Shown here piece by piece: positions 1 through 64,000 of a stretch of DNA of 64,000 nucleotides. Origin of the DNA: Rheinheimera sp. A13L (lineage in GTDB: Bacteria > Pseudomonadota > Gammaproteobacteria > Enterobacterales > Alteromonadaceae); the NCBI RefSeq assembly GCF_000217935.1, contig NZ_AFHI01000012.1, positions 1 through 64,000 on the forward strand. Reading direction: 5' to 3'. Every line of letters begins with the position of its first letter. Position 1 is the stretch's first letter. Below the pieces are notes generated by a model, which saw only the letters and a program-made list of their open reading frames with translations, was not told where the DNA came from and did no database searches. Made by a program: the position numbers and the translations under genes.

Positions 1-42
1 CTCAAGCCGGTTTTTTTTACTAAAAAAGTAATTTTAAGAAAA

Positions 43-570
43 TTACTTCTTCGACAGAATTTCTTCGCCATTGGCCTGAGCCCACGCGTTCCACACGTCC
101 ACTTTACTATTGAAGTTCTCAACAGCCTGAGTGCCCGCTTCCGCCAATAAAGCTTCGATATCTTTACCGTATTTGCTTTCTACTTTATGGAATGGCACTA
201 CGTTGATACCACGGTCTACTAAGGCCTTTTTCATCGTATGGGTTTTCAGTAAATTTAATTTACCTGCGTCCACATAGAAAAACTGACTTTCTTTATTGAT
301 GGTTTTGAATTTTGGCTTAACCGGACGCTTGCCTTTAGATTCAGAGTCATCATCATGGCTGACAACTACATCAGCGTTCAACTGATAACCAAGTTGCTCC
401 AGCGTAAAACCTTGTGCTTTAGCTAAAGCACGGATTTGAGACAATACTTCTGTTTCTTTCTGGCGTTCAACCAATACTGAATTTAACGTTTCAATTACTT
501 CATGTAATTTGACCGTTGTGATTTCTTTGGCGGCTTTTTTCAGTTCTTTTTTATCGAGTAACAATGACAT
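43..570 (-). CDS. H-NS-like nucleoid protein (tentative)
   Basis: The first ~60 of 175 residues form a charged, heptad-like helical stretch (KKELKKAAKEITTVKLHEVI, then VERQKETEVLSQIRALAKAQ and GFTLEQLG), resembling the N-terminal oligomerisation region of the H-NS family. An acidic then basic linker follows (HDDDSESKGKRPVKPKFK, about residues 72-89). The C-terminal ~85 residues do not show the usual H-NS DNA-binding core (TWTGQGR or similar), so the family call rests on the N-terminus only. The start ATG has a GGGAGA-like site 8-9 nt upstream on the minus strand. It stands alone, with about 200 bp to galU. If the call is right it would be a DNA-binding silencer or architectural protein; otherwise it is a conserved coiled-coil protein of unknown function. 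Confidence 0.45.
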   Translation of the reverse strand: MSLLLDKKELKKAAKEITTVKLHEVIETLNSVLVERQKETEVLSQIRALAKAQGFTLEQLGYQLNADVVVSHDDDSESKGKRPVKPKFKTINKESQFFYVDAGKLNLLKTHTMKKALVDRGINVVPFHKVESKYGKDIEALLAEAGTQAVENFNSKVDVWNAWAQANGEEILSKK

Positions 571-769
571 GAAAATCTCCCATGGATAAATACTATTAAA
601 GATAGTACAGAATCATTCTTCTAAATTAAAGCTTAAATACAATATTATTCACTAAATAAGATTGAAAGCTACTGAGCTGAGACAAAAGCCAACTGTGCGT
701 TACCACACATACTAAGATTAATGAAAAAAACGATACACAAAAGAAAGAGTGGTTGCACATTTTTTCAAT

Positions 770-1672
770 TTAGTCTTTTAACAGAGACAGATCTTTCAAA
801 TAGTTACGGAACTCATCTGACAGTTTTTTATCCTGCAACGCGTATTCAACCACAGCTTTGAGATAACCTATTTTACTTCCACAGTCATGTGACTTACCTT
901 GTAAATGATAGGCTTCAATTTTTTCAATTAATAATAAATGATGTAAAGCATCTGTCAGCTGAATTTCACCACCAGCACCAGGGGCTGTGCGACGTAACAA
1001 GTCCCAAACTTTGGCTGATAAAACATAACGTCCTGTAATAGCCAAATTGGAAGGGGCATCTTCAATATCAGGCTTTTCCACCATAGTACGGATTAAAGCA
1101 GATTGCCCTTGCAACAGCACTTCGCCCGCAATATCGACTATACCGTACTTATTGACGTCCAACGCAGGTACAGGCTCGACCATAATCTGACTGGCCCCTG
1201 TAGTTTCAAAACGTTCAATCATGGCTTTTAAATTGTGAATACGGGCATCGGCATGATATTTATCAATTAATACATCGGGTAAAATAACTGCAAATGGCTC
1301 ATTCCCTACCACGGGTGCCGCACATAACACGGCATGGCCTAAACCTAAAGCCACAGGCTGTCGTACCGAGATCACAGTGACATTTTTTGGGTTAATCGAC
1401 CGCACATCGTCCAGTAAAGAACGTTTAACCCTTTTCTCAAGCTGGGTTTCCAGTTCAAAACTGGTATCAAAATGGTTTTCAATCGAATTTTTACTGGAAT
1501 GGGTCACCAGCACTATTTCAGTGATCCCTGCAGCGGCTGCTTCCTCTACTACATACTGGATCAAAGGTTTGTCCACCACAGGAAGCATTTCTTTTGGAAT
1601 AGCTTTGGTTGCAGGCAACATTCGGGTGCCTAAACCTGCCACTGGGATCACTGCTTTTTTTAGCTTTACCAT
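770..1672 (-). CDS. galU: UTP-glucose-1-phosphate uridylyltransferase (copy 1)
   Basis: Makes UDP-glucose from UTP and glucose-1-phosphate in the cytoplasm. The N-terminal nucleotide-binding signature [20 protein letters not shown] and the following [11 protein letters not shown] are intact, as are [10 protein letters not shown] and the C-terminal [10 protein letters not shown]. An upstream in-frame TTG exists at 1690, but the ATG at 1672 is preferred because AAGGA lies 8-9 nt before it; this gives 300 residues, normal for bacterial GalU. It is monocistronic here, unlike the second galU at 58104-59036, which belongs to the EPS unit. It probably serves housekeeping UDP-glucose supply. Confidence 0.95.
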
Positions 1673-1862
1673 GCTGTATAGTCCTTGCAATAAGCATTAC
1701 GTTATTGATAGGGATATCATACCCTGAGCGCCATTAAGCAGCCAGACAGATTTATAGCCGCTGAATTTGTTTCTTTGACGGGTCGGTTTATTGATGGCTG
1801 GTCGGTGTTCTCCAACAGGTAAGATCTGTTATGGTAGCGCCAGTTTTCTATAGGGTGATTCC

Positions 1863-2519
1863 ATGCGTTCGTTAAAACACTTATTTGCCAATAACAGATC
1901 ATGGGCTGAGCGGGTTGAGCAGGAAGCTCCGGGCTTTTTTAAGCAACTTTCAGAGCAGCAAGCGCCTGAATATTTATGGATTGGCTGTTCAGACAGCAGG
2001 GTTCCGGCCAATGAAATAGTGGGCTTATTACCGGGTGAACTTTTTGTCCACCGGAATGTGGCCAACCTGGTGCTGCACTCCGACATCAATTGTTTATCTG
2101 TGCTGCAGTACGCTATCGATATTTTAAAAATAAAACATATTATCGTCTGTGGGCATTATGGCTGTGGCGGCGTTGCTGCTGCAATGAACAAGCAGCGTAT
2201 TGGTTTTGTCGACAACTGGTTGCGTAACATCAAAGATGTGTACGCACTGCACAGAGAAGAGCTGGACGGTTTTGCCGATGATGGCGAAAGAGTAAACCGC
2301 TTGTGTGAGCTGAACGTGATGGAGCAAGTGCGTAATGTATGCCATACCAGTTTTGTGCAGGATGCGTGGGAAAGGGGGCAACAGCTGACCGTGCATGGTT
2401 GGGTCTACAGCCTGCGTAACGGCCACATTAAAGATTTACGCGTCAGTCACTCCAGCGCCACACAAATAGATAATATCTATGCACTGCAACCGACTGAAGA
2501 ATTTGTCAGCGAAAAATAA
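1863..2519 (+). CDS. can: beta-class carbonic anhydrase
   Basis: Interconverts CO2 and bicarbonate in the cytoplasm. The beta-class zinc ligands are visible: Cys and Asp in GCSDSRVPANEIVG (about residues 41-54) and His/Cys in CGHYGCGGV (about residues 96-104). FVHRNVANLV, between them, is also characteristic. At 218 residues it matches E. coli Can (about 220). It is divergent from galU, and its 3' end lies 3 nt from the end of the convergent gene at 2523-3050, leaving no room for a separate terminator. Confidence 0.95.
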   Translation: MRSLKHLFANNRSWAERVEQEAPGFFKQLSEQQAPEYLWIGCSDSRVPANEIVGLLPGELFVHRNVANLVLHSDINCLSVLQYAIDILKIKHIIVCGHYGCGGVAAAMNKQRIGFVDNWLRNIKDVYALHREELDGFADDGERVNRLCELNVMEQVRNVCHTSFVQDAWERGQQLTVHGWVYSLRNGHIKDLRVSHSSATQIDNIYALQPTEEFVSEK

Positions 2520-2522
2520 CAG

Positions 2523-3050
2523 CTAACGAAACTTCACTTGGGTTTGGGGCACGCGTTTATAAGTAGCACTGTGCCCTTTTACCCAATTTCCGTCTTTTAA
2601 ATACTCTGAACTGACCTTCAGTGTACCTTGTTCATCCAGTACTGATGAAGAACGCACCTGAGTGATCCCCTGCTTGTTATTCTCAACCTTTTCCAGCGCT
2701 TCAATACTTTTGGTAGCCACGTTGTACGTCATAGTGCCATGGGTATAAAAACCTGCTGTAGTGAAGTAGTAATAGGCAATTTTTTGTTGTTTTTGATCCC
2801 AGAAAATCATGCTCTCCCCGCCATAATCACCATCATTAATCGAATGCACAGTTTTTATGGCCTGACCGTTTAAAGCTCTGGTCCAGCTTGAGCGATCAAT
2901 CATTTTTTTCTCTTTGTCCGGTTCTGTTAAATCCCCTTCCCAGTGACTATCCAAAAAAGGCCGGAAAATTTCCAGTTCAGGATGTAACACCGGCTCTGCA
3001 GCGGTTAATGAAAAACTAAAAAGCGCAATTATTAAACACAGGGCTTTCAT
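2523..3050 (-). CDS. secreted protein of unknown function, DUF1579-like
   Basis: 175 residues with a clear signal peptide (MKALCLIIALFSFSLTAA, cleavage probably after TAA). The mature part has an early W-containing stretch (DSHWEGDLTEPD) and alternating strands such as GESMIFWDQKQQKIAYYYFT, the look of a small beta-barrel family that includes DUF1579/lipocalin-like proteins. I do not recognise a catalytic motif and assign no function. Its ATG overlaps the stop of the upstream thioesterase gene by 4 nt, so the two are probably co-transcribed and translationally coupled. Confidence 0.7.
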   Translation of the reverse strand: MKALCLIIALFSFSLTAAEPVLHPELEIFRPFLDSHWEGDLTEPDKEKKMIDRSSWTRALNGQAIKTVHSINDGDYGGESMIFWDQKQQKIAYYYFTTAGFYTHGTMTYNVATKSIEALEKVENNKQGITQVRSSSVLDEQGTLKVSSEYLKDGNWVKGHSATYKRVPQTQVKFR

Positions 3051-3532
3051 TGGTGGGTCTCCTGATAAAAATCCAGCATGTTTTGTTCTACTTCTTGCGA
3101 AAAGGCTTTGGTTTTCACGGCGTAAGCCTGCAAAAATTTATCTTCTTCTGTCTGTGGAACCCAGGCTGGTACTGCCGCTGTATGACCTTCAGCGTCCAAA
3201 GCAACAAAGCTGATAATACAATGGTTGGTCTCCAGCATGTCACCCCCTTTGGTATCTCCTGAGCGCACCTGCACCAGCACATGCATACTGGTATTGCCTG
3301 TGTAGACAATACGGGCAATCAGCTCCACCTGATGCCCCACCAGAATAGGTCGTCTGAAACGAATAGTTCCTACAGAGATAGTGACACAATACAAACCGCT
3401 CCAGCCTGCTGCACAGGCATAAGCCACCTGATCAATCCATTTCATCACCATACCGCCATGTACTTTGCCACCAAAGTTGACATGGGTAGGTTCTGCTAAA
3501 AATCTGAATTCAACTTCTCTTTTACCTGACAT
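3047..3532 (-). CDS. acyl-CoA thioesterase, hotdog fold (YciA/BACH-like)
   Basis: Hydrolyses acyl-CoA thioesters; the exact substrate cannot be read from sequence. The hotdog core is recognisable: a strand, then NFGGKVHGGMVMKWIDQVAYACA (helix with the conserved G-G-x-(M/V) turn, about residues 20-42), followed by VGTIRFRRPILVGHQVELIARIVYTGNTSMHV, typical of acyl-CoA hydrolases. Length 161 fits one hotdog domain plus a short tail. It is the first gene of a two-gene unit with the secreted protein at 2523-3050 (ATGA overlap). Confidence 0.85.
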   Translation of the reverse strand: MSGKREVEFRFLAEPTHVNFGGKVHGGMVMKWIDQVAYACAAGWSGLYCVTISVGTIRFRRPILVGHQVELIARIVYTGNTSMHVLVQVRSGDTKGGDMLETNHCIISFVALDAEGHTAAVPAWVPQTEEDKFLQAYAVKTKAFSQEVEQNMLDFYQETHQ

Positions 3533-3594
3533 CTGACTAGTGCCTTATTTTTGTTTTTTTGAGCATAGCCGTTTTAGCAGAAAAATCGAGACAA

Positions 3595-3610
3595 GCCGCT
3601 GATCTGCGGC
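3595..3610 (-). terminator. weak hairpin between purU and the thioesterase gene
   Basis: GCCGC (3595-3599) pairs with GCGGC (3606-3610) about 20 nt downstream of the purU stop on the minus strand. The stem is short and the following run is T-poor, so it is only a possible terminator. Confidence 0.3.
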
Positions 3611-3629
3611 CCGTTTTATAAAATATCTG

Positions 3630-4463
3630 CTATAAGATCACTGTTTTATTGCCATGCACAAACACCCTGTCTTCCAACACCAGTTGCAAGGCTTTACTCA
3701 GCACGTTTTTTTCCACATCGCGGCCCGCTTTGACCATATCCATAGCGCTGTAGGTATGATCCACTGGCGTCACCAGTTGCTTAATAATAGGGCCTTCGTC
3801 CAGATCATCGGTGACAAAATGCGCTGTAGCGCCAATAATCTTGACGCCTCTTTTATGCGCCTGATGATAAGGATTAGCGCCAATAAAGGCAGGCAAAAAG
3901 CTATGGTGAATATTGATAATACGTTCTTTATAATGTGCGACAAAAGCAGGGCTTAATACCCGCATAAACTTAGCCAGCACCAGATAATCAGCCTGATAAG
4001 GGTCTATCACCTGCTGCAACGCAGCTTCATGTTGCTCACGGCTCCTGTCGATATGACTGACAAAGTGATAGGGAATATCAAACTTCTCTGCCAGGCTTTG
4101 CAAATCCGGATGATTACCCACTACAGCAGCTATATCCAGTTTCAGCGAGCCGTCATACACCTTCATTAAAATATCACCCAGGCAATGCGCTTCTTTGGTC
4201 ACAAGGATCACTACTTTTTTTCGCCCTGCAGCCACTAGCTGACGGCTGCTGCCTTGTGGCAAAGCTCTGTCCAAATCCAGCATCAGGGTTTTGTCATTAA
4301 AAATGCCTTCAAGCTGAGTACGCATAAAAAATTGCCCCGAATCCGGGTCTACATATTCGGTATTGCGGATAATGTTCAGCTGGTGTTTGTAGCAAATATT
4401 GGTAATCTGTGCGATCAAACCTTTTGAATCCGGGCATTCAATTAATAAAACTTTCTTTTCCAT
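3630..4463 (-). CDS. purU: formyltetrahydrofolate deformylase
   Basis: Hydrolyses 10-formyl-THF to THF and formate, balancing one-carbon units and feeding formate to PurT-dependent purine synthesis. The N-terminal ~85 residues form an ACT domain (LIECPDSKGLIAQITNICYK). The C-terminal part is a formyl-transferase fold with NIHHSFLPAFIGANPYHQAH (catalytic His region) and GATAHFVTDDLDEGPII, as in GART-type enzymes. The ATG at 4463 is preferred over the in-frame TTG at 4469 because GAGAG lies 6-7 nt before it; this gives 277 residues, the family norm. Confidence 0.93.
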   Translation of the reverse strand: MEKKVLLIECPDSKGLIAQITNICYKHQLNIIRNTEYVDPDSGQFFMRTQLEGIFNDKTLMLDLDRALPQGSSRQLVAAGRKKVVILVTKEAHCLGDILMKVYDGSLKLDIAAVVGNHPDLQSLAEKFDIPYHFVSHIDRSREQHEAALQQVIDPYQADYLVLAKFMRVLSPAFVAHYKERIINIHHSFLPAFIGANPYHQAHKRGVKIIGATAHFVTDDLDEGPIIKQLVTPVDHTYSAMDMVKAGRDVEKNVLSKALQLVLEDRVFVHGNKTVIL

Positions 4464-4670
4464 TATCAACTCTCGTCAAGCCATAGCAAAAACGCAGCAA
4501 AACGCTGCATAAGTAAAGTGGATTCAGGTGGTTTTGGTTGTTCTCACTTGGGTATAATCCGGCAGCTTTAACCGCTCTTTGCTCTGTGCTACCTGTAAAG
4601 TGCAGCACCTGCCTGCTATTAATCCCAAGTTTTAACACTATTGTAAAGTTATTTTCAATCAGAGCTTTGC

Positions 4671-4699
4671 TTGTCCTTTAAGTCTTGCAACGCCATAAT
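4671..4699 (+). promoter_or_regulatory. candidate sigma-70 promoter of trmO
   Basis: TTGTCC (4671-4676) and CATAAT (4694-4699) are separated by 17 nt, which would start transcription about 42 nt before the trmO ATG. A second good -10, TATAAT at 4553-4558, lies upstream without a convincing -35. Both are by eye only. The rest of the purU-trmO gap shows nothing else. Confidence 0.45.
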
Positions 4700-4747
4700 A
4701 GACTCCGTTTTTTGCCTATTGCTGGCTTTTTATCTACTGAGGAACTG

Positions 4748-5455
4748 ATGCCCTCTTATCAAATGCAGGTGCTGGGCACCATCCGCTCTCCCTACAAACA
4801 AAAGTTCGCCATACCCCGTCAGCCTGGTCTGATTGCCGAAGCTAAAGCTGAACTGGTGTTGGAACCTGGCTATGACGATGATGCTATAGTGCGGGGCATC
4901 GAAGCCTTCAGCCACTTATGGCTGGTCTTTGTATTTCATGAAACGGCCGATAAAGGCTGGTCACCGCTGGTGCGGCCGCCACGTTTGGGTGGCAATGAAA
5001 AAAAAGGCGTTTTTGCCACCCGCGCCACATTCAGACCAAACCCAATTGGCCTTTCTGTCGTAAAACTTGAAGGCGTAGTACGCAAACAAGGCCGTCTGAT
5101 CATTCAGTTGTCTGGCGTTGACCTGCTTGATGGCACACCAATACTGGATATTAAGCCTTACCTGCCCTACGCAGATGCCTTGCCGGATGCCGCAGGTGGT
5201 TTTGCCGATGCAGCACCAGAAACCGACATGACGGTCAGTTTTGAACCTGCAGTGCTGGAATTTTGTCAGCGGCAAAAAGATCAGCCGGAATTAGCAGTAT
5301 TGATAGAAAAAGTGTTAAAACAAGACCCGCGCCCTCCTTACAAAAAACAAAAAGCGGAACAACAAAGCTACGGCATGACGCTGTATCACTTTAATATCAA
5401 ATGGACAGTGAACGGAGTACATAACCATGTTACAGAAATCAGGCAAGTTCCATAA
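4748..5455 (+). CDS. trmO: tRNA (N6-threonylcarbamoyladenosine(37)-N6)-methyltransferase TrmO
   Basis: Methylates t6A37 in threonine tRNAs using SAM (TsaA/YaeB family). Family hallmarks: IGTIRSPY-like VLGTIRSPYKQKFAIPRQPG at the N-terminus, GIEAFSHLWLVFVFH, the central ATRATFRPNPIGLSVVKL (about residues 81-98) and LDGTPILDIKPYLPYAD. The start at 4748 has GAGGAA 4-8 nt upstream; an in-frame ATA-region extension further up has no ribosome site. 235 residues is the expected length. The following Kelch gene overlaps its 3' end by 29 nt. Confidence 0.93.
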   Translation: MPSYQMQVLGTIRSPYKQKFAIPRQPGLIAEAKAELVLEPGYDDDAIVRGIEAFSHLWLVFVFHETADKGWSPLVRPPRLGGNEKKGVFATRATFRPNPIGLSVVKLEGVVRKQGRLIIQLSGVDLLDGTPILDIKPYLPYADALPDAAGGFADAAPETDMTVSFEPAVLEFCQRQKDQPELAVLIEKVLKQDPRPPYKKQKAEQQSYGMTLYHFNIKWTVNGVHNHVTEIRQVP

Positions 5456-6539
5456 ATCAGCCGGGTTAACGAGCAACAGGCTCATGAAATTCAGTCTTTG
5501 TCTGAGTCTTAGCGCGCCTTTGTTGCTGAGCGCGGCACAATTGCCCGCATTGCCCGAAGCCGTCAGTAACAATTTGGTGATGAGCACCAGCGTAGCGGGC
5601 CGCACTTATGTCAGCAGTTTTATGGGGCTCTCATCAGGTAAAACCCATGCTGATGTGCATAACAGAGTGTGGCAATGGACTGTAGGCGATCCGACCTGGC
5701 TGAAAGCGCCAGTAGTTCCAAGCCGCCAACGTTTAAGTGGCCGGCTGGCCAGTACTGGCGTTACCTTACAAAATCACTTTTTTATATTTGGAGGCTACAC
5801 AGTAGCGGCCAATGGCACTGAAGTGTCCAGCAGCGAAGGCTACCGTTACAGCCCTGTCACCAAAGCCTATAACAAGCTGCCGGATATGCCGGTGGCTGTA
5901 GATGATAGTGTGGCTTTGGCTTACAAAAACAGATATATCTATCTGGCCAGCGGCTGGTCTCAGGATGGCAATGTAAACTTAATACAGCTGTTTGATAACT
6001 TCACTCAGAAATGGAGTCAGGCGACACCTTTTCCGGGTACCCCCACTTTTGGTCTGGCAGGCGCTTTATCAGGCCAGCATATGCTGTTGTGTGATGGAGT
6101 CAAAGTCAGTTATCAAACCTTACCACGTCAGTATGAAACCGAAGCTCAGTGCTGGTTAGGTGAAATCAACACATCCAACCCTAACAGGATCAGCTGGCAG
6201 CAAATTCAGCACCCGACAGGCAAAGCCCGTTACCGCATGGCAGCTGCTGCGGTAAAACAGGATGGCAAAGAGTTGATTGTATTTATTGGTGGCAGCGAAA
6301 CCGCTTATAACTACAATGGCATAGGCTACAACGGTACTCCGGCTGAGCCTTCTGCCCAGGTCTGGGCTTATTCAATTACAGACAAAAGCTGGCTCAAGGC
6401 TGAAAATACCACTGCGGTGATGGATTTACGCACTTTAGTGACGATGAACAATGAGCTCTACAGTCTGGGTGGTATGGTGGCGGGGCAAAATCTGACCGCA
6501 GAGTGGATAAAACATCAGATTAAACTTCTGCCGCAGTAA
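5427..6539 (+). CDS. secreted Kelch-repeat protein
   Basis: 370 residues, exported: a long N-region precedes a hydrophobic core (MKFSLCLSLSAPLLLSAA from residue 20). Several Kelch blades are visible, each with a GG or G-rich strand and a spaced W: FFIFGGYTVAANGTEVSSSE, IYLASGWSQDGNVNLIQLFD, LIVFIGGSETAYNYNG and LYSLGGMVAGQNL. The fold is a beta-propeller, as in NanM-type sialate epimerases and galactose-oxidase-like lectins, but I see no diagnostic catalytic residues. The start at 5427 has GGAG 9 nt upstream; the internal ATG at 5484 lacks a good site. Coupled to trmO by the overlap. A distant relative lies at 10664-11950. Confidence 0.8.
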   Translation: MLQKSGKFHKSAGLTSNRLMKFSLCLSLSAPLLLSAAQLPALPEAVSNNLVMSTSVAGRTYVSSFMGLSSGKTHADVHNRVWQWTVGDPTWLKAPVVPSRQRLSGRLASTGVTLQNHFFIFGGYTVAANGTEVSSSEGYRYSPVTKAYNKLPDMPVAVDDSVALAYKNRYIYLASGWSQDGNVNLIQLFDNFTQKWSQATPFPGTPTFGLAGALSGQHMLLCDGVKVSYQTLPRQYETEAQCWLGEINTSNPNRISWQQIQHPTGKARYRMAAAAVKQDGKELIVFIGGSETAYNYNGIGYNGTPAEPSAQVWAYSITDKSWLKAENTTAVMDLRTLVTMNNELYSLGGMVAGQNLTAEWIKHQIKLLPQ

Positions 6540-6606
6540 CGAGCTTGTTACAATAACGGCCAATTTCCAAAGCAATTAAACTTAAAAAACACGGAACTAT
6601 TTATTT

Positions 6607-8379
6607 ATGCGGACAAGTCAGTATTTACTCTCCACTATGAAAGAAACCCCGGCCGATGCCGAAATTATCAGCCATCAGTTGATGTTACGTGCCGGTATGG
6701 TGCGTCGTCTGGCATCAGGTTTATACACCTGGTTGCCCAGTGGCTTGCGGGTTTTACGCAAGGTTGAGAACATTGTCCGCGAAGAAATGAACAAAGCAGG
6801 TGCTATCGAAGTACTGATGCCTGTAGTGCAGCATGCTGAGCTGTGGCAGGAATCGGGTCGCTGGGAAAAAATGGACGCTGAACTACTGCGTTTTAAAGAC
6901 CGTCACCAGCGTGATTTTGTTTTAGGCCCAACTCATGAAGAAGTGATCACCGATTTAGTCCGTAAAGAAATCAGCAGCTACAAACAGCTGCCTGTTAATT
7001 TGTATCAGATTCAAACCAAATTCCGTGACGAACGTCGTCCACGTTTTGGTGTGATGCGTGCCCGCGAATTTTTAATGAAAGACGCTTACTCTTTCCACTT
7101 AAGCCAGGAAAGTTTGCAGCAAACTTATGACGCTATGTATCAGGCGTACTGCAATATCTTTACCCGCCTAGGTTTGGATTTCCGCCCGGTATTGGCTGAT
7201 ACCGGCGCTATTGGTGGCAGCATGTCACATGAATTCCATGTACTGGCCGCATCAGGTGAAGACGCTATTGTATTTTCTGATGGCAGCGATTACGCCGCCA
7301 ATATCGAAAAAGCTGAAGCTTTGCCTCCTCAAGGCCAGCGCCCTGCAGCAACGCAAGCCAAAACCGAAGTGGCAACCCCACATGCCAAAACTATTGAAGA
7401 GGTCTCTGCCTTTTTAACAGTGGATGCTTCAGCAGTCGCCAAAACTTTGTTGGTTCAGTTGAACCCGGAACTTAGCTTTGATGAGTTAAAAGTCTTATTG
7501 GCCGATGCAGATGCTGAAACACTGGAAAACACCTGGCGATCTAAAGTCGTGGCTTTAGTGCTGCGTGGCGATCACGATTTAAACGAAATCAAAGCGGAAA
7601 AACACCCACTGGTGGCCTCCCCGCTGCAGTTTGCTTCAGAAGAAGATGTGATTGCAGTCACAGGCGCTAAACCAGGTTCTGTGGGCCCTGTTGGCTTAGC
7701 TATTCCTGTTATTGTGGATCATGCAGCCGCCCATTTGGCAGATTTTGTCACTGGTGCTAACAAAGATGGTTTCCACTTCACTGGGGTGAATTTCGACCGT
7801 GACATCACGGCTTATCAGGTCGCTGACTTACGTAACGTGGTAGAAGGCGATCCAAGCCCATGTGGCCAAGGCCATTTAGTCATTCGCCGTGGTATTGAAG
7901 TAGGTCATATTTTCCAGCTGGGTGACCGTTATTCATCAGCCATGAAAGCTGGCGTATTAAACGAAGAAGGCAAACACCAAATTATGACTATGGGCTGTTA
8001 TGGTGTGGGTGTGTCCCGTATTGTTGCCGCTGCTATTGAGCAAAATCATGACGAATACGGCATTAAATGGCCTGTGGCTATAGCACCGTTTCAGGTGGCT
8101 ATAGTGCCGATGAATATGCACAAGTCGGTGCGCATTCAGGAAGCGGCAGAGCAGCTTTACAAAGAACTGACTGCAGCTGGCTTTGAAGTACTGTTTGATG
8201 ACCGCAAAGAGCGTCCTGGTGTGATGTTTGCCGATATGGAACTGGTAGGTGTGCCTTATCACATCATAGTAGGCGAGCGTAATCTGGATGAGCAGAAAGT
8301 TGAGCTGAAAAACCGTCTGACGGGTGACAAAGTAATGCTGCCACTGACCGATGTAGTGGCTCAGTTAAAATCACTCTGA
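6607..8379 (+). CDS. proS: prolyl-tRNA synthetase
   Basis: Class II aminoacyl-tRNA synthetase charging tRNA-Pro. Visible parts: the start [20 protein letters not shown], motif 2 around [20 protein letters not shown] (about residues 138-158), [21 protein letters not shown], then an inserted YbaK-like editing domain (about residues 225-405, with [10 protein letters not shown] and [16 protein letters not shown]). Motif 3 ([20 protein letters not shown], about residues 460-480) follows, and the anticodon-binding domain lies at the C-terminus. 590 residues fits the bacterial type with the insertion domain. Stands alone, followed by a terminator. Confidence 0.97.
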
Positions 8380-8398
8380 TTGCTGCTGTCTGTATAAA

Positions 8399-8427
8399 AG
8401 GCCCTGTGTTCGCGGGGCCTGTTTTTT
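8399..8427 (+). terminator. intrinsic terminator after proS
   Basis: The stem AGGCCC/GGGCCT (about 8400-8420) is followed by a run of T (TGTTTTTTT), 20 nt after the proS stop. Confidence 0.8.
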
Positions 8428-8440
8428 TGGAGTATGCCCC

Positions 8441-8734
8441 ATGTATTTTAGTAGCCAAACTATTCCTGAACTCAAAGACCTTAAATTTGCACAGCGGATG
8501 CAGGTGATCCGAAGTGCAACAGAACAAGTGCCCATACCACAAAAACTGCTGCTGAACCTGCTGAAACTGGCTATTTTAATTCCGTTGTTTTTAGTGATAG
8601 CCCAATGGGATTCATGGCAAAGCACCCTCACTATACTGGTGTTGCTGGCCGCTTATCCGCTGTTGACCCGACCTCTGACATTTGCTTTATGCCGCCCTCA
8701 CTTACAACAAGCCCGCACTAAGCTGAAGTTGTAG
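8441..8734 (+). CDS. small membrane protein of unknown function
   Basis: 97 residues. The first ~35 are polar (FSSQTIPELKDLKFAQRMQV). Two closely spaced hydrophobic segments follow (about residues 40-55, KLAILIPLFLVIAQW, and 62-76, LTILVLLAAYPLLT), and the C-terminus is basic. It resembles short two-helix proteins common in Alteromonadales (perhaps DUF6170; not checked). The start has GGAG 10 nt upstream. It lies just past the proS terminator and no function can be inferred. Confidence 0.6.
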   Translation: MYFSSQTIPELKDLKFAQRMQVIRSATEQVPIPQKLLLNLLKLAILIPLFLVIAQWDSWQSTLTILVLLAAYPLLTRPLTFALCRPHLQQARTKLKL

Positions 8735-8864
8735 TACTTTAGCTATATCCTCACTAAACGCAGGGTTTTGTTATTCCAACAGATAACAAACCCCTGATGA
8801 ACACAGTTTGGGGTATGCTAAATCAGAGAGTTCTGATGTAAGTGAACAGGAAAAATCATCTTTT

Positions 8865-9674
8865 ATGCTGAAGTTTTTGTGTGACATCACCACTGCAGCT
8901 AAGGAAAGCCGCAGCTGCCCTTTACAGCAAAGGTTTAGCAAAAAGCAGCAGGCCATTGCCGATCGTGAACAGGAATTGCTGCACATAGCACAGCAACTGG
9001 TTGAAGCTGAAAGTTATGCCAATCTGACAATGGATAAACTAACGGCAGCCAGCCCCTATTCCAAAGGCACTATCTACAATCATTTTTCCAGTAAAGAAGA
9101 TGTGATCACAGCCTTGTGTAATGCTTCCTTGCGTCATGAAATCAGTTTATTTAAAAAAGCCCTGCGGTTTGAGGGGAATACCAGAGAAATAGCGCTGGCA
9201 TTGCATCAGGCCTATTTATTAGCGGCAAAACTGCAACCTGTTCTGTTTAGCTGTGTGCTGACGGCCAAATCGCCCTGGGTCCAGGAAAAAAGCTCACCTG
9301 CTCGTCTGACTATGCAGCAGGAGCTGGAAAAAGAAGTCACACAGATGATCGATGTTTTACTGCAACAAGCCATAGATGCCAATGAGCTGCAACCTAAAGC
9401 CGGGGCTACAGTCGATCTGATGGCCTTTGCAAATTGGGCAATCTCTTTTGGCAGCATAGCTTTGCTAAGCAGTGCCAGTGAAACCTACAGCATCGAACGG
9501 CTGCAAGGAACCCATCCTTTTTTGTTTAACTTAAACTGCGTATTGGATGGTATGAACTGGTTGCCATTAAGCTCTGACTGGGATTACAGCCAAAGCTGGC
9601 TGAGAGTTGAAAAAGAGATCTTTAGTCTCGAGCAACAACAGTTCTCTGTAGCTGTACCAGAGGTATTAAAATAA
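8865..9674 (+). CDS. TetR/AcrR-family transcriptional regulator
   Basis: A helix-turn-helix of the TetR type occupies about residues 33-80: AIADREQELLHIAQQLVEAE, then NLTMDKLTAASPYSKGTIYN and HFSSKEDVITAL. The ~185-residue C-terminal part is helical and would bind a ligand I cannot name. An in-frame TTG at 8808 gives a 288-residue form but has no ribosome site; the ATG at 8865 (269 residues) has AGGA about 13 nt upstream, so the start is uncertain. It is upstream of mlaA in the same direction with a 149-nt gap, so a regulatory link to lipid asymmetry is possible but unproven. Confidence 0.85.
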   Translation: MLKFLCDITTAAKESRSCPLQQRFSKKQQAIADREQELLHIAQQLVEAESYANLTMDKLTAASPYSKGTIYNHFSSKEDVITALCNASLRHEISLFKKALRFEGNTREIALALHQAYLLAAKLQPVLFSCVLTAKSPWVQEKSSPARLTMQQELEKEVTQMIDVLLQQAIDANELQPKAGATVDLMAFANWAISFGSIALLSSASETYSIERLQGTHPFLFNLNCVLDGMNWLPLSSDWDYSQSWLRVEKEIFSLEQQQFSVAVPEVLK

Positions 9675-9823
9675 GGTATTGTGTTGGTTCAGCTGTATTT
9701 TTCAGGCTGTTACAAGTTTTTTTACTAATGAGTACAAATCAATGCAGTAAAGCTGATGATCCAAATCCTGCTTTACAAGTATAATCATCAACCTGTTATT
9801 TCCCCCTCAACGGATGCAAATTT

Positions 9824-10588
9824 ATGGTCTTACGCATGAAGCCTGTTTTAGTGTCGTGCCTGGTACTGCTGATGGCAACGGGTTGCGCCAGCAAAAAGGC
9901 AGTGGACGAACAACAAGCACAAACCAATTATCAGGATCCCCGGGACCCTTTAGAATCCGTCAACCGTGATATCTGGGATTTTAACTACGATGTGCTGGAT
10001 GCTTATGTATTGCGCCCTGTCACTGTGGGTTATATGACGGTCGTACCAAAACCAGCCCGTACCGGTGTTGCCAATATGGTCAATAACCTGAGCGAACCAG
10101 CCAGTTTCGTCAATGGATTACTGCAAGCTAAACCTAAAAGTGCAGCCATCAGCCTGGGCCGTTTTGTATTAAACAGCTCCTTAGGTTTATTTGGTTTATT
10201 TGACGTCGCAAGCCGTATTGATTTAAACGCACAAGATGAAGACTTTAATCAGACACTGGCGGTCTGGGGTGTCGGCGATGGCCCTTATCTGATGATCCCT
10301 GCCATGGGGCCAACCACAACAAGAGGTCTGGTTGCTGGTGTGGTCGACGGCCTGTATTTCCCGTTAGGCATGTTAAATTCAAATCTGACCATAACACGTT
10401 TTACTGTGTCTGCTTTGGATGGACGTGAACAAATGATGTCGATGGAACAGCTGCTGAACGATTCAGTGGATCCATACGCCTTTATTAAAGAAGCTTATTT
10501 CCAGCGGGTTGAATTTAAAGTCTACGACGGCAATCCACCGAAAAAAGCCGAAGAAGATGAAAGTTATCTGGACGAATATTTACCTTAA
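9824..10588 (+). CDS. mlaA: MlaA (VacJ) outer-membrane lipoprotein
   Basis: Outer-membrane component of the Mla pathway, which removes mislocalised phospholipids from the outer leaflet and passes them to MlaC. It has a signal sequence with lipobox (VLLMATGC, Cys about residue 21). The mature protein has DPLESVNRDIWDFNYDVLD, RPVTVGYMTVVPKPARTGVA, NNLSEPASFVNGLLQ and GVGDGPYLMIPAMGPTTTRG, all hallmarks of MlaA. 254 residues is typical. It is distant from any mlaBCDEF genes, as usual. Confidence 0.95.
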   Translation: MVLRMKPVLVSCLVLLMATGCASKKAVDEQQAQTNYQDPRDPLESVNRDIWDFNYDVLDAYVLRPVTVGYMTVVPKPARTGVANMVNNLSEPASFVNGLLQAKPKSAAISLGRFVLNSSLGLFGLFDVASRIDLNAQDEDFNQTLAVWGVGDGPYLMIPAMGPTTTRGLVAGVVDGLYFPLGMLNSNLTITRFTVSALDGREQMMSMEQLLNDSVDPYAFIKEAYFQRVEFKVYDGNPPKKAEEDESYLDEYLP

Positions 10589-10605
10589 CCAGGGTTTACC
10601 TTAAG

Positions 10606-10623
10606 GGCCAGCTTATGCTGGCC
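10606..10623 (+). terminator. terminator-like hairpin after mlaA
   Basis: A perfect 7-bp stem GGCCAGC (10606-10612)/GCTGGCC (10617-10623) with loop TTAT, followed by ATTTATT. The T-run is weak; it could serve mlaA and also the converging Kelch gene. Confidence 0.55.
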
Positions 10624-10663
10624 ATTTATTGAACCGCTGTTCACACTTTTATGCTGACTAATT

Positions 10664-11950
10664 TTATTGCAGGCTAAGCTGTTCCAGCACAGCACTGGTC
10701 TGTTTTAACCCAGCAGCTGTAGCACCCCCTATCAGATAAATGCTGTTATCCAACACCACAACGCCTAAGCCATGACGTGGTGTGGGCATCTCACCCAACT
10801 GCTGCCAACGTCGCTCTGTAAAAGAATAAGCCCATACTTTGCTAAATACGCCACCTCCCTGCTGAAAAAACTCACCGCCCAGTGCCCATAGTTTGCCATT
10901 GAGCACTGCAGCAGCTAAGCCGGCCTGAGCTTCCGGCATTGGAGTCAACACCAGCCATGTTTGGCTTTTAGCATCATAACTATGCACATCAGCCTTATTG
11001 CCAGCCTGAACTTGCCTTCCACCCAGCAAATAACCTTTTCCTTCATAGACTACTGCAGCAGCACTATTTTTGGCTTGTGGCACTTTCGGTGCTGTTGTGA
11101 TTGTAAAGCTCTGTGGGTCAAAAACCCAATGTATAGCCACATCGGCCTGATCCTGCCACTGAGCATTTGCTTCAGGTACAGGCGAGCGACCAGAAAGCAA
11201 ATGAACTTTATCCTCAAGCATTTCACTTAATGGCTGCGGCAGGCTGGCTACTTTTAACCAGCGCTGCTGTTGCAGATCCAGCTTCAGTACATCAGCGCTG
11301 GCACTCCAGTTGCCACCATTGGCCTGAATAAAACCACCAAATAAAAACAACTGCTCTTTTACAGCGACCAGTTGGCCATGGTGACGCCCTTCAGGCAAAG
11401 CAGGGCCATAACGCCATGTATTGGTTTTTGCATTGTAGATTTGCACTGCGGCCGTCATCTGGCCCTGTTGTTTTGGCAGCTCAGAGCTCAGGCCACCCGC
11501 TACATAAATTTCTCCCTGAAATACTGCCGGATAAATTTCCTGTACCGTTAGAGCGTGTTGACGTTTCAGGGTTATTTTTGCAGCAGTCTGGCCGGTTTTT
11601 ATGCAAGGCAGCGCGAGTGCAGTGTAGTTATTCTACATAAACGAGTGCTAACGCAGCAGAAAGGCCGGCCAGGCGCTGCCCTTCGGGTTCGTCTGGCGGC
11701 GCCCTGAACTTTGTTGCCTACATGGATGTAGGTAAGGGGCGTGAGCAGGAGCGGAAGCTTCACTCGTCGCTCATTTAGAATAACTAAACTTCGCTCCTCG
11801 TTTCGCGTTCAAAGCGGCGCCAGAACGAACAAAATTTAATCTCGAAACGTCAACACGCTCTAGTAACAGATCCGCTTTTTTCTGCCAGGTCAGGCTGCCT
11901 GCCATGAGCTGAAAACTCAATAAACCACAGAACACATAAACTAATTTCAT
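10664..11950 (-). pseudogene. secreted Kelch-repeat protein gene, split by a MITE
   Basis: The ATG at 11950 has GGAG 6 nt upstream and begins a signal peptide (MKLVYVFCGLLSFQLMAG). After residue 30 the frame runs into the 310-bp element at 11551-11860 and stops 29 codons later, so the product would be about 59 residues. Past the element the frame continues as EIYPAVFQGEIYVAGGLSSE into an open frame to 10664 with Kelch blades (LFLFGGFIQANGG, GYLLGGRQVQAGN, LWALGGEFFQQGG, IYLIGGATAAG). Removing the element plus one TA rejoins the halves in frame (324 codons before the stop). An internal ATG at 11458 could give a leaderless 264-residue protein, unlikely to be exported. Confidence 0.88.
11551..11860. 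mobile_element. 310-bp MITE-like element with 17-bp terminal inverted repeats
   Basis: The ends are perfect inverted repeats: GAGCGTGTTGACGTTTC at 11551-11567 and its reverse complement at 11844-11860. Both sides are flanked by TA (11549-11550 and 11861-11862), the target duplication made by IS630/Tc1-mariner-type transposases. There is no transposase frame inside. Internal inverted repeats are present: AGTTATTCTA (11626-11635) with TAGAATAACT (11776-11785), CCTACAT/ATGTAGG (11717-11732), and a GTTCGTCTGGCG arm near 11687 with its partner near 11816-11830, so the RNA would fold strongly. Presumably mobilised in trans. No second copy was noticed in this window. Confidence 0.88.
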
Positions 11951-11967
11951 CTTTTACTCCAAAAAAT

Positions 11968-11996
11968 AAGGCCAGAGGATTGCTCCGTCTGGCCTT
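11968..11996 (-). terminator. intrinsic terminator after the POT transporter gene
   Basis: AAGGCCAGA (11968-11976) pairs perfectly with TCTGGCCTT (11988-11996); reading on the minus strand it is followed by ATTTTTT. It ends the transporter transcript and lies directly before the Kelch gene ATG. Confidence 0.8.
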
Positions 11997-12015
11997 TATT
12001 TATAGCTTTATAGCT

Positions 12016-13434
12016 TTAGCTTTGCATACGCTCTGCGCCATGCATCCAGCGTACTAAAGTACCGGATAACATCCACAGCAATGCAGCGAAAAATACCAGT
12101 GCTACAGCTATGCCACCAAAGACTACCAGTAAACCAGCGTGAGCAGCCTGTACGCCAAAGGAAGCAGCAAATTCAACCACAGCGTTGTTATCACCGGCAG
12201 TATCTGAATAAGCGCCAACATAACCTGCCAGATAATGAGCCACAGCAGGCATCAGGAACCAGACACCCATGATAAGCGAAGCTAATTTCACCGGAGCCAG
12301 CTTGGTCATTAAAGACAAGCCGACAGGAGAAATACAAAGCTCACCTAAGGTATGGAATAAGAAGGCTAAAGTTAACCACATCATGCTGGATTTAGCTGAA
12401 GGATTCACCTGCATTTCAAATACACCAACAATCAGGAAAATAAAACCGATAGAGGTTAGCAACATACCAAACAAAATTTTGATAGGGGCGTCAGGCTGCT
12501 TATTCATTGCATTCAGCTTGACCCATAACCAAGCAAATAAAGGTGCAAACATCAGGATAAATAACGGGTTTAAGGACTGGAACCAGCCTGCAGGAACTTC
12601 AAAAGCACCTACCATACGGTCGGTATGTTCCGCAGCAAATAAACTCATTAGACCACCAGCTTGTTCAAAGGCCAGCCAGAACATAGTGACAAACACAAAC
12701 AGGAATAACACTACTCTCAAACGGTCAAATTCAACTTTGGTTAAAGGAGTTGGCGTACCAGATGCGCTGCGGGATGAAATACGACCTGGTACTTTACCTA
12801 AGTCACCTAAGTACTTTTGAGCAAACAACAGCTGAATAACCACAGATAAGGTCATACCTATACCTGCAGCTAAATAACCATAACGCCAGCCGAAAGCATC
12901 ACTTTCACCTAAAGAAGAGGTCACTAAAGGCGCAATAAAAGCACCTAAGTTAATACCCATATAAAAAATAGTAAAACCACCGTCACGACGGGCATCGCCC
13001 TGAGGATACAGGTCGCCTACTATGGCAGAGATATTGGGTTTAAATAAACCGTTACCGGCAATAATAAAACCTAAACCTACATAAAATAACGACATGCTGT
13101 GTGGCGTGGCAGCAAACAAAGTGTACTGACCAATAGCCATTAAAGCGCCACCCAAAATAATAGACTTACGCTGGCCTAACAGGTTGTCTGCAATCAAACC
13201 ACCAAACAAAGTAGCGGCATAAACCAAACCTGTGTAGTAACCATAAAGTAATAACGCATCACCATTACTCAGACCAAAGCCCGGGTTAGTGGATTCAGTA
13301 GCGGCAACTAAAGTCAGAATAAGTAAAGCGCGCATCCCGTAGTAGGAAAAGCGCTCCCACATTTCTGTGGAAAAAAGCAGGAAGAGTCCTTTCGGATGAC
13401 CGAATAAAGTCCCCGAAGCTGGCGGTTGATTCAT
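12016..13434 (-). CDS. POT-family proton-coupled oligopeptide transporter
   Basis: Inner-membrane MFS symporter for di- and tripeptides (PTR2/DtpA type). The proton-coupling motif ExxERFxYYG appears at the N-terminus (STEMWERFSYYGMRALLILT). Also typical are GGLIADNLLGQRKSIILGG (the TM2-3 loop), FTIFYMGINLGAFIAPLV (PTR2 signature) and FHTLGELCISPVGLSLMTKL. About 12-14 membrane segments; 472 residues is normal. Monocistronic, terminated by the hairpin at 11968-11996. The substrate range cannot be decided from sequence. Confidence 0.93.
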   Translation of the reverse strand: MNQPPASGTLFGHPKGLFLLFSTEMWERFSYYGMRALLILTLVAATESTNPGFGLSNGDALLLYGYYTGLVYAATLFGGLIADNLLGQRKSIILGGALMAIGQYTLFAATPHSMSLFYVGLGFIIAGNGLFKPNISAIVGDLYPQGDARRDGGFTIFYMGINLGAFIAPLVTSSLGESDAFGWRYGYLAAGIGMTLSVVIQLLFAQKYLGDLGKVPGRISSRSASGTPTPLTKVEFDRLRVVLFLFVFVTMFWLAFEQAGGLMSLFAAEHTDRMVGAFEVPAGWFQSLNPLFILMFAPLFAWLWVKLNAMNKQPDAPIKILFGMLLTSIGFIFLIVGVFEMQVNPSAKSSMMWLTLAFLFHTLGELCISPVGLSLMTKLAPVKLASLIMGVWFLMPAVAHYLAGYVGAYSDTAGDNNAVVEFAASFGVQAAHAGLLVVFGGIAVALVFFAALLWMLSGTLVRWMHGAERMQS

Positions 13435-13599
13435 AACGTGATCCTAGATTGTGGGTTTATTTTAATTATGGTTTGGAGTACATACTACCTGTGCAAGCCC
13501 ATAGTACAGGGGCCAAAACAGCAGGACATAGTTTTTTAGCTGCCGTGTTATAGCCTATTGGACATCAAATGAAAAGAGGCAAAAGGACAGAAGGGGAAA

Positions 13600-13626
13600 G
13601 CAAAAGGCCAGAGCCTGACCTTTTGC
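13600..13626 (-). terminator. terminator after the ccm operon
   Basis: GCAAAAGG (13600-13607) pairs with CCTTTTGC (13619-13626), about 50 nt past the ccmI stop on the minus strand; a modest T-rich stretch follows. Confidence 0.55.
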
Positions 13627-13676
13627 TTGTTTAAGCATCAATTTAAAGCGGTATTTTTAGCGAACTTCAGCATGGG

Positions 13677-14885
13677 TTAAGGCTGCAGGCTAAGGCTCAG
13701 ACGAAGTGCTGCTTCGTCAAAACTGAGTTCGTCAGACTGTACCTGCGGACCATTTTCATCATTCAGCACCTGACCTGACAACGACAAACGGGCACTGATT
13801 TGAATACGATCGGCGTTGGCTAAAGTCCAGCCCTGTTGCATCGCCTGAGCTTCACTGAGGGTAATGGTCTGAGTGCCACTGAATACCGGCAGTTTTTGCA
13901 CAGCCAATGGCAAAGGTGGCCCGTCCACTGCTTTGGCAAATACAAACAAAGTGCCTGTTTTGTATTTCTCTGCCAGTTCAGGGCTGATGGTTAATTCGAT
14001 ATTAACCTGACGACCTGATACTGGTGTTTCAAAGTTTTGCTCCTCTGCTGGCATCAGCCCCAGCTTTTGTTGCACCAGCGCATAACGTGGGTCAGAGGTC
14101 TCCAGCTTAGGCAACAATAACTGCCATGCTTGCTGTGCCTGCTCTTTATCGCCCCGCTCTTCTGCCACCATCGCCAGCATAGAAAGTGCATCCGTGTTGT
14201 CCGGGTCCTGTTGTAAGACGTTGGACAAACTGCGCGCAGCTTTCGCCAGATGTTCATCACCAGCAGCCACTAACAAGGCCTGACTGTAGCTGATCAGCAC
14301 ATTGATGCGGTTCGGTGTTAAAGCCAGCGCCTTTTCAAAAGCTTCAATGGCATCATCTAACATGCCTTTGGATAACCAGATGCGGCCAATCACAAACCAG
14401 GCAACGGCGTCATCGCCTTCTTTACTGATTTTAGTGCGCAGCGCCAAAGCAAAAAGGTTAATTTCTTCTTCAGTTAAGGGTTCACCTTTATTCAGTAGTG
14501 CACGCTCACCGTACTCTGGCAATAGCTGCTGCGCAGTTTGCCAGTTTTGCAGCGCGGTAAAATGGCCGGTCAGACTGTAAAGCCACACTGTGCCTAATAA
14601 CACCAAAACACTGGTGCCCAGCACCCATGCAGTTGGCGAACCAGAAACCCGCTGTTGGTTTTGTTGCTGCTGCAGGTATTGAGTTTTTAATTCAGCAGCC
14701 GCCAGCGTAAAGTCCTGTTCAGCTAATTCTCCATTGTCCCTGGCCTGGGATAACAGCTGCAGTTTTTCTTCAAACTGAACCGCAGGGCTTAGTTGCACTC
14801 CAGCCCCTTTGCGGCGGAAAAACAGCAGCAACAGCACAATAAGTACCAGCATTAAAGCGCCAGCAAAACTTAACGACATCAGCAT
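13677..14885 (-). CDS. ccmI: cytochrome c biogenesis protein CcmI (TPR)
   Basis: Last gene of the ccm operon. CcmI holds apocytochrome c for the CcmFH haem ligation complex. Two N-terminal membrane helices (about residues 4-22, and a second near 87-105, TAWVLGTSVLVLLGTVWLYS) flank a cytoplasmic leucine-rich loop (FEEKLQLLSQARDNGELAEQ). The periplasmic part has TPR-like repeats (AWFVIGRIWLSKGMLDDAIE and AFEKALALTPNRINVLISYS) and a C-terminal beta-rich domain. 402 residues matches CcmI. Its start overlaps the ccmH stop by one base. Confidence 0.92.
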   Translation of the reverse strand: MLMSLSFAGALMLVLIVLLLLFFRRKGAGVQLSPAVQFEEKLQLLSQARDNGELAEQDFTLAAAELKTQYLQQQQNQQRVSGSPTAWVLGTSVLVLLGTVWLYSLTGHFTALQNWQTAQQLLPEYGERALLNKGEPLTEEEINLFALALRTKISKEGDDAVAWFVIGRIWLSKGMLDDAIEAFEKALALTPNRINVLISYSQALLVAAGDEHLAKAARSLSNVLQQDPDNTDALSMLAMVAEERGDKEQAQQAWQLLLPKLETSDPRYALVQQKLGLMPAEEQNFETPVSGRQVNIELTISPELAEKYKTGTLFVFAKAVDGPPLPLAVQKLPVFSGTQTITLSEAQAMQQGWTLANADRIQISARLSLSGQVLNDENGPQVQSDELSFDEAALRLSLSLQP

Positions 14886-15355
14886 CAGCTTTTTCTCCTG
14901 TACTGCTCAATCAACTGATCCAGTTGTTGTTCCAGTTGCGGCGTTGCCTGCTCAGCTGACTCAGTCACAGCACCACTGCGCTCAGCTCTGCGTCGCAGCA
15001 GCAATACCAGCACCAGACCAAAGGCCATTAATGCAGGCAACAACCATAAAATCAGCGTAAATTTATTCAGTGGTGGCTGGTAATGCACAAAGTCGCCGTA
15101 ACGGCTTTTCATATAGTCCAGCACCTGATCTTTGTCTTGCCCTTGCTGCACCAGCTCCAGCGTTTTATTGCGCATATCCACAGCCACTACAGCGTTGGAG
15201 TCAGCAATATTCTGGTTTTGACACTTAGGGCAACGTAATTCCTGAGTAAGCTCTTTAAACAAGGCTTGCTGCTCTGGGCTTTGAAACTCAATCAAAGCTT
15301 GCGAGGCTTGAGTTGTTGCAGTGAACAACAGCAGGCTTAGAAAAAATGCTTTCAT
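14885..15355 (-). CDS. ccmH: cytochrome c maturation thiol reductase CcmH
   Basis: Periplasm-facing thioredoxin-like partner that reduces or holds the apocytochrome CXXCH motif with CcmG. It has a signal sequence (MKAFFLSLLLFTATTQAS), the redox motif LRCPKCQNQNIADSNA (about residues 40-55), DMRNKTLELVQQGQDKDQVL, YGDFVHYQPPLNKFT and one C-terminal membrane helix (LILWLLPALMAFGLVLVLLL). 156 residues equals the short CcmH form, the TPR half being encoded separately as ccmI. Confidence 0.95.
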   Translation of the reverse strand: MKAFFLSLLLFTATTQASQALIEFQSPEQQALFKELTQELRCPKCQNQNIADSNAVVAVDMRNKTLELVQQGQDKDQVLDYMKSRYGDFVHYQPPLNKFTLILWLLPALMAFGLVLVLLLRRRAERSGAVTESAEQATPQLEQQLDQLIEQYRRKS

Positions 15356-15358
15356 GCC

Positions 15359-15928
15359 CTACTCCTCTAAACTTTGATAAGCAGCGGCCAGCTTCTGTTG
15401 CCAGACTTGCGGATTAATATCACCTATATGGTGATAACGAATAATGCCTTTAGCATCGATCAAAAAGGTTTCCGGCGCGCCTGTGACCCCTAAATCAAAA
15501 ATCAGGCTGCGGTCTTTATCCAGAATATTCCACTGATAAGGATCGCCTTGTTGTTCGAGCTTCAATGCCACTTCCTGCTGCAGTGCAGTCAGGTTAAATA
15601 CCTCGCCAAAAGCCGCATCGCTCGGTTGCTGATAATACAAACCTATAATCATCACACCCTGCTCACGCAGTTCGGTCAGATAAGCCAGTTCGGCATTACA
15701 GGTCACACACCAGGTGCCCCAGACATTCAGCAAATAAGGCTTACCTTTAAGCTTCTCTGCAGTCCAGAGGTTATCCGGCTGCTGCAGATCAGGTAAGGTA
15801 AATGCCGGAAGTGGTTTATTTAATACCGAGGACTCACGCTCCATAGGATCAGAAAACAAACCACTGAATAAAAATACCGACAAGCCAATAAAGAGCACAA
15901 AGGGGATAAAAAAAGCCAGTTTACGCAT
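15359..15928 (-). CDS. ccmG: thiol:disulfide interchange protein CcmG/DsbE
   Basis: Membrane-anchored periplasmic thioredoxin that keeps the haem-binding cysteines of apocytochrome c reduced. It has an N-terminal anchor ([20 protein letters not shown]), the catalytic LLNVWGTWCVTCNAELAYL (WCVTC rather than the commoner WCPxC) and a cis-Pro loop VTGAPETFLIDAKGIIRYHH. The start at 15928 has AAGGA 9 nt upstream, giving 189 residues; a longer in-frame form from 15994 would lie inside ccmF. Overlaps the ccmF end by 8 nt. Confidence 0.94.
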   Translation of the reverse strand: MRKLAFFIPFVLFIGLSVFLFSGLFSDPMERESSVLNKPLPAFTLPDLQQPDNLWTAEKLKGKPYLLNVWGTWCVTCNAELAYLTELREQGVMIIGLYYQQPSDAAFGEVFNLTALQQEVALKLEQQGDPYQWNILDKDRSLIFDLGVTGAPETFLIDAKGIIRYHHIGDINPQVWQQKLAAAYQSLEE

Positions 15929-17900
15929 CAGCTTTGTCCTTCTGTTCGGTGGTATCTTTTCGATCAACAGTACGACGACGATAGCGCTTATCACAAAGCG
16001 CTATCAAAGCACCCAGCGACATCAGTAAACCCCCTAACCAAATCCAGCGCACAAAAGGCTTCACATACAAACTCAAAGCCCAGCTGTCTTCTGAAAGCGA
16101 CTCGCCTAAAGCCACGTACAAGTCACGGCTTAAACGGGCATGCACAGCAGCTTCGGTCATGACACTGCGCTGCACTGTATAAAAGCGTTTTTCTGCATGT
16201 AAATGAGTAACATAGTCGCCCTGATAACTGACATCCAATTCAGCTGCTTCGCCGCTGTAGTTAGGGCCTTTTAAGTCGTAGACTTCCACCAGCTTAAACT
16301 GGTAACCAGCCAGTTCGACCTGATCACCGGCTTTCATTCGGACCTGAGTTTCCACACTGTAGGTTTTGGTCATAGCAACCCCAACCACCAGCACAGCAAA
16401 ACCAATATGCGCCAGCGTCATACCAAAATGACTGGCATTGAGTTTCGTCAGGCCTTGTGTGATGGAGCCAAACTGCTGCAAACGCTGCAGCAACTCAAAA
16501 ATAGCGGATGAACCAACCCAGGCGCCTAATAACAAACCTAGCAAGGCCAAATTAGCCTGAATACTTTGGGTTGCAGCCATAGTTCCTAAAGCCAGAATTA
16601 AAGTGGCGATAGCAATTAAACTCATCGGCTTTAACAAAGGTTGGACTTGTTGCTGTTTCCAGCGCACCCAGGGGCCTAAACCCAATAACAACGAAAATGG
16701 GATCACCAGGTAATAAAACAGTTGGTTAAAAAACGGCTCGCCAATAGAGATGGAACCTAAGCCCAACTCTTTATGCACCAGTGGGAACAAAGTGCCTAGT
16801 AACACCACCAAAGTGGCGGTTAACAGGAAAATATTATTGCCCCACAGCAGCACTTCACGGGAAAACAATTCGTAACGGGCCTGGCTGCGTACTGAGTTCA
16901 TCCGAATGGCGTACAGCAATAAAGAGCCGCCGACCACCACCAGTAAAAATGCCAATAAATACAAACCCCGATCCGGATCGGCAGCAAAAGAATGCACAGA
17001 CACTAAAACGCCTGAACGCACTAAAAAGGCGCCTAACAAGCTGAGCGAAAATGCGCCTATCGCCAAAAGCACTGTCCAGGATTTAAAAGTACCGCGTTTT
17101 TCTGTCACAGCTAAAGAATGGATCAGCGCAGTACCAACCAGCCATGGCATAAAAGAAGCGTTTTCAACCGGATCCCAGAACCACCAGCCGCCCCAGCCTA
17201 ATTCAGCATAAGCCCACCAGCTACCGAGCATAATGCCCATCGTCAGGAACATCCAGGCCGCTAAAGTCCAGGGTCTGGCCCAACGTGCCCAGGTACTGTC
17301 AAACTTACCGCCCATCAGCGCAGCTATGGCAAAAGCAAAAGACACCGCAAAACCTACATAACCCATATACAGCATAGGAGGGTGAATGATCATGCCAAAA
17401 TCCTGCAACAGCGGATTTAAATCACGGCCATCGACAGGGTAATATGGCAGACTGAGCATAAAGGGATTGGACATAAAGAGCACAAAGGCATAAAAGCCCA
17501 CTGCTATTAAGCCCATCACACCTAAAATACGGCCCTGAAACTGCAAAGGTAAGCTGCGGGAAAACAAGGCAACTGCACCAATCCATCCTGCCAGAGTAAG
17601 CAACCACAGCAGCATGGAGCCTTCATGTCCTCCCCAGACGGCCGTTAAACGGTAGTACCATGGCAATAAAGAATTCGAGTTGCTGGCCACATAAACGACA
17701 GTAAAATCATTGGCCCAAAAGGCGTAAGACAAAGCCCAGAATGAAAAGGCAGTCAGAAAAAACAGTGCATAAGCCAGCGGATTACCCAGCTCTAATGCAG
17801 TTTGATTGCCTTTAAAGCTGCCATACAAAGGCACTATAGCTAAAGCCAGAGAAACACAAAAGGCAAAGGTTAGCGCCAGTTGACCATATTCTGCAATCAT
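15921..17900 (-). CDS. ccmF: haem lyase subunit CcmF
   Basis: Core of the System I haem lyase, a polytopic inner-membrane protein that attaches haem to apocytochrome c. It has about 15 hydrophobic segments. The WWD motif is visible as [20 protein letters not shown] (about residues 235-254), and [20 protein letters not shown] and [14 protein letters not shown] precede it. The long periplasmic loop near the C-terminus and the final helix ([20 protein letters not shown]) are present. 659 residues is the usual length. Confidence 0.97.
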
Positions 17901-18391
17901 GGCTGCTGACCTTTATCAGACTCTTTATACAACTGCGAAGGCGGTACATGCTTAATACCTTTTAAGGCTTCAGCCACTTCAGGCGGCATATACTCTTCAT
18001 CGTGTTTGGCTAACACTTCTGAAGCTAAAATGGTGGTTTTATCCACCAGCACACCTTGAGCCACTATGCCCTGCCCTTCACGGAATAAATCCGGCAATAT
18101 GCCTTCATACTCCACTGTCACTATTGGGCCTGTGTCGACTAAATCGAAGCTGACTTTCAGCGAGTCAGGAGCACGGCGCACCGATCCTTTAACCACCATG
18201 CCACCTATACGCAGGCGCTGGCCCACTTCAGGTTTTACTTTTTTATCCCCTATGCCTTCGATCAACTGGCTGGGCGTATAAAACAAATCAATATTTTGTT
18301 GCAATGCATACAACATGGCGCCTATAGCACCACCTAACAACAACACAAAGGCCGTTACAGCCACTAAGCGTTTCTGACGTCTCGGATTCAT
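17897..18391 (-). CDS. ccmE: haem chaperone CcmE
   Basis: Carries haem covalently from CcmC to CcmF in the periplasm. An N-terminal anchor ([20 protein letters not shown]) is followed by an OB-fold with [13 protein letters not shown] and the haem-binding region [14 protein letters not shown] (His about residue 130, with the conserved Tyr of HDExY). 164 residues. Overlaps ccmF by 4 nt. Confidence 0.96.
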
Positions 18392-18592
18392 CTACTTCTC
18401 TTTCTCCTGATGTTGCCGCACCCGTTGTTCCCGCGCTGCTTTGGCGCGGATTTGTTGTTGTATGTTTTTATGTTGCTGCTTGCTGTACCACCACAAGCCA
18501 AGCAGCAATCCATAAGTGGTACCAAATGATAACCAGACAAAAAGAGCGTAACCGCCCATGGCCCAAAAGTCTGCCCAGGATGTAAAAGCCAT
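18392..18592 (-). CDS. ccmD: haem exporter subunit CcmD
   Basis: A 66-residue single-pass protein needed to release holo-CcmE from CcmABC. One membrane helix (ALFVWLSFGTTYGLLLGLWW) and a basic cytoplasmic tail (QQHKNIQQQIRAKAAREQRV). Starts within the ccmC stop (TAATG) and abuts ccmE. Confidence 0.93.
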   Translation of the reverse strand: MAFTSWADFWAMGGYALFVWLSFGTTYGLLLGLWWYSKQQHKNIQQQIRAKAAREQRVRQHQEKEK

Positions 18593-19356
18593 TAGTTCTG
18601 CTCTCCATTCTTTGACTCAACCAGTTGTCGTACCCAGGGTCTGTGTTGTTCAAACATCAAAATCTGACTGCGTAATCGTAAACAGGTGAGCGCCGCCAGC
18701 AACAAGGCAAAACCTAAAAGGCTGATCAACAGTGGCCATAACATCGACGGGTCAATCGAAGGTTTGGCAAACTTCGTAATAGTGGCGCCTTGATGCAGGG
18801 TATTCCACCACTCTACCGAGAAGTGAATAATAGGCAGATTAACCACACCCACTATGGCCAGCAAAGAGGCTACTTTAATGCCACGCGCCGCTTCTGAAAA
18901 AGCACCAGCTAACGCAATCACACCTAAATACAAAAACAGCAACACCAGTTCAGAGGTTAAACGTGCATCCCATACCCACCAGGTGCCCCACATAGGTTTG
19001 CCCCAGGCAGCTCCGGTAATTAACGCAATAGCGGTATACACAGCTCCTATTGGAGCTATGGCTAATACGGCCCATTGCGCCACCCGGATTTGCCAGACTA
19101 AGCCAATAAAAGCAGCAATAGCCATACTGCTGTATGCGCCCATGGACCAGATGGCAGAAGGCACATGAATATAAATAATGCGGTAACTGTCGCCTTGTTG
19201 ATAATCGGCAGGACTAAAAGCCAGGCCCCAGATATTGCCCAGCACTAAGGTAAATACAGCCAGCGCCATCAGATAAGGCAATAAGCGGCCACACAGATGG
19301 TACAAAGTCTCAGGTTTGGCGTAAGGATCTAACCAACGGAACATACTACCCCACAT
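18592..19356 (-). CDS. ccmC: haem-handling membrane protein CcmC
   Basis: Presents haem to CcmE at the periplasmic face. Six membrane segments; the WWD-type motif GTWWVWDARLTSELVLLFLY and the flanking conserved IIYIHVPSAIWSMGAYS (His ligand region) are intact. 254 residues from 19356; an ATG four codons later (19344), preceded by GTGGGG, is an equally likely start. Overlaps the ccmB end. Confidence 0.95.
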   Translation of the reverse strand: MWGSMFRWLDPYAKPETLYHLCGRLLPYLMALAVFTLVLGNIWGLAFSPADYQQGDSYRIIYIHVPSAIWSMGAYSSMAIAAFIGLVWQIRVAQWAVLAIAPIGAVYTAIALITGAAWGKPMWGTWWVWDARLTSELVLLFLYLGVIALAGAFSEAARGIKVASLLAIVGVVNLPIIHFSVEWWNTLHQGATITKFAKPSIDPSMLWPLLISLLGFALLLAALTCLRLRSQILMFEQHRPWVRQLVESKNGEQN

Positions 19357-20011
19357 TCATTCGAAGTGCCTGACGCACGGCCAGAGGCACCAGCGCTAAG
19401 GCGAATAATAAAAAGGCCAGCAGTACAGCCAATTGCCCTGTATAAGGCAAAGCTGTTGCTGCGGCTTCCATAGCACCACTGGCAAAAATCAGCAGCGGAA
19501 TATACAAAGGTAAAATAATCAGTGCCTGCAATATACCGCCTTTGTCTGCGGCCATAGTTAATGCAGCACCCAATACACTCAATAAACTTAATACGGGCGT
19601 ACCCAGCATCAGGGTCACTACTAAAACCTGCCAGCTTTGCCAGTCCAGCCCAAGCAACACCGCAATTAAAGGCGACACCAGAATTAAGGGCACACCTGTC
19701 GATAACCAATGGCAACAAATTTTCGCCGTGACATAGCTAAACAAGCCCTGTCGTCCTGCCACTAATTGTTCTATCACCCCATAACGGTAATCATCTTTAA
19801 ATAAACGTTCAGCCGACAACAACACACTTAAAAGTGCAGCTATCCAGACTAAACCTGGCGCTATTTGTTTCAGCATACCCGGCTCCGGGCCAATCCCCAG
19901 CGGGAACAAACTCAGCACCAACAAAAAGAACACCAGCGGATTGAGCCAGTCGGCTTTTTGCCGCCCCAGCAATTGTAATTCGCGTTTGATTAAAGAACGC
20001 CACATCACCAT
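19346..20011 (-). CDS. ccmB: ABC-type haem exporter permease CcmB
   Basis: Membrane subunit of the CcmABCD complex, 221 residues with six hydrophobic segments. Family features: an N-terminal cytoplasmic stretch (MWRSLIKRELQLLGRQKADW), NPLVFFLLVLSLFPLGIGPE and LLSAERLFKDDYRYGVIEQL. The ATG at 20011 has GGAG 5 nt upstream and overlaps the ccmA stop by 7 nt. Confidence 0.95.
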   Translation of the reverse strand: MVMWRSLIKRELQLLGRQKADWLNPLVFFLLVLSLFPLGIGPEPGMLKQIAPGLVWIAALLSVLLSAERLFKDDYRYGVIEQLVAGRQGLFSYVTAKICCHWLSTGVPLILVSPLIAVLLGLDWQSWQVLVVTLMLGTPVLSLLSVLGAALTMAADKGGILQALIILPLYIPLLIFASGAMEAAATALPYTGQLAVLLAFLLFALALVPLAVRQALRMNVG

Positions 20012-20631
20012 CTGTACTCCAGTTCTATCGCCTGAAGCTCTGGGTAAGAAGCGGACAAGGCCTGATGACTGGTCAAAACAATGACGCCACCTGCAGACAG
20101 ATGCTGTAAAAAATGTTGTTCCAGTCTGGCAATCAACTGTTGATCCAGGGAGGTAAAAGGTTCGTCCAGTATCCAGAGTGGTTTAGTTGTGAACCACAGT
20201 CGAGCCAAAGAGACACGGCGCTGCTGACCGGCAGAGAGCATAAAACAAGGAATATCCTCTAAACCAGCTAAACCTAAAGAGCCTAATAACTGATAAGGAT
20301 CTGCCACCTGTTGTTCGGTTAAAGCCGACCAGAACGCTAAATTTTGTAAGGCAGTCAGTTGAGGATGGATACCACTCTGATGACCAATAAACAGCAGTTG
20401 TTCAGAAAAAAACTCAGCCACAGAGCTTAAAGGTTTACCGTGGAATAAAATCTGACCGTCTTCAGGCAAGGACAAACCGGCCAGCAGTCGCAACAGCGAA
20501 CTTTTACCGGCTCCGTTTTTTCCTTGAATATAAAGCACTTGCCCTGCATTTAACTGAAAATTTAAGTTCTCAAATAACACTCTGTCCTGGCGGACACAGC
20601 TTAGTGCTTCGGCGGCCAAAATTATCGACAA
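20005..20631 (-). CDS. ccmA: ABC-type haem exporter ATPase CcmA
   Basis: ATPase of CcmABCD; hydrolysis drives release of holo-CcmE. Walker A is YIQGKNGAGKSSLLRLLAGL, the signature MLSAGQQRRVSLARLWF, Walker B LWILDEPFTSLD. I prefer the TTG start at 20631 because GGGAG lies 7 nt upstream and the protein then begins like other CcmA proteins (about 208 residues). An ATG ten codons upstream (20661) lacks a good site. First gene of the nine-gene ccm operon. Confidence 0.94.
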   Translation of the reverse strand: MSIILAAEALSCVRQDRVLFENLNFQLNAGQVLYIQGKNGAGKSSLLRLLAGLSLPEDGQILFHGKPLSSVAEFFSEQLLFIGHQSGIHPQLTALQNLAFWSALTEQQVADPYQLLGSLGLAGLEDIPCFMLSAGQQRRVSLARLWFTTKPLWILDEPFTSLDQQLIARLEQHFLQHLSAGGVIVLTSHQALSASYPELQAIELEYRW

Positions 20632-20804
20632 AGGGTAAACTCCCAAAAAAAGTCGCGGCATCTTAGCATATTGGCAATAGAATACGAATGCGCTATAACC
20701 TTGAAACAGCGGGCTTTATAGAAATTAATGTTTCAGATCAAAACCACAACTGCCGATATATCTGTGCAACTATGCCTGATAACCAACAATGGACCTGAAT
20801 AGAA

Positions 20805-22838
20805 GTGAACCAGATAACGATAGATAGCGCGTTAAGTGCCCTGACCAAAGGGTCTGTACCCGCTGCTGTGCTGGTGGAAGAGCAGAATTATCAGGCCTTG
20901 CTGAATATTGGCAAAGACGGTATAGGTCAGTTAAAGCTGCATACAGCCTCTGGTATGGTGCTTATTCAGGACGCCAAACTGAACTTACCTGCCTTGCAAG
21001 GTCAGCTCATGGTGCAATTGAGTCAGGCCTTGTCAGGTCAGTTGCAGTTAAAGCTCAGTCAGAATGGCCCTCAGCCTATGCCAGTGCAGTTAACTCAGCC
21101 GCAATTGCAACAGCTAGTAACCCAGCTCAGTAGTCAGCTCAGTTCGCCACAGGCCACGCAAAGCTCAACTCAGGTATCAGCCCAGTTAACGGCTCAACTC
21201 ACCAGTCAACTGCAACCGCAGCAAAACGGCAGCAGCGCCAAAGTAGTACAAGTGCCAGTGCAAATACAGCGTCTGGAACAGCAACTGATTTTGCAACTGG
21301 GACAAAATAAAGTTCAGTTGCCCTTACCCGCAGTTCTGCAAAGCTTGCCGGCCACGCAATGGCTAAATGCAAAACTGCAACTAAAAGCTGGTCAGTTAAG
21401 CCTGGTATTAGCAAAAGCGGCTTTGCAACCAGAGACTGCAGGCAGCAAAGCTACGGACCTACCACAAAGCAAAACTGCTTCTGCTGTGGTTCAGGGAAAA
21501 AACACAGAGCTGCTAACGGTGCCGCTTAAACACGAAACCACATCAGGTCCTGTAAAAAATCAGCCACAGCCTGTCGTGGTAAAGACCCAGACTCAATCTC
21601 AGCCTCAGGTTCAAACCCAGGCCCAAAGCCAGAGCAAAACTCAAATCAATACCCAAGCCCCTGTGGCTTTGCAAGCTCAGACTATTATTCCGTTACCAGC
21701 GGTTGTACAGCAGCGTATTTTGCCTTTGGTATTACCAGCGCTGACCACAGCTGTCTCTGGTGTGGTGCTGAGTTTAAACGAATTAAAACAGCTGCCTTTG
21801 CCTGCGGCAATGAAACAACAACTGGCAGACCCTGCGTATCAGTTACAACTCAACCCTCAGGGCCAGTTGCAACTCAAAGCTATACCAGAACAAAAAACCA
21901 TACAGATAGAGCCTCAGCCCAAAGTACTGCAATTACAAAGCTCTAAAACCGCACAACCCCAGACTGTATCAGGCCCAGTGGAAGCGACTAAATTTGTGAA
22001 ACCACAAATAGAACCTGCTGTGCTTAATCAGGCCTGGCGACAGTTATTGCCTATGCTCAATCCCGAATGGGAAAATCTGGCCGAAGTGCCGGAGTTACCG
22101 GAAGCAGTCAAAGCTATTTTACAGTTAGTGCGGCAAAGCCAGCCCGACGCCAGTAAGATGACTAATCTGGCCCAACTACCGGCTCAGCTACAGGCCTTAT
22201 TGCAATTTAACCCGCTGCAGAATGTGACTATGCCGCAAACTGCAGCTGGCACCTTAGCTGTGGCTATTCAGTTATTATTAGGCCGTTTGGGGCAAAGCCT
22301 GCCACAAAATGACAAAGGAGTGAATAAAGAGCATAAGCTGAAAGAATTTGTCGCTCAGTTGGATCAAAACCAAAGCAGTCAGTTATTAAAACAGCTGTCG
22401 AGCCAAAGCTCATCGCTGCAACATGCCCAGTTGTCTACGCTGGAACAACAAAGTAAAGATCCGCTGCAACAGCTGTTTTTAACTCTGCCGATCCAAAATC
22501 AGCAGGTATCAGATTTTTGCCAGATCGCCATCACCCAACAGGAAGAGGATCAGGACAAAGGCAAAGGTAAATCAACCCAATGGCAGTTATCGATGAAGTT
22601 TGATTTAAAACAGCTGGGGCAGTTGCTGGCGATCAGCAAGTTTTCAGGAAACTCCTTAGCCTTGCAGCTCTACACCGACACCACAGTACTCAAACTGTTA
22701 GCCGAAAAATACCTGCCGCTGTTAAAAGACAGATGCAAAGCTCAGGGCATAGAAGTGACAGAAGCACATTGCCAGCTTGGGAAAATTCCGGATAGTTTAA
22801 TGCCCAAAACCACCAGCTTGCTGGCCATTCGGGTGTAG
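20805..22838 (+). CDS. FliK-like (hook-length control domain) Gln-rich protein
   Basis: 677 residues, very rich in Q, L, P and S. A long low-complexity middle (about 90-310, with repeated QAQ/QTQ and SQL segments) leads to a C-terminal domain of the Flg_hook type: STQWQLSMKFDLKQLGQLLA, LALQLYTDTTVLKLLAEKYL and LLKDRCKAQGIEVTEAHCQL (about residues 590-665). FliK proteins act as rulers or substrate-switch factors for the flagellar export gate. No other flagellar gene is in view except the FlhB-like partner just downstream (3-nt gap). The GTG start has only a weak ribosome site. Divergent from ccmA. Confidence 0.75.
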   Translation: MNQITIDSALSALTKGSVPAAVLVEEQNYQALLNIGKDGIGQLKLHTASGMVLIQDAKLNLPALQGQLMVQLSQALSGQLQLKLSQNGPQPMPVQLTQPQLQQLVTQLSSQLSSPQATQSSTQVSAQLTAQLTSQLQPQQNGSSAKVVQVPVQIQRLEQQLILQLGQNKVQLPLPAVLQSLPATQWLNAKLQLKAGQLSLVLAKAALQPETAGSKATDLPQSKTASAVVQGKNTELLTVPLKHETTSGPVKNQPQPVVVKTQTQSQPQVQTQAQSQSKTQINTQAPVALQAQTIIPLPAVVQQRILPLVLPALTTAVSGVVLSLNELKQLPLPAAMKQQLADPAYQLQLNPQGQLQLKAIPEQKTIQIEPQPKVLQLQSSKTAQPQTVSGPVEATKFVKPQIEPAVLNQAWRQLLPMLNPEWENLAEVPELPEAVKAILQLVRQSQPDASKMTNLAQLPAQLQALLQFNPLQNVTMPQTAAGTLAVAIQLLLGRLGQSLPQNDKGVNKEHKLKEFVAQLDQNQSSQLLKQLSSQSSSLQHAQLSTLEQQSKDPLQQLFLTLPIQNQQVSDFCQIAITQQEEDQDKGKGKSTQWQLSMKFDLKQLGQLLAISKFSGNSLALQLYTDTTVLKLLAEKYLPLLKDRCKAQGIEVTEAHCQLGKIPDSLMPKTTSLLAIRV

Positions 22839-22841
22839 AGC

Positions 22842-23171
22842 ATGAAAGACGTGACTAAAACTCCTGATCACACAGACATAGACGCCAGCGCAGTAGCTCT
22901 GGCTTATGACGGTAAAAATGCACCGCAGATTGTTGCCAAAGGACATGGCGAACTGGCGCAGGACATTATCGCCACAGCCAAAGAACATGGCGTACTGGTG
23001 CATGAAGATGAAGAGCTGGTGAAAGTACTGCAACGTATTGAGCTGGGCACTGATATCCCAAAAGAGCTGTATGTTATCATCGCTGAGCTCATCGCCTTTT
23101 CTTATGTGCTGCAGGGCAAATTCCCGGACGAGTGGCACAATATTCACCAGCGTATTGATTTAAAAAGCTAA
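22842..23171 (+). CDS. stand-alone FlhB C-terminal-domain protein (FhlB-like)
   Basis: 109 residues matching only the cytoplasmic tail of the export-switch protein FlhB/YscU: AVALAYDGKNAPQIVAKGHG, then VLVHEDEELVKVLQRIELGT and IPKELYVIIAELIAFSYVLQ. The four membrane helices of FlhB are absent, and the autocleavage NPTH is replaced by residues around DIDAS, so it should not self-cleave. It follows the FliK-like gene by 3 nt, suggesting a pair that acts together, perhaps on the flagellar export gate. It converges with, and overlaps by 4 nt, the next gene. Confidence 0.85.
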   Translation: MKDVTKTPDHTDIDASAVALAYDGKNAPQIVAKGHGELAQDIIATAKEHGVLVHEDEELVKVLQRIELGTDIPKELYVIIAELIAFSYVLQGKFPDEWHNIHQRIDLKS

Positions 23172-23455
23172 CTTTCTTGTTTATCACTAACCAGCATAGT
23201 GCGGCTGGCGGATACAGCCGGGTGTGAAATCTGCACCTGGATGTCACTGATCAACTGGTGCAGCTCAGCCTCTGCAACTGGCTCTTTCATCTCCAGCTGA
23301 AATTCCAGACAAGCATGACCATGCCAGTCAGTTACACCCAGCAAATGCCAGTCAGTTAATTGAGGATGCTTTAGCGTATGACCACAATCACGCGCAACTT
23401 CAGCTAAATCGGCATCATCATCCGATAAATCCACTTCGAGGTATAAATACAACAT
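23168..23455 (-). CDS. small protein of unknown function
   Basis: About 95 residues, acidic, with LYLEVDLSDDDADLAEVARD at the N-terminus and a Trp/His-rich middle (LTDWHLLGVTDWHGHACLEF). No signal peptide or membrane segment; probably a small cytoplasmic alpha/beta protein. AAGGA lies 7 nt before the ATG at 23455 (a TTG and another ATG lie just upstream). I do not recognise the family. Confidence 0.55.
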   Translation of the reverse strand: MLYLYLEVDLSDDDADLAEVARDCGHTLKHPQLTDWHLLGVTDWHGHACLEFQLEMKEPVAEAELHQLISDIQVQISHPAVSASRTMLVSDKQES

Positions 23456-23525
23456 CATCAATTCCTTATTCTACCCACAGCCCCGATCTCCTAAGTAATT
23501 GGAGTTGCAGCGCGGCGACCTGTAG

Positions 23526-23546
23526 GGGCGTGGTCTATCCGCGCCC
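23526..23546. repeat. REP-like palindrome
   Basis: GGGCGTGG (23526-23533) pairs with CCGCGCCC (23539-23546, one G-T pair) around the loop TCTAT, in the gap between two minus-strand genes. No T-run follows. The look is that of short GC-rich intergenic repeats, but I see no second copy in this window. Confidence 0.35.
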
Positions 23547-23565
23547 GTCTCATCAAATCAAAAAA

Positions 23566-24285
23566 TCAACAAAGCTGCGGCTTCAAGAACGACGGGGATA
23601 ATGCCCAGTCTGCAGCCTTTTGTGCATGCAAAGCTGTGGTATCAAATAACGGCACTGTACAGTCCTCAGCGCTTACCAATAAACCTATTTCAGTGCAGCC
23701 CAAAATAATAGCTTCTGCGCCCTGAACTACCAAATCGGCCATGATCTGTTGATACAGCAGACGTGACTCCGGCTTCACTATCCCGAGGCATAATTCCTGA
23801 TATATCACCTGATGTACCCCTGCCCGAGCAGCTTCGTCCGGCACCAGCACCTCTAAACCATAATGCTCTGTCAGACGTTTTTTATAAAAATCCTGCTCCA
23901 TGGTAAAACGGGTGCCTAATAAGGCGACTTTTTTCAAACCAGCTTGCTCTATAGCTTCGGCCGTCGCATCAGCTATATGCAACAGTGGAATAGTAACAGC
24001 GGCTTCAATGCTGGCTGCTACTTTATGCATGGTGTTTGTGCAAAGCACAATACAATCAGCACCAGCTGCCTGTAACCTGAGTGCGGCATGCGCTAACACC
24101 TCACCGGCTTTGTCCCACTCGCCACTGCGCTGCAACTGCTCTATTTCCGCAAAATCCACACTGTATAAAATGATTTTGCCGCTGTGCAAACCGCCCAGTT
24201 GCTGCTTAATGCACTGATTGATTTGACGGTAATAAGGAATAGTCGACTCCCAACTCATGCCGCCTATTAAGCCTATGGTTTTCAT
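23566..24285 (-). CDS. aspartate/glutamate racemase family protein
   Basis: Cofactor-independent amino-acid racemase (YgeA type), 239 residues. The start IGLIGGMSWESTIPYYRQIN is diagnostic. Two catalytic-type cysteines are present: in CIVLCTNTMHKVA (about residue 81) and IILGCTEIGLLV (about residue 195). Substrate (Asp, Glu or another amino acid) cannot be decided. Stands alone between unknown small genes. Confidence 0.9.
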   Translation of the reverse strand: MKTIGLIGGMSWESTIPYYRQINQCIKQQLGGLHSGKIILYSVDFAEIEQLQRSGEWDKAGEVLAHAALRLQAAGADCIVLCTNTMHKVAASIEAAVTIPLLHIADATAEAIEQAGLKKVALLGTRFTMEQDFYKKRLTEHYGLEVLVPDEAARAGVHQVIYQELCLGIVKPESRLLYQQIMADLVVQGAEAIILGCTEIGLLVSAEDCTVPLFDTTALHAQKAADWALSPSFLKPQLC

Positions 24286-24351
24286 TGATATTTCTCGAAG
24301 GGGATGATGGAGTTACAGTAACAAGGTAGGCAGATACAAGTAAATAACAAA

Positions 24352-24374
24352 ACCCGTTGATGGGTTCAACGGGT
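24352..24374 (-). terminator. intrinsic terminator
   Basis: ACCCGTTGA (24352-24360) pairs with TCAACGGGT (24366-24374); on the minus strand TTTTGTTATTT follows. It ends the short gene at 24405-24599. Confidence 0.75.
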
Positions 24375-24404
24375 CTTTAGTAATAAAGGACTGCTATCAC
24401 AAGC

Positions 24405-24599
24405 TCAGTAATAAATATCCGCTTTCTGATGCAGTTGAGGTTCGTCCTGCAGATCGTCAAAAGATACAGCTATATGCTGATCTTTATTGTCCAGATCAGA
24501 TAAATACACAGCTCTGTCCTGCGCATCAATCCAGCTTACTATACCTATACCTTTTTTGGTCTGGCATACCATGCCTAATTTAAGCTCTAATACATTCAT
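24405..24599 (-). CDS. small protein of unknown function
   Basis: 64 residues, beginning MNVLELKLGMVCQTKKGIGI. The sequence (VSWIDAQDRAVYLSDLDNKD) suggests a small beta-barrel (SH3/KOW-like) protein, judged only by strand pattern. GGAG lies about 7 nt before the ATG, and it has its own terminator, which supports it being a real gene. Function unknown. Confidence 0.6.
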   Translation of the reverse strand: MNVLELKLGMVCQTKKGIGIVSWIDAQDRAVYLSDLDNKDQHIAVSFDDLQDEPQLHQKADIYY

Positions 24600-24721
24600 C
24601 GCACATCTCCTCAGGCTTAATAACTTAACTTCAGTACTAAGTTAGACGCGCAAAGATGTCATTTTGATGTCCGACCAGATAAATTAATGCTAACTGAATG
24701 AAATAAAGCGGAATTTAGTTT

Positions 24722-24745
24722 GGGTCAGAGTGTTTCCTCTGACCC
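24722..24745 (-). terminator. terminator after rluB
   Basis: GGGTCAGAG (24722-24730) pairs perfectly with CTCTGACCC (24737-24745), 26 nt past the rluB stop on the minus strand; the T-run is weak. Confidence 0.6.
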
Positions 24746-24770
24746 GAAAGTTACAAAAGTCAGGGCTGGA

Positions 24771-25712
24771 TCAGATGCGGGTACGTTTTTTCTGAGTTTG
24801 TTTTGGTTTTTTCGCTTTGGCTTTTTCAGCCGCTGCTGCTTTTTCTGCTCTCACCACTTCAGGTTTAACGCCCGACTGCACCATGATCTGATGTTTACGT
24901 ACCGCACGTTTAATACCAGCCATACGACGGCGACGTTCATCGCGGTCTTCCGGTTTCATTAAACTTTCAGTTTCGGCCGACAAATGCACCAGCTTACGTA
25001 AGTAGTTCACATCTTCCAGCGGGTATTCGGCATAACCACCTGCAGGTAAATGTTTAGGCAATAACAAATCACCGTAACGAATACGAATTAAGCGGCTGAC
25101 TACAGCGCCCTGAGATTCCCACATACGGCGAACTTCACGGTTACGACCTTCCGTCAGTACTACATGGAACCAGCGGTTAATACCTTCGCCGCCCATAGCT
25201 TTTACTTTTTTGAAGTTAGCTTTACCATCTTCCAGCTCCACGCCTAAACGCAGTTTCTGGATCATCGCATCGTTGACATCACCAAATACCCGTACTGCAT
25301 ATTCACGTTCTACTTCAAACTTCGGATGCATTAAACGGTTGGCCATTTCACCATCTGTGGTGAACAGCAATAAACCGCTGGTATTGATATCTAAACGGCC
25401 AATGGCAATCCAGCGGGAGTCTTTAATTTTTGGCAGGCGGTCAAATACAGTAGGACGGCCTTCAGGGTCGATACGCGAACAAATTTCGCCTTCAGGTTTG
25501 TGGTAGGCAATCACACGGCATACCTGTTCAGCTTCAGCCGCAATTTTGACCGGATGGCCGTCGACCCGCACTTGTTGATTTGCATTGATGCGGTCGCCTA
25601 ATGACGCCACTTTGCCATCCACAGTCACACGTCCAGCACTGATGTATTCTTCCATCTCGCGGCGGGATCCAACACCGGATCGCGCCAGCACTTTCTGTAG
25701 TTTTTCACTCAT
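24771..25712 (-). CDS. rluB: 23S rRNA pseudouridine(2605) synthase RluB
   Basis: Isomerises U2605 of 23S rRNA. An N-terminal S4 domain ([20 protein letters not shown]) is followed by the RsuA/RluB catalytic motif [20 protein letters not shown] (catalytic Asp about residue 109) and [21 protein letters not shown] basic, Ala/Lys-rich tail follows (about residues 255-313), common in RluB. Last of the scpA-scpB-rluB string, 3 nt after scpB. Confidence 0.93.
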
Positions 25713-25715
25713 GAT

Positions 25716-26297
25716 TTAATGTATCTCTTCAGTCATCACGACTGGGTTAAAAAAATCCGGCGTTGCTTGAAACTCGGCCAGAGCAGGTAAATCGCTTAAA
25801 TCCTTTAAGCCAAAATAATCTAAAAATGTTGGCGTCGTGGCATACAAACCAGGACGACCCGGTACTTCTTTATGCCCTACCACTTTGACCCAACCACGGT
25901 CGAGCAAAGTACGCATAATCTGACTGCTGACAGTCACGCCCCGTACTTCTTCAATTTCACCGCGGGTAATAGGCTGACGATAGGCAATCAAAGCCAAAGT
26001 TTCCAGCACAGCACGGGAATAACGCGGCGAACGCTCCGGCCAGAGTAAGGCCAGATATTCACTTAAATCAGCGCGGGTTTGAAACCGAAAACCAGAGGCG
26101 GTTTCAATCAACTGAATACCCCGGCCTAAATAATCCTGTTGCAACTGACTTAAGGCCTGTTGCAAACGTTTACGGGTTAACTCAAAACTTTCCAGCACTG
26201 TGCTTTGTAAGTCATTCACAGACAAAGGTTTATCAGAGGCAAAAATAGCGGCTTCGACTAACTGCAGCAGTTGTTGCTCGTTAATTTTTTTCGCCAT
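25716..26297 (-). CDS. scpB: chromosome segregation protein ScpB
   Basis: Partner of ScpA and SMC/MksB-like condensins. Winged-helix pattern: LVEAAIFASDKPLSVNDLQS and the signature LALIAYRQPITRGEIEEVRG, then LLDRGWVKVVGHKEVPGRPG and YATTPTFLDYFGLKDLSDLP. 193 residues, typical. Confidence 0.94.
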   Translation of the reverse strand: MAKKINEQQLLQLVEAAIFASDKPLSVNDLQSTVLESFELTRKRLQQALSQLQQDYLGRGIQLIETASGFRFQTRADLSEYLALLWPERSPRYSRAVLETLALIAYRQPITRGEIEEVRGVTVSSQIMRTLLDRGWVKVVGHKEVPGRPGLYATTPTFLDYFGLKDLSDLPALAEFQATPDFFNPVVMTEEIH

Positions 26298-26335
26298 GCC
26301 CTCTCCTTTGCCTGTAGCTTCAAATACGGCCGCTA

Positions 26336-27160
26336 TTATGAAGATTTGATATGGATTTGACCATAAGCTTCTACTTGTATGACTTGGATCAGCTTCTCTT
26401 TCACCAGCTCCAGAATAGCTAAAAAGCTGACGACCACACCTTGTCGCCCTTCGGCTAACTCAAAACACTCGGCAAATTCAAGGTAGTCAGAGCGGCCTTT
26501 TAGCAACTCCAGAATTTTGCTCATACGCTCGCGGGTAGATAAATGCTCTTTTTTAATTTGGTGATGCTGAAAATCTTTGGCGCGTTTGGCAATGTCTTTC
26601 AGTGCCAGCAAAATTTCCTGCAAAGACACTTCTGGCAAAATCACATAAGGTTCAAAGTTATCATCTAATCCAGCTTTAGCCTGAAAATAATCCCGCTCCT
26701 GGCGTGGCAATAAATCCATGTCAGTGGCGGCTTTACGGATAATTTCGTATTCCTGCAAACGCCTGACTAAATCAGCTCTGGGGTCGGTTTCGTCATCGGC
26801 TTTATGATCATGCTGCGGCAGTAATAAGCGCGATTTAATTTCCGCCAGCATAGCGGCCATTAACAAATATTCTGCTGCAAGTTCAAAGTTCATATCCTGC
26901 ATTAAATCAATGTATTCCATATATTGCAGGGTGATTTCGTTGATAGGTAAATCAACAATATCAAAGCGGTGACGACGAATTAAATACAATAAAAAATCCA
27001 GCGGGCCTTCAAAACTTTCCAGCAATACCGACAGCGCTTCAGGCGGAATATATAAGTCTTCCGGCTTATCCAGCACAGCCTCGCCGCGAACAAAAGCCAG
27101 CGGTAACGGCTGCTGTATCGTCAGGCTGGAAAAGCTGTCGGCTAAAGACTCAGACATCAC
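26336..27160 (-). CDS. scpA: chromosome segregation protein ScpA
   Basis: Kleisin subunit bridging condensin heads. Signature ESFEGPLDFLLYLIRRHRFD near residue 48, then DLPINEITLQYMEYIDLMQD and AAEYLLMAAMLAEIKSRLLL; C-terminal winged helix with VVSFLAILELVKEKLI. 274 residues. Heads the scpA-scpB-rluB group; 38-nt gap to scpB. Confidence 0.94.
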   Translation of the reverse strand: MMSESLADSFSSLTIQQPLPLAFVRGEAVLDKPEDLYIPPEALSVLLESFEGPLDFLLYLIRRHRFDIVDLPINEITLQYMEYIDLMQDMNFELAAEYLLMAAMLAEIKSRLLLPQHDHKADDETDPRADLVRRLQEYEIIRKAATDMDLLPRQERDYFQAKAGLDDNFEPYVILPEVSLQEILLALKDIAKRAKDFQHHQIKKEHLSTRERMSKILELLKGRSDYLEFAECFELAEGRQGVVVSFLAILELVKEKLIQVIQVEAYGQIHIKSS

Positions 27161-27186
27161 TGTTCAACCGGATTTCCAACCCAAAG

Positions 27187-27807
27187 TTAGATGAAAGCAC
27201 TGCTATCGCCTGCACCCTGACGAATAACTACAGGGTTGTCTTCGGATAAATCAATCACTGTGGTGTGGTTTTCAGCAATCACGCCACCGTGAATTATTAA
27301 ATCCACCTGACGCTCTAATTGGTCGCGCATTTCTTCCGGATCCGCTTCAGCAAAATCATTGCCAGGCAAGACTAAAGAGCTCGACATCATAGGTTCACCC
27401 AGCTCTTCCAATAGCGCCAACGCAATTTTGTTTTGCGGAATACGTAAACCTACGGTCTTTTTCTTGTCGTTTAACAAACGCTTAGGTACTTCCTTAGTGC
27501 CTTTTAAAATAAAAGTATAAGCACCAGGGGTGTGGTTTTTAATTAAACGAAAGGCACTGTTTTCTACCTTGGCATACACAGATAACTCAGAAAAATCGCG
27601 GCACATCAACGTAAAGTGATGTTCTGTACTCATCTGACGGATTTGCAAAATGCGCTCCAGCGCCGCTTTATCGCCTATATGGCAACCCAAAGCATAACCA
27701 GAATCTGTAGGGTAAATCACCACCCCACCTTGCTTGATAATATGCACAGCCTGTTTGATTAAACGTTGCTGCGGATTCTCAGGATGAACATAAAAAAACT
27801 GGCTCAT
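27187..27807 (-). CDS. YciO-type Sua5/YrdC family protein
   Basis: 206 residues of the YrdC/Sua5 fold: IIKQGGVVIYPTDSGYALGC, then ALERILQIRQMSTEHHFTLM, PGAYTFILKGTKEVPKRLLN, KKKTVGLRIPQNKIALALLE, and VIDLSEDNPVVIRQGAGD at the C-terminus. True TsaC/Sua5 enzymes make threonylcarbamoyl-AMP for t6A; the YciO branch is a homologue of uncertain activity. The yciO-rnm-trp neighbourhood is the same as in E. coli, which favours the YciO branch. Confidence 0.88.
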   Translation of the reverse strand: MSQFFYVHPENPQQRLIKQAVHIIKQGGVVIYPTDSGYALGCHIGDKAALERILQIRQMSTEHHFTLMCRDFSELSVYAKVENSAFRLIKNHTPGAYTFILKGTKEVPKRLLNDKKKTVGLRIPQNKIALALLEELGEPMMSSSLVLPGNDFAEADPEEMRDQLERQVDLIIHGGVIAENHTTVIDLSEDNPVVIRQGAGDSSAFI

Positions 27808-27875
27808 AAATTCTTCTTATTCTCTGCACTTGTCACTAAAGTATGTTTAAGCAATAGCAATAAATTTGTTAAAAA

Positions 27876-28739
27876 TCAAGATGAAAGCTGCGCTGATTCA
27901 GGTTCTGGCAACAACCAGTCGTGCCACACCGGAGTCACATCATCGGTAAAATACAGTTGGCGGCCCAGCTCATTCCATGGCGTTTCCTGATGAAAATCAG
28001 ACCCAGCTGATGCCGTTAAACCAAACTTCTGACAGAGCATCCAGACCTGACGTTTTTGCACTGGCGTCATCTGGGCAGACGCCACTTCCATAGCTTTGCC
28101 ACCAGCGGCAGAAAACTCTTCCGCTAAACGGGTCAGCCAACGGCCGTTCAGTTTGTATTTCAACGGATGGGCTAAAACCGGAGTACCGCCTGCGGCTAAA
28201 ATCCACTGTACAGCGTCTTGCAGTGGCACCCAGTTGTTTGGCACATAACCCGTATTACCGCGGCTTAAATACTTTTTAAACACTGAATTCATTGAGCTGG
28301 CTTTACCAATCTGTACCAGATAACGGGCAAAGTGAGTGCGGGTTAACGCAGCGCCATTGGCAATTTTCAACACGTTTTCCAGCACGTCCGGTATTTTGTT
28401 TTTCTCTAATCGACGTGCCATTTCTTCAGCACGTTCTACTCTGCGTTGTTGCTGGGCAGCTAAATGCTGTAAAAACACCGGGCAGTCGGTATTGATATTT
28501 AAACCCACTATATGAATTTCAAACTCGTACCAACTGGTGGATATTTCCACACCAGGGATCAAGGTTAAAGGCAGCTGTTTTTCGACAATAGCGGCACGGG
28601 CTTCGGCGAGTCCAGCAATAGTGTCGTGGTCGGTAATGGCAAGCACATCCACGCCTTTACTGACGGCTCGCTCAACCAGTTCGGTTGGGCTTAATACGCC
28701 ATCTGAGCAATAAGTGTGGCTGTGTAAATCAATTTTCAT
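27876..28739 (-). CDS. rnm: PHP-domain 5'-3' exoribonuclease Rnm (YciV)
   Basis: Ribonuclease AM family; in E. coli it trims 5' ends of 5S/16S/23S rRNA and degrades short RNAs. PHP metal ligands are visible in KIDLHSHTYCSDG (residues 2-14), LAITDHDTIAGLAEA, IPGVEISTSWYEFEIHIVGL, HPLKYKL and AGSDFHQETPWNEL. 287 residues is the usual length. Divergent from trpE, with the trp leader in between. Confidence 0.93.
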   Translation of the reverse strand: MKIDLHSHTYCSDGVLSPTELVERAVSKGVDVLAITDHDTIAGLAEARAAIVEKQLPLTLIPGVEISTSWYEFEIHIVGLNINTDCPVFLQHLAAQQQRRVERAEEMARRLEKNKIPDVLENVLKIANGAALTRTHFARYLVQIGKASSMNSVFKKYLSRGNTGYVPNNWVPLQDAVQWILAAGGTPVLAHPLKYKLNGRWLTRLAEEFSAAGGKAMEVASAQMTPVQKRQVWMLCQKFGLTASAGSDFHQETPWNELGRQLYFTDDVTPVWHDWLLPEPESAQLSS

Positions 28740-28878
28740 GAGAAGTACCTGAATAAACGGCCGTCATTGTGCCACAAAAGCACATTGGAGGCTCGATTTT
28801 CTGAAGTCAGAACTGGCCACAGCTTTTAGCCTTCTATCCACTTATACGTTTTTATTTACTGTTATAACCAAACAGGGC

Positions 28879-28908
28879 TTGACGGCCATTTGAATTCAGG
28901 GTTTTATA
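28879..28908 (+). promoter_or_regulatory. candidate trp operon promoter
   Basis: TTGACG (28879-28884) and TTTATA (28903-28908) at 18 nt (or TTTTAT at 17 nt) lie about 40 nt before the first leader peptide. No clear TrpR operator palindrome was found. I see no good second promoter between the two attenuators. Confidence 0.55.
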
Positions 28909-28950
28909 GAGGCGTTTTCAAGATAAAGCACAAGAATGGATTTATAGCCA

Positions 28951-29004
28951 ATGCAATTTCAGACAACAACTCAAACTCACATTTGGTGGTGGCATACTCC
29001 TTAA
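28951..29004 (+). CDS. trp operon leader peptide 1 (three consecutive Trp)
   Basis: 17 codons encoding MQFQTTTQTHIWWWHTP then TAA. Three Trp codons in a row (28984-28992) are the mark of an attenuation peptide. GGA lies about 10 nt upstream of the ATG. The stop is followed at once by the antiterminator strand ACGGGC and a strong terminator, as in known trp leaders. Not translated into a functional protein; its translation would sense charged tRNA-Trp. Confidence 0.8.
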   Translation: MQFQTTTQTHIWWWHTP

Positions 29005-29070
29005 CGGGCGTGTGGAGGCGTTGTATTCGCTATAAAACCAGGCCCGTTTCGAAAGATGCGGGCTTTTTTT
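29004..29070 (+). promoter_or_regulatory. trp attenuator 1 (terminator/antiterminator)
   Basis: Terminator: GCCCG (29042-29046) plus TTTC pairs with GATG plus CGGGC (29059-29063) around a GAAA loop, one mismatch, followed by T7 (29064-29070). The alternative antiterminator pairs ACGGGC (29004-29009) with GCCCGT (29042-29047). A ribosome stalled at the WWW codons would leave ACGGGC free to form the antiterminator. Confidence 0.8.
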
Positions 29071-29123
29071 ATGTCTTTTTACAGAGTTTTATCAAGGCTT
29101 TTAACAAAAACAGGTTTGCAAAA

Positions 29124-29174
29124 ATGAAAATGGCACAACAAAGATTCTGGCGTTGGTGGCGATTTCCTGGTTAG
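29124..29174 (+). CDS. trp operon leader peptide 2 (three Trp, WRWW)
   Basis: 16 codons encoding MKMAQQRFWRWWRFPG then TAG. Three Trp codons within four positions mark it as a second Trp-sensing leader. CAGG lies 9 nt upstream of the ATG. The peptide sequence is unrelated to leader 1 apart from Trp content, so this is not a simple recent duplication. Confidence 0.83.
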   Translation: MKMAQQRFWRWWRFPG

Positions 29175-29230
29175 CGGGCCGGACAATTATTGTCCGAACA
29201 CAGCCAAAAAGCCCGCTTGATGCGGGCTTT
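29174..29230 (+). promoter_or_regulatory. trp attenuator 2 (terminator/antiterminator)
   Basis: Terminator: AAAGCCCGC (29208-29216) pairs with GCGGGCTTT (29222-29230), loop TTGAT, T-run partly in the stem. Antiterminator: GCGGGC (29174-29179), overlapping the leader stop, can pair with GCCCGC (29211-29216). A separate hairpin CGGACAA/TTGTCCG (29180-29196) lies between the two arms. 24 nt separate its end from the trpE ATG. Confidence 0.83.
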
Positions 29231-29254
29231 CTAATATAAATTTCAGGATAAAAC

Positions 29255-30832
29255 ATGAACTTACAACAAATCACCAGTACCACAGGGCAAGTAGCCAGCT
29301 TTAGCCAGACGCTGAGTATTCAGCCTGATCCGCTACAAAGCTTCAGGGCCCTGACCAATCAGGGCCAAATGGCGTTATTGTTAGAATCAGCTGAAATTGA
29401 CAGCAAAAACAGCTTAAAAAGCTTGATGCTGATTGATGCGGCTTTACGTATTGAATGCAACGGCTTACGGGTTCAGGTTGAAGCTTTAACCGATAATGGC
29501 AAAACCTTATTACCTTATCTGGCGTCCTTGCTACAAGGCAAAGCAGAACTGCAACTTGAAGATCGCGGGTTGACAGTACAGTTTGCCAAAGCAGACCCAC
29601 TGCTGGATGAAGAAAGCCGTTTATTATTGCCCAACTCACTGACAGTATTGCGTTTGCTGCAACAGCAACTGCAGAACAACAGCGACGAGCCACTGGCAGT
29701 TTTTTTAGGGGGTGTGATTGGTTACGATTTAGTGGCTATGGTAGAAGACTTACCTGAAGTGCCTACTGCTGAAAACCAATGCCCTGATTATCTGTTTTAT
29801 TTGGCTGAAACCTTGTTGGTGGTTGATCATCAGGCAGGCAATAGCCGCTTGATTGGTAATGTATTTTGTGGCGCTGCAGCCCAGCAACAGTATTTTGTGA
29901 TAGGACAGCGTCTGTCAGAACTACAGCAACTGTTGCAACAGCCTGCTCAGGCAACCACTGCACAATCTGTAGCTGCAGCTGAAGTGAAAGTCGACATCAG
30001 TGATGCAGATTTTGTCGCTCAGGTGGAAGCGCTGAAACAAAACATAGTGGCAGGTGATGTATTTCAGGTGGTGCCATCACGCTGTTTCAGCTTGCCCTGC
30101 CCTGATCCACAAGCAGCCTACGCCAAACTGAAACAACAAAATCCCAGCCCTTATATGTTTTACCTGCAGGACAGAGATTTCAGCTTATTTGGTGCCTCTC
30201 CTGAGTCGGCGTTGAAGTATGAAGCGGCCACAGCCCAAGTAGAAATTTACCCTATAGCAGGCACTCGCCGCCGTGGTTTTGCCGAGAATGGCAGCATAGA
30301 CCGCGATTTAGACAGCCGCATTGAGCTGGAGCTGCGTCAGGACGAAAAAGAGAAAGCCGAACATTTAATGCTGGTCGATTTGGCCCGTAACGATGTAGCC
30401 CGTATTAGTGTGCCGGGCAGTCGTTATGTTAAAGAGCTGCTGAAAGTAGACCGTTATTCCTACGTCATGCATTTAGTCTCCCGTGTGGTCGGCACTTTAA
30501 AAACTGAACTGGATGCACTTCATGCCTATCAGGCCTGTATGAATATGGGCACTTTGGTGGGCGCGCCTAAAGTACGGGCGGCGGAACTTATTCGTGGTGT
30601 CGAGAAAAAGCGCCGTGGCAGTTATGGCGGTGCTGTCGGATATCTGGCTGGCAATGGCGATTTTGATAGCTGTATCGTCATTCGCTCGGCTTATGTGCAA
30701 AACGGCATGGCGTATATTCAGGCTGGCGCAGGTGTGGTGTACGACAGTGTGGCGCAAGCCGAAGCAGATGAAACCCGCAGCAAAGCTCAGGCGGTGATTA
30801 ACGCTATTCAGTCTGCAGGAGCTTTCGTATGA
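29255..30832 (+). CDS. trpE: anthranilate synthase component I
   Basis: Forms anthranilate from chorismate and ammonia or glutamine with TrpG. The Trp feedback-binding LLES motif is present (ALLLESAEI, about residues 39-46). The chorismate-binding C-terminal half shows DVFQVVPSRCFSLP, PIAGTRRRGFAENGSIDRDL, HLMLVDLARNDVARIS and GTLVGAPKVRAAELIRGVEK. AGGA lies 7 nt before the ATG. 525 residues, typical. Its stop overlaps the start of the mini-ORF at 30829 (ATGA). Confidence 0.97.
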   Translation: MNLQQITSTTGQVASFSQTLSIQPDPLQSFRALTNQGQMALLLESAEIDSKNSLKSLMLIDAALRIECNGLRVQVEALTDNGKTLLPYLASLLQGKAELQLEDRGLTVQFAKADPLLDEESRLLLPNSLTVLRLLQQQLQNNSDEPLAVFLGGVIGYDLVAMVEDLPEVPTAENQCPDYLFYLAETLLVVDHQAGNSRLIGNVFCGAAAQQQYFVIGQRLSELQQLLQQPAQATTAQSVAAAEVKVDISDADFVAQVEALKQNIVAGDVFQVVPSRCFSLPCPDPQAAYAKLKQQNPSPYMFYLQDRDFSLFGASPESALKYEAATAQVEIYPIAGTRRRGFAENGSIDRDLDSRIELELRQDEKEKAEHLMLVDLARNDVARISVPGSRYVKELLKVDRYSYVMHLVSRVVGTLKTELDALHAYQACMNMGTLVGAPKVRAAELIRGVEKKRRGSYGGAVGYLAGNGDFDSCIVIRSAYVQNGMAYIQAGAGVVYDSVAQAEADETRSKAQAVINAIQSAGAFV

Positions 30833-30958
30833 GTGTGGTCTATCTGTTAGATAATTTAGATTCCTTCAGCTACAACCTGGTCGACTTTGCAGGAGCGGCG
30901 CAATGAGTGTTGTGTATCTTTTAGATAATTTAGATTCGTTCAGCTACAACCTGGTCGA
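30814..30958 (+). repeat. 74-nt tandem duplication at the trpE-trpG junction
   Basis: Two copies offset by 74 nt (30814-30884 and 30888-30958). Each carries TGCAGGAGC (a ribosome site), then ATGAGTGT and the first 19 codons of trpG. Within those 19 codons the copies differ at codons 3, 4, 6, 12 and 19, every one at the third position and synonymous. The spacer between the ribosome site and ATG differs. Confidence 0.9.
30829..30906 (+). CDS. mini-ORF copying the TrpG N-terminus
   Basis: 25 codons. Residues 1-19 equal the TrpG N-terminus (MSVVYLLDNLDSFSYNLVD), then FAGAAQ and TGA. The ATG overlaps the trpE stop (ATGA) and its TGA overlaps the trpG ATG (ATGA), so ribosomes could pass trpE, mini-ORF and trpG in series. 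AGGAG lies 7 nt before the start. It arises from the duplication at 30814-30958. It may be a translated peptide, a coupling device, or just a remnant; no domain function is expected. Confidence 0.6.
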   Translation: MSVVYLLDNLDSFSYNLVDFAGAAQ

Positions 30959-31502
30959 TGAAGTGGCGCAGTTAGGTTTTAGCTTAAAGCTGTATCGTAA
31001 TACGGTGCCTGCTGCTTATATATTCGAAAAAATGGCGCAGGAACAACAGCCTGTGGTTTTGCTGTTATCCCCAGGCCCTGGTGCACCAGCACAAGCCGGT
31101 TCCATGCCAGAGCTGATAGCACTGTGCGCAGGCAAATTTCCAATGCTGGGTATTTGTTTAGGCCATCAGGCGCTGGTTGAACATTATGGCGGTATGGTGG
31201 GCCGGGCCGGTGAAACTGTTCATGGTAAAACCTCTGTTATTACACTTCACGATCACCCGGTGTTTGGCGCTTTACCTAAACAATTTCCGGTTGCTCGTTA
31301 TCACTCCTTAATGGCAACAGAAGTCCCCAATTCGCTGCAGGTGATAGCAGCCTATCAGCATATTCCTATGGCGGTAGTGCATGAAGAACATAAAGCTTTG
31401 GGTTACCAGTTCCACCCTGAGTCTATTCTGACCACTTTAGGAAAACCTTTACTGAAGCAAAGTCTGGACTACTTAATGAACAGCGCAGGAGCGAAAATAT
31501 GA
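30903..31502 (+). CDS. trpG: anthranilate synthase component II (glutamine amidotransferase)
   Basis: Supplies ammonia to TrpE. Class-I amidotransferase: oxyanion region LLSPGPGAPAQAG, nucleophile elbow MLGICLGHQALVEHYGG (Cys about residue 83), and the His/Glu pair in GYQFHPESILT. 199 residues, unfused. AGGAG lies 7 nt before the ATG. Overlaps trpD by 4 nt. Confidence 0.95.
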   Translation: MSVVYLLDNLDSFSYNLVDEVAQLGFSLKLYRNTVPAAYIFEKMAQEQQPVVLLLSPGPGAPAQAGSMPELIALCAGKFPMLGICLGHQALVEHYGGMVGRAGETVHGKTSVITLHDHPVFGALPKQFPVARYHSLMATEVPNSLQVIAAYQHIPMAVVHEEHKALGYQFHPESILTTLGKPLLKQSLDYLMNSAGAKI

Positions 31503-32518
31503 GCCAGCCAATTTTAGCTTTAGTGCAGCAAAGCCTGAAAGGTGAAGCTTTATCTTTTGAACAAAGCCACGCTTTTTTTAGTGCTGTAGTTCAAGGCGAA
31601 GTTGAACCTTTGCTGTTAACAGCACTTTTGGTAGCGCTGAAAATGCGTGGCGAAACCGCAGAAGAAATAGCAGGTGCTGCCGCTGCTATGCGTGCTGCAG
31701 CTACCGTTTTCCCTGCTTCAGTTGCAGGAGCCATAGATTGTTGTGGCACAGGCGGTGATGGCTCCAATACCATCAATATTTCCAGCACTGCAGCACTAGT
31801 GGCGGCCAGTATGGGATTGCCTGTGGCCAAACATGGCAACAGAAGCGTATCCTCTCAGTCCGGCTCTGCCGACTTGCTGGAGCAATTGGGCATTAACATT
31901 CAGATGAGCCCGGCAACAGCAGCCAAAGCCCTTCATCAATGCAACAGCAGCTTCTTATTTGCACCTTTGTATCATGCTGGTATTAAGCATGCGATGCCGG
32001 TGCGTACAGCACTGAAAAGCCGTACCATTTTTAACTTGCTTGGGCCACTGATTAACCCGGCTAAACCTGATTATCAGTTGTTGGGAGTGTACGATCCGGC
32101 TTTAACCGCTGTGATGGCGCGATCTCTGCAGCAACTGGGAGTCAAAGCAGCCTGGGTGGTGCATGGCAGTGGTTGTGATGAAATTGCTTTGCACGGTGTG
32201 ACCAACGTCAGCGCTGTAACAGCAAGTGCTATTGAGCACTTTGAACTGACAGCCTCAGATTTTGCTTTACCTTCAGTCAGCTTAGCCGAGCTTGAAGGGG
32301 GCAATCCGGCAGACAATGCCAAAGCAACGCTGGCCATTTTGCAGGGCGCTGGCAAAACAGCACACAATCAGGCAGTGGCGGCTAATGTAGCTTCAATGCT
32401 TTATATCAGCGGCAAAGGCAAAGATTTAAAACAGCTCACCCAATCTGTGCTTGAACATTTGGCTTCAGGACAGGCTTTTTCGACATTGACGCAGTTAAGG
32501 GAACTTAGTCATGGCTAA
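31499..32518 (+). CDS. trpD: anthranilate phosphoribosyltransferase
   Basis: Joins anthranilate to PRPP. PRPP-binding glycine loop CCGTGGDGSNTINISS (about residues 80-95), KHGNRSVSSQSGSADLLE, and FNLLGPLINPAKPDYQLLGV. 339 residues. Separate from trpG, unlike the E. coli fusion. Overlaps trpC by 8 nt. Confidence 0.97.
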   Translation: MSQPILALVQQSLKGEALSFEQSHAFFSAVVQGEVEPLLLTALLVALKMRGETAEEIAGAAAAMRAAATVFPASVAGAIDCCGTGGDGSNTINISSTAALVAASMGLPVAKHGNRSVSSQSGSADLLEQLGINIQMSPATAAKALHQCNSSFLFAPLYHAGIKHAMPVRTALKSRTIFNLLGPLINPAKPDYQLLGVYDPALTAVMARSLQQLGVKAAWVVHGSGCDEIALHGVTNVSAVTASAIEHFELTASDFALPSVSLAELEGGNPADNAKATLAILQGAGKTAHNQAVAANVASMLYISGKGKDLKQLTQSVLEHLASGQAFSTLTQLRELSHG

Positions 32519-33893
32519 TGTGTTAACCACTATTATCGATCATAAAAAACTGGAAGTGGCTGAACGCAAGCAAAAGCTGCCGCTGCAACAGTTTCAGGAG
32601 CTGGTACAACCCAGCCAGCGTAATTTTTTAAAAGCGCTGCAACAAAAAGGCCCGCGCTTTATTCTGGAATGCAAAAAGGCTTCACCTTCTAAAGGTTTAA
32701 TTCGCAGCCCTTTTGATTTAGACGAAATTTGTGCCGCTTATGGCCAGTACGCTGATTGCATTTCTGTGCTGACCGACGAGAAGTTTTTTCAGGGCAGTTA
32801 CGATTATCTGGCGAAAGTCAGAGCTAAAGTGAACCAGCCGCTGCTGCATAAAGATTTTATTATCGATGCCTACCAGATTTATCTTGGCCGTTTGCAGGGC
32901 TCTGATGCCGTGCTGCTGATGTTATCTGTGCTGAACGATCTGGAGTATCTGGAACTGGTCAAGGTTGCCAAAAGCTTAAAGCTGACCATATTGACTGAAG
33001 TCAGTAACGAAGCTGAAACCCTGCGTGCTGTGGCTTTAGGTGCAGAACTGATTGGCATTAATAACCGAGATTTGCGCACCTTAGATACCAACCTGGAAAC
33101 CAGTTTCCGGCTGGCGCGTCTGATCCCGGAGGGTATTACTATCGTATCTGAATCAGGCATTTACAGCTCACAGCAGGTACGACAACTGGCTAAAGTGGCC
33201 GACGCTTATCTGGTAGGCAGCTCGTTAATGGCGCAGCCTGATTTAGCTACTGCCTGTCGCGCTTTAATTCGCGGTGAACATAAGGTCTGTGGTTTAACCC
33301 GCCCTGAAGACAGTGCTGCTGCTTATGGCGCCGGTGCTTATTTTGGCGGTCTGATTTTTTATCCAAAATCACCACGTTTTGTCAGCATTGAGCAAGCCAA
33401 AACTGTGCAACAAGGCGCGCCACAACTGCATTATGTCGGGGTTTTTGTTGATGAAGCGGTGGAAACCGTAGCAGCAACAGCACGGGATTTAGAACTGGCA
33501 GCAGTGCAGCTGCATGGTGATGAATCCGACTTGTATTTACAAAAACTGCGACCTTTATTGCCAAAAACTACAGAGATCTGGAAAGCCTACCGCGTGCAAC
33601 ACCAACTACCTGCACTGACACGCTACGCTGACCGTTATGTACTGGATGCGTATCATCCGGAGCAGCCAGGCGGTACAGGAGAGCAATTTAACTGGCAGTT
33701 ATTGGACGAACAATTATTGGATAAAAAGGTGATGCTGGCTGGTGGTTTAAATCCGGACAATGTGATTGCAGCACTGAAACATCAGGTACTGGCCGTGGAT
33801 CTTAATTCAGGCCTCGAATCCGCTCCCGGCATCAAAGATGCGGGCAAAATTCAACACGCATTTGTGAACATCAGAGAATTCAGTCATGACTAA
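32511..33893 (+). CDS. trpCF: fused indole-3-glycerol-phosphate synthase / PRA isomerase
   Basis: Bifunctional, as in enterics. Residues about 1-255 are IGPS ([58 protein letters not shown]). Residues about 256-460 are PRAI ([73 protein letters not shown]). 460 residues. Overlaps trpB by 8 nt. Confidence 0.97.
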
Positions 33894-35103
33894 ATTAAAT
33901 TTAAACCCTTATTTTGGCGATTTTGGTGGCATGTTTGTGCCTGAGTTACTGGTGCCCGCTTTAGTGCAACTGGAACAGGCTTTTGTTGACGCGCAGCAAG
34001 ACCCGGCTTTTATTGCCGAATTTCAGGCGCTGTTAAAAGACTATGCCGGACGCCCTACGCCTTTAACTTTATGCCGTAATGTGTCCCCTAACCCACTGGC
34101 AAAAATTTACTTAAAACGTGAAGACTTATTACACGGTGGCGCGCATAAAACCAATCAGGTATTAGGTCAGGCCTTATTGGCTAAACGTATGGGCAAAAAA
34201 GACATTATTGCCGAAACAGGTGCCGGTCAGCATGGTGTGGCTACAGCTTTGGCCTGCGCTTTATTAGGCCTGAATTGCAAAATTTATATGGGTGCTAAGG
34301 ATATTGACCGTCAGCAACCTAACGTATTTCGGATGAAGCTGATGGGCGCTACTGTTATTCCTGTAACCGCAGGTTCAGGCACCTTAAAAGATGCAGTCAA
34401 TGAAGCCATGCGTGACTGGTCCGGCAGTTATGCCACCAGCCATTATTTATTAGGTACTGCAGCTGGCCCTCACCCATTCCCGACCATAGTGCGCGAATTC
34501 CAGAAAATGATTGGTGAAGAAGCCAAACAACAAATTCTGGAAGCCGAAGGTAAATTACCTGACGCTGTGCTGGCTTGTGTGGGTGGTGGCTCCAACGCTA
34601 TAGGTATGTTTGCTGATTTTATTAAAGAAGACGGCGTGCGCTTAATTGGTATTGAGCCAGGTGGTATGGGCATTGAAACCCATCAGCACGGTGCAGCCTT
34701 AAGTACTGGCAGCTTTGGTATTTTGCACGGCGCTTATACCGCTATTATGCAAACCAAAGATGGTCAGATTGAAGAGTCCTATTCTGTTTCTGCTGGTTTA
34801 GATTACCCTGCTGTTGGGCCACAACACACTTATCTGCAAAGCATAGGCCGCGCCGAATATGTGGCTATTAACGACGATGAAGCTTTGGCCGCTTTTCAGC
34901 ATCTGGCAAAATCAGAAGGCATAATTCCAGCGCTTGAAAGCTCTCATGCTTTAGCTCATGCGCTGAAAATGGCAGCTGCTGCCACAGAACCTTTGGTGCT
35001 TTTAGTTAACTTATCCGGTCGTGGTGACAAAGATTTAAACCACGTCTATTCGATTATCGGCGAAGCCCATATCAAACCTAACAACATGGCAGAGCGCAGC
35101 TAA
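33886..35103 (+). CDS. trpB: tryptophan synthase beta subunit
   Basis: PLP enzyme condensing indole and serine. PLP lysine in [20 protein letters not shown] (Lys about residue 88), catalytic Glu in [13 protein letters not shown], phosphate-binding GGGSNAIG, and the C-terminal [13 protein letters not shown]. 405 residues. The trpA gene follows after 10 nt. Confidence 0.98.
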
Positions 35104-35113
35104 GGAGATTTTT

Positions 35114-35917
35114 ATGCAACGTTATCAGCAGTTATTCAGCCGCCTTAGCGATACCAAACAAGGTGCTTTTGTGCCATTCGTCACTATGGGCGATCCGGGT
35201 CTTGAGCTGTCTTTTGACATTATTAAAACTTTAATAGACGCAGGTGCCGATGCGTTGGAGCTGGGTATTCCCTTCTCCGACCCAATAGCCGACGGCCCTG
35301 TGATCCAAAACGCCAATATCCGTGCTTTAGCCGCAGGTGTCACTCCTGCTCAGTGTTTTGAGCTGATAGGCCGTATTCGTCAGTACAACAAAGACATTCC
35401 TATCGGCTTGTTGCTGTACAGCAATCTGGTGATGGCTAAAGGCATAGATAGCTTTTACCAGCAGGCACAACAAGCCGGTGTCGATTCTATTCTGATCGCC
35501 GATGTGCCACTTCATGAAAGCAAGTTATTCAGAAACGCTGCTATGAAACATGACATAGCACCTATTTTTATAGCGCCGCCCAATATCACTGATGACAGCT
35601 TACGTGAACTGGCCTCTTATGGCCGTGGTTATACGTATCTCCTGAGCCGTGCCGGTGTCACAGGCACTGAAACTCAGGCCACTATGCCTGCCAGCACATT
35701 GATTAACAGATTAAAAGAATACAATGCAGCCCCTACTTTACTGGGCTTCGGTATCTCCAAACCAGAGCATGTTAAAGCTGCGATTGAAAGTGGTGCAGCA
35801 GGTGCTATTTCAGGTTCAGCTATAGTGCAAATCATTGAAAAACATCAACATCAGCCAGAAACCTTACTCAGTGAACTGTCTGCTTTTGTTCGAGAGATGA
35901 AAGCGGCTACTAAATAA
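35114..35917 (+). CDS. trpA: tryptophan synthase alpha subunit
   Basis: Cleaves indole-glycerol phosphate to indole. Catalytic region [18 protein letters not shown] (Glu about residue 50), Asp in [20 protein letters not shown], and phosphate site [10 protein letters not shown] and [12 protein letters not shown]. 267 residues. AAGGAG lies 6-7 nt before the ATG. End of the trp operon. Confidence 0.97.
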
Positions 35918-35926
35918 GGCAAAAGT

Positions 35927-35954
35927 TTGGAGAGCTGGTTTTTCAGCTCTCCAA
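35927..35954. terminator. terminator between trpA and the converging gene
   Basis: TTGGAGAGCTG (35927-35937) pairs perfectly with CAGCTCTCCAA (35944-35954) around GTTTTT. It can serve both trpA and the minus-strand gene ending at 35978. Confidence 0.75.
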
Positions 35955-35977
35955 TTACTACAGCTGCACTATTTAAA

Positions 35978-36661
35978 TTAGTACAATAAATCGTTAAATA
36001 CGCAGACGACTTCCTGCGTTATAGTTTCTTCAGCTGCAAACCGGGCTAAAACCAGAGTTTTTGATTGAACACCATCTGCTACAAGGTAAAACTCATTATC
36101 AATATGAGCTAAAGATAACCGCCATGGGTCATCCGCCTTTTTAAATTTGAGAATATGTTCAGACAGCGAAAGCCTGACAGATTCATCATTAATGTCACTG
36201 ATAGGATCCCAGACAAATTTGTCAGTCATCTTTTTCATTAAAGACTTATGATATGGGCTTTTAAATTTATTATCAATCAAACTACGTGCAACATCTTCAC
36301 TAAGTGAATCAAGAATATAAACCTTAGTTTCAATATGGTAAGGCGAGGTGATATCTACTATATAAATCAGCTCAGTAACCCCGTCCCGATTTAAATCCGC
36401 CAAACGCATTGAAGCCATGACTCTTTTATCACCTGATTTAAAGGATACAGGCACACGAGGCACGGTTGACAATAGCTCCCCACGGTCCAGCGCCCCCTCT
36501 TTAACAAAGCTATTCAAATGTTTTTTGTAATAACTGCAACTGCTCCCATTTGTATAAAGATCATCTTTTGGCATAGTTTCTTTTAGACTATCAGCATTAC
36601 TATGCATTGAGAGAACAAAAGCAAACGCCATAGCGGAAGAGAAACACAATCGACTACACAT
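35978..36661 (-). CDS. secreted protein of unknown function (tandem copy A)
   Basis: 227 residues with a signal peptide (MCSRLCFSSAMAFAFVLSMH, cleavage near SNA-DS). The middle has ADLNRDGVTELIYIVDITSP, a D-x-N-x-D-G stretch like the calcium-binding loops of FG-GAP/EF-hand-like repeats, and a C-terminal FYLVADGVQSKTLVLARFAA. No enzyme motif recognised. AAAGGA lies 6 nt before the ATG. About four-fifths identical to the neighbouring copy B, and nearly identical over the last ~95 residues. Confidence 0.75.
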   Translation of the reverse strand: MCSRLCFSSAMAFAFVLSMHSNADSLKETMPKDDLYTNGSSCSYYKKHLNSFVKEGALDRGELLSTVPRVPVSFKSGDKRVMASMRLADLNRDGVTELIYIVDITSPYHIETKVYILDSLSEDVARSLIDNKFKSPYHKSLMKKMTDKFVWDPISDINDESVRLSLSEHILKFKKADDPWRLSLAHIDNEFYLVADGVQSKTLVLARFAAEETITQEVVCVFNDLLY

Positions 36662-36703
36662 ACATATCCTTTACATAGTCTAATTAAACCGATGCGATTT
36701 AAA

Positions 36704-37387
36704 TTAATACAATAAATCGTTAAATACGCAGACGACTTCCTGCGTTATAGTTTCTTCAGCTGCAAACCGGGCTAAAACCAGAATTTTTGATTGAACCCCA
36801 TCTGCTACAAGGTAAAAATCATTATCAATATGAGCTAAAGATAACCGCCACGGGTCATCTGGCTTTTTCAGCTTAAGAATATCTTCAGACAACGAAAGCC
36901 TGACAGATTCATCATTAATGTCACTGATAGCATCCCAGACAAATTTGTCAGTCATCTTTTTCATTAAAGACTTATGATATGGGCTTTTGTATTTTTTATG
37001 CATTAAGCTAAATGCAACATCTTCACCAAGTGAATCAAGAATATACATTTTAGTTTCGATATGATACGGAGAGGTTATATCTAGCATGTGAATTAACTCA
37101 CTAAGCCCATCTCGATTTAGATCTGCTAAATACAGAGGAGTAATGATTCTATTATCACCAGATTTAAAAGATGCATATGCATATGGTACGGTTGACAATA
37201 GCTCCCCACGGTCCAGCCAACCATCTTTAACAAAGCTAGTCAGATATTTTTTGTAATAAGCACAACTGCTCCCATTTGTATAAATATCATCTTTTTGATT
37301 GCTATCTTTTAAACCATCAGCATTACTATGCATAGAAAGAAAAAAAACAAACACCATAACGGATGAAAAACACAATCGCCCAAACAT
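36704..37387 (-). CDS. secreted protein of unknown function (tandem copy B)
   Basis: 227 residues, paralogue of the gene at 35978-36661 and same length. Signal peptide MFGRLCFSSVMVFVFFLSMH, the same ADLNRDGLSELIHMLDITSP motif, and conserved Cys in GSSCAYYKKY and VVCVFNDLLY. Differences between copies cluster in residues 1-35, 69-102 and 125-132. Copy offset is 726 bp, so this is a direct tandem duplication. Function unknown. Confidence 0.75.
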   Translation of the reverse strand: MFGRLCFSSVMVFVFFLSMHSNADGLKDSNQKDDIYTNGSSCAYYKKYLTSFVKDGWLDRGELLSTVPYAYASFKSGDNRIITPLYLADLNRDGLSELIHMLDITSPYHIETKMYILDSLGEDVAFSLMHKKYKSPYHKSLMKKMTDKFVWDAISDINDESVRLSLSEDILKLKKPDDPWRLSLAHIDNDFYLVADGVQSKILVLARFAAEETITQEVVCVFNDLLY

Positions 37388-37450
37388 AGAAGCCCCTCTT
37401 AAACAGTTTATTTAAACCGCATTAACCAACAAACCCATCACATGAAACAT

Positions 37451-37969
37451 TTAGACATAAAAGCCTTCCTCGCCCCTTAAATCACACCTAATGGAACGGA
37501 CACAGAAGTAAACAATAAAAAACAGAATTGAAAAGTTACCTAACGCAACCCACTTTTCAGACTTGTAACCATTATTTGCCATGGAAACCCCATCATTTAA
37601 TTCAAGAATCACAACTCCATTTTGACGGATAAAAACAACTCGTTCTTCGGGTTCCTTTACGTATCCAGCTTCAAATAATTTCTCATGATCTAATGAAGGT
37701 TTATTATGGTAAAGACTGTAAGCCCAACCACCAGGAGAAACAGATATGGTGTCCCCCTCCAAATTATTAAGTTGATACTTCTGTCCCATGCCTTTATGGT
37801 TTGAGCCATATCGGGAAATAAAAAATTCATCATAAAACACATCTGACAAAATAATATCGGCACCAAAAATTTGGTTTTTGTATTTAAAAAAATGAGAGAA
37901 CGAATAAAATAAAAAAAACACAACTGCAAATAATAAAATTATTGAATCCCTGCTTAGATGCTTTTTCAT
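37451..37969 (-). CDS. membrane protein of unknown function
   Basis: 172 residues: a first membrane helix (IILLFAVVFFLFYSFSHFF, about residues 10-28), a ~110-residue extracytoplasmic part (QKYQLNNLEGDTISVSPGGW and VVFIRQNGVVILELNDGVSM), and a second helix near the C-terminus (FSILFFIVYFCVRSI). It lies upstream of the two secreted paralogues, same strand. Base composition is AT-richer than the neighbouring genes, which may point to a transferred small locus. Not recognised. Confidence 0.6.
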   Translation of the reverse strand: MKKHLSRDSIILLFAVVFFLFYSFSHFFKYKNQIFGADIILSDVFYDEFFISRYGSNHKGMGQKYQLNNLEGDTISVSPGGWAYSLYHNKPSLDHEKLFEAGYVKEPEERVVFIRQNGVVILELNDGVSMANNGYKSEKWVALGNFSILFFIVYFCVRSIRCDLRGEEGFYV

Positions 37970-38508
37970 TCACACATAACTCCATCTAATAGTTTTAGTC
38001 ATCCAATAAATCAGTTGTTATACCCATAACTGCAAGCAACCACCAGCTCAAACTAAAGACAAAGCCAGACATTAGCAGCCTTAGCTAAGCTTCCACGCGT
38101 CAAACAATAGCCCCAGAGGTTATTGCTCCTGCATTGTATTGACAACGGGATCTGCTGGCCAGGTTGTGAGGAAAATATCATAACAAGCCAAATTCTGCCT
38201 ACAGTTCAGAGCGCCGTTTATTTTTCAGGTTATTTTTTAACTCATCACCGGAAGAAATCTGCTCCTGCTTTATCAGTATCTTGACGAAAAATAAAATATG
38301 AGCAAGACCATCAGCTCATCAGCACAGCCCCCATCCCCAAAAAATTCCTCTGAATCAACACTCTTAGCCTCACAGCCCCTGTTGCAGCTTCCGGATTAAC
38401 AGGCGTGAAGGATCTGCTGTGTGCGGCTGCGCACACACTTGTCAGATTTGGCTGTGTATGGTGACGGTGAAGACTTGTGATCACAGTCATTGGAATGGCA
38501 AATGAATA

Positions 38509-38537
38509 AAACCAATACCTTATTGGTTTGTTTTTTT
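38509..38537 (+). terminator. intrinsic terminator inside the EPS operon leader
   Basis: AAACCAATA (38509-38517) pairs perfectly with TATTGGTTT (38521-38529), loop CCT, followed by G then seven T (38531-38537). It points towards the EPS genes and lies 60 nt before the first ATG, so it must be bypassed or lie behind a second promoter. A five-codon frame (ATG at 38495, MANE, TAA) ends exactly at the stem. Confidence 0.75.
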
Positions 38538-38550
38538 GCTACAGCAACTT

Positions 38551-38579
38551 CACCCTGAGACAGTCAACCTCTCAGGGTG
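38551..38579 (+). promoter_or_regulatory. hairpin before the first EPS gene
   Basis: CACCCTGAGA (38551-38560) pairs perfectly with TCTCAGGGTG (38570-38579), ending 17 nt before the ATG at 38597 and just before its AGGAT ribosome site. No T-run. May affect translation or RNA stability. Confidence 0.45.
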
Positions 38580-38596
38580 GTTAACAGGATGTAGCT

Positions 38597-39994
38597 ATGA
38601 ACACGCCCACAAGTTTTAAAACGGAAGACAGCGGTTTTGGCTTCCTGAACAGATTTTTAGACGTCATCGCTATAGGCGCGGCCTTATACCTGAGCCTGAA
38701 GTTATATGGCGAAGTCGTGACGACCAGTTACATTATGTTGTATTTCTCGGTCATGGCGGTTTATCTCTATACGGCGGAGTCGGTTCAGTTGTATCGCTCC
38801 TGGCGTATCAGCAGTGTGACCAGCAATATAGCTGTGGTCATGCTGTGTTTATTCGTCGCTTTTAGTTTGATGCAGCTTGTTACCTTTGGCTTAAAAAGTA
38901 CCGCAGACTATTCAAGAGTGGTGATAGTCGGCTGGTTTGCGTTGTCTTTTTGTTATACCTCAGTCTGGCGTATCGCTGCCAGGATCCTGAAAAACACCCT
39001 GCATAAAAATGGCTACAATCTGCGCCGTGTGGCAGTGATTGGTTGCACCGTTAATGCAAAACGCCTGATTGATGAAATGACCAACAGACCACAACTTGGC
39101 CTGCAATTCTGCAATGTGTACGACGACAGAGAACTGCACCGTCTGCCTGAATGCGGTAAAACCATCACGGGAAAGATTGATGAATGCGTCGAGTCCGCCC
39201 GCGAGGGAGCCTTCGATAAACTCTACATTACCTTACCTTTATCCGCAGATAAGCGCATTGCAGACATTATTCAGCGCCTGGGCGATACCACAGTCGATGT
39301 GCACATAGTGCCTGATTTCCTGCTGTATAACCTGATGCATGCCCGACTTAGCACTATAGGTGATGTCGAAACCTTAAGTGTATTTGAGTCGCCCTACTAT
39401 GGTGCCCATGACTGGTTAAAGCGATCTTTTGACGTCACAGTCAGCTTTATCGCTTTGTTAGTACTGGCCATTCCTATGCTGGCGATAGCAGTAGCCATCA
39501 AAATCACCAGCCGTGGTCCGGTGTTGTTTAAACAGGATCGTTACGGTTTGGATGGCAAAGCTATCCGGGTGTTCAAGTTTCGCAGCATGACAGTGCAGGA
39601 CAACGGAGCCCATGTGGTCCAGGCGACAAAAGGCGATGCCAGAATAACCCCTTTAGGCGCCATGCTACGCCGCACCTCACTGGACGAGTTACCGCAGTTT
39701 CTCAATGTACTCAGAGGTGAAATGTCTGTTGTAGGACCTCGCCCACACGCTGTTGCCCACAATGAGCAGTATCGAAAGCTGGTCGCCTTTTACATGCTCA
39801 GACACAAAGTGAAACCAGGTATTACCGGTTGGGCTCAAATCAATGGCTGGCGTGGTGAAACAGATTCATTAGAGAAGATGGAAAAGCGTGTGGAGTTTGA
39901 CCTGACGTATATCAAAAACTGGTCATTGTGGTGGGATACGAAAATTGTATTTTTAACCTTTTTCCGCGGCTTTACAGGAAAGAACGTTTACTAA
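38597..39994 (+). CDS. undecaprenyl-phosphate sugar phosphotransferase (WcaJ-like)
   Basis: Polyprenyl glycosylphosphotransferase, 465 residues, initiating EPS repeat units by moving a hexose-1-phosphate (probably glucose) to undecaprenyl phosphate. N-terminal membrane helices (about residues 15-125), a Rossmann-like central domain (VAVIGCTVNAKRLIDEMTNR), another helix (VSFIALLVLAIPMLAIAVAI) and the catalytic domain FKQDRYGLDGKAIRVFKFRS, LRRTSLDELPQFLNVLRGEM, SVVGPRPHAVAHNEQY and VKPGITGWAQINGWRGETD. First gene of the plus-strand EPS unit. Confidence 0.93.
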   Translation: MNTPTSFKTEDSGFGFLNRFLDVIAIGAALYLSLKLYGEVVTTSYIMLYFSVMAVYLYTAESVQLYRSWRISSVTSNIAVVMLCLFVAFSLMQLVTFGLKSTADYSRVVIVGWFALSFCYTSVWRIAARILKNTLHKNGYNLRRVAVIGCTVNAKRLIDEMTNRPQLGLQFCNVYDDRELHRLPECGKTITGKIDECVESAREGAFDKLYITLPLSADKRIADIIQRLGDTTVDVHIVPDFLLYNLMHARLSTIGDVETLSVFESPYYGAHDWLKRSFDVTVSFIALLVLAIPMLAIAVAIKITSRGPVLFKQDRYGLDGKAIRVFKFRSMTVQDNGAHVVQATKGDARITPLGAMLRRTSLDELPQFLNVLRGEMSVVGPRPHAVAHNEQYRKLVAFYMLRHKVKPGITGWAQINGWRGETDSLEKMEKRVEFDLTYIKNWSLWWDTKIVFLTFFRGFTGKNVY

Positions 39995-40004
39995 AGGATC
40001 AATC

Positions 40005-41186
40005 ATGAAATCAAGGTTAACTATGATGACAGTACTGGCATGCGCCAGTATTGACGCATTTGCAGTCGATCCTCAGTCTATTCAGACAGAGTCGGGCTTC
40101 GATATTACACCGCTTCTGAGCAGTGGCTTAAAATACGATAACAATATCGCCAGCAGCAGTAGTAACGAAACCGAGAGCTGGATTTTCACCCTGACCCCTT
40201 CAGTCAGGGCTGTTCTGGACGATGGCGTCAGCAAAACAGAACTCAGCGCCGCGGCCTTTAACGGCACTTATTTTGACAGCAGCGGCGATAATTTCACCGA
40301 CGTCTTGCTAGGCGGCCTGTTTGACACCAGTTTGTCTGAACAAGGCAAACTAAACCTTAAAGCAGACTTAGTCTGGGGCCATGAAGACAGAGGCACAGGT
40401 ATTACGGAAGGCCTGAATACAGATCAGGACCAGCCTACCCGCTTTAACACCCAAACTGTCTCTGGTTATTATGAATACGGCAGCACCATGGCTCCGGCCC
40501 GGCTGCGTTTCGGCACCAAATACTACAACAAAGAATATATGAACCAACACGAAGTGACGCAGTACCGTGACTACGACTCGCTGCTTGGTGGTATTAACTT
40601 TTATTACGACACCCAATCTGGCACCACCGCAGTTTTTCAGAGCAGTGTTGAGGATATCAGTTACGACTTAATTGACCCACAAGCGACACGCGACAGCAAA
40701 GATAGCCATGTCAAAGTGGGTGCCGAATGGCAAATCACCTCCATCACCTCGGGTGACATCAAAATTGGTTATCAGAATAAGAAATTTGATGACAGCAGCC
40801 GGGAAGACTTCAGCGGTTTAGCCTGGGCAATGAATGTGAACTGGTCACCCTTTAGCTACAGCCATTTTAACCTTGGTACGGGTCGCAGAGCCAAAGATCC
40901 GTTGCAAGACGGAGATTACGTCAAGGAAACCACCTACCAACTGGGGTGGACCCATAACTGGACAGAGTCCGTTCAAACCCAGCTGAACTACAACAGAATG
41001 GAAGAAGACTATGTCGGCGTCAGCCGCGAAGATGAAGGTGATGCTTATACGGCCAGCGTCAAATATGCGTTTCGCCGCTTTATTGATGTCACATTTTTTA
41101 CCACTATGACAGACAAAACCTCCTCTGTTCCGGGTATCGAATTTGATCGCAACATCACAGGCATTAGCTTCAACTTTTCGCTTTAA
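40005..41186 (+). CDS. outer-membrane beta-barrel protein, probable EPS exporter partner
   Basis: 393 residues with a signal peptide (MKSRLTMMTVLACASIDAFA). The rest is alternating amphipathic strands with frequent aromatic ends (GVSKTELSAAAFNGTYF, ARLRFGTKYYNKEY, GDIKIGYQNKKF, YQLGWTHNWTESVQTQLNYN) and ends NITGISFNFSL with a C-terminal Phe-Ser-Leu strand, as in barrel proteins. Strand count looks compatible with 16-18. Because the adjacent OPX protein is short, this barrel may be the actual outer-membrane channel (Wzp-like); this is inference. Confidence 0.8.
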   Translation: MKSRLTMMTVLACASIDAFAVDPQSIQTESGFDITPLLSSGLKYDNNIASSSSNETESWIFTLTPSVRAVLDDGVSKTELSAAAFNGTYFDSSGDNFTDVLLGGLFDTSLSEQGKLNLKADLVWGHEDRGTGITEGLNTDQDQPTRFNTQTVSGYYEYGSTMAPARLRFGTKYYNKEYMNQHEVTQYRDYDSLLGGINFYYDTQSGTTAVFQSSVEDISYDLIDPQATRDSKDSHVKVGAEWQITSITSGDIKIGYQNKKFDDSSREDFSGLAWAMNVNWSPFSYSHFNLGTGRRAKDPLQDGDYVKETTYQLGWTHNWTESVQTQLNYNRMEEDYVGVSREDEGDAYTASVKYAFRRFIDVTFFTTMTDKTSSVPGIEFDRNITGISFNFSL

Positions 41187-41210
41187 CTTAATTTATTACG
41201 GGCTAAATTC

Positions 41211-41738
41211 ATGCAACAACTCGCATCATTGCTGGTTACTTTGTGTCTGAGCTTCTCGTCCTGGCTTTATGCCCAGGATGATGTGGCGTATCTGTTAGGT
41301 CCTGGCGACAAAATTATTATCCAGGTCTACGGTGAAGAAGAACTCAAAATAGAAACACAGCTAACCGACAGCGGTAAAATCAACTACCCCTTTCTTGGTG
41401 AAATAGCCGCTAAAGGCCTGACCATCAAACAGCTGGAAAACCGTATTTACACTGGCTTAAAAGGCGATTTTTTTATTGAACCTAATGTCTTTGTTGGCAT
41501 GGTGGAATACAGGCCATTTTTTATTCATGGCGAAGTCAAAGTACCGGGAGGATTCCCTTACAAACCTGGTATGACAGTCAATCAGGCTGTGGCTTTGGCT
41601 GGAGGCCTGACAGAGAGGGCCTCAAAGGAGAAAATATTTATTACCCGTGAAGCCAGTAAAAACCAGCAACAAAACGCCACCCTGAACACTAAAGTGAATG
41701 CAGGCGATACCATTACCATCGATCAGAGATTCTTTTAA
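41211..41738 (+). CDS. periplasmic polysaccharide export protein (short OPX, Wza-like)
   Basis: 175 residues: signal peptide (MQQLASLLVTLCLSFSSWLYAQ, no lipobox Cys), then a Poly_export domain (YLLGPGDKIIIQVYGEEELK, SGKINYPFLGEIAAKGLTIK) and one SLBB domain (FFIHGEVKVPGGFPYKPGMT, VNQAVALAGGLTERA). It lacks further SLBB domains and the C-terminal amphipathic helix that lets Wza cross the outer membrane, so it should work with the neighbouring barrel. Its stop base is shared with the next ATG. Confidence 0.9.
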   Translation: MQQLASLLVTLCLSFSSWLYAQDDVAYLLGPGDKIIIQVYGEEELKIETQLTDSGKINYPFLGEIAAKGLTIKQLENRIYTGLKGDFFIEPNVFVGMVEYRPFFIHGEVKVPGGFPYKPGMTVNQAVALAGGLTERASKEKIFITREASKNQQQNATLNTKVNAGDTITIDQRFF

Positions 41739-43927
41739 TGACCGCCTTAACGGATTTAACGGGCTCCCCCCAGCAGACTGTGCTTGATCTGCGAAAATAC
41801 ATTTCCATCATCAATATGAATAAATGGCGCATTCTGAGCATGGCTGTGCTTGTCAGTATTCTGGCTGTGCTGGTGGTGCTGAATATCCAATCCAGATATG
41901 CCTCCACTGCCACTTTACTGATAGAAAGCCAGCAAGCAAAAGCTGTGTCTATTGAAGAAATTTATGGCATGAATTCCAGCCAGCAAGAGTATTACCTGAC
42001 TCAGTTTGCCATACTAAAATCGCGATCCATAGCTGAAGCAGTGGTAGATACGCTGAAATTAAAAGACCACCCTGATTTCGCAGTTAAGCCAGGCTTGGTC
42101 AGCACACTGAAAGAAATGTTGCCTTTTATCCCGGTAAAAGACACTGAATTCACTGCAGAACAAATGGAGTTTCGAGCCAGAGAAAAGCTGATCACTGAAT
42201 TTCAACAGCGTTTACATATCAGCCCTATTGCAAAAACCCAGCTGGTACAAATCAGCTTTACCACCTTTTCAGCAGAGCTGGCCTCGCAGGTCGCCAATGC
42301 AGTCGGAGAAGCGTATATCCATAGCCAGCTTGAAGCTAAACTCGGCATTACCCGCAGAGCATCCACCTGGCTTGGAAGTCGTTTAGCCGAGTTACGTATC
42401 CAATTGGACGAATCAGAAGCGCAACTGCAAGCCTATCGTGAAAAAGAAGGCCTGATTGATGTCGAAGGTGTACGTGGTTTAGGCGCAAAAGAGCTGGCAA
42501 GGTTGTCGGATGAATTAACCGAAGCCCGCTCACGCAAAGCTCAGATTGACGGCTTTATCCGGGTGATACGCCAGTATGGCATCAACAATATGGAACAACT
42601 GGAAAGTCTGCCGGAAATTACCGCGCATAAAGGCGTACAGGATGTAAAAACCCAGCTGGTGCTGACAGAACGCAGGGTATCAGAGCTGTCAAAAATTTAT
42701 GGTCCCAGACACCCCAAACTGATGGCGGCCCAAAGTGAACTGACAGCGGTGCAGGACAATCTGCATGGCCAGATCAGAAAGCTGATTGCAGGTATTGAAA
42801 ATGAAGCCCGCTCTGTTGAGGAGAATGTCAGCTCGCTGGATTCAGAACTGTCAAAAGCCAAACTTCAGTATCAGGATGTGAGCTTAAAAGAAACCTCCTA
42901 CCAGCGGCTGGAGCGTGAAGTCTTAACCAATCGCCAGCTGTATGAAACCTTTTTAGCAAGGCAAAAAGAAACCCAGGTGACCAGTGACTTTAATTCAGCT
43001 ATTGCCCGTTTTACCGATCTGGCTGTGACAGCAACAGAACCGGTAGCGCCCAAACGCAAGCTGATCCTGATGCTGGTTTTTATCGCCACTGTAGGTTTTG
43101 GCATACTGGTGGCTTTTGCTCTGGATGCGTTAAATGACACCATCAAATCGCCTTATGATGTAGAAAACCATTTAGGCCAGCGCGCTTTGGGTTTTATGCC
43201 TGAACTTTCACATAAAAAGCATCAGGATTTGCCTTTATACAGTTTCTTTGCCGAGCAGCAAAAACAATATGCCGAAGCAGTTCGCAGTATCAGAACCAGT
43301 CTGACGCTGTTGTCTTTAGATAAGCCCATGAAGTTAATAGAGCTAACCTCTTCAGTGCCCGCCGAAGGCAAGTCTACTGTGGCTGTTAATTTAGCTTTTG
43401 CTTTTGGCCAGATGGAAAAAGTCCTGCTGATTGACGCAGATATGCGCCGGCCTTCGCTGGCCAAACGATTTGGCTTACCGGCCTATCAGCCAGGTCTTGC
43501 CAATTTAATTGCCGGTCGTGAACAACTTGAGGATTGTATTGTACTGGACGAAAAATCAGGGATCAGTCTATTGCCAGCCGGTAACGTGCCACCCAATCCA
43601 CTGGAGCTGTTGTCCTCTCCCCGCTTTGCTGAACTGTTAAAACAGCTGGCACAAGGCTACGACAGAATTATTATTGATACACCCCCTGTGCAGGCGGTGA
43701 GCGACGCCTTATTGATTGCCAAACAGGTGGATGCGGTGGTCTATGTGGTCGCCGCCGATCAAACCCGTGGCACTGCAGTACAAAGCGGCATAGCCAAGCT
43801 GCTGCAAACCGAAAACAACTTTTCTGGTGTGATACTGAACAAAATCAATATGAAAAAAATGACGCAAACTTATGGCGATTACAGTCATTACGGCTACGAG
43901 CACTACCATAGCAATGAGACAAGTTAA
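41738..43927 (+). CDS. polysaccharide co-polymerase / BY-kinase (Wzc-like)
   Basis: 729 residues. Wzz domain: a first membrane helix (RILSMAVLVSILAVLVVLNI, about residues 30-49), a long periplasmic coiled-coil part (about 190-400) and a second helix (LILMLVFIATVGFGILVAFA, about 440-460). Cytoplasmic tyrosine kinase: Walker A SSVPAEGKSTVAVNLAFAFG (about 538-557), A' LLIDADMRRPSLAKRF, Walker B IIIDTPP. The C-terminal tail has a Tyr cluster (YGDYSHYGYEHYHS) for autophosphorylation. Controls chain length together with the phosphatase encoded next. Confidence 0.95.
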   Translation: MTALTDLTGSPQQTVLDLRKYISIINMNKWRILSMAVLVSILAVLVVLNIQSRYASTATLLIESQQAKAVSIEEIYGMNSSQQEYYLTQFAILKSRSIAEAVVDTLKLKDHPDFAVKPGLVSTLKEMLPFIPVKDTEFTAEQMEFRAREKLITEFQQRLHISPIAKTQLVQISFTTFSAELASQVANAVGEAYIHSQLEAKLGITRRASTWLGSRLAELRIQLDESEAQLQAYREKEGLIDVEGVRGLGAKELARLSDELTEARSRKAQIDGFIRVIRQYGINNMEQLESLPEITAHKGVQDVKTQLVLTERRVSELSKIYGPRHPKLMAAQSELTAVQDNLHGQIRKLIAGIENEARSVEENVSSLDSELSKAKLQYQDVSLKETSYQRLEREVLTNRQLYETFLARQKETQVTSDFNSAIARFTDLAVTATEPVAPKRKLILMLVFIATVGFGILVAFALDALNDTIKSPYDVENHLGQRALGFMPELSHKKHQDLPLYSFFAEQQKQYAEAVRSIRTSLTLLSLDKPMKLIELTSSVPAEGKSTVAVNLAFAFGQMEKVLLIDADMRRPSLAKRFGLPAYQPGLANLIAGREQLEDCIVLDEKSGISLLPAGNVPPNPLELLSSPRFAELLKQLAQGYDRIIIDTPPVQAVSDALLIAKQVDAVVYVVAADQTRGTAVQSGIAKLLQTENNFSGVILNKINMKKMTQTYGDYSHYGYEHYHSNETS

Positions 43928-44667
43928 TGTATGACCTGCATTGTCATTTACTACCAGGGCTGGATGACGGTGCCCAAACCGCAGCAGAGGCACTTTGCCT
44001 GCTGCGGCTGGCTCAGCACAATGGCATCAGCCATATGGTGATGACACCTCATATCAACCCTGGTCATTTTGACAACACCAAAGCGACGATCCATCAGGGC
44101 CTGGTTGAGTTACAACAACTGGCCAGAGATCATCAGCTGCCAATGCAACTGGCCGCCGCTGCAGAAGTGCGTTTATGTACAGAGCTGCCGGCCTGGGTGG
44201 AAGCCGAGGCCTTACCTTATCTGGGCGAATATCAGGGCTATAAGGTGTTGCTGCTTGAGTTTCCGCACAGCCATATACCTACAGGCACGGATCGCTTAGT
44301 GAAATGGTTAGTGGCTAAAAATGTACTGCCGATGATCGCTCATCCGGAGCGGAACAGGGAAATACAAACAGATCTGAACAAATTGCTGCCCTTTCGGCGT
44401 TTGGGCTGTTTACTACAGTTAACCGCCAGCTCAGTGCTGGGTGATATGGGAGAACGTAGTCAGCAGACTGCGTTTGAGCTGCTGAGTCAAAAGGCATTTC
44501 ATATAGTGGCTACCGACAGTCACAATCAGCACCGCCGCCCCCCTAAGCTGGCTGAAGCCCGGGACCTTATCGCCTCACTTTTTGGTGATGACTACGCCCG
44601 GCAATTGGTGATTGAAAACCCTAAAGCAATCAGCCAGATCCATTTTAGTGAAGAGTCTTATGCCTGA
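43927..44667 (+). CDS. PHP-type tyrosine-protein phosphatase (CpsB/YwqE-like)
   Basis: 246 residues, metal-dependent phosphatase that resets the BY-kinase. Metal-ligand motifs YDLHCHLLPGLDDGAQT at the start, MVMTPHINPGHF, AAAEVRLCTELP, LPMIAHPERNREI and IVATDSHNQHRRPP. Abuts the kinase gene (one-base overlap). Confidence 0.93.
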   Translation: MYDLHCHLLPGLDDGAQTAAEALCLLRLAQHNGISHMVMTPHINPGHFDNTKATIHQGLVELQQLARDHQLPMQLAAAAEVRLCTELPAWVEAEALPYLGEYQGYKVLLLEFPHSHIPTGTDRLVKWLVAKNVLPMIAHPERNREIQTDLNKLLPFRRLGCLLQLTASSVLGDMGERSQQTAFELLSQKAFHIVATDSHNQHRRPPKLAEARDLIASLFGDDYARQLVIENPKAISQIHFSEESYA

Positions 44668-45433
44668 ATCTGATCTCTTACCCGACGACAGGCTAAAAGC
44701 TCCGGGTTTTGGCAGCACGATAAGCCGCGCTTTTGCTCTGCCTGCCCTGCTGTTGCTCGCCGCTTGCGTCTGGCATATAGCTCCGACAGGACTTGCCAGT
44801 GTCTGGTATTTTAAAGCCAATAACGCCATAGAGCTTTGGTCAAAGCAACCGGTTTTATTGAGTTTGGATAGCTGGCAGCACGCAAGCAGTGCTATCGATC
44901 AGGCCATCCGGCTGCACCCAAAACACCCGCATTATTTGTTAACCAAAGCAAAAATCAATGAATGGGGCTGGTATGCAGGTTTTATGACAGGCAAAGAGCT
45001 GGAAGCGACTGAGCAGTTTTATCTGGCGGCCATCCACACCAGGCCCAACTGGCCCAATGCTTACGCAGATTATGCTTATTATCTGGCGGTGACCCAGTTT
45101 CGGCTCACTGAAGCTTTTGAGCAATTAAAGCTGGCGAAACGTTACGGTCCTTATATGCCGGAAACCTTGTTACGTCAGTTAGCTGTCGGATTTTTACGTT
45201 GGGACACCCTGAACCCAACGCAAAAAACAGACACTCTTCAGGCCTTAAAAGCAGTAGTGCTGACAGGCTACCCTTTGCATAGCAAAGCCCGAGTCATAGT
45301 CAAAGAGGCAAAACAACAGCTGGCAGCTTGCATTTATCTGACCGCCCATAAAAACGACTTTCCGGCGGATATTCAACAACGCATCCAAAAAGATTTTTGT
45401 CTTAAAGGTGCAGAATCAACGCAGGCACTTTAG
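44660..45433 (+). CDS. VpsP-like polysaccharide biosynthesis protein (TPR-like)
   Basis: 257 residues. One N-terminal membrane helix (AFALPALLLLAACVWHIAPT), then helical TPR-like repeats (DSWQHASSAIDQAIRLHPKH, YLLTKAKINEWGWYAGFMTG, WPNAYADYAYYLAVTQFRLT). This is the pattern of VpsP-type proteins of Vibrio-like EPS clusters. GAAGAG lies 4 nt before the ATG, which is within the previous gene (8-nt overlap). Its 3' end overlaps the converging manB-like gene by 32 nt. Role in EPS assembly unknown. Confidence 0.75.
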   Translation: MPESDLLPDDRLKAPGFGSTISRAFALPALLLLAACVWHIAPTGLASVWYFKANNAIELWSKQPVLLSLDSWQHASSAIDQAIRLHPKHPHYLLTKAKINEWGWYAGFMTGKELEATEQFYLAAIHTRPNWPNAYADYAYYLAVTQFRLTEAFEQLKLAKRYGPYMPETLLRQLAVGFLRWDTLNPTQKTDTLQALKAVVLTGYPLHSKARVIVKEAKQQLAACIYLTAHKNDFPADIQQRIQKDFCLKGAESTQAL

Positions 45434-46832
45434 CCAGCACTTTCGCGACCAGCGCTTTGGCTTTTGGTTCAGATACAGACTCCGCATAACATCTAAGCTC
45501 AGGTGCATTACCTGAAGGGCGCAAATGCACTATATCGCCATTCGTCAGAGTGAAACGCAGCCCATCTGTTGTATCAACAGACAGCACTTTTGTATCCAGC
45601 CCTAAGTCAGAGACAAAATGATCTGCGTTCATCGCCGCCTTGCTCAGCAGTTGCTGACTCAGCTCTGTGGCAAAGTCACTTAAGCGCTGACTGGCAGTAA
45701 AACGCTTTGGTAACTCTGATAACAGCTCTGACACAGCTCTGCCTCTGGCAAGCTCAATAACGGCCAGTAAAGGTAAAATCGCATCTCTTGTCGGTAAAGC
45801 CGTCAGATATCTTTCCTGCTTTTGTAAATCACTGGCCAGTAAAAAACCACCATTGGCTTCAAAACCCGCCACAGCCGGATACTGCTCTAACTGATCAAAT
45901 GCTTCAATCACATAAGGTGAACCAATACGGGTTCGCAGTACCTGCAAAAACCAACCTGACTGCTCAATAGCGCTATTACAACTGACGGGTACAGCCAAAG
46001 CCTGAATCTTTAATGCTTTGGCAGCCAGCAAACCAAGCACATCACCGCGTAGCCAACAGCCCTGTTCGTCCGCAACCATAGGCCTGTCGCCATCGCCATC
46101 GGTAGAAAACAGCAAATCCAGTTGATGTTCCTGAGTCCACAGCACAGCTTTTTGTTCATCTTCTTCAGATACAGCTTCGGTATCTATAGGCACAAAGTGA
46201 TCTGAACGCCCTAGCCTTATCACACAAGCCCCTAACTGCTGCAGCAACTCTGCGTAAATATCCCGTCCGGCGCTGGAATGCTCATAAATGCCTATGGTTA
46301 AGCCTTTGGCCAGGTCCTGTGGAAACCAATCCAGATAACGTTGTTTATAGTCGTGGGCAGCAGCAGGGTTCAGCGTCAATTCTGCAGCATGAACAGGCAG
46401 GCTGAAGGGCACCTCCACAGACAGCATCTTAAGTTCGTCCTGCTTGGTAATTTCACCTTGGGGGCGATAAAATTTCAGGCCATTGCGGTCAAAAGGAATA
46501 TGGCTGCCTGTCACCATAATAGCCGCCACGCCTTGCTTCATAGCAGCGTAAGCCAAAGCGGGAGTAGGAATAACCCCATAATAATCCAGTTCAAGCCCCA
46601 ACTGCTGCACAGCGGCGGCACACCAGGCTGCTATTTCAGGGCTGCTGGGTCTGTTGTCTATGGCCAGAGCTATACGCTGCACATCCTGGCTTTGCTGCAG
46701 TAATTTGATAAAAGCCAGCGTAAAGGCACAACATAACTCTGGCGTAAAATCGACCACCAGGCCACGGGCGCCACTGGTACCAAACTGCACTGAGCTCTGT
46801 CGGATCAGTGTGCTGCTGATGAAGTGATCCAT
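45402..46832 (-). CDS. manB: phosphomannomutase (ManB/CpsG family)
   Basis: Converts mannose-6-phosphate to mannose-1-phosphate for GDP-mannose. Active-site serine in MVTGSHIPFDRNGLKFYRPQ (Ser about residue 108), metal loop STDGDGDRPMVADE, sugar loop AGFEANGGFLLASDL, and C-terminal phosphate loop RPSGNAPELRCYAES. 476 residues. Phosphoglucomutase activity cannot be excluded. Last gene of the minus-strand EPS unit, next to manC. Confidence 0.88.
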   Translation of the reverse strand: MDHFISSTLIRQSSVQFGTSGARGLVVDFTPELCCAFTLAFIKLLQQSQDVQRIALAIDNRPSSPEIAAWCAAAVQQLGLELDYYGVIPTPALAYAAMKQGVAAIMVTGSHIPFDRNGLKFYRPQGEITKQDELKMLSVEVPFSLPVHAAELTLNPAAAHDYKQRYLDWFPQDLAKGLTIGIYEHSSAGRDIYAELLQQLGACVIRLGRSDHFVPIDTEAVSEEDEQKAVLWTQEHQLDLLFSTDGDGDRPMVADEQGCWLRGDVLGLLAAKALKIQALAVPVSCNSAIEQSGWFLQVLRTRIGSPYVIEAFDQLEQYPAVAGFEANGGFLLASDLQKQERYLTALPTRDAILPLLAVIELARGRAVSELLSELPKRFTASQRLSDFATELSQQLLSKAAMNADHFVSDLGLDTKVLSVDTTDGLRFTLTNGDIVHLRPSGNAPELRCYAESVSEPKAKALVAKVLAKVPALILHL

Positions 46833-46841
46833 CTTTCCTCC

Positions 46842-48263
46842 TTAAGTTCTGCCATATCTGTCCTCAAAACGCACTATATCGTCTTCACCTAAATAACTGC
46901 CCGATTGCACTTCAATCAGTTCCAGCAGCACTTTTCCCGGATTCTCCAGCGCATGCACAGCGGTGACAGGAATATACACCGATTGGTTTTCAGTAATAAA
47001 TTGTTCAGTCCCATTAATAGTCACTTTGGCGGTACCAGACACCACTATCCAGTGCTCAGCCCTGTGATGGTGCATTTGCACCGACAGTTTGGCACCAGGT
47101 TTAACGCTAATACGTTTGACCTGAAAACGCGGTCCTGTATCAACAGAGTCATACTTGCCCCAGGGACGGTACACTTCACGGTGAACATTCACTTCAGGAC
47201 GGCTGGCCACTTTTAACTGGCTGACAATATGTTTAATGTCCTGGGTATGATCTTTATGAGCCACCAGCACCGCATCCTTGGTATTGACGATCACCAGATC
47301 CTGCACCCCAACCACAGCAATCAGTTTGTCATCCGAATGCACATACAGATCATGCGAATTGTGCAGGAATACTTCGCCACGCAGTACGTTATTTTGCTCA
47401 TCTTTACTGGCTATTTGCCATAAGGCGGCAAAGCCCCCTACATCGTTCCAGCCAGCGTCCAAAGGCACAACCACTGCATCTGTGGTTTTTTCCATCACCG
47501 CATAGTCGATGGACTCTGCAGCGCAACGGCTAAAAGCTTCGGTATCAATACGGATAAAATCCAGATCTTTTGCCAGTTGTGCCACAGCCTCACTACAGCA
47601 CTGATAAATATCAGGCCTGTGCTGCTTCAGCTCAGCTAAATAACAGGATGCTTTAAACATAAAGATGCCGCTGTTCCAATAGTAGTCACCACTAGCCAGA
47701 TAAGCTTCGGCTGTGGCCAGATCAGGCTTTTCAACAAAAGCCTCAACCAGATAAGCAGATTCACCCGACAGATTGACTGCGGCGACCTCACCTCGCTTTA
47801 TATAGCCGTAACCTGTTTCAGCATGAGCAGGCACCACACCAAAAGTAACCAGCTTGCCCTGTTCTGCCAGAGCTGTGGCCTGAATCACTGCAGCGTGAAA
47901 AGCAGCAACATTCTGGATCAGGTGATCAGCAGCCAGTACCAGTAACAGCGGATCCTCGCCCTGTTGCCGGGCTATAAAAGCGGCCAGCGCTGTAGCTGGC
48001 GCTGTATTGCGCCCTACAGGTTCAAGCAAAATAGCGGTATTCAGCAGTTTTAACTGCTTCACCTGCTCCGCCGTAATAAAGCGGTTTTCTTCATTGCAGA
48101 TAATCATAGGGGGCTGGTGAGGTAAGCCATTTAACCGCAACAAGGTTTCCTGCAACAGGCTGTATTCACCACAAAGCGGGATAAATTGTTTTGGATAATT
48201 GCTGCGGGATAAAGGCCACAAACGGCTGCCGGTTCCGCCGGCAACAATAACAGGATAAATCAC
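46842..48263 (-). CDS. manC: mannose-1-phosphate guanylyltransferase / mannose-6-phosphate isomerase
   Basis: Makes GDP-mannose. N-terminal nucleotidyltransferase: [70 protein letters not shown]-terminal cupin (type II PMI): [60 protein letters not shown]. 473 residues, standard bifunctional size. Confidence 0.96.
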
Positions 48264-49720
48264 AGAACCTCCTTGTCAGAATTAGGGTACAAAAAATCGA
48301 ATGCGTATTGACCAGCAAATACTGCTACGCACAAGACCAACGATAACAATGCTGACTGCAACAGCAGCAGTATGGAGGTCAGATAATCCGCCTTTGACAA
48401 GGGAAACATCGGCTCAACACTGTACATAACAAAAGGCAGCATGATTAAAAAACATACCTTGTAGAAGGCATAAGAAGGCCTGGTCTGAAAAACAAAACGG
48501 TACATCACAAAAAAACAAAACAGGTAGTTGATCACAAAAGAGCAGACAATTAACAGGCACAGCAGCAGGATATCTTCATAATAAGCTCCCACTGCTATCG
48601 CCATGAAGGTGGTAACAACAGAAAAAAGCCCACAATAAAACTGTAATCTGGACTGGCCAAAGGATTGATAAATAGCCCCTGTTGAACTCAACACCATCTG
48701 AAGCGGAATAGAAACCGAAAACACTGTCAGAATAGGCTCCACCGCCTCCCAGCCCGGGCCAAACAAAAGATAGACCAGAGCGCCTGAGCCATTATAAAAA
48801 ACGATGGAGACAAACAGACCTAAATAAGCCAGTGGTCTTAGTACCCGTAAAAATTCTGAGGCTACAAAACTCACATTGGCTTTGTGTTTAGTCAGGGTTG
48901 GCTGCAAAGCTGGCGTAATGGCAAAGGTAAAGAGTTGCAACGGATAACGCATCACCTGATAAGACTTGTCATAAAAGGCCGTCACACTCAGGCCAAAAAA
49001 TTTTGCCACTATGATGGTATCGAGGTTTCTGGAGAAAAAATTCACCAGGTTAAACAAAAACTGAAATTTGACAAAACTCACTATGGTTTTAAACACCGCA
49101 AGGTCGCGCCCTAAAGCTGGACGGCCTACTTCTGTGTGTGCAGACATTTGATAATAAAAAATAAATCTGAACACAAAAGGCGAGCAGACTTTGAATAACA
49201 GCGCATAAAATCCATAGGAAAAATAAAACAGCAGCATACACATCAACAAAGACGCTGTTTCAGCATAAATTTCCGCCCGTGCAATCAGGATAAATTTGGA
49301 GCCACGTTGCAATGAGGCCAATGGCGACGTCGTCAGGCAGACAAAAAATACCGTGACAGCAATAAAAAGCGCTGCATAAGGCATGTCTTTCATACCAATC
49401 CATAAGCAAACCAATGGAAAAGCAAAAAAACTTAACGTTGCCAGCAACAACCCCATCAGCAGGCTTAATGACATCAGGCCATTACGCTGACTCACCGAAA
49501 CATCATCCAAATACACCAGAGCCGGAACAATGGAGGTGGAGCTGATCAGCACCATCAGGGTGATAAATACCTGAACAATAGCGACATAACCAAAATCGCC
49601 GGGAGCAAACAATCTGGCCAGCAACACCATAGAAATAATCTGAAATGCATAAAGGCTGTATTTGCCCAACAAGCTACGCTTGATTGCCTGGTTTAACTCC
49701 AGACCAGATTGGATGCTCAC
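48260..49720 (-). CDS. Wzx-type oligosaccharide flippase
   Basis: 486 residues with about 12-14 membrane helices. The N-terminus ([40 protein letters not shown]) and [20 protein letters not shown] match the WzxC/polysaccharide-transport MOP branch. It would flip lipid-linked repeat units across the inner membrane. Overlaps the next gene by 4 nt. Confidence 0.9.
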
Positions 49721-50703
49721 AGGCCGCCAGCCAGCTTTCTGATTTCTTCTGCAAACCTGTAATTGACGATATCTACCGGTGTTTTAATGATTTTTGTGGC
49801 AGCCAACTGCTCATAGCTGATATCAGGCATGTCGCTTTGATTGCTGACAATGTAAAACTTGTCATTCACCAGCTCTTCGGCGATCTGCAACTGATGATCA
49901 TCAGAAAACTCGTTCTGAGCTTCCAGTCGGGGTATAAAAATCACAGTTTTGCGGTAAGACAGCATTAAATTGATACTGCCTATGCCGCAATGACTGATCA
50001 CCAGCGCTGCCTTTTGTACATAGTCTTCCACATCAGGCCGGCTCAGATTACTGACCACCCTATGAGTGGCTGCTGTGGCATGGATCAGATTAGGACCTGA
50101 CTGGATCACCCAGTCGACCCGTGGGTCTTTATACAGCGGCATGGCAGCTATGTACTCAAAGAGTCGGGCAAACATATAGACATTGGTGCCGACAGTCACA
50201 AAGATTAAAGGCCGTTCCACATTGATTTCTTCATCTTTGGGGTACGCATTTTCTGATAAGATATCGAAACACTTCCCCAAATAGATACAATCAAACTTTT
50301 CTGCCATGGCTTTCCACTGGCAAATAAAATAATGTGCCAGTTTTAACTTTTTAATCATTTTCCCGGTGTTTGATAATTCTTTTACCCTGGATAAGGTGTC
50401 GATAAAGATCACCTTGCAGCCAAACAAACGGGCCACTACAGCAAAAGGTAAAAAGATGGGGCCTCCGGTGCTGATCACCACTTTGGGCATTAAACGGGCA
50501 AACAAATAAAAGCCAACAAAGAAGTTCAGCAGATGAACAAAAAAGTTAAATTGAGTCGATCTGACCACTATCACTTTGTTTGGAATACCCACCAGATTAT
50601 TTAAGTTGGTGATGATGGTAAAATCATCCAGTTTTGAACATGCACACAAGGCCTGAGTCAAATGACCACCGGCTGATGCAATCACCACTATTTTATTCGG
50701 CAT
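49717..50703 (-). CDS. glycosyltransferase, fused Alg14-like and Alg13-like halves (PssD/PssE type)
   Basis: 328 residues. The N-terminal half (about 1-150) is EpsF/Alg14-like: [20 protein letters not shown] and [20 protein letters not shown] with a membrane-binding segment. The C-terminal half (about 165-328) is GT28/Alg13-like: [20 protein letters not shown] and [20 protein letters not shown]. In rhizobia and streptococci these are two proteins, often transferring glucuronate or galactose. CAGGAG lies 6 nt before the ATG at 50703; an in-frame start at 50766 has no site. UDP-GlcA from Ugd is a plausible donor. Confidence 0.85.
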
Positions 50704-51226
50704 ACGTTGCTCCTGCAGGGTCTCTGAATCTAATAATTTTTGCCGGTACACCGGCCACAATGGCAAAATCAGGCACTGAACGGGTGACTACAGCGCCGGC
50801 CCCGACAATAGCGCCTCTGCCAATGGTCACTCCAGGCAGCACTACCGCATTTCGGCCAATCCAGACATCATCAGAAATGGTGACCTCCAGCTCCTCGCTG
50901 TAGCCTTGTTGGCTGATCGGAACATCAGTCCGGTCAAAGGCGTGCATCCTGCTTAAAATGGACACATGAGGTGCAATCAGCACATCATTGCCCAAGGTTA
51001 CTTTTTCTAAATACACATTTTCATTGATCCGGCAGCCGGAGCCCATTTTTATATTCTTCCCATTGCCTATATATAAATTAGGGCCAATCATAGAATGACG
51101 ACCGCCTGGTTGAATTATTTTTATAATCTTGGTCAGATACCAGACTCTGAAATCACAAAAAAATGAAACAAATCTGGCCGAAGGCAACTTTGATATCAGC
51201 ATGTAATATAAAATCAGTTTAAACAT
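50693..51226 (-). CDS. left-handed beta-helix acyltransferase (EPS O-acetyltransferase?)
   Basis: 177 residues of hexapeptide repeats: [94 protein letters not shown]. The C-terminal signature is that of WcaF/LacA/CysE-type enzymes. Donor probably acetyl-CoA; target sugar unknown. An N-terminal hydrophobic stretch is present. Confidence 0.88.
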
Positions 51227-51229
51227 AAC

Positions 51230-52381
51230 TCACCCATGAAGAGCATTTGTGTAACTATTAACAATATGCTCAGATTTAAATATATTAAAAAAACCTGACC
51301 GGATCAGCTCTGCAATATGAAAGCGGAATTCATCCCCCTTTTCGATCAATACTAAAATTGCTCTGGCAATTTCCTCCGGGTCTTGCGTTGTTACTGACAC
51401 CCCTATTAAGTTCTCTCTGAAAAAACCATCAATACCGGTTTCTTTCATATACAAAATTGGCGTCTGAGTGGCGATGGACTCCAGATAAGCCATACCAAAG
51501 GTCTCATCCAAAGCAGGAAGTAACATGGCATCCGATGCGGCAATAGTGCGCAGCACAGCGTCATGGCTCAGAGAGCCACTGAATACAATCTGATCGGACA
51601 AACCCAGGGAGGCGCTATGAGACTGGATGAGGTTCAGCACCGAATCATCCCCGGCCCCTATGATAGTCAGCCGGATCTGCAGTGCAGGAAATTTGTCTCT
51701 CAACAGCCCTATGGCACTGATAAGAGGTAACACGCCTTTTCTTTTGTACTGATGGAAGCTCAGCACAGTTGTGTATTCAATACTGCTGTTTTTCTTTTTG
51801 GCATGCCCGGAACTATCAGATGTCATAGTGAATCGGCATAAGTTAGGGATGACGGTTGAATTCTCTAAAGGAAAACTAGTCAGTTTTTCCATATTTTTCT
51901 GAGCAGCCGGAGTTAAAAATATGACTTTTTTTGCCGCTTTAAGGATCTGATCAAATAGCTTTTTACAGTCATGCATTCTGCTGTAAAACCTGAAATCCGT
52001 TCCGCCCCGCACGCTGATCAAATACTTCACGCCCCATGCTGAAGCTAAGTACTTCGCAAACAGGCCTTCAGAGGTTAATTTATGCGCATGAATAAGGTCG
52101 AACTTCATGCTGTTCAGGTAAACAATACGGATCAAACTGGCCCAAAAATACAGCATAAATCGATGGATATAAGGCAAAGGCAAGGAGAAATACACCAGAC
52201 TAAGACCACGCTCAAAGGGCTTCACAGAGACCCGGAACGGATTACTGGTTCTGTGCAGCGACAGCACATAACTGGTTATATTGGTATTTGCTTCGACCGC
52301 TTCAATCAAATTCAGCACAGCTTTGGTATGTGGATATGCACTGCCGTCCGGAAAGTCCTGATGAATATGCAAAATCTTCAT
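51230..52381 (-). CDS. GT4-type glycosyltransferase
   Basis: 383 residues with a GT-B fold: N-terminal ILHIHQDFPDGSAYPHTKAV and LIHAHKLTSEGLFAKYLASA; C-terminal TIIGAGDDSVLNLIQSHSAS, LPALDETFGMAYLESIATQT (E-x7-E nucleotide-sugar site). Donor and acceptor unknown. Start ATG overlaps the preceding gene by 4 nt. Confidence 0.9.
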   Translation of the reverse strand: MKILHIHQDFPDGSAYPHTKAVLNLIEAVEANTNITSYVLSLHRTSNPFRVSVKPFERGLSLVYFSLPLPYIHRFMLYFWASLIRIVYLNSMKFDLIHAHKLTSEGLFAKYLASAWGVKYLISVRGGTDFRFYSRMHDCKKLFDQILKAAKKVIFLTPAAQKNMEKLTSFPLENSTVIPNLCRFTMTSDSSGHAKKKNSSIEYTTVLSFHQYKRKGVLPLISAIGLLRDKFPALQIRLTIIGAGDDSVLNLIQSHSASLGLSDQIVFSGSLSHDAVLRTIAASDAMLLPALDETFGMAYLESIATQTPILYMKETGIDGFFRENLIGVSVTTQDPEEIARAILVLIEKGDEFRFHIAELIRSGFFNIFKSEHIVNSYTNALHG

Positions 52382-53493
52382 CGTGCCTCCTTCAGGAATA
52401 ATTCAATGCGGTATTTCAACTTCTCTCTGAAGGTGACATTAGAAAAGGTTTCACTATGGGCGCGGATCGCGGCGGCATCAAAAGAAGCTGGCATTTGCTC
52501 GAATCTGTGGATGCAATCGATGATGCTCGCTGTCGACTGCTCGCTGAAAAATAACCCTGTTACGCCATCCACCACAGTTTCCAGACTGCCTCCTTTGCCA
52601 TAAGCCAGCACCGGAGTGCCGGTGGCCTGAGCTTCGACGGGCATAATGCCAAAATCTTCTTCAGCGGCAAAAATAAAGGCTTTGGCCTTGGATATATAAG
52701 ACAAAAGACTTTTATCGTCCTGATAGCCCAGTATTGAAATGTTTGGATAACCACTGGCCAAAGCCGCAATTTTTTTCATCTCAGGGCCATCCCCTACTAC
52801 TATTAATTTTTTGTCTTTAAGCTGTTGAAAACTCGATACAATCAAATCAATTCTTTTGTAGGGAACCAGTCTGGAGGCCGCCAGATAATAGTCGTCTTTA
52901 TTCTCGTTTAATCCAAAGCGGCTGGTATCCACAGGCGGATACAAGGTCTCGGATAATCGGCCATAGCATTTTCTTATTCTGGCTTTTATAAAGTTTGAGT
53001 TGCTGATAAAGAGGTCGACACCGTTTGAAGTTCGGGTATCCCAAATTCTGAATTTATGCAAAAAGTAGCGTGCCAAAACAGATTTCAGGCCAGAGTGCAG
53101 CTTAGCTTCCCGTAAATACTCGTGCTGCAGATCCCAGGCATAACGGGCTGGCGAATGGCAATAACAAATATGAGTTTGCTTTGGTCCTGTGATCACCCCT
53201 TTAGCCACAGCATGACTGGAAGAGATCACCAGGTCATAACCGGACATATCAAATTGTTCTATCGCTATGGGGAATAGCGGAAAATACAGCCGGTATTGTT
53301 TTCGGGCAAAGGGTAAAGTCTGTATAAAAGACGTATGGATAGTGCAGCCATTTAACCATTGAGTATCTTTTTCAGGCAGAAAATTAACCAATGTATAGAG
53401 GTCTGCTCCAGGGTATAAAGTGATAATCTCCTGAAGAACCTTCTCTGCCCCGCCATTGACCACAAGCCAATCGTGAATGATTGCAACCTTCAT
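52378..53493 (-). CDS. GT4-type glycosyltransferase (WcaC/MtfB-like)
   Basis: 371 residues, GT-B fold: VAIIHDWLVVNGGAEKVLQE at the N-terminus, DLVISSSHAVAKGVITGPKQ, ARYAWDLQHEYLREAKLHSG, and AAEEDFGIMPVEAQATGTPV near the nucleotide-sugar site. The start at 53493 has AAGGA 9 nt upstream; a form from 53526 overlaps the neighbour. A mannosyltransferase fits the GDP-mannose genes in the unit, but this is inference. Confidence 0.9.
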   Translation of the reverse strand: MKVAIIHDWLVVNGGAEKVLQEIITLYPGADLYTLVNFLPEKDTQWLNGCTIHTSFIQTLPFARKQYRLYFPLFPIAIEQFDMSGYDLVISSSHAVAKGVITGPKQTHICYCHSPARYAWDLQHEYLREAKLHSGLKSVLARYFLHKFRIWDTRTSNGVDLFISNSNFIKARIRKCYGRLSETLYPPVDTSRFGLNENKDDYYLAASRLVPYKRIDLIVSSFQQLKDKKLIVVGDGPEMKKIAALASGYPNISILGYQDDKSLLSYISKAKAFIFAAEEDFGIMPVEAQATGTPVLAYGKGGSLETVVDGVTGLFFSEQSTASIIDCIHRFEQMPASFDAAAIRAHSETFSNVTFREKLKYRIELFLKEAR

Positions 53494-53494
53494 G

Positions 53495-54550
53495 TTATTT
53501 ATTCCTTGAGCTTGGGCGCTCTGCAAATACGAGAAGCGAATAGAGACACAGCATCATGATGATAAATGCTGTTATTTCCAGAGTTTTATTGGTATGCCCA
53601 AAGGCAAACTGAATAATAAATGATGAAAGAAATAGTGTGTAGTGCAGCGTGTAAGCAAGCAGACTATTCCTGCCTATTGTATTTAATACATTTTCAATCC
53701 AGACCGGAACGTAATTTCGTTTAGTGAGATAAGCGTTTGTTGAAACAATAATGATCACAACACCAATATACAACAACATGTATGACGCAGCGGGAGGAGA
53801 TTTTAATTCCGCATTCGCCAACTCCCTTAACACATCACCGGATGTCTGCATCAGAATCAAAAATGAACAGAGTATAGAAAACATACTGATGCTTAAAAAG
53901 AATAAAACCCGCTGCCGGTCAACAGACCAAAACGAATACATTCTGGAGAAAAAGAAGCCTAATAACACCAGGCCGTAAAACGGGAAAAACGGATAAACAT
54001 CATAAAAAAACAATCTGAAAAACGTAGCTTCACGCAAGTGTTCAAAATGACTGCCAATGCCATATCCAAAGCTGTACACCCCTATAGAAATACATAAAAG
54101 CCATAGCGGATTGATGGATTTCACCAGGTAAAGCACCAGCGGAGACACCATAAGTGCAAACATATAAAACGTCAGAATTTCGCCGGATCCTGAGGTCTCT
54201 CTGTACAGCAAAATATCGATCAGATGCTCAGAGGCCCTTTCATATCTGAAGGAGCTGATCAATACAATAAACTCCCTGGCCAGAAATATATAAAGTATCT
54301 TTATCGCTAATTTTTTGTATAAGGAAACTACATCCGTTATATGTTCAACTTTTCTGGAGAAGAACGTAAAAAATGTAAAGCCAAATATCAGTATAAAAAA
54401 CGGCGTTGCCACTCTTAAAACAGACTTAATGCCGAGCATCATGGCTTCAGAAATAAAATCGCGGGTTTCAAGCGCTCCGACATAATGGATCAGAATAATC
54501 ATTAATATTGCCAGGCCTCGACTACTATCCAGCCAACCGATTCTTTGCAT
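53495..54550 (-). CDS. acyltransferase 3 family membrane protein
   Basis: 351 residues, about 10 membrane helices. The N-terminal RIGWLDSSRGLAILMIILIH (with the family His) and VATPFFILIFGFTFFTFFSR match acyltransferase-3 proteins that acylate surface sugars. Acyl donor and target sugar unknown. Its start overlaps the wzy-like gene by 26 nt. Confidence 0.85.
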   Translation of the reverse strand: MQRIGWLDSSRGLAILMIILIHYVGALETRDFISEAMMLGIKSVLRVATPFFILIFGFTFFTFFSRKVEHITDVVSLYKKLAIKILYIFLAREFIVLISSFRYERASEHLIDILLYRETSGSGEILTFYMFALMVSPLVLYLVKSINPLWLLCISIGVYSFGYGIGSHFEHLREATFFRLFFYDVYPFFPFYGLVLLGFFFSRMYSFWSVDRQRVLFFLSISMFSILCSFLILMQTSGDVLRELANAELKSPPAASYMLLYIGVVIIIVSTNAYLTKRNYVPVWIENVLNTIGRNSLLAYTLHYTLFLSSFIIQFAFGHTNKTLEITAFIIMMLCLYSLLVFAERPSSRNK

Positions 54551-55760
54551 TAAAATCTCCCTTTATGCAGCTGTACGATATGATAAAAATCATAAAAAAC
54601 CATACCATTGAGTCATCTTTGACGACTGAGCTTTCAGTAAAGTTATGAACAACAGGCAGAATTAACGCAGCAAAGAAATATTTGTCTTTTATATAATTCG
54701 CTAATTTAAAAAACACACACATCACACACAGAGAAAGCACTGTCCCCACATGAAGCAACATATCTAAGTATCCGTTGTGTGTACTACTGATGAATCTGAG
54801 AAAACTAAAGCGGTTATCAAAAAAATAAGGCAACTCAGGCACACCGAAGTAAGAGCCGTAGCCATAACCCAAACCAAATTTATCGAAGTAATGCAGGTCG
54901 TAATACAATGTATTCCAGATAAAGCCTCGCCCTGTTAAGGTCTCATCGCTGACAACGCCAAGCAACGTATCCATAGAGCCAAAATAATGCATATAACTTG
55001 GAAAAATGATAAAGAGCGTTACAAATAAAACAAACAAAGACGCCATCACCAGTCGTAGACTGAAGGAAGGCAGCAGGGTTAACAGAGCAAACAATAACAA
55101 GATAAACATCGATGTTTTGCTCTGCGACAGCAGCAAGACCACCAAAGCTATAGCTATCAGATAACTTGCATTTTTTACCTTTTCATTCACGCTTTTATAG
55201 AACAAAGTCAGCATCAAGACCAGGCATAACATGTTCATACCCAAGGCATTTTTACCTTTTGCGTATCCAACCATGTCGCCACTTGGATGAAAGGCTGTAC
55301 CTAAAACAACAGTAACTGCCAGCATAAAAAATGCACTATAGGCTGCATACTTAATGTTTCTACCGATCAAGCCATGTTGATAGCTATACAGGGTGGCGGA
55401 CATCACAGTAAAAACAAATATCAGTTGAAAGATGGTTCGTTTTATGGACACAGCCGGATAGCTGGACCATAAGGCACTGATGAAAAAGACTAAACAAATC
55501 ACTAAAAGCAGCAACAAGGCCAGCTGGAATCTTTGTCCTTCAGAAATTAATCTGGTATTCAGGCAATGTTTAGCCAAAAAAAATAAGAACAATCCGCCCC
55601 ACAACACTTGCTTTAAAATACTTCCGCTTGATATTTCAGCTATTTGCACATCTAAATCAGTGTCGACCAGGCTAATTTTCGCCGCCAGTTGCGGCTCCAT
55701 TAAGCCCATACAAAACAGCAGGATAAGCAACAAAGAGTATCGTTCTAAAAAGATACTCAT
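54525..55760 (-). CDS. Wzy-type polymerase / O-antigen ligase family protein
   Basis: 411 residues, about 11 hydrophobic segments. The hallmark loop is GRGFIWNTLYYDLHYFDKFG followed by LGYGYGSYFG and SSTHNGYLDMLLHVG (Wzy_C). In this cluster it most likely polymerises EPS repeat units in the periplasm. Overlaps the GT2 gene by 4 nt. Confidence 0.87.
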   Translation of the reverse strand: MSIFLERYSLLLILLFCMGLMEPQLAAKISLVDTDLDVQIAEISSGSILKQVLWGGLFLFFLAKHCLNTRLISEGQRFQLALLLLLVICLVFFISALWSSYPAVSIKRTIFQLIFVFTVMSATLYSYQHGLIGRNIKYAAYSAFFMLAVTVVLGTAFHPSGDMVGYAKGKNALGMNMLCLVLMLTLFYKSVNEKVKNASYLIAIALVVLLLSQSKTSMFILLLFALLTLLPSFSLRLVMASLFVLFVTLFIIFPSYMHYFGSMDTLLGVVSDETLTGRGFIWNTLYYDLHYFDKFGLGYGYGSYFGVPELPYFFDNRFSFLRFISSTHNGYLDMLLHVGTVLSLCVMCVFFKLANYIKDKYFFAALILPVVHNFTESSVVKDDSMVWFFMIFIISYSCIKGDFNAKNRLAG

Positions 55761-56653
55761 TTATAAAGTTCCACTTTTTTCCCATTCAATACAGAGGTAA
55801 CTTTTCCATATTTATCCAGGGCTTTCAGATAAGACTTCAGATACAACTGTTTATTCAAAGGGTAGGAAAACAAGCTGACGATGGATATGCCGCACAGCAA
55901 GAGCACATTTTTAGCCGTAAACAGAAACTTTTGCCGGGCCGTGGCTTGTTCTAAGCGGTAGCGCGCATAGGTCTGGCCTATTCTGAGTGCACGTTTTTTC
56001 AGATAGCTTGACGTCAGCCTGTTCCTTTCCACAGACTCATGCACTATGGCTTCTTTGCAATACACCAGTTTGGCGCCTAAGCGAAACATTCTGTAAAACA
56101 GCTGAACATCTTCACCGCCTGTTGTACCGTAAGCGAGATCAAATTTCAGCTGATGTCTTTCTAAAAACAATCTGTTGATCAGGGTACAGCCGCTGCCGCC
56201 GCTGCTTACTTCAGTGCCGGTTTTATGGGTTCTTCTTGAGAAATAATTGCCTTCTTTAATCCAGGCTGGCGTATTGTCCGGAAAATCAGGAATGACCTGG
56301 CCAAAGACAACATCTGCACTGTAGTGGTCAGCAGTCGCTGTCAAAGCGGCCAGCCATAAGGGATCAGCCACTTCATCATCGTCAATAGAAGCTATCCAGT
56401 CTCCACGGGCTTCTTCCAGCAGCTTATTTCTGGCGGCTGCAATATTTTTTACCGGCTCTGAGTAATAGTTCAGTGGATGTGGGAAATCCCGCCGTACTGT
56501 ATCAATGATGGCTTTCGCACTCTGCAGTTCATCGTTATCCACCACCAGAACTTCGACACTCACCCCCTCGGGGATCACCAAAAGAGCAATGCTGTCTAAG
56601 GTGTGTTGCAAATGCTGCCTTTTGTACGTGCACATAGATACCGAGATCAGCAT
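55757..56653 (-). CDS. GT2-family glycosyltransferase
   Basis: 298 residues, GT-A fold: LISVSMCTYKRQHLQHTLDS at the N-terminus, EVLVVDNDELQSAKAIID, and the metal-binding DDD in DWIASIDDDEVADPLWLAAL. C-terminal helix (LFTAKNVLLLCGISIVSLFS) anchors it to the inner membrane. Sugar unknown. Overlaps ugd by 7 nt. Confidence 0.9.
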   Translation of the reverse strand: MLISVSMCTYKRQHLQHTLDSIALLVIPEGVSVEVLVVDNDELQSAKAIIDTVRRDFPHPLNYYSEPVKNIAAARNKLLEEARGDWIASIDDDEVADPLWLAALTATADHYSADVVFGQVIPDFPDNTPAWIKEGNYFSRRTHKTGTEVSSGGSGCTLINRLFLERHQLKFDLAYGTTGGEDVQLFYRMFRLGAKLVYCKEAIVHESVERNRLTSSYLKKRALRIGQTYARYRLEQATARQKFLFTAKNVLLLCGISIVSLFSYPLNKQLYLKSYLKALDKYGKVTSVLNGKKVELYK

Positions 56654-58005
56654 AAAGCGGGTCTGCCAATGGAGTAGTACTTCACTCCCTGGTCGCGCAT
56701 TCTTGCAACGTCAAACAGGTTACGCCCATCAAACACCAGCATCTCTTTCATATTGCTGGCTAAGATGTCTGCATTCAGTGTTTTAAACGACTTCCATTCA
56801 GTGCAGATCACCAGCGCATCCGCACCTTTTAACGCAGACTCTTTGGTGCCGGTTAAAGCCAGTTTGTCGGTACTGCCGTAAATACGCTGAGTTTCTTCCA
56901 TAGCTTCAGGATCATAAGCCTGAACTGTGGCACCTGCTGCCCAAAGCTGTTCTATTAGCACCCGGCTTGGCGCTTCGCGCATGTCATCTGTATTGGGCTT
57001 AAAGGCCAGGCCCCATACAGCAAAAACTTTTCCTTTCAGACTGTCTTTTACCCCAGCTTTAGCTGTGTCCACGCCGTAGTGCGTGCAGATCAGTTCAAAC
57101 AGCTTTTGTTTTTGCCTGTCATTCACAGCTTCAACCGCATCCAGGATGCCAGGCTCGTAGCCATATTGTTTCGCGGTTTGCGCCAGCGCCTGCACGTCTT
57201 TTGGGAAACAACTGCCGCCGTAACCACAACCGGCGTAAATAAAGTGGTAACCAATGCGGGGGTCTGAGCCTATGCCCTTACGCACGTTTTCAATGTCCGC
57301 CCCTACCCGCTCTGCAATATTTGCCATCTCATTCATAAAACTGATTTTGGTGGCCAGCATACAGTTCGCTGCATATTTGCTTAATTCACTGCTGCGTACA
57401 TCCATCACTATTATTTTTTCGTGATTGCGGTTAAAAGGCGCATAAACCTCACGCATAATGCCTTCCGCAAAGTCGGAACTTGTGCCTATCACAATGCGGT
57501 CTGGCCGCATAAAGTCAGCCACAGCTGCACCTTCTTTTAAAAACTCGGGGTTGGATACAACATCAAACTCAGCGGCACAATCCCTCTCCAGCAGCGCCTG
57601 CTGGATCACAGCTGTTACTTTGTCCGCTGTTCCTACAGGCACAGTGCTTTTATTGACCACCACTTTATAGTTGGTCATCAACTGCCCTATGGTCTTGCCA
57701 ACGGCCATCACATACTGCAGATCAGCAGAGCCGTCTTCGTCTGGTGGTGTTCCTACAGCAATAAAAATAACTTCTGCGTGCTGCACCGCTTCTTCAGCGC
57801 TGGTGGTAAATCTTAAATTGCCTTGTGTGACATTCGTTTTTACGACGTTTTCCAGGCCTGGCTCATAAATAGGAATGCCACCCTGTTTCAGGCTGTCAAT
57901 TTTGCTCTGATTGATGTCGACACAAATCACATCGTGACCCACGTCAGCCAGGCAAGCGCCCGTCACTAACCCTACATAACCTGTACCAAAAATACTTAAC
58001 TTCAT
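56647..58005 (-). CDS. ugd: UDP-glucose 6-dehydrogenase
   Basis: Oxidises UDP-glucose to UDP-glucuronate. NAD-binding MKLSIFGTGYVGLVTGACLA at the start, STVPVGTADKV, NPEFLKEGAAVADFMRPDRI, catalytic Cys in GYGGSCFPKDVQALAQTA (about residue 262), and GLAFKPNTDDMREAPSRVLI. 452 residues, the long bacterial form. Follows galU and supplies GlcA for the EPS. Confidence 0.96.
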   Translation of the reverse strand: MKLSIFGTGYVGLVTGACLADVGHDVICVDINQSKIDSLKQGGIPIYEPGLENVVKTNVTQGNLRFTTSAEEAVQHAEVIFIAVGTPPDEDGSADLQYVMAVGKTIGQLMTNYKVVVNKSTVPVGTADKVTAVIQQALLERDCAAEFDVVSNPEFLKEGAAVADFMRPDRIVIGTSSDFAEGIMREVYAPFNRNHEKIIVMDVRSSELSKYAANCMLATKISFMNEMANIAERVGADIENVRKGIGSDPRIGYHFIYAGCGYGGSCFPKDVQALAQTAKQYGYEPGILDAVEAVNDRQKQKLFELICTHYGVDTAKAGVKDSLKGKVFAVWGLAFKPNTDDMREAPSRVLIEQLWAAGATVQAYDPEAMEETQRIYGSTDKLALTGTKESALKGADALVICTEWKSFKTLNADILASNMKEMLVFDGRNLFDVARMRDQGVKYYSIGRPALC

Positions 58006-58103
58006 TTGTGGATCCTTTGACTTTGACGTAATGCAAAAAGCTGGTCGTTAAACACAATGAAGCACAGTGTCCGCCCCACTACATGACAGACAACACAGCC
58101 TTT

Positions 58104-59036
58104 TCAGGCAATCAGACTTAATTTATTTGTGCTTAATAATCGTTGCAGGTAGGCACCAAAGTCTGCTCCTAAAGCAGGATCTTTCAGTGCGTAAGTGATG
58201 ATGGCTTCCAGATAACCCAATTTGCTGCCGCAGTCATGACTGCGGCCAACAATACGATAAGCTTCCATGCTTTGATCTTTCAGCAACAAAGCCAGAGCAT
58301 CCGTCAGCTGAATTTCACCACCAGCGCCTGGCTGGGTAAACCTCAGAATATCCATAACCGCAGGAGACAACACATAACGTCCGGTGATCGCCATAGTAGA
58401 TGGCGCTTCATCTACAGCCGGCTTTTCTACCATGGCGTGCAGCCGCACAGACTGCCCTGCCGCTATAGGTTCACCATTTAAGTCAACCACTCCGTAGGAG
58501 CTGACCGCTAAGGCCGGAACTTCTTCGACCATCACCTGGCTGGTGCCGGTCAGCTGATAACGGTCAAGCATGGTTTTGAGATTTTCTTGTTTTAAATTAC
58601 TTTCATACTTGCTGATCAGCACATCAGGCAGCAATACCGCAAAAGGTTCGTTTCCAATCACAGGGGCAGCACACAAAATGGCATGGCCAAGACCCAAAGC
58701 CATAGGCTGACGCACGGAAATCACTGTGACATGTTTGGGATTAATAGAACGCACTTCGTCCAGCAAGGAGCGTTTTACTCTTTTCTCTAACTGGGTTTCT
58801 AATTCAAAGCTGGTATCAAAATGGTTTTCGATCGAGTTCTTACTGCTATGAGTCACCAGTATTATTTCAGTAATACCTGCAGCAGCAGCTTCTTCAATCA
58901 CATGCTGGATCAGTGGCTTATCAACAACGGGCAGCATTTCTTTCGGAATGGCTTTGGTGGCTGGCAACATACGGGTGCCTAAGCCTGCAACAGGGATCAC
59001 AGCTCTGGTTACTTTACGAAATTCAGGTGATTGCAT
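58104..59036 (-). CDS. galU: UTP-glucose-1-phosphate uridylyltransferase (copy 2, EPS unit)
   Basis: 310 residues. Signature [35 protein letters not shown] and [13 protein letters not shown]. Very similar to the protein encoded at 770-1672, especially over the first 130 residues. AGGGAAC lies 6-7 nt before the ATG. First gene of the minus-strand EPS unit (galU-ugd-GT2-wzy...), so it likely makes UDP-glucose dedicated to the polymer. Confidence 0.95.
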
Positions 59037-59351
59037 AACAAGTTCCCTCTCTGGTGTGCTGATTAATGTTGGAATAAAAGGCCTGGCGTTCGCTCAACCG
59101 ATCAGCAGAGACACAAGCTGTTCTGAATAAACAACAGCACGCAGCGGCTTATACTCCCTGTTCGATCAGAGAAAATAAGACACCCCATAAGCTTTATTTG
59201 ATAAAAATGATAAAAAACTTTGGCTTGCCTTTAGCTTAACTCAGATCAACCAGCTCCTTTGGTGCGGTAGCGCTCTAAACTATTGCAACAGATCCTGTAC
59301 CTTACCCATCATCAGTCAGCCCCCGGCTTATCCGCGCAGAAGAGGAGCTTT
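59037..59351. promoter_or_regulatory. divergent intergenic region between galU and lapG
   Basis: 315 bp with no coding frame. It must hold the promoters for the leftward EPS unit and the rightward lapG unit, but I cannot place clear -35/-10 pairs. A TGCGGTAGCGC stretch near 59264 resembles the ops element but differs at both ends. AT-rich between about 59170 and 59230. Confidence 0.4.
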
Positions 59352-60005
59352 ATGCTACTGAAGTATGTTGTGGTAGCACTGCTGTCTTTTTCCGTCTCTT
59401 TATCCGGCCAAACCAGTTATGCGCTGCAGCTGTTTGAGCCACAGATACTGGACACTATTCGCAGCACCTATGGTGAGGCGGCGCTGGCCAGAGTAGAAAG
59501 ATGGCGTGATTTGCTTGAGAAGGGTCAGTCAGAATCTGACCTGGTCCGGCTTAATAAGGTCAACAGCTTTTTTAATAACCAGATCCGTTTTAAATCCGAT
59601 CCGGAGCATTGGGGTCAGGCCGATTATTGGGCAACACCACTGGAAACTTTGGCTACTGCAGCCGGAGATTGTGAAGATTTTGCCATAGCTAAATATGTAT
59701 CCCTGCGGGCCATGGGCGTACCTGATGCAAAACTGCGGATCATGTATGTCAGGGCTTTGTCAGTGAATGAGCCTCATATGGTGCTGATTTACATGGAGAC
59801 TGACCAGTCCGTGCCACTGGTTCTGGACAATATTGTGAAAAAAGTCCTGCCGGCCACCCGAAGACCCGATCTCAAACCTGTTTACGGTTTTAACGCCGAA
59901 GGCTTATGGCTGGCAAAAGCGCATGGATTGGGGCGTAAGATTGAAGGCAAAACAGGTGGCTCAAACTGGCAGGAATTGCTGAACCGGATAGAAAAGGGAA
60001 TGTAA
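59352..60005 (+). CDS. lapG: periplasmic cysteine protease LapG
   Basis: Transglutaminase-like protease that clips the N-terminus of a LapA-type adhesin when c-di-GMP is low. 217 residues from the ATG at 59352 (GAGGAG 4 nt upstream); signal peptide MLLKYVVVALLSFSVSLSGQ. The catalytic triad is visible as Cys107 (GDCEDFAIAKY), His142 (EPHMVLIY) and Asp159 (VLDN), the same order and similar spacing as in Pseudomonas LapG. Followed by lapD after 5 nt. No LapA-like adhesin gene is in the window. Confidence 0.92.
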   Translation: MLLKYVVVALLSFSVSLSGQTSYALQLFEPQILDTIRSTYGEAALARVERWRDLLEKGQSESDLVRLNKVNSFFNNQIRFKSDPEHWGQADYWATPLETLATAAGDCEDFAIAKYVSLRAMGVPDAKLRIMYVRALSVNEPHMVLIYMETDQSVPLVLDNIVKKVLPATRRPDLKPVYGFNAEGLWLAKAHGLGRKIEGKTGGSNWQELLNRIEKGM

Positions 60006-60010
60006 CTGTA

Positions 60011-62035
60011 ATGGCTCATAAGTTGAGGGGGAAGCTCCCCGGTATCTCGCTAAAAGCGCAACTGCACTTGTTGATTGTGTTGGTGGCGGTATTTACCTTT
60101 TTAGTCAGTTTATATATTTCGGTACAAAGTACTCAACAGTACCTGAATACCCAGATGAAATCTCATGCCCAGGATGCGGCGACCAGTCTGGGTTTGTCGA
60201 TGTCGGCTTATATGGACGACCCGGATTTAGTGATAGCCCAAACCATGGTGAATGCTATTTTTGATTCAGGTTATTATGCAGATATCGAGTTTAGAACCAG
60301 CCAGAACCAGGTCAAAATTAAACGACAGACTGCCATTGAGTATGACGAAGTCCCTCAATGGTTTGTTGCGTTATTTCCACTGAAGCCACCACTGCAAAGC
60401 TCTGAAGTGAATAATGGCTGGCTGCCCGCTGGCGTCTTGTCGATACAATCCAACCCTGGTATTGCCTACAAAACCTTGTGGCATCAAGCCAGGCAAAGTT
60501 TTTACAGTATCGCCCTGATTGCTTTTTTCAGTGTGCTGGTGATCCAGTGGATCGTTTTTCTGGTGCTCGCCCCTTTACGGCTCATAGAACGCCAGGCTCG
60601 CGAAGTCAGTAAAAAGAACTTTTTACAACAGGATAAGCTGCCTTTTACCACTGATCTGCGCTCTGTGGTTTTGGCCATGAACGCCATGGTGGCTAATATT
60701 CAGCGGGTTTTTCTGTCTCTTAGCCAGCAGGCAGACGATCTGAAAGTAAAAGTATTTACCGATCTGCTGACAGGCCTTGGCAACAGAAGACTGCTGGAGC
60801 AACGTTTTGCAGCAGAGCAAAACGAGCAAAAAACCCATGATCTGCATCTGCATATGGCCATGATGAGCCTGCATTCGCTAACAGAGGTGCATCAGAGTCA
60901 GGGTTTTCAAGCTGCAGATCAGTATATTTTATTGGCCGTCAAAGAGTTAAAACAAGCACTGGAGCATTCGGCCAACAGCCAATTGTTCCGGCTGGGGGGC
61001 AGTGATTTTATTCTGTTAAGTCAAAGCAGCGCTGGTTCTCTGGAAATACAACTGCAGCAGCTCAGTTCTAAACTCAAATCTATGGATAGCCTATTTTTTC
61101 CACAAGGCTTTGCCTCAGTCGCTCTGATGACAGTTGAACCAGAAAATACACTGCATCATTGCCTGTCGACGCTGGACAGCGCCATTATTCAACGTATTCA
61201 ACAACCCGATCTGCCTTTATGGGTGACAGACCACAAGATGCAACTGAAACCTGAAGGCCGAATGGCCTGGCATTCAGTAATCACCGCTCTGATCCAAAAC
61301 CAGAATTTTGAGTTATGGGCACAACCTGTGGTGAAGGCCGATCAATCGGTTGAATATATTGAAACCTTTGTCCGGTTTTATTTTCAGCATTCGCAGCTGT
61401 CGACCACAGAAACCTACGCCATGGCTGAACAACAGGGATTGTCAGTACAACTGGATCAGCAGGTGATCAGCTATATCCTGAACCAAATACAGGACAAACC
61501 CGGCAGAACCTATGCCATCAACCTGTCACAGGGTGCCGTAGCCTCAGCATTATTTTCACTCTGGCTGGAAAAACAGCTGAAACAACTCAATGGAAAAGTC
61601 AGCCTGGTATTCGAAGTATCTGAGTACTCGGTTTTAAAAGCACCTGACGAAACTAAAGCCTTGATGAACATCATTAAAAGTAACCAGTGCAAAGTGTGTA
61701 TAGAAGGTTTTGGCGCCTGCATGACCAGCTTCAAATACCTGCAGGGCCTGGATCTGGACTATGTAAAGATTGACGCAGCGTATGCCAGCGCACTGAACGA
61801 TCCGGAAAATAAGTTCTTTATACAGACCTTGTGCCAGATCTGTCACGGCATAGGCATTCAGGTGCTGGCTCCGCATATTGAATCTGAGCAAATGATGGAT
61901 AGTTGTTTTACTTCGGGAGTCAACGCGGTTCAGGGCAGTTGGGTGCTTGCACCACAGAAGGTCAACATACAGCTGGAAAAATCCGGACTGGCAACAGAAC
62001 TCATTAACCTGAGTTCGCTGCGCTTGTCTGAATAG
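60011..62035 (+). CDS. lapD: c-di-GMP receptor LapD with degenerate GGDEF and EAL domains
   Basis: 674 residues: membrane helix (about 18-40), a periplasmic output domain (about 41-165) with LapD-type GWLPAGVLSIQSNPG (Trp137), a second helix (about 170-192, SIALIAFFSVLVIQWIVFLV), HAMP, GGDEF (about 245-400) and EAL (about 415-665). GGDEF is degenerate (LGGSDF at about 329-333) and EAL is degenerate (ETF in YIETFVRF), so it should bind but not make or cut c-di-GMP. When bound, it would hold LapG away from the adhesin. Confidence 0.92.
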   Translation: MAHKLRGKLPGISLKAQLHLLIVLVAVFTFLVSLYISVQSTQQYLNTQMKSHAQDAATSLGLSMSAYMDDPDLVIAQTMVNAIFDSGYYADIEFRTSQNQVKIKRQTAIEYDEVPQWFVALFPLKPPLQSSEVNNGWLPAGVLSIQSNPGIAYKTLWHQARQSFYSIALIAFFSVLVIQWIVFLVLAPLRLIERQAREVSKKNFLQQDKLPFTTDLRSVVLAMNAMVANIQRVFLSLSQQADDLKVKVFTDLLTGLGNRRLLEQRFAAEQNEQKTHDLHLHMAMMSLHSLTEVHQSQGFQAADQYILLAVKELKQALEHSANSQLFRLGGSDFILLSQSSAGSLEIQLQQLSSKLKSMDSLFFPQGFASVALMTVEPENTLHHCLSTLDSAIIQRIQQPDLPLWVTDHKMQLKPEGRMAWHSVITALIQNQNFELWAQPVVKADQSVEYIETFVRFYFQHSQLSTTETYAMAEQQGLSVQLDQQVISYILNQIQDKPGRTYAINLSQGAVASALFSLWLEKQLKQLNGKVSLVFEVSEYSVLKAPDETKALMNIIKSNQCKVCIEGFGACMTSFKYLQGLDLDYVKIDAAYASALNDPENKFFIQTLCQICHGIGIQVLAPHIESEQMMDSCFTSGVNAVQGSWVLAPQKVNIQLEKSGLATELINLSSLRLSE

Positions 62036-62056
62036 CCATTAACAAGGATACAAAAA

Positions 62057-62617
62057 ATGAAAAAAGTCATAACTTTCGCTGCAATTTGGTTTGCAGCCGC
62101 AGTGTTTAGTTCAGTTCCGGCCATGGCACAGGATGCTGCCGCTGTTGAAGCCCTTGTTACTCTGAATCAGGCAAAGATTGCTCAGTATCAAAGCCAAAAT
62201 ATGACCTCTGTGCAAGCAGAAAGCCGTACTTTAGCTGATATCAAAGCTGAAACTCAGGCCTTGATTGAAGCTGCTCCGGATCAGGCAAGTAAAGAAGCTA
62301 TTTTGCAAACAGCGCTGGAAGCAGCGGCAATATTGTGTGTGGTGCGGCCTGGCGATCCGGATCTGAATCTAAGCCTGAGTTTGTGTAACGACGCAGTCAG
62401 TGCTGTGCTGGCTGCAGCAACGGCCGCTGGTATGTCTGCTGATAGCATCACCGCAGTTGCGGCAGCATCAGCAGGTGTGGATCAGAGTCTGATAGCGCAA
62501 GCTACAGCTTCGGGTGGCGGCACTGGCACTGTTGCAGGTCCGGGAGCACCAGCACCTGGTGGCACTGGCTTTGGTGGTGGTTCCGGCGGTGGTGGAGGTA
62601 CTGTGTCCATAAACTGA
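62057..62617 (+). CDS. secreted Ala-rich protein with Gly-rich tail, unknown function
   Basis: 186 residues: signal peptide (KVITFAAIWFAAAVFSSVPA, ending AMA-QD), an Ala/Gln-rich helical middle (VEALVTLNQAKIAQYQSQNM, DIKAETQALIEAAPDQASKE, two Cys about residues 96 and 112), and a tail from about residue 152 of Gly/Ala/Pro (GGGTGTVAGPGAPAPGGTGF then poly-Gly). AAGGATA lies before the ATG. It follows lapD by 21 nt and has its own terminator, so it is probably the third gene of the lap unit. Role unknown, perhaps surface or matrix. Confidence 0.7.
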   Translation: MKKVITFAAIWFAAAVFSSVPAMAQDAAAVEALVTLNQAKIAQYQSQNMTSVQAESRTLADIKAETQALIEAAPDQASKEAILQTALEAAAILCVVRPGDPDLNLSLSLCNDAVSAVLAAATAAGMSADSITAVAAASAGVDQSLIAQATASGGGTGTVAGPGAPAPGGTGFGGGSGGGGGTVSIN

Positions 62618-62649
62618 TCTGAGCTTCTGAACTCACCCGCTCTGTTGAT

Positions 62650-62667
62650 AAGGGCCTTTGGGCCCTT
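62650..62667 (+). terminator. intrinsic terminator
   Basis: AAGGGCC (62650-62656), loop TTTG, GGCCCTT (62661-62667), then TGTATTTTT. Ends the lapG-lapD-secreted protein unit. Confidence 0.8.
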
Positions 62668-62747
62668 TGTATTTTTGGCGTTGCGTCAGGCTATTTCGGA
62701 TCCTTCCGGGCAGGCAAGGCCACTTTGCAAAGGGAAAACGATCTCTG

Positions 62748-64000
62748 ATGACGACCACTGTATTACATGAAACTACAGCTTTGCTCACTGAGCGTTATTT
62801 ACAGAGAGCGCATCAACCCACTCACTCCAGACTAACACCAGAGCGAGTGGCCACTAGCATCCGCTTATTGTGTTGCTTTACCTTAGTCTGGTCGCCTATC
62901 CCCTTAGCCAGCAACAGGCCATGGGCCTGGACACTGCTTGAACTTTTAATCGCACTGATTTTCAGCCTGCACCTGGTTTCAGTCTGCACAGGCCGCAGCC
63001 CCTGGTTTACCGGGCGCTGGCAACAGCTGAGCCTGCTGCCTTTTGTGCTTGTATTAGGGGTCTTAACGGCACAACTTTGGTCTCCATCTGCATGGCTAAC
63101 TACTGTGGATCCCAATCAAACTGAAATACTCTGGTTTAAAACCTTGTTTTATGGGCTCTTTGCCTGGCTTATCACCAGTTATTTTCGTAGCGACAGCGCA
63201 CTCAAACTGCTGTGTTATACCGTCATTGCCAGCGGTGTATTTCAGGCCTCTTATGGTGCCATGCTGAATTTACAGGGGGTTGAACTCTCGCCCATTTTTG
63301 CAGTGGCAGAGGGCAACAGAGCCAGAGGCTCTTTTGTGTACCAGAATCATTTTGCTAACTATATGGCCATGACACTGGCATTGGGTGTTGGGTTGCTGAT
63401 GGCCGAGTTATCCAGTCGAGCTATGAAGTGGAACTGGCGAAAAGTAAGCCGTACTGTGCTGGGGTCTTTACTCAGCAGCAAAATTTTACTGCGTCTGGCA
63501 CTGATCATTATGATGATTGGGCTGGTGCTAAGCCGCTCCCGTATGGGAAATGCGGCTTTTTTCACCGCATTAGTGCTGGTCTCTTTTTACGCCATTTGGT
63601 TTTACAAACATAAACCTGTACTGCTCAAGCCACTGCTGATCAGTCTTTTTGTAGTTGACTTGATTGCCATAGGTTCTTTATTTGGCCTTGAGAAGCTGCA
63701 GCAGCGTTACGAAGAAACCTCCTTTGCTTCAGAAACCCGTGATGACGTGGTGAAGGATAGTCTGCCTATCATTGCAGACGCGCCCTGGTTTGGGCATGGC
63801 GGCGGCAGCTTTTACACTGTATTTCCGGCTTATCAGCCGAACCACTACCATTGGTTTTATGACCATGCTCATAATGAATACCTGCAGTTTGCCATTGAAT
63901 TAGGTGTGCCTGTCACCCTGTTACTTGGGGTATGGCTGTTTTGGCTGCTCTGGCTGAACCTTCAAACCATGAGAATCAAACACAACAAACTCAGCAGAGG
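62748..64000 (+). CDS. O-antigen ligase/polymerase family membrane protein (partial)
   Basis: Open to the right edge, at least 417 codons, no stop in view. Starts with a polar ~35-residue segment, then repeated hydrophobic helices (LSLLPFVLVLGVLTAQL, LGSLLSSKILLRLALIIMMI). The Wzy_C/O-antigen-ligase hallmark is clear: RGSFVYQNHFANYMAMTLAL, SRSRMGNAAF, and the periplasmic loop with ADAPWFGHGGGSFYTVFPAY and YDHAHNEYLQFAIELGVPVT. It could polymerise or ligate a polysaccharide, or be a PglL-type O-oligosaccharyltransferase. A weak AGGG site lies about 13 nt before the ATG, so the start is less sure. Confidence 0.85.
   Translation, partial: MTTTVLHETTALLTERYLQRAHQPTHSRLTPERVATSIRLLCCFTLVWSPIPLASNRPWAWTLLELLIALIFSLHLVSVCTGRSPWFTGRWQQLSLLPFVLVLGVLTAQLWSPSAWLTTVDPNQTEILWFKTLFYGLFAWLITSYFRSDSALKLLCYTVIASGVFQASYGAMLNLQGVELSPIFAVAEGNRARGSFVYQNHFANYMAMTLALGVGLLMAELSSRAMKWNWRKVSRTVLGSLLSSKILLRLALIIMMIGLVLSRSRMGNAAFFTALVLVSFYAIWFYKHKPVLLKPLLISLFVVDLIAIGSLFGLEKLQQRYEETSFASETRDDVVKDSLPIIADAPWFGHGGGSFYTVFPAYQPNHYHWFYDHAHNEYLQFAIELGVPVTLLLGVWLFWLLWLNLQTMRIKHNKLSR

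Follow-up and report, generated by a model that had tools for sequence, protein, structure and literature searches.

Organization of the trp leader region

The window analysed here, a stretch of 64,000 nucleotides from Rheinheimera sp. A13L, carries a trp operon that begins with trpE and continues to about position 35917 (the names of the trp genes in the window are our own reading of the translations). Within the ~300 bases that precede trpE we found two leader ORFs with Trp codons, each of them followed by an intrinsic terminator. The features of the region are:

28879..28907, + strand: promoter candidate TTGACG-17 nt-TTTTAT, sigma-70-like, likely start of the trp transcript
28951..29004, + strand: leader ORF 1, MQFQTTTQTHIWWWHTP, with three consecutive Trp codons (WWW) at 28984-28992; conserved in 12/12 clade genomes
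28993..29014, + strand: strand 1:strand 2 pause-type hairpin of leader 1, CAUACUCCUUAACGGGCGUGUG; RNA fold of -8.0 kcal/mol, present also in the fold of the whole leader
29003..29009, + strand: antiterminator strand 2 of leader 1 (AACGGGC), which starts within the stop codon and forms 7 pairs with 29042-29048
29040..29070, + strand: intrinsic terminator of leader 1, strands 3 and 4, with a seven-T run; hairpin of -14.7 kcal/mol
29124..29174, + strand: leader ORF 2, MKMAQQRFWRWWRFPG, with its Trp codons arranged as W-R-W-W; Trp codons conserved in 12/12 clade genomes
29173..29179, + strand: antiterminator strand 2 of leader 2 (AGCGGGC), which starts within the stop codon and forms 7 pairs with 29211-29217
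29180..29196, + strand: hairpin CGGACAATTATTGTCCG nested in the antiterminator loop of leader 2, seen in RNA folds and near-invariant in 9 aligned clade sequences
29208..29230, + strand: intrinsic terminator of leader 2, AAAGCCCGC-TTGAT-GCGGGCTTT; stem of -12.2 kcal/mol without the flanking A-T pairs
29255..30832, + strand: trpE, anthranilate synthase component I, the first gene of the trp operon (from the ORF list)

The textbook trp attenuator comprises one leader per operon. At this locus leaders 1 and 2, each taken separately, consist of a short ORF with clustered Trp codons located upstream of a Trp biosynthetic operon and of an intrinsic terminator that follows the ORF, the U-tract of the window's leader 2 being weak. 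The antiterminator duplexes AACGGGC:GCCCGTT (leader 1) and AGCGGGC:GCCCGCT (leader 2) have 7/7 pairs each, and their second pair, A-T in leader 1 vs G-C in leader 2, represents a compensatory difference between the leaders. In the window's sequence leader 2 gives a hairpin of -10 kcal/mol that reaches into the Trp codons, a less clear candidate for a strand 1:strand 2 hairpin than the one in leader 1. ORF 2 has an alternative start 6 nt further downstream, and its ribosome site in the window is, by eye, weaker than the AGGA of most clade members; the T-tract of leader 2, interrupted in the window (TTTCTAAT), is longer in most of them. An earlier sequence-only reading of this DNA described two Trp-rich frames with their own terminators and antiterminators, all parts of which were recovered at the positions it gave. 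Its further claim that the second attenuator is complete holds as far as the presence of the parts is concerned, with the correction that the window's second U-tract and, by eye, its ribosome site are weaker than those of most clade members.

Conservation in Rheinheimera

One strong match to trpE was found in each of the 22 Rheinheimera genomes searched. Twelve of the 22 (the window's own included) constitute the window's clade, with TrpE sequences 93-96% identical to that of the window, and all 12 retain both ORFs with their Trp codons, the 7-pair antiterminators and both terminators; in L005 the antiterminator of leader 1 includes one G-U among its 7 contiguous pairs. Conservation in 12/12 genomes rules out a chance pairing of ORFs and hairpins, and it is the strongest evidence against chance and the decisive one. 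In MAFFT alignments, in which strands 3/4 are shifted between rows, strands 2/3 are nearly invariant within a genus; the compensatory differences given in this text were taken from the paired strands themselves. The spacer between the leaders varies across the clade, with indels and small inserts.

Of the two leaders, leader 1 shows the higher conservation in the clade. The sequence-only reading would have been refuted by a first leader not conserved among close relatives, and this leader turned out to be conserved base by base, most third positions included. Such a pattern would also fit a scenario in which the terminated leader 1 RNA (about 28915-29070) acts mainly in trans as a small RNA, a role reportedly played by the trp leader of Sinorhizobium, with leader 2 as the actual attenuator. 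We regard this scenario as extremely improbable, since leader 1's own predicted stem explains the conservation, and the single leaders of relatives, with the same WWWH design, sit directly before trpE.

Leader 2 varies across the clade in its N-terminal part and in the sequence around it; the middle codon of its Trp motif is CGT, CAC or CTT. Combined with the weak second U-tract and ribosome site of the window, this variation could suggest that leader 2 is a relic, decaying or redundant, and that attenuator 1 does everything. We find this very unlikely, as the Trp codons, strand 2, the nested hairpin and strands 3/4 of leader 2 exhibit a mean identity of 93% (9 of the 12 clade sequences aligned), next to a spacer that accumulates indels.

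The other 10 genomes of the genus (group B) retain attenuator 1 and carry a second Trp-codon ORF (SWRWWQFS...), which in L017-L019 stops about 15 nt before the start of trpE. No second terminator was called in 7/10 of these genomes and a weak one was called in 3/10, so leader 2 need not act by termination everywhere.

Small inserts, some of them hairpin-forming, were observed in the spacer of L003/L024 and L013 and past terminator 2 in L004, L010, L011 and L012; by eye, they resemble short mobile palindromes set in leader regions that are homologous apart from them. A third Trp ORF in L003/L024 was rejected as spurious, as it reads across the spacer.

Shuffling tests, folding and database searches

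For the antiterminators, the segment that separates the Trp codons from the terminator was subjected to mononucleotide shuffling and scanned for duplexes (contiguous runs, with G-U pairs counted); 4% of the shuffles for leader 1 and 1.5% for leader 2 (200 draws) matched the observed duplex score. The antiterminator-only stretches fold into the antiterminator, with energies at the level of shuffles (z -0.07 and -0.54). The significance of the antiterminators per sequence is modest.

The sequence-only reading had proposed RNA folding and a search with the Rfam Trp_leader model as checks. The whole-leader folds are more stable than those of dinucleotide shuffles (z -2.4 and -2.5), with z of only -1.9 when both leaders are folded together. 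The leaders match Trp_leader (RF00513) with 30.5 and 24.9 bits, below the gathering cut-off of 41, and were not filed as members of the Rfam family. Zero Trp_leader matches at gathering score were obtained with Rfam release 15 in 16 sources, among them the single-leader L028, which suggests that the cut-off suits a narrower group. In 27500-30500 Rfam gave 13 matches at E up to 10 with no T-box family among them, and no T-box was found at gathering score either. Searches of Pfam and NCBIfam gave no family match for four longer leader peptides, and a search for a plasmid copy of the leader gave no match.

Promoter, stall geometry and proposed mechanism

TTGACG-17-TTTTAT is the best promoter-like site upstream of leader 1 in 12/12 clade genomes, with identical hexamers and spacing, at a per-genome shuffle frequency of 0.05-0.17 and with no place in the list of a stricter scan. 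In a consensus scan of the spacers of the 12 clade genomes, no promoter candidate was shared throughout the clade and none exceeded shuffles in any genome, in agreement with the sequence-only reading, which saw no good promoter between the leaders; an internal promoter feeding trpE was rejected on these grounds. With the sole clade-wide promoter candidate located upstream of leader 1, one transcript would pass both switches. In 4 of 32 Pseudoalteromonas loci (L068, L075, L085, L093) the spacer contains a TTTATA-TATAAT candidate.

The geometry of ribosome stalling was assessed under the assumption that 15 nt, counted from the first base of the A-site codon, are covered by the ribosome. In leader 2, all three Trp codons are stall positions that leave strand 2 free in 12/12 clade genomes. 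In leader 1 the first and second Trp codons do so in the same genomes, and a stall at the last one overlaps strand 2 by 2 nt. A ribosome at the stop codon masks strand 2 in both leaders and in all 12 genomes. RNA folds computed with these masks gave the antiterminator (7/7 pairs) for the stall and the terminator for the stop, again for both leaders in 12/12. Among 11 Pseudoalteromonas loci treated, L066 is an exception, as its scored leader-2 duplex lies too near the Trp codons to be freed by a stall, and in several others this applies to the last one or two Trp codons.

We propose that the trp operon transcript, started from one promoter (about 28879-28907), would run through two ribosome-mediated Trp attenuators, independent of each other, on its way to trpE. 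Once translation of a leader peptide is complete, the ribosome at the stop codon would cover strand 2, and strands 3 and 4 would form the terminator, with terminated transcripts ending at about 29070 or 29231. When the ribosome instead stalls at the Trp codons, strand 2 would stay available for pairing with strand 3 and transcription would continue. Full-length trp mRNA would then require two successive escapes, hence the basal expression should be roughly the product of two read-through fractions. Compared with one attenuator, two may provide a wider range and a steeper response, in a genus where TrpR is undetected (see below).

The sequence evidence supports, and is best accounted for by, a reading in which two trp attenuators, each complete in itself, lie in tandem with no promoter between them. 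We are quite confident that two serial ribosome-mediated attenuators behind one promoter, with multiplied control, represent the best explanation of the region. What the sequences themselves show is the parts, their conservation and pairing geometry, spacers free of a common promoter candidate and no match to TrpR; termination in vivo, independence of the attenuators, multiplication and compensation for TrpR we infer. The WWW and WRWW leaders may differ in sensitivity, as the sequence-only reading proposed.

Relatives and the origin of the doubling

Among the best 80 of 567 trpE loci, two leader-plus-terminator units are present in 32/32 Pseudoalteromonas loci (in 29, each of the two antiterminators passes the threshold) and in an Algicola MAG (L049), while a single unit was found in 37 loci, for instance in Alishewanella, Arsukibacterium, R. 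pacifica, R. baltica, Alteromonas, Bowmanella and Alkalimonas. The remaining 10 of these 80 loci belong to Rheinheimera or MAGs of the tandem or group-B type, and several of them overlap the 22 genus genomes.

A quick TrpE tree was calculated for 93 rows, including 14 of the 32 Pseudoalteromonas loci and 20 of the 120 order-wide genomes (see below), with duplicates and L004 dropped. On this tree the tandem state requires 3 changes, and the three states together require 8 changes vs 39.5 with shuffled labels. Long branches meet on the tree and three weak-terminator cases were scored as tandem, so that gain and loss are not separable on it.

A recent duplication in Rheinheimera is ruled out by the different leader peptides, and on this point the sequence-only reading stands for this genus. 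In the Pseudoalteromonas loci L050 and L054 the two leaders look very similar by eye, so that one may have arisen there by duplication or conversion. We also considered whether this genome doubles its leaders as a rule and rejected this on the basis of three operons inspected: the his, phe and leu leaders of the same genome (upstream of hisG, pheA and leuA, the Phe leader by eye) are each single. They are located on contigs C2, C63 and C52 of G000 (L248-L250) and encode MIINIHWHHHHHLSD (his), a Phe-rich peptide and MNSNQRFANLLTLLVLLNRPRGFVHW (leu).

Second Trp-codon ORFs across the order

We sampled 120 upstream regions across the order from the listed best trpE matches, a sample that is biased to the nearer families and excludes the window's genus; the 107 with a detectable first attenuator were used and the 13 others were excluded. 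A second ORF was defined by two Trp codons within four residues, located between attenuator 1 and trpE. It was found in 45/107 regions vs 1.6 expected from dinucleotide shuffles, mostly with no terminator; a second terminator was called in 4 of the 45. Genus g11 (Pseudoalteromonas type) accounts for three of these, and the fourth is a weak hairpin (L185). For the terminator-less ORF, slow codon context and translational control of trpE are possibilities.

These numbers bear on the scenario in which only attenuator 1 controls transcription and the second Trp ORF acts on the translation of trpE (via coupling, reinitiation, RBS access or Rho), its hairpin being secondary. Such a role would be consistent with the terminator-less form being the commoner one (45/107 order-wide loci with the ORF, 4 with a called second terminator), with the 7/10 group-B Rheinheimera that lack a second terminator and with the position of the second ORF in L017-L019, which ends about 15 nt before the trpE start. 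For the window's clade we nonetheless judge it unlikely, as the terminator stem, the 7-pair antiterminator and the position of the stop codon are kept in 12/12 genomes and none of these is required by translational control. Two serial attenuators remain our preferred interpretation for this clade.

The TGG-Arg-TGG motifs upstream of trpE use CGA in 48/50 cases (f11, 18/18; f12, 4/4; f25, 18/18; group-B Rheinheimera, 8/10), counts that are non-independent, as many of the genomes are close kin. In the window's trpE, CGA accounts for 0/27 Arg codons.

The TrpR repressor

TrpR (PF01371) was not found in any of 13 Rheinheimera genomes, in a search that detected the E. coli control. Across the order, 193 of 394 genomes have a TrpR match at E <= 0.001. 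Among the 107 sampled genomes, the second Trp ORF is present in 43/75 genomes without a strong TrpR match vs 2/32 with one, if six weak matches (E 5e-5 to 8e-4) are counted as lacking, and in 40/69 vs 5/38 otherwise; the association is clustered by family and was counted on genomes rather than on a species tree. There are counter-examples of both kinds: f9, f20 and most sampled f1 genera have neither a strong TrpR match nor a second ORF (one leader), and two TrpR-positive f11 genomes possess the second ORF. In Shewanella the trp operon is predicted by a regulon study to lie outside TrpR control (PMC5343134), hence carrying TrpR need not mean repressing trpE. Considering the counter-examples and this prediction, the loss of TrpR is neither sufficient nor strictly necessary for the second ORF.

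It is possible, if somewhat doubtful, that in those lineages of the order in which TrpR went undetected a second Trp-codon sensor between the attenuator and trpE replaces the repressor. According to this joint reading, the common form would be the terminator-less Trp-CGA-Trp ORF, probably acting on trpE translation or Rho, and a full second intrinsic attenuator would have appeared separately in Rheinheimera and Pseudoalteromonas, the two attenuators multiplying to the range of the E. coli repressor plus attenuator. In the same reading, the GCGGGC/GCCCGC core common to both leaders could even link the two, since antitermination at leader 1 leaves its strand 4 able to pair with strand 3 of leader 2.

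Comparison with known regulatory systems

The leaders resemble the enterobacterial trpL attenuator (RF00513) in having adjacent Trp codons, strands 1-4 and an intrinsic terminator before trpE, but here two units occur in series, both under the Rfam gathering cut-off. The trpL attenuator of E. coli works together with TrpR, and in a delta-trpR strain attenuation alone does not silence (PMC13178558), whereas in Rheinheimera TrpR was not found in the genomes searched.

Serial control of a trp operon by the same signal, tRNA charging, is known from the tandem T-boxes that precede trp operons in Firmicutes (three in one species), for which a pseudo-cooperative, digital-like response has been predicted (PMC12452182). 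T-boxes, however, bind tRNA directly, while the sensor here would be a ribosome translating the leader ORF, and the phylum is different. Another partial parallel is mgtCBR of Salmonella, with two leader ORFs in one leader mRNA that act independently (PMC3641672). That system senses ATP and proline and its stem-loops are unlike intrinsic terminators, whereas both ORFs described here carry clustered Trp codons and both leaders have intrinsic terminators; according to the mgtCBR authors, nutrient biosynthesis genes are normally under a single attenuator (PMC3641672). A theory of sensitivity exists for ribosome-mediated attenuation (PMC1183508).

The portion consulted of a leader gene survey (PMC4833913) contains nothing on tandem trp leaders; a Shewanella RNA survey is also available (PMC2659441). 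Among the open-access titles and abstract openings listed, we found no description of tandem ribosome-mediated trp attenuators. The doubled trp attenuator is a variant of a known mechanism and not a new kind, and a prior description is possible. Being conserved in two genera with the repressor undetected, it would offer a direct test of how same-signal attenuators combine, in which multiplication, steepness, noise and the takeover of control at the RNA level from a DNA-binding repressor can be addressed; it also draws attention to the second Trp-codon ORF before trpE, in which the Trp-Arg-Trp motif nearly always uses one Arg codon.

Additional leader variants

A TGG-CGA-TGG ORF with no credible terminator was observed in three other families (L133-L135, L140, L142, L148-L163 and others). 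In L141, L178 and L183-L187 (f25) the Trp-CGA-Trp ORF is extended into a conserved small protein of about 44-45 aa located directly before trpE, with a C-terminus consisting of DIASQVIRQIPDD plus two residues; the one member tested gave no Pfam or NCBIfam match.

In L104, L107 and L116, which represent three f1 genera, the second Trp ORF encodes K.WFIWWL.P[LI]YAG-stop, about 50-130 nt before the trpE match; in L104 the first attenuator was not detected. Residues other than Trp are conserved in this peptide as well, a hint of nascent-chain stalling.

In leader 1 of f11 (e.g. L134, L148-L163) the antiterminator GCGAGC:GCTCGC is fully Watson-Crick, and the terminator contains a G-U pair (GCTCGC:GCGGGC). 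Judging from the pairing of these strands, GCGAGC:GCTCGC represents a compensatory change specific to the antiterminator.
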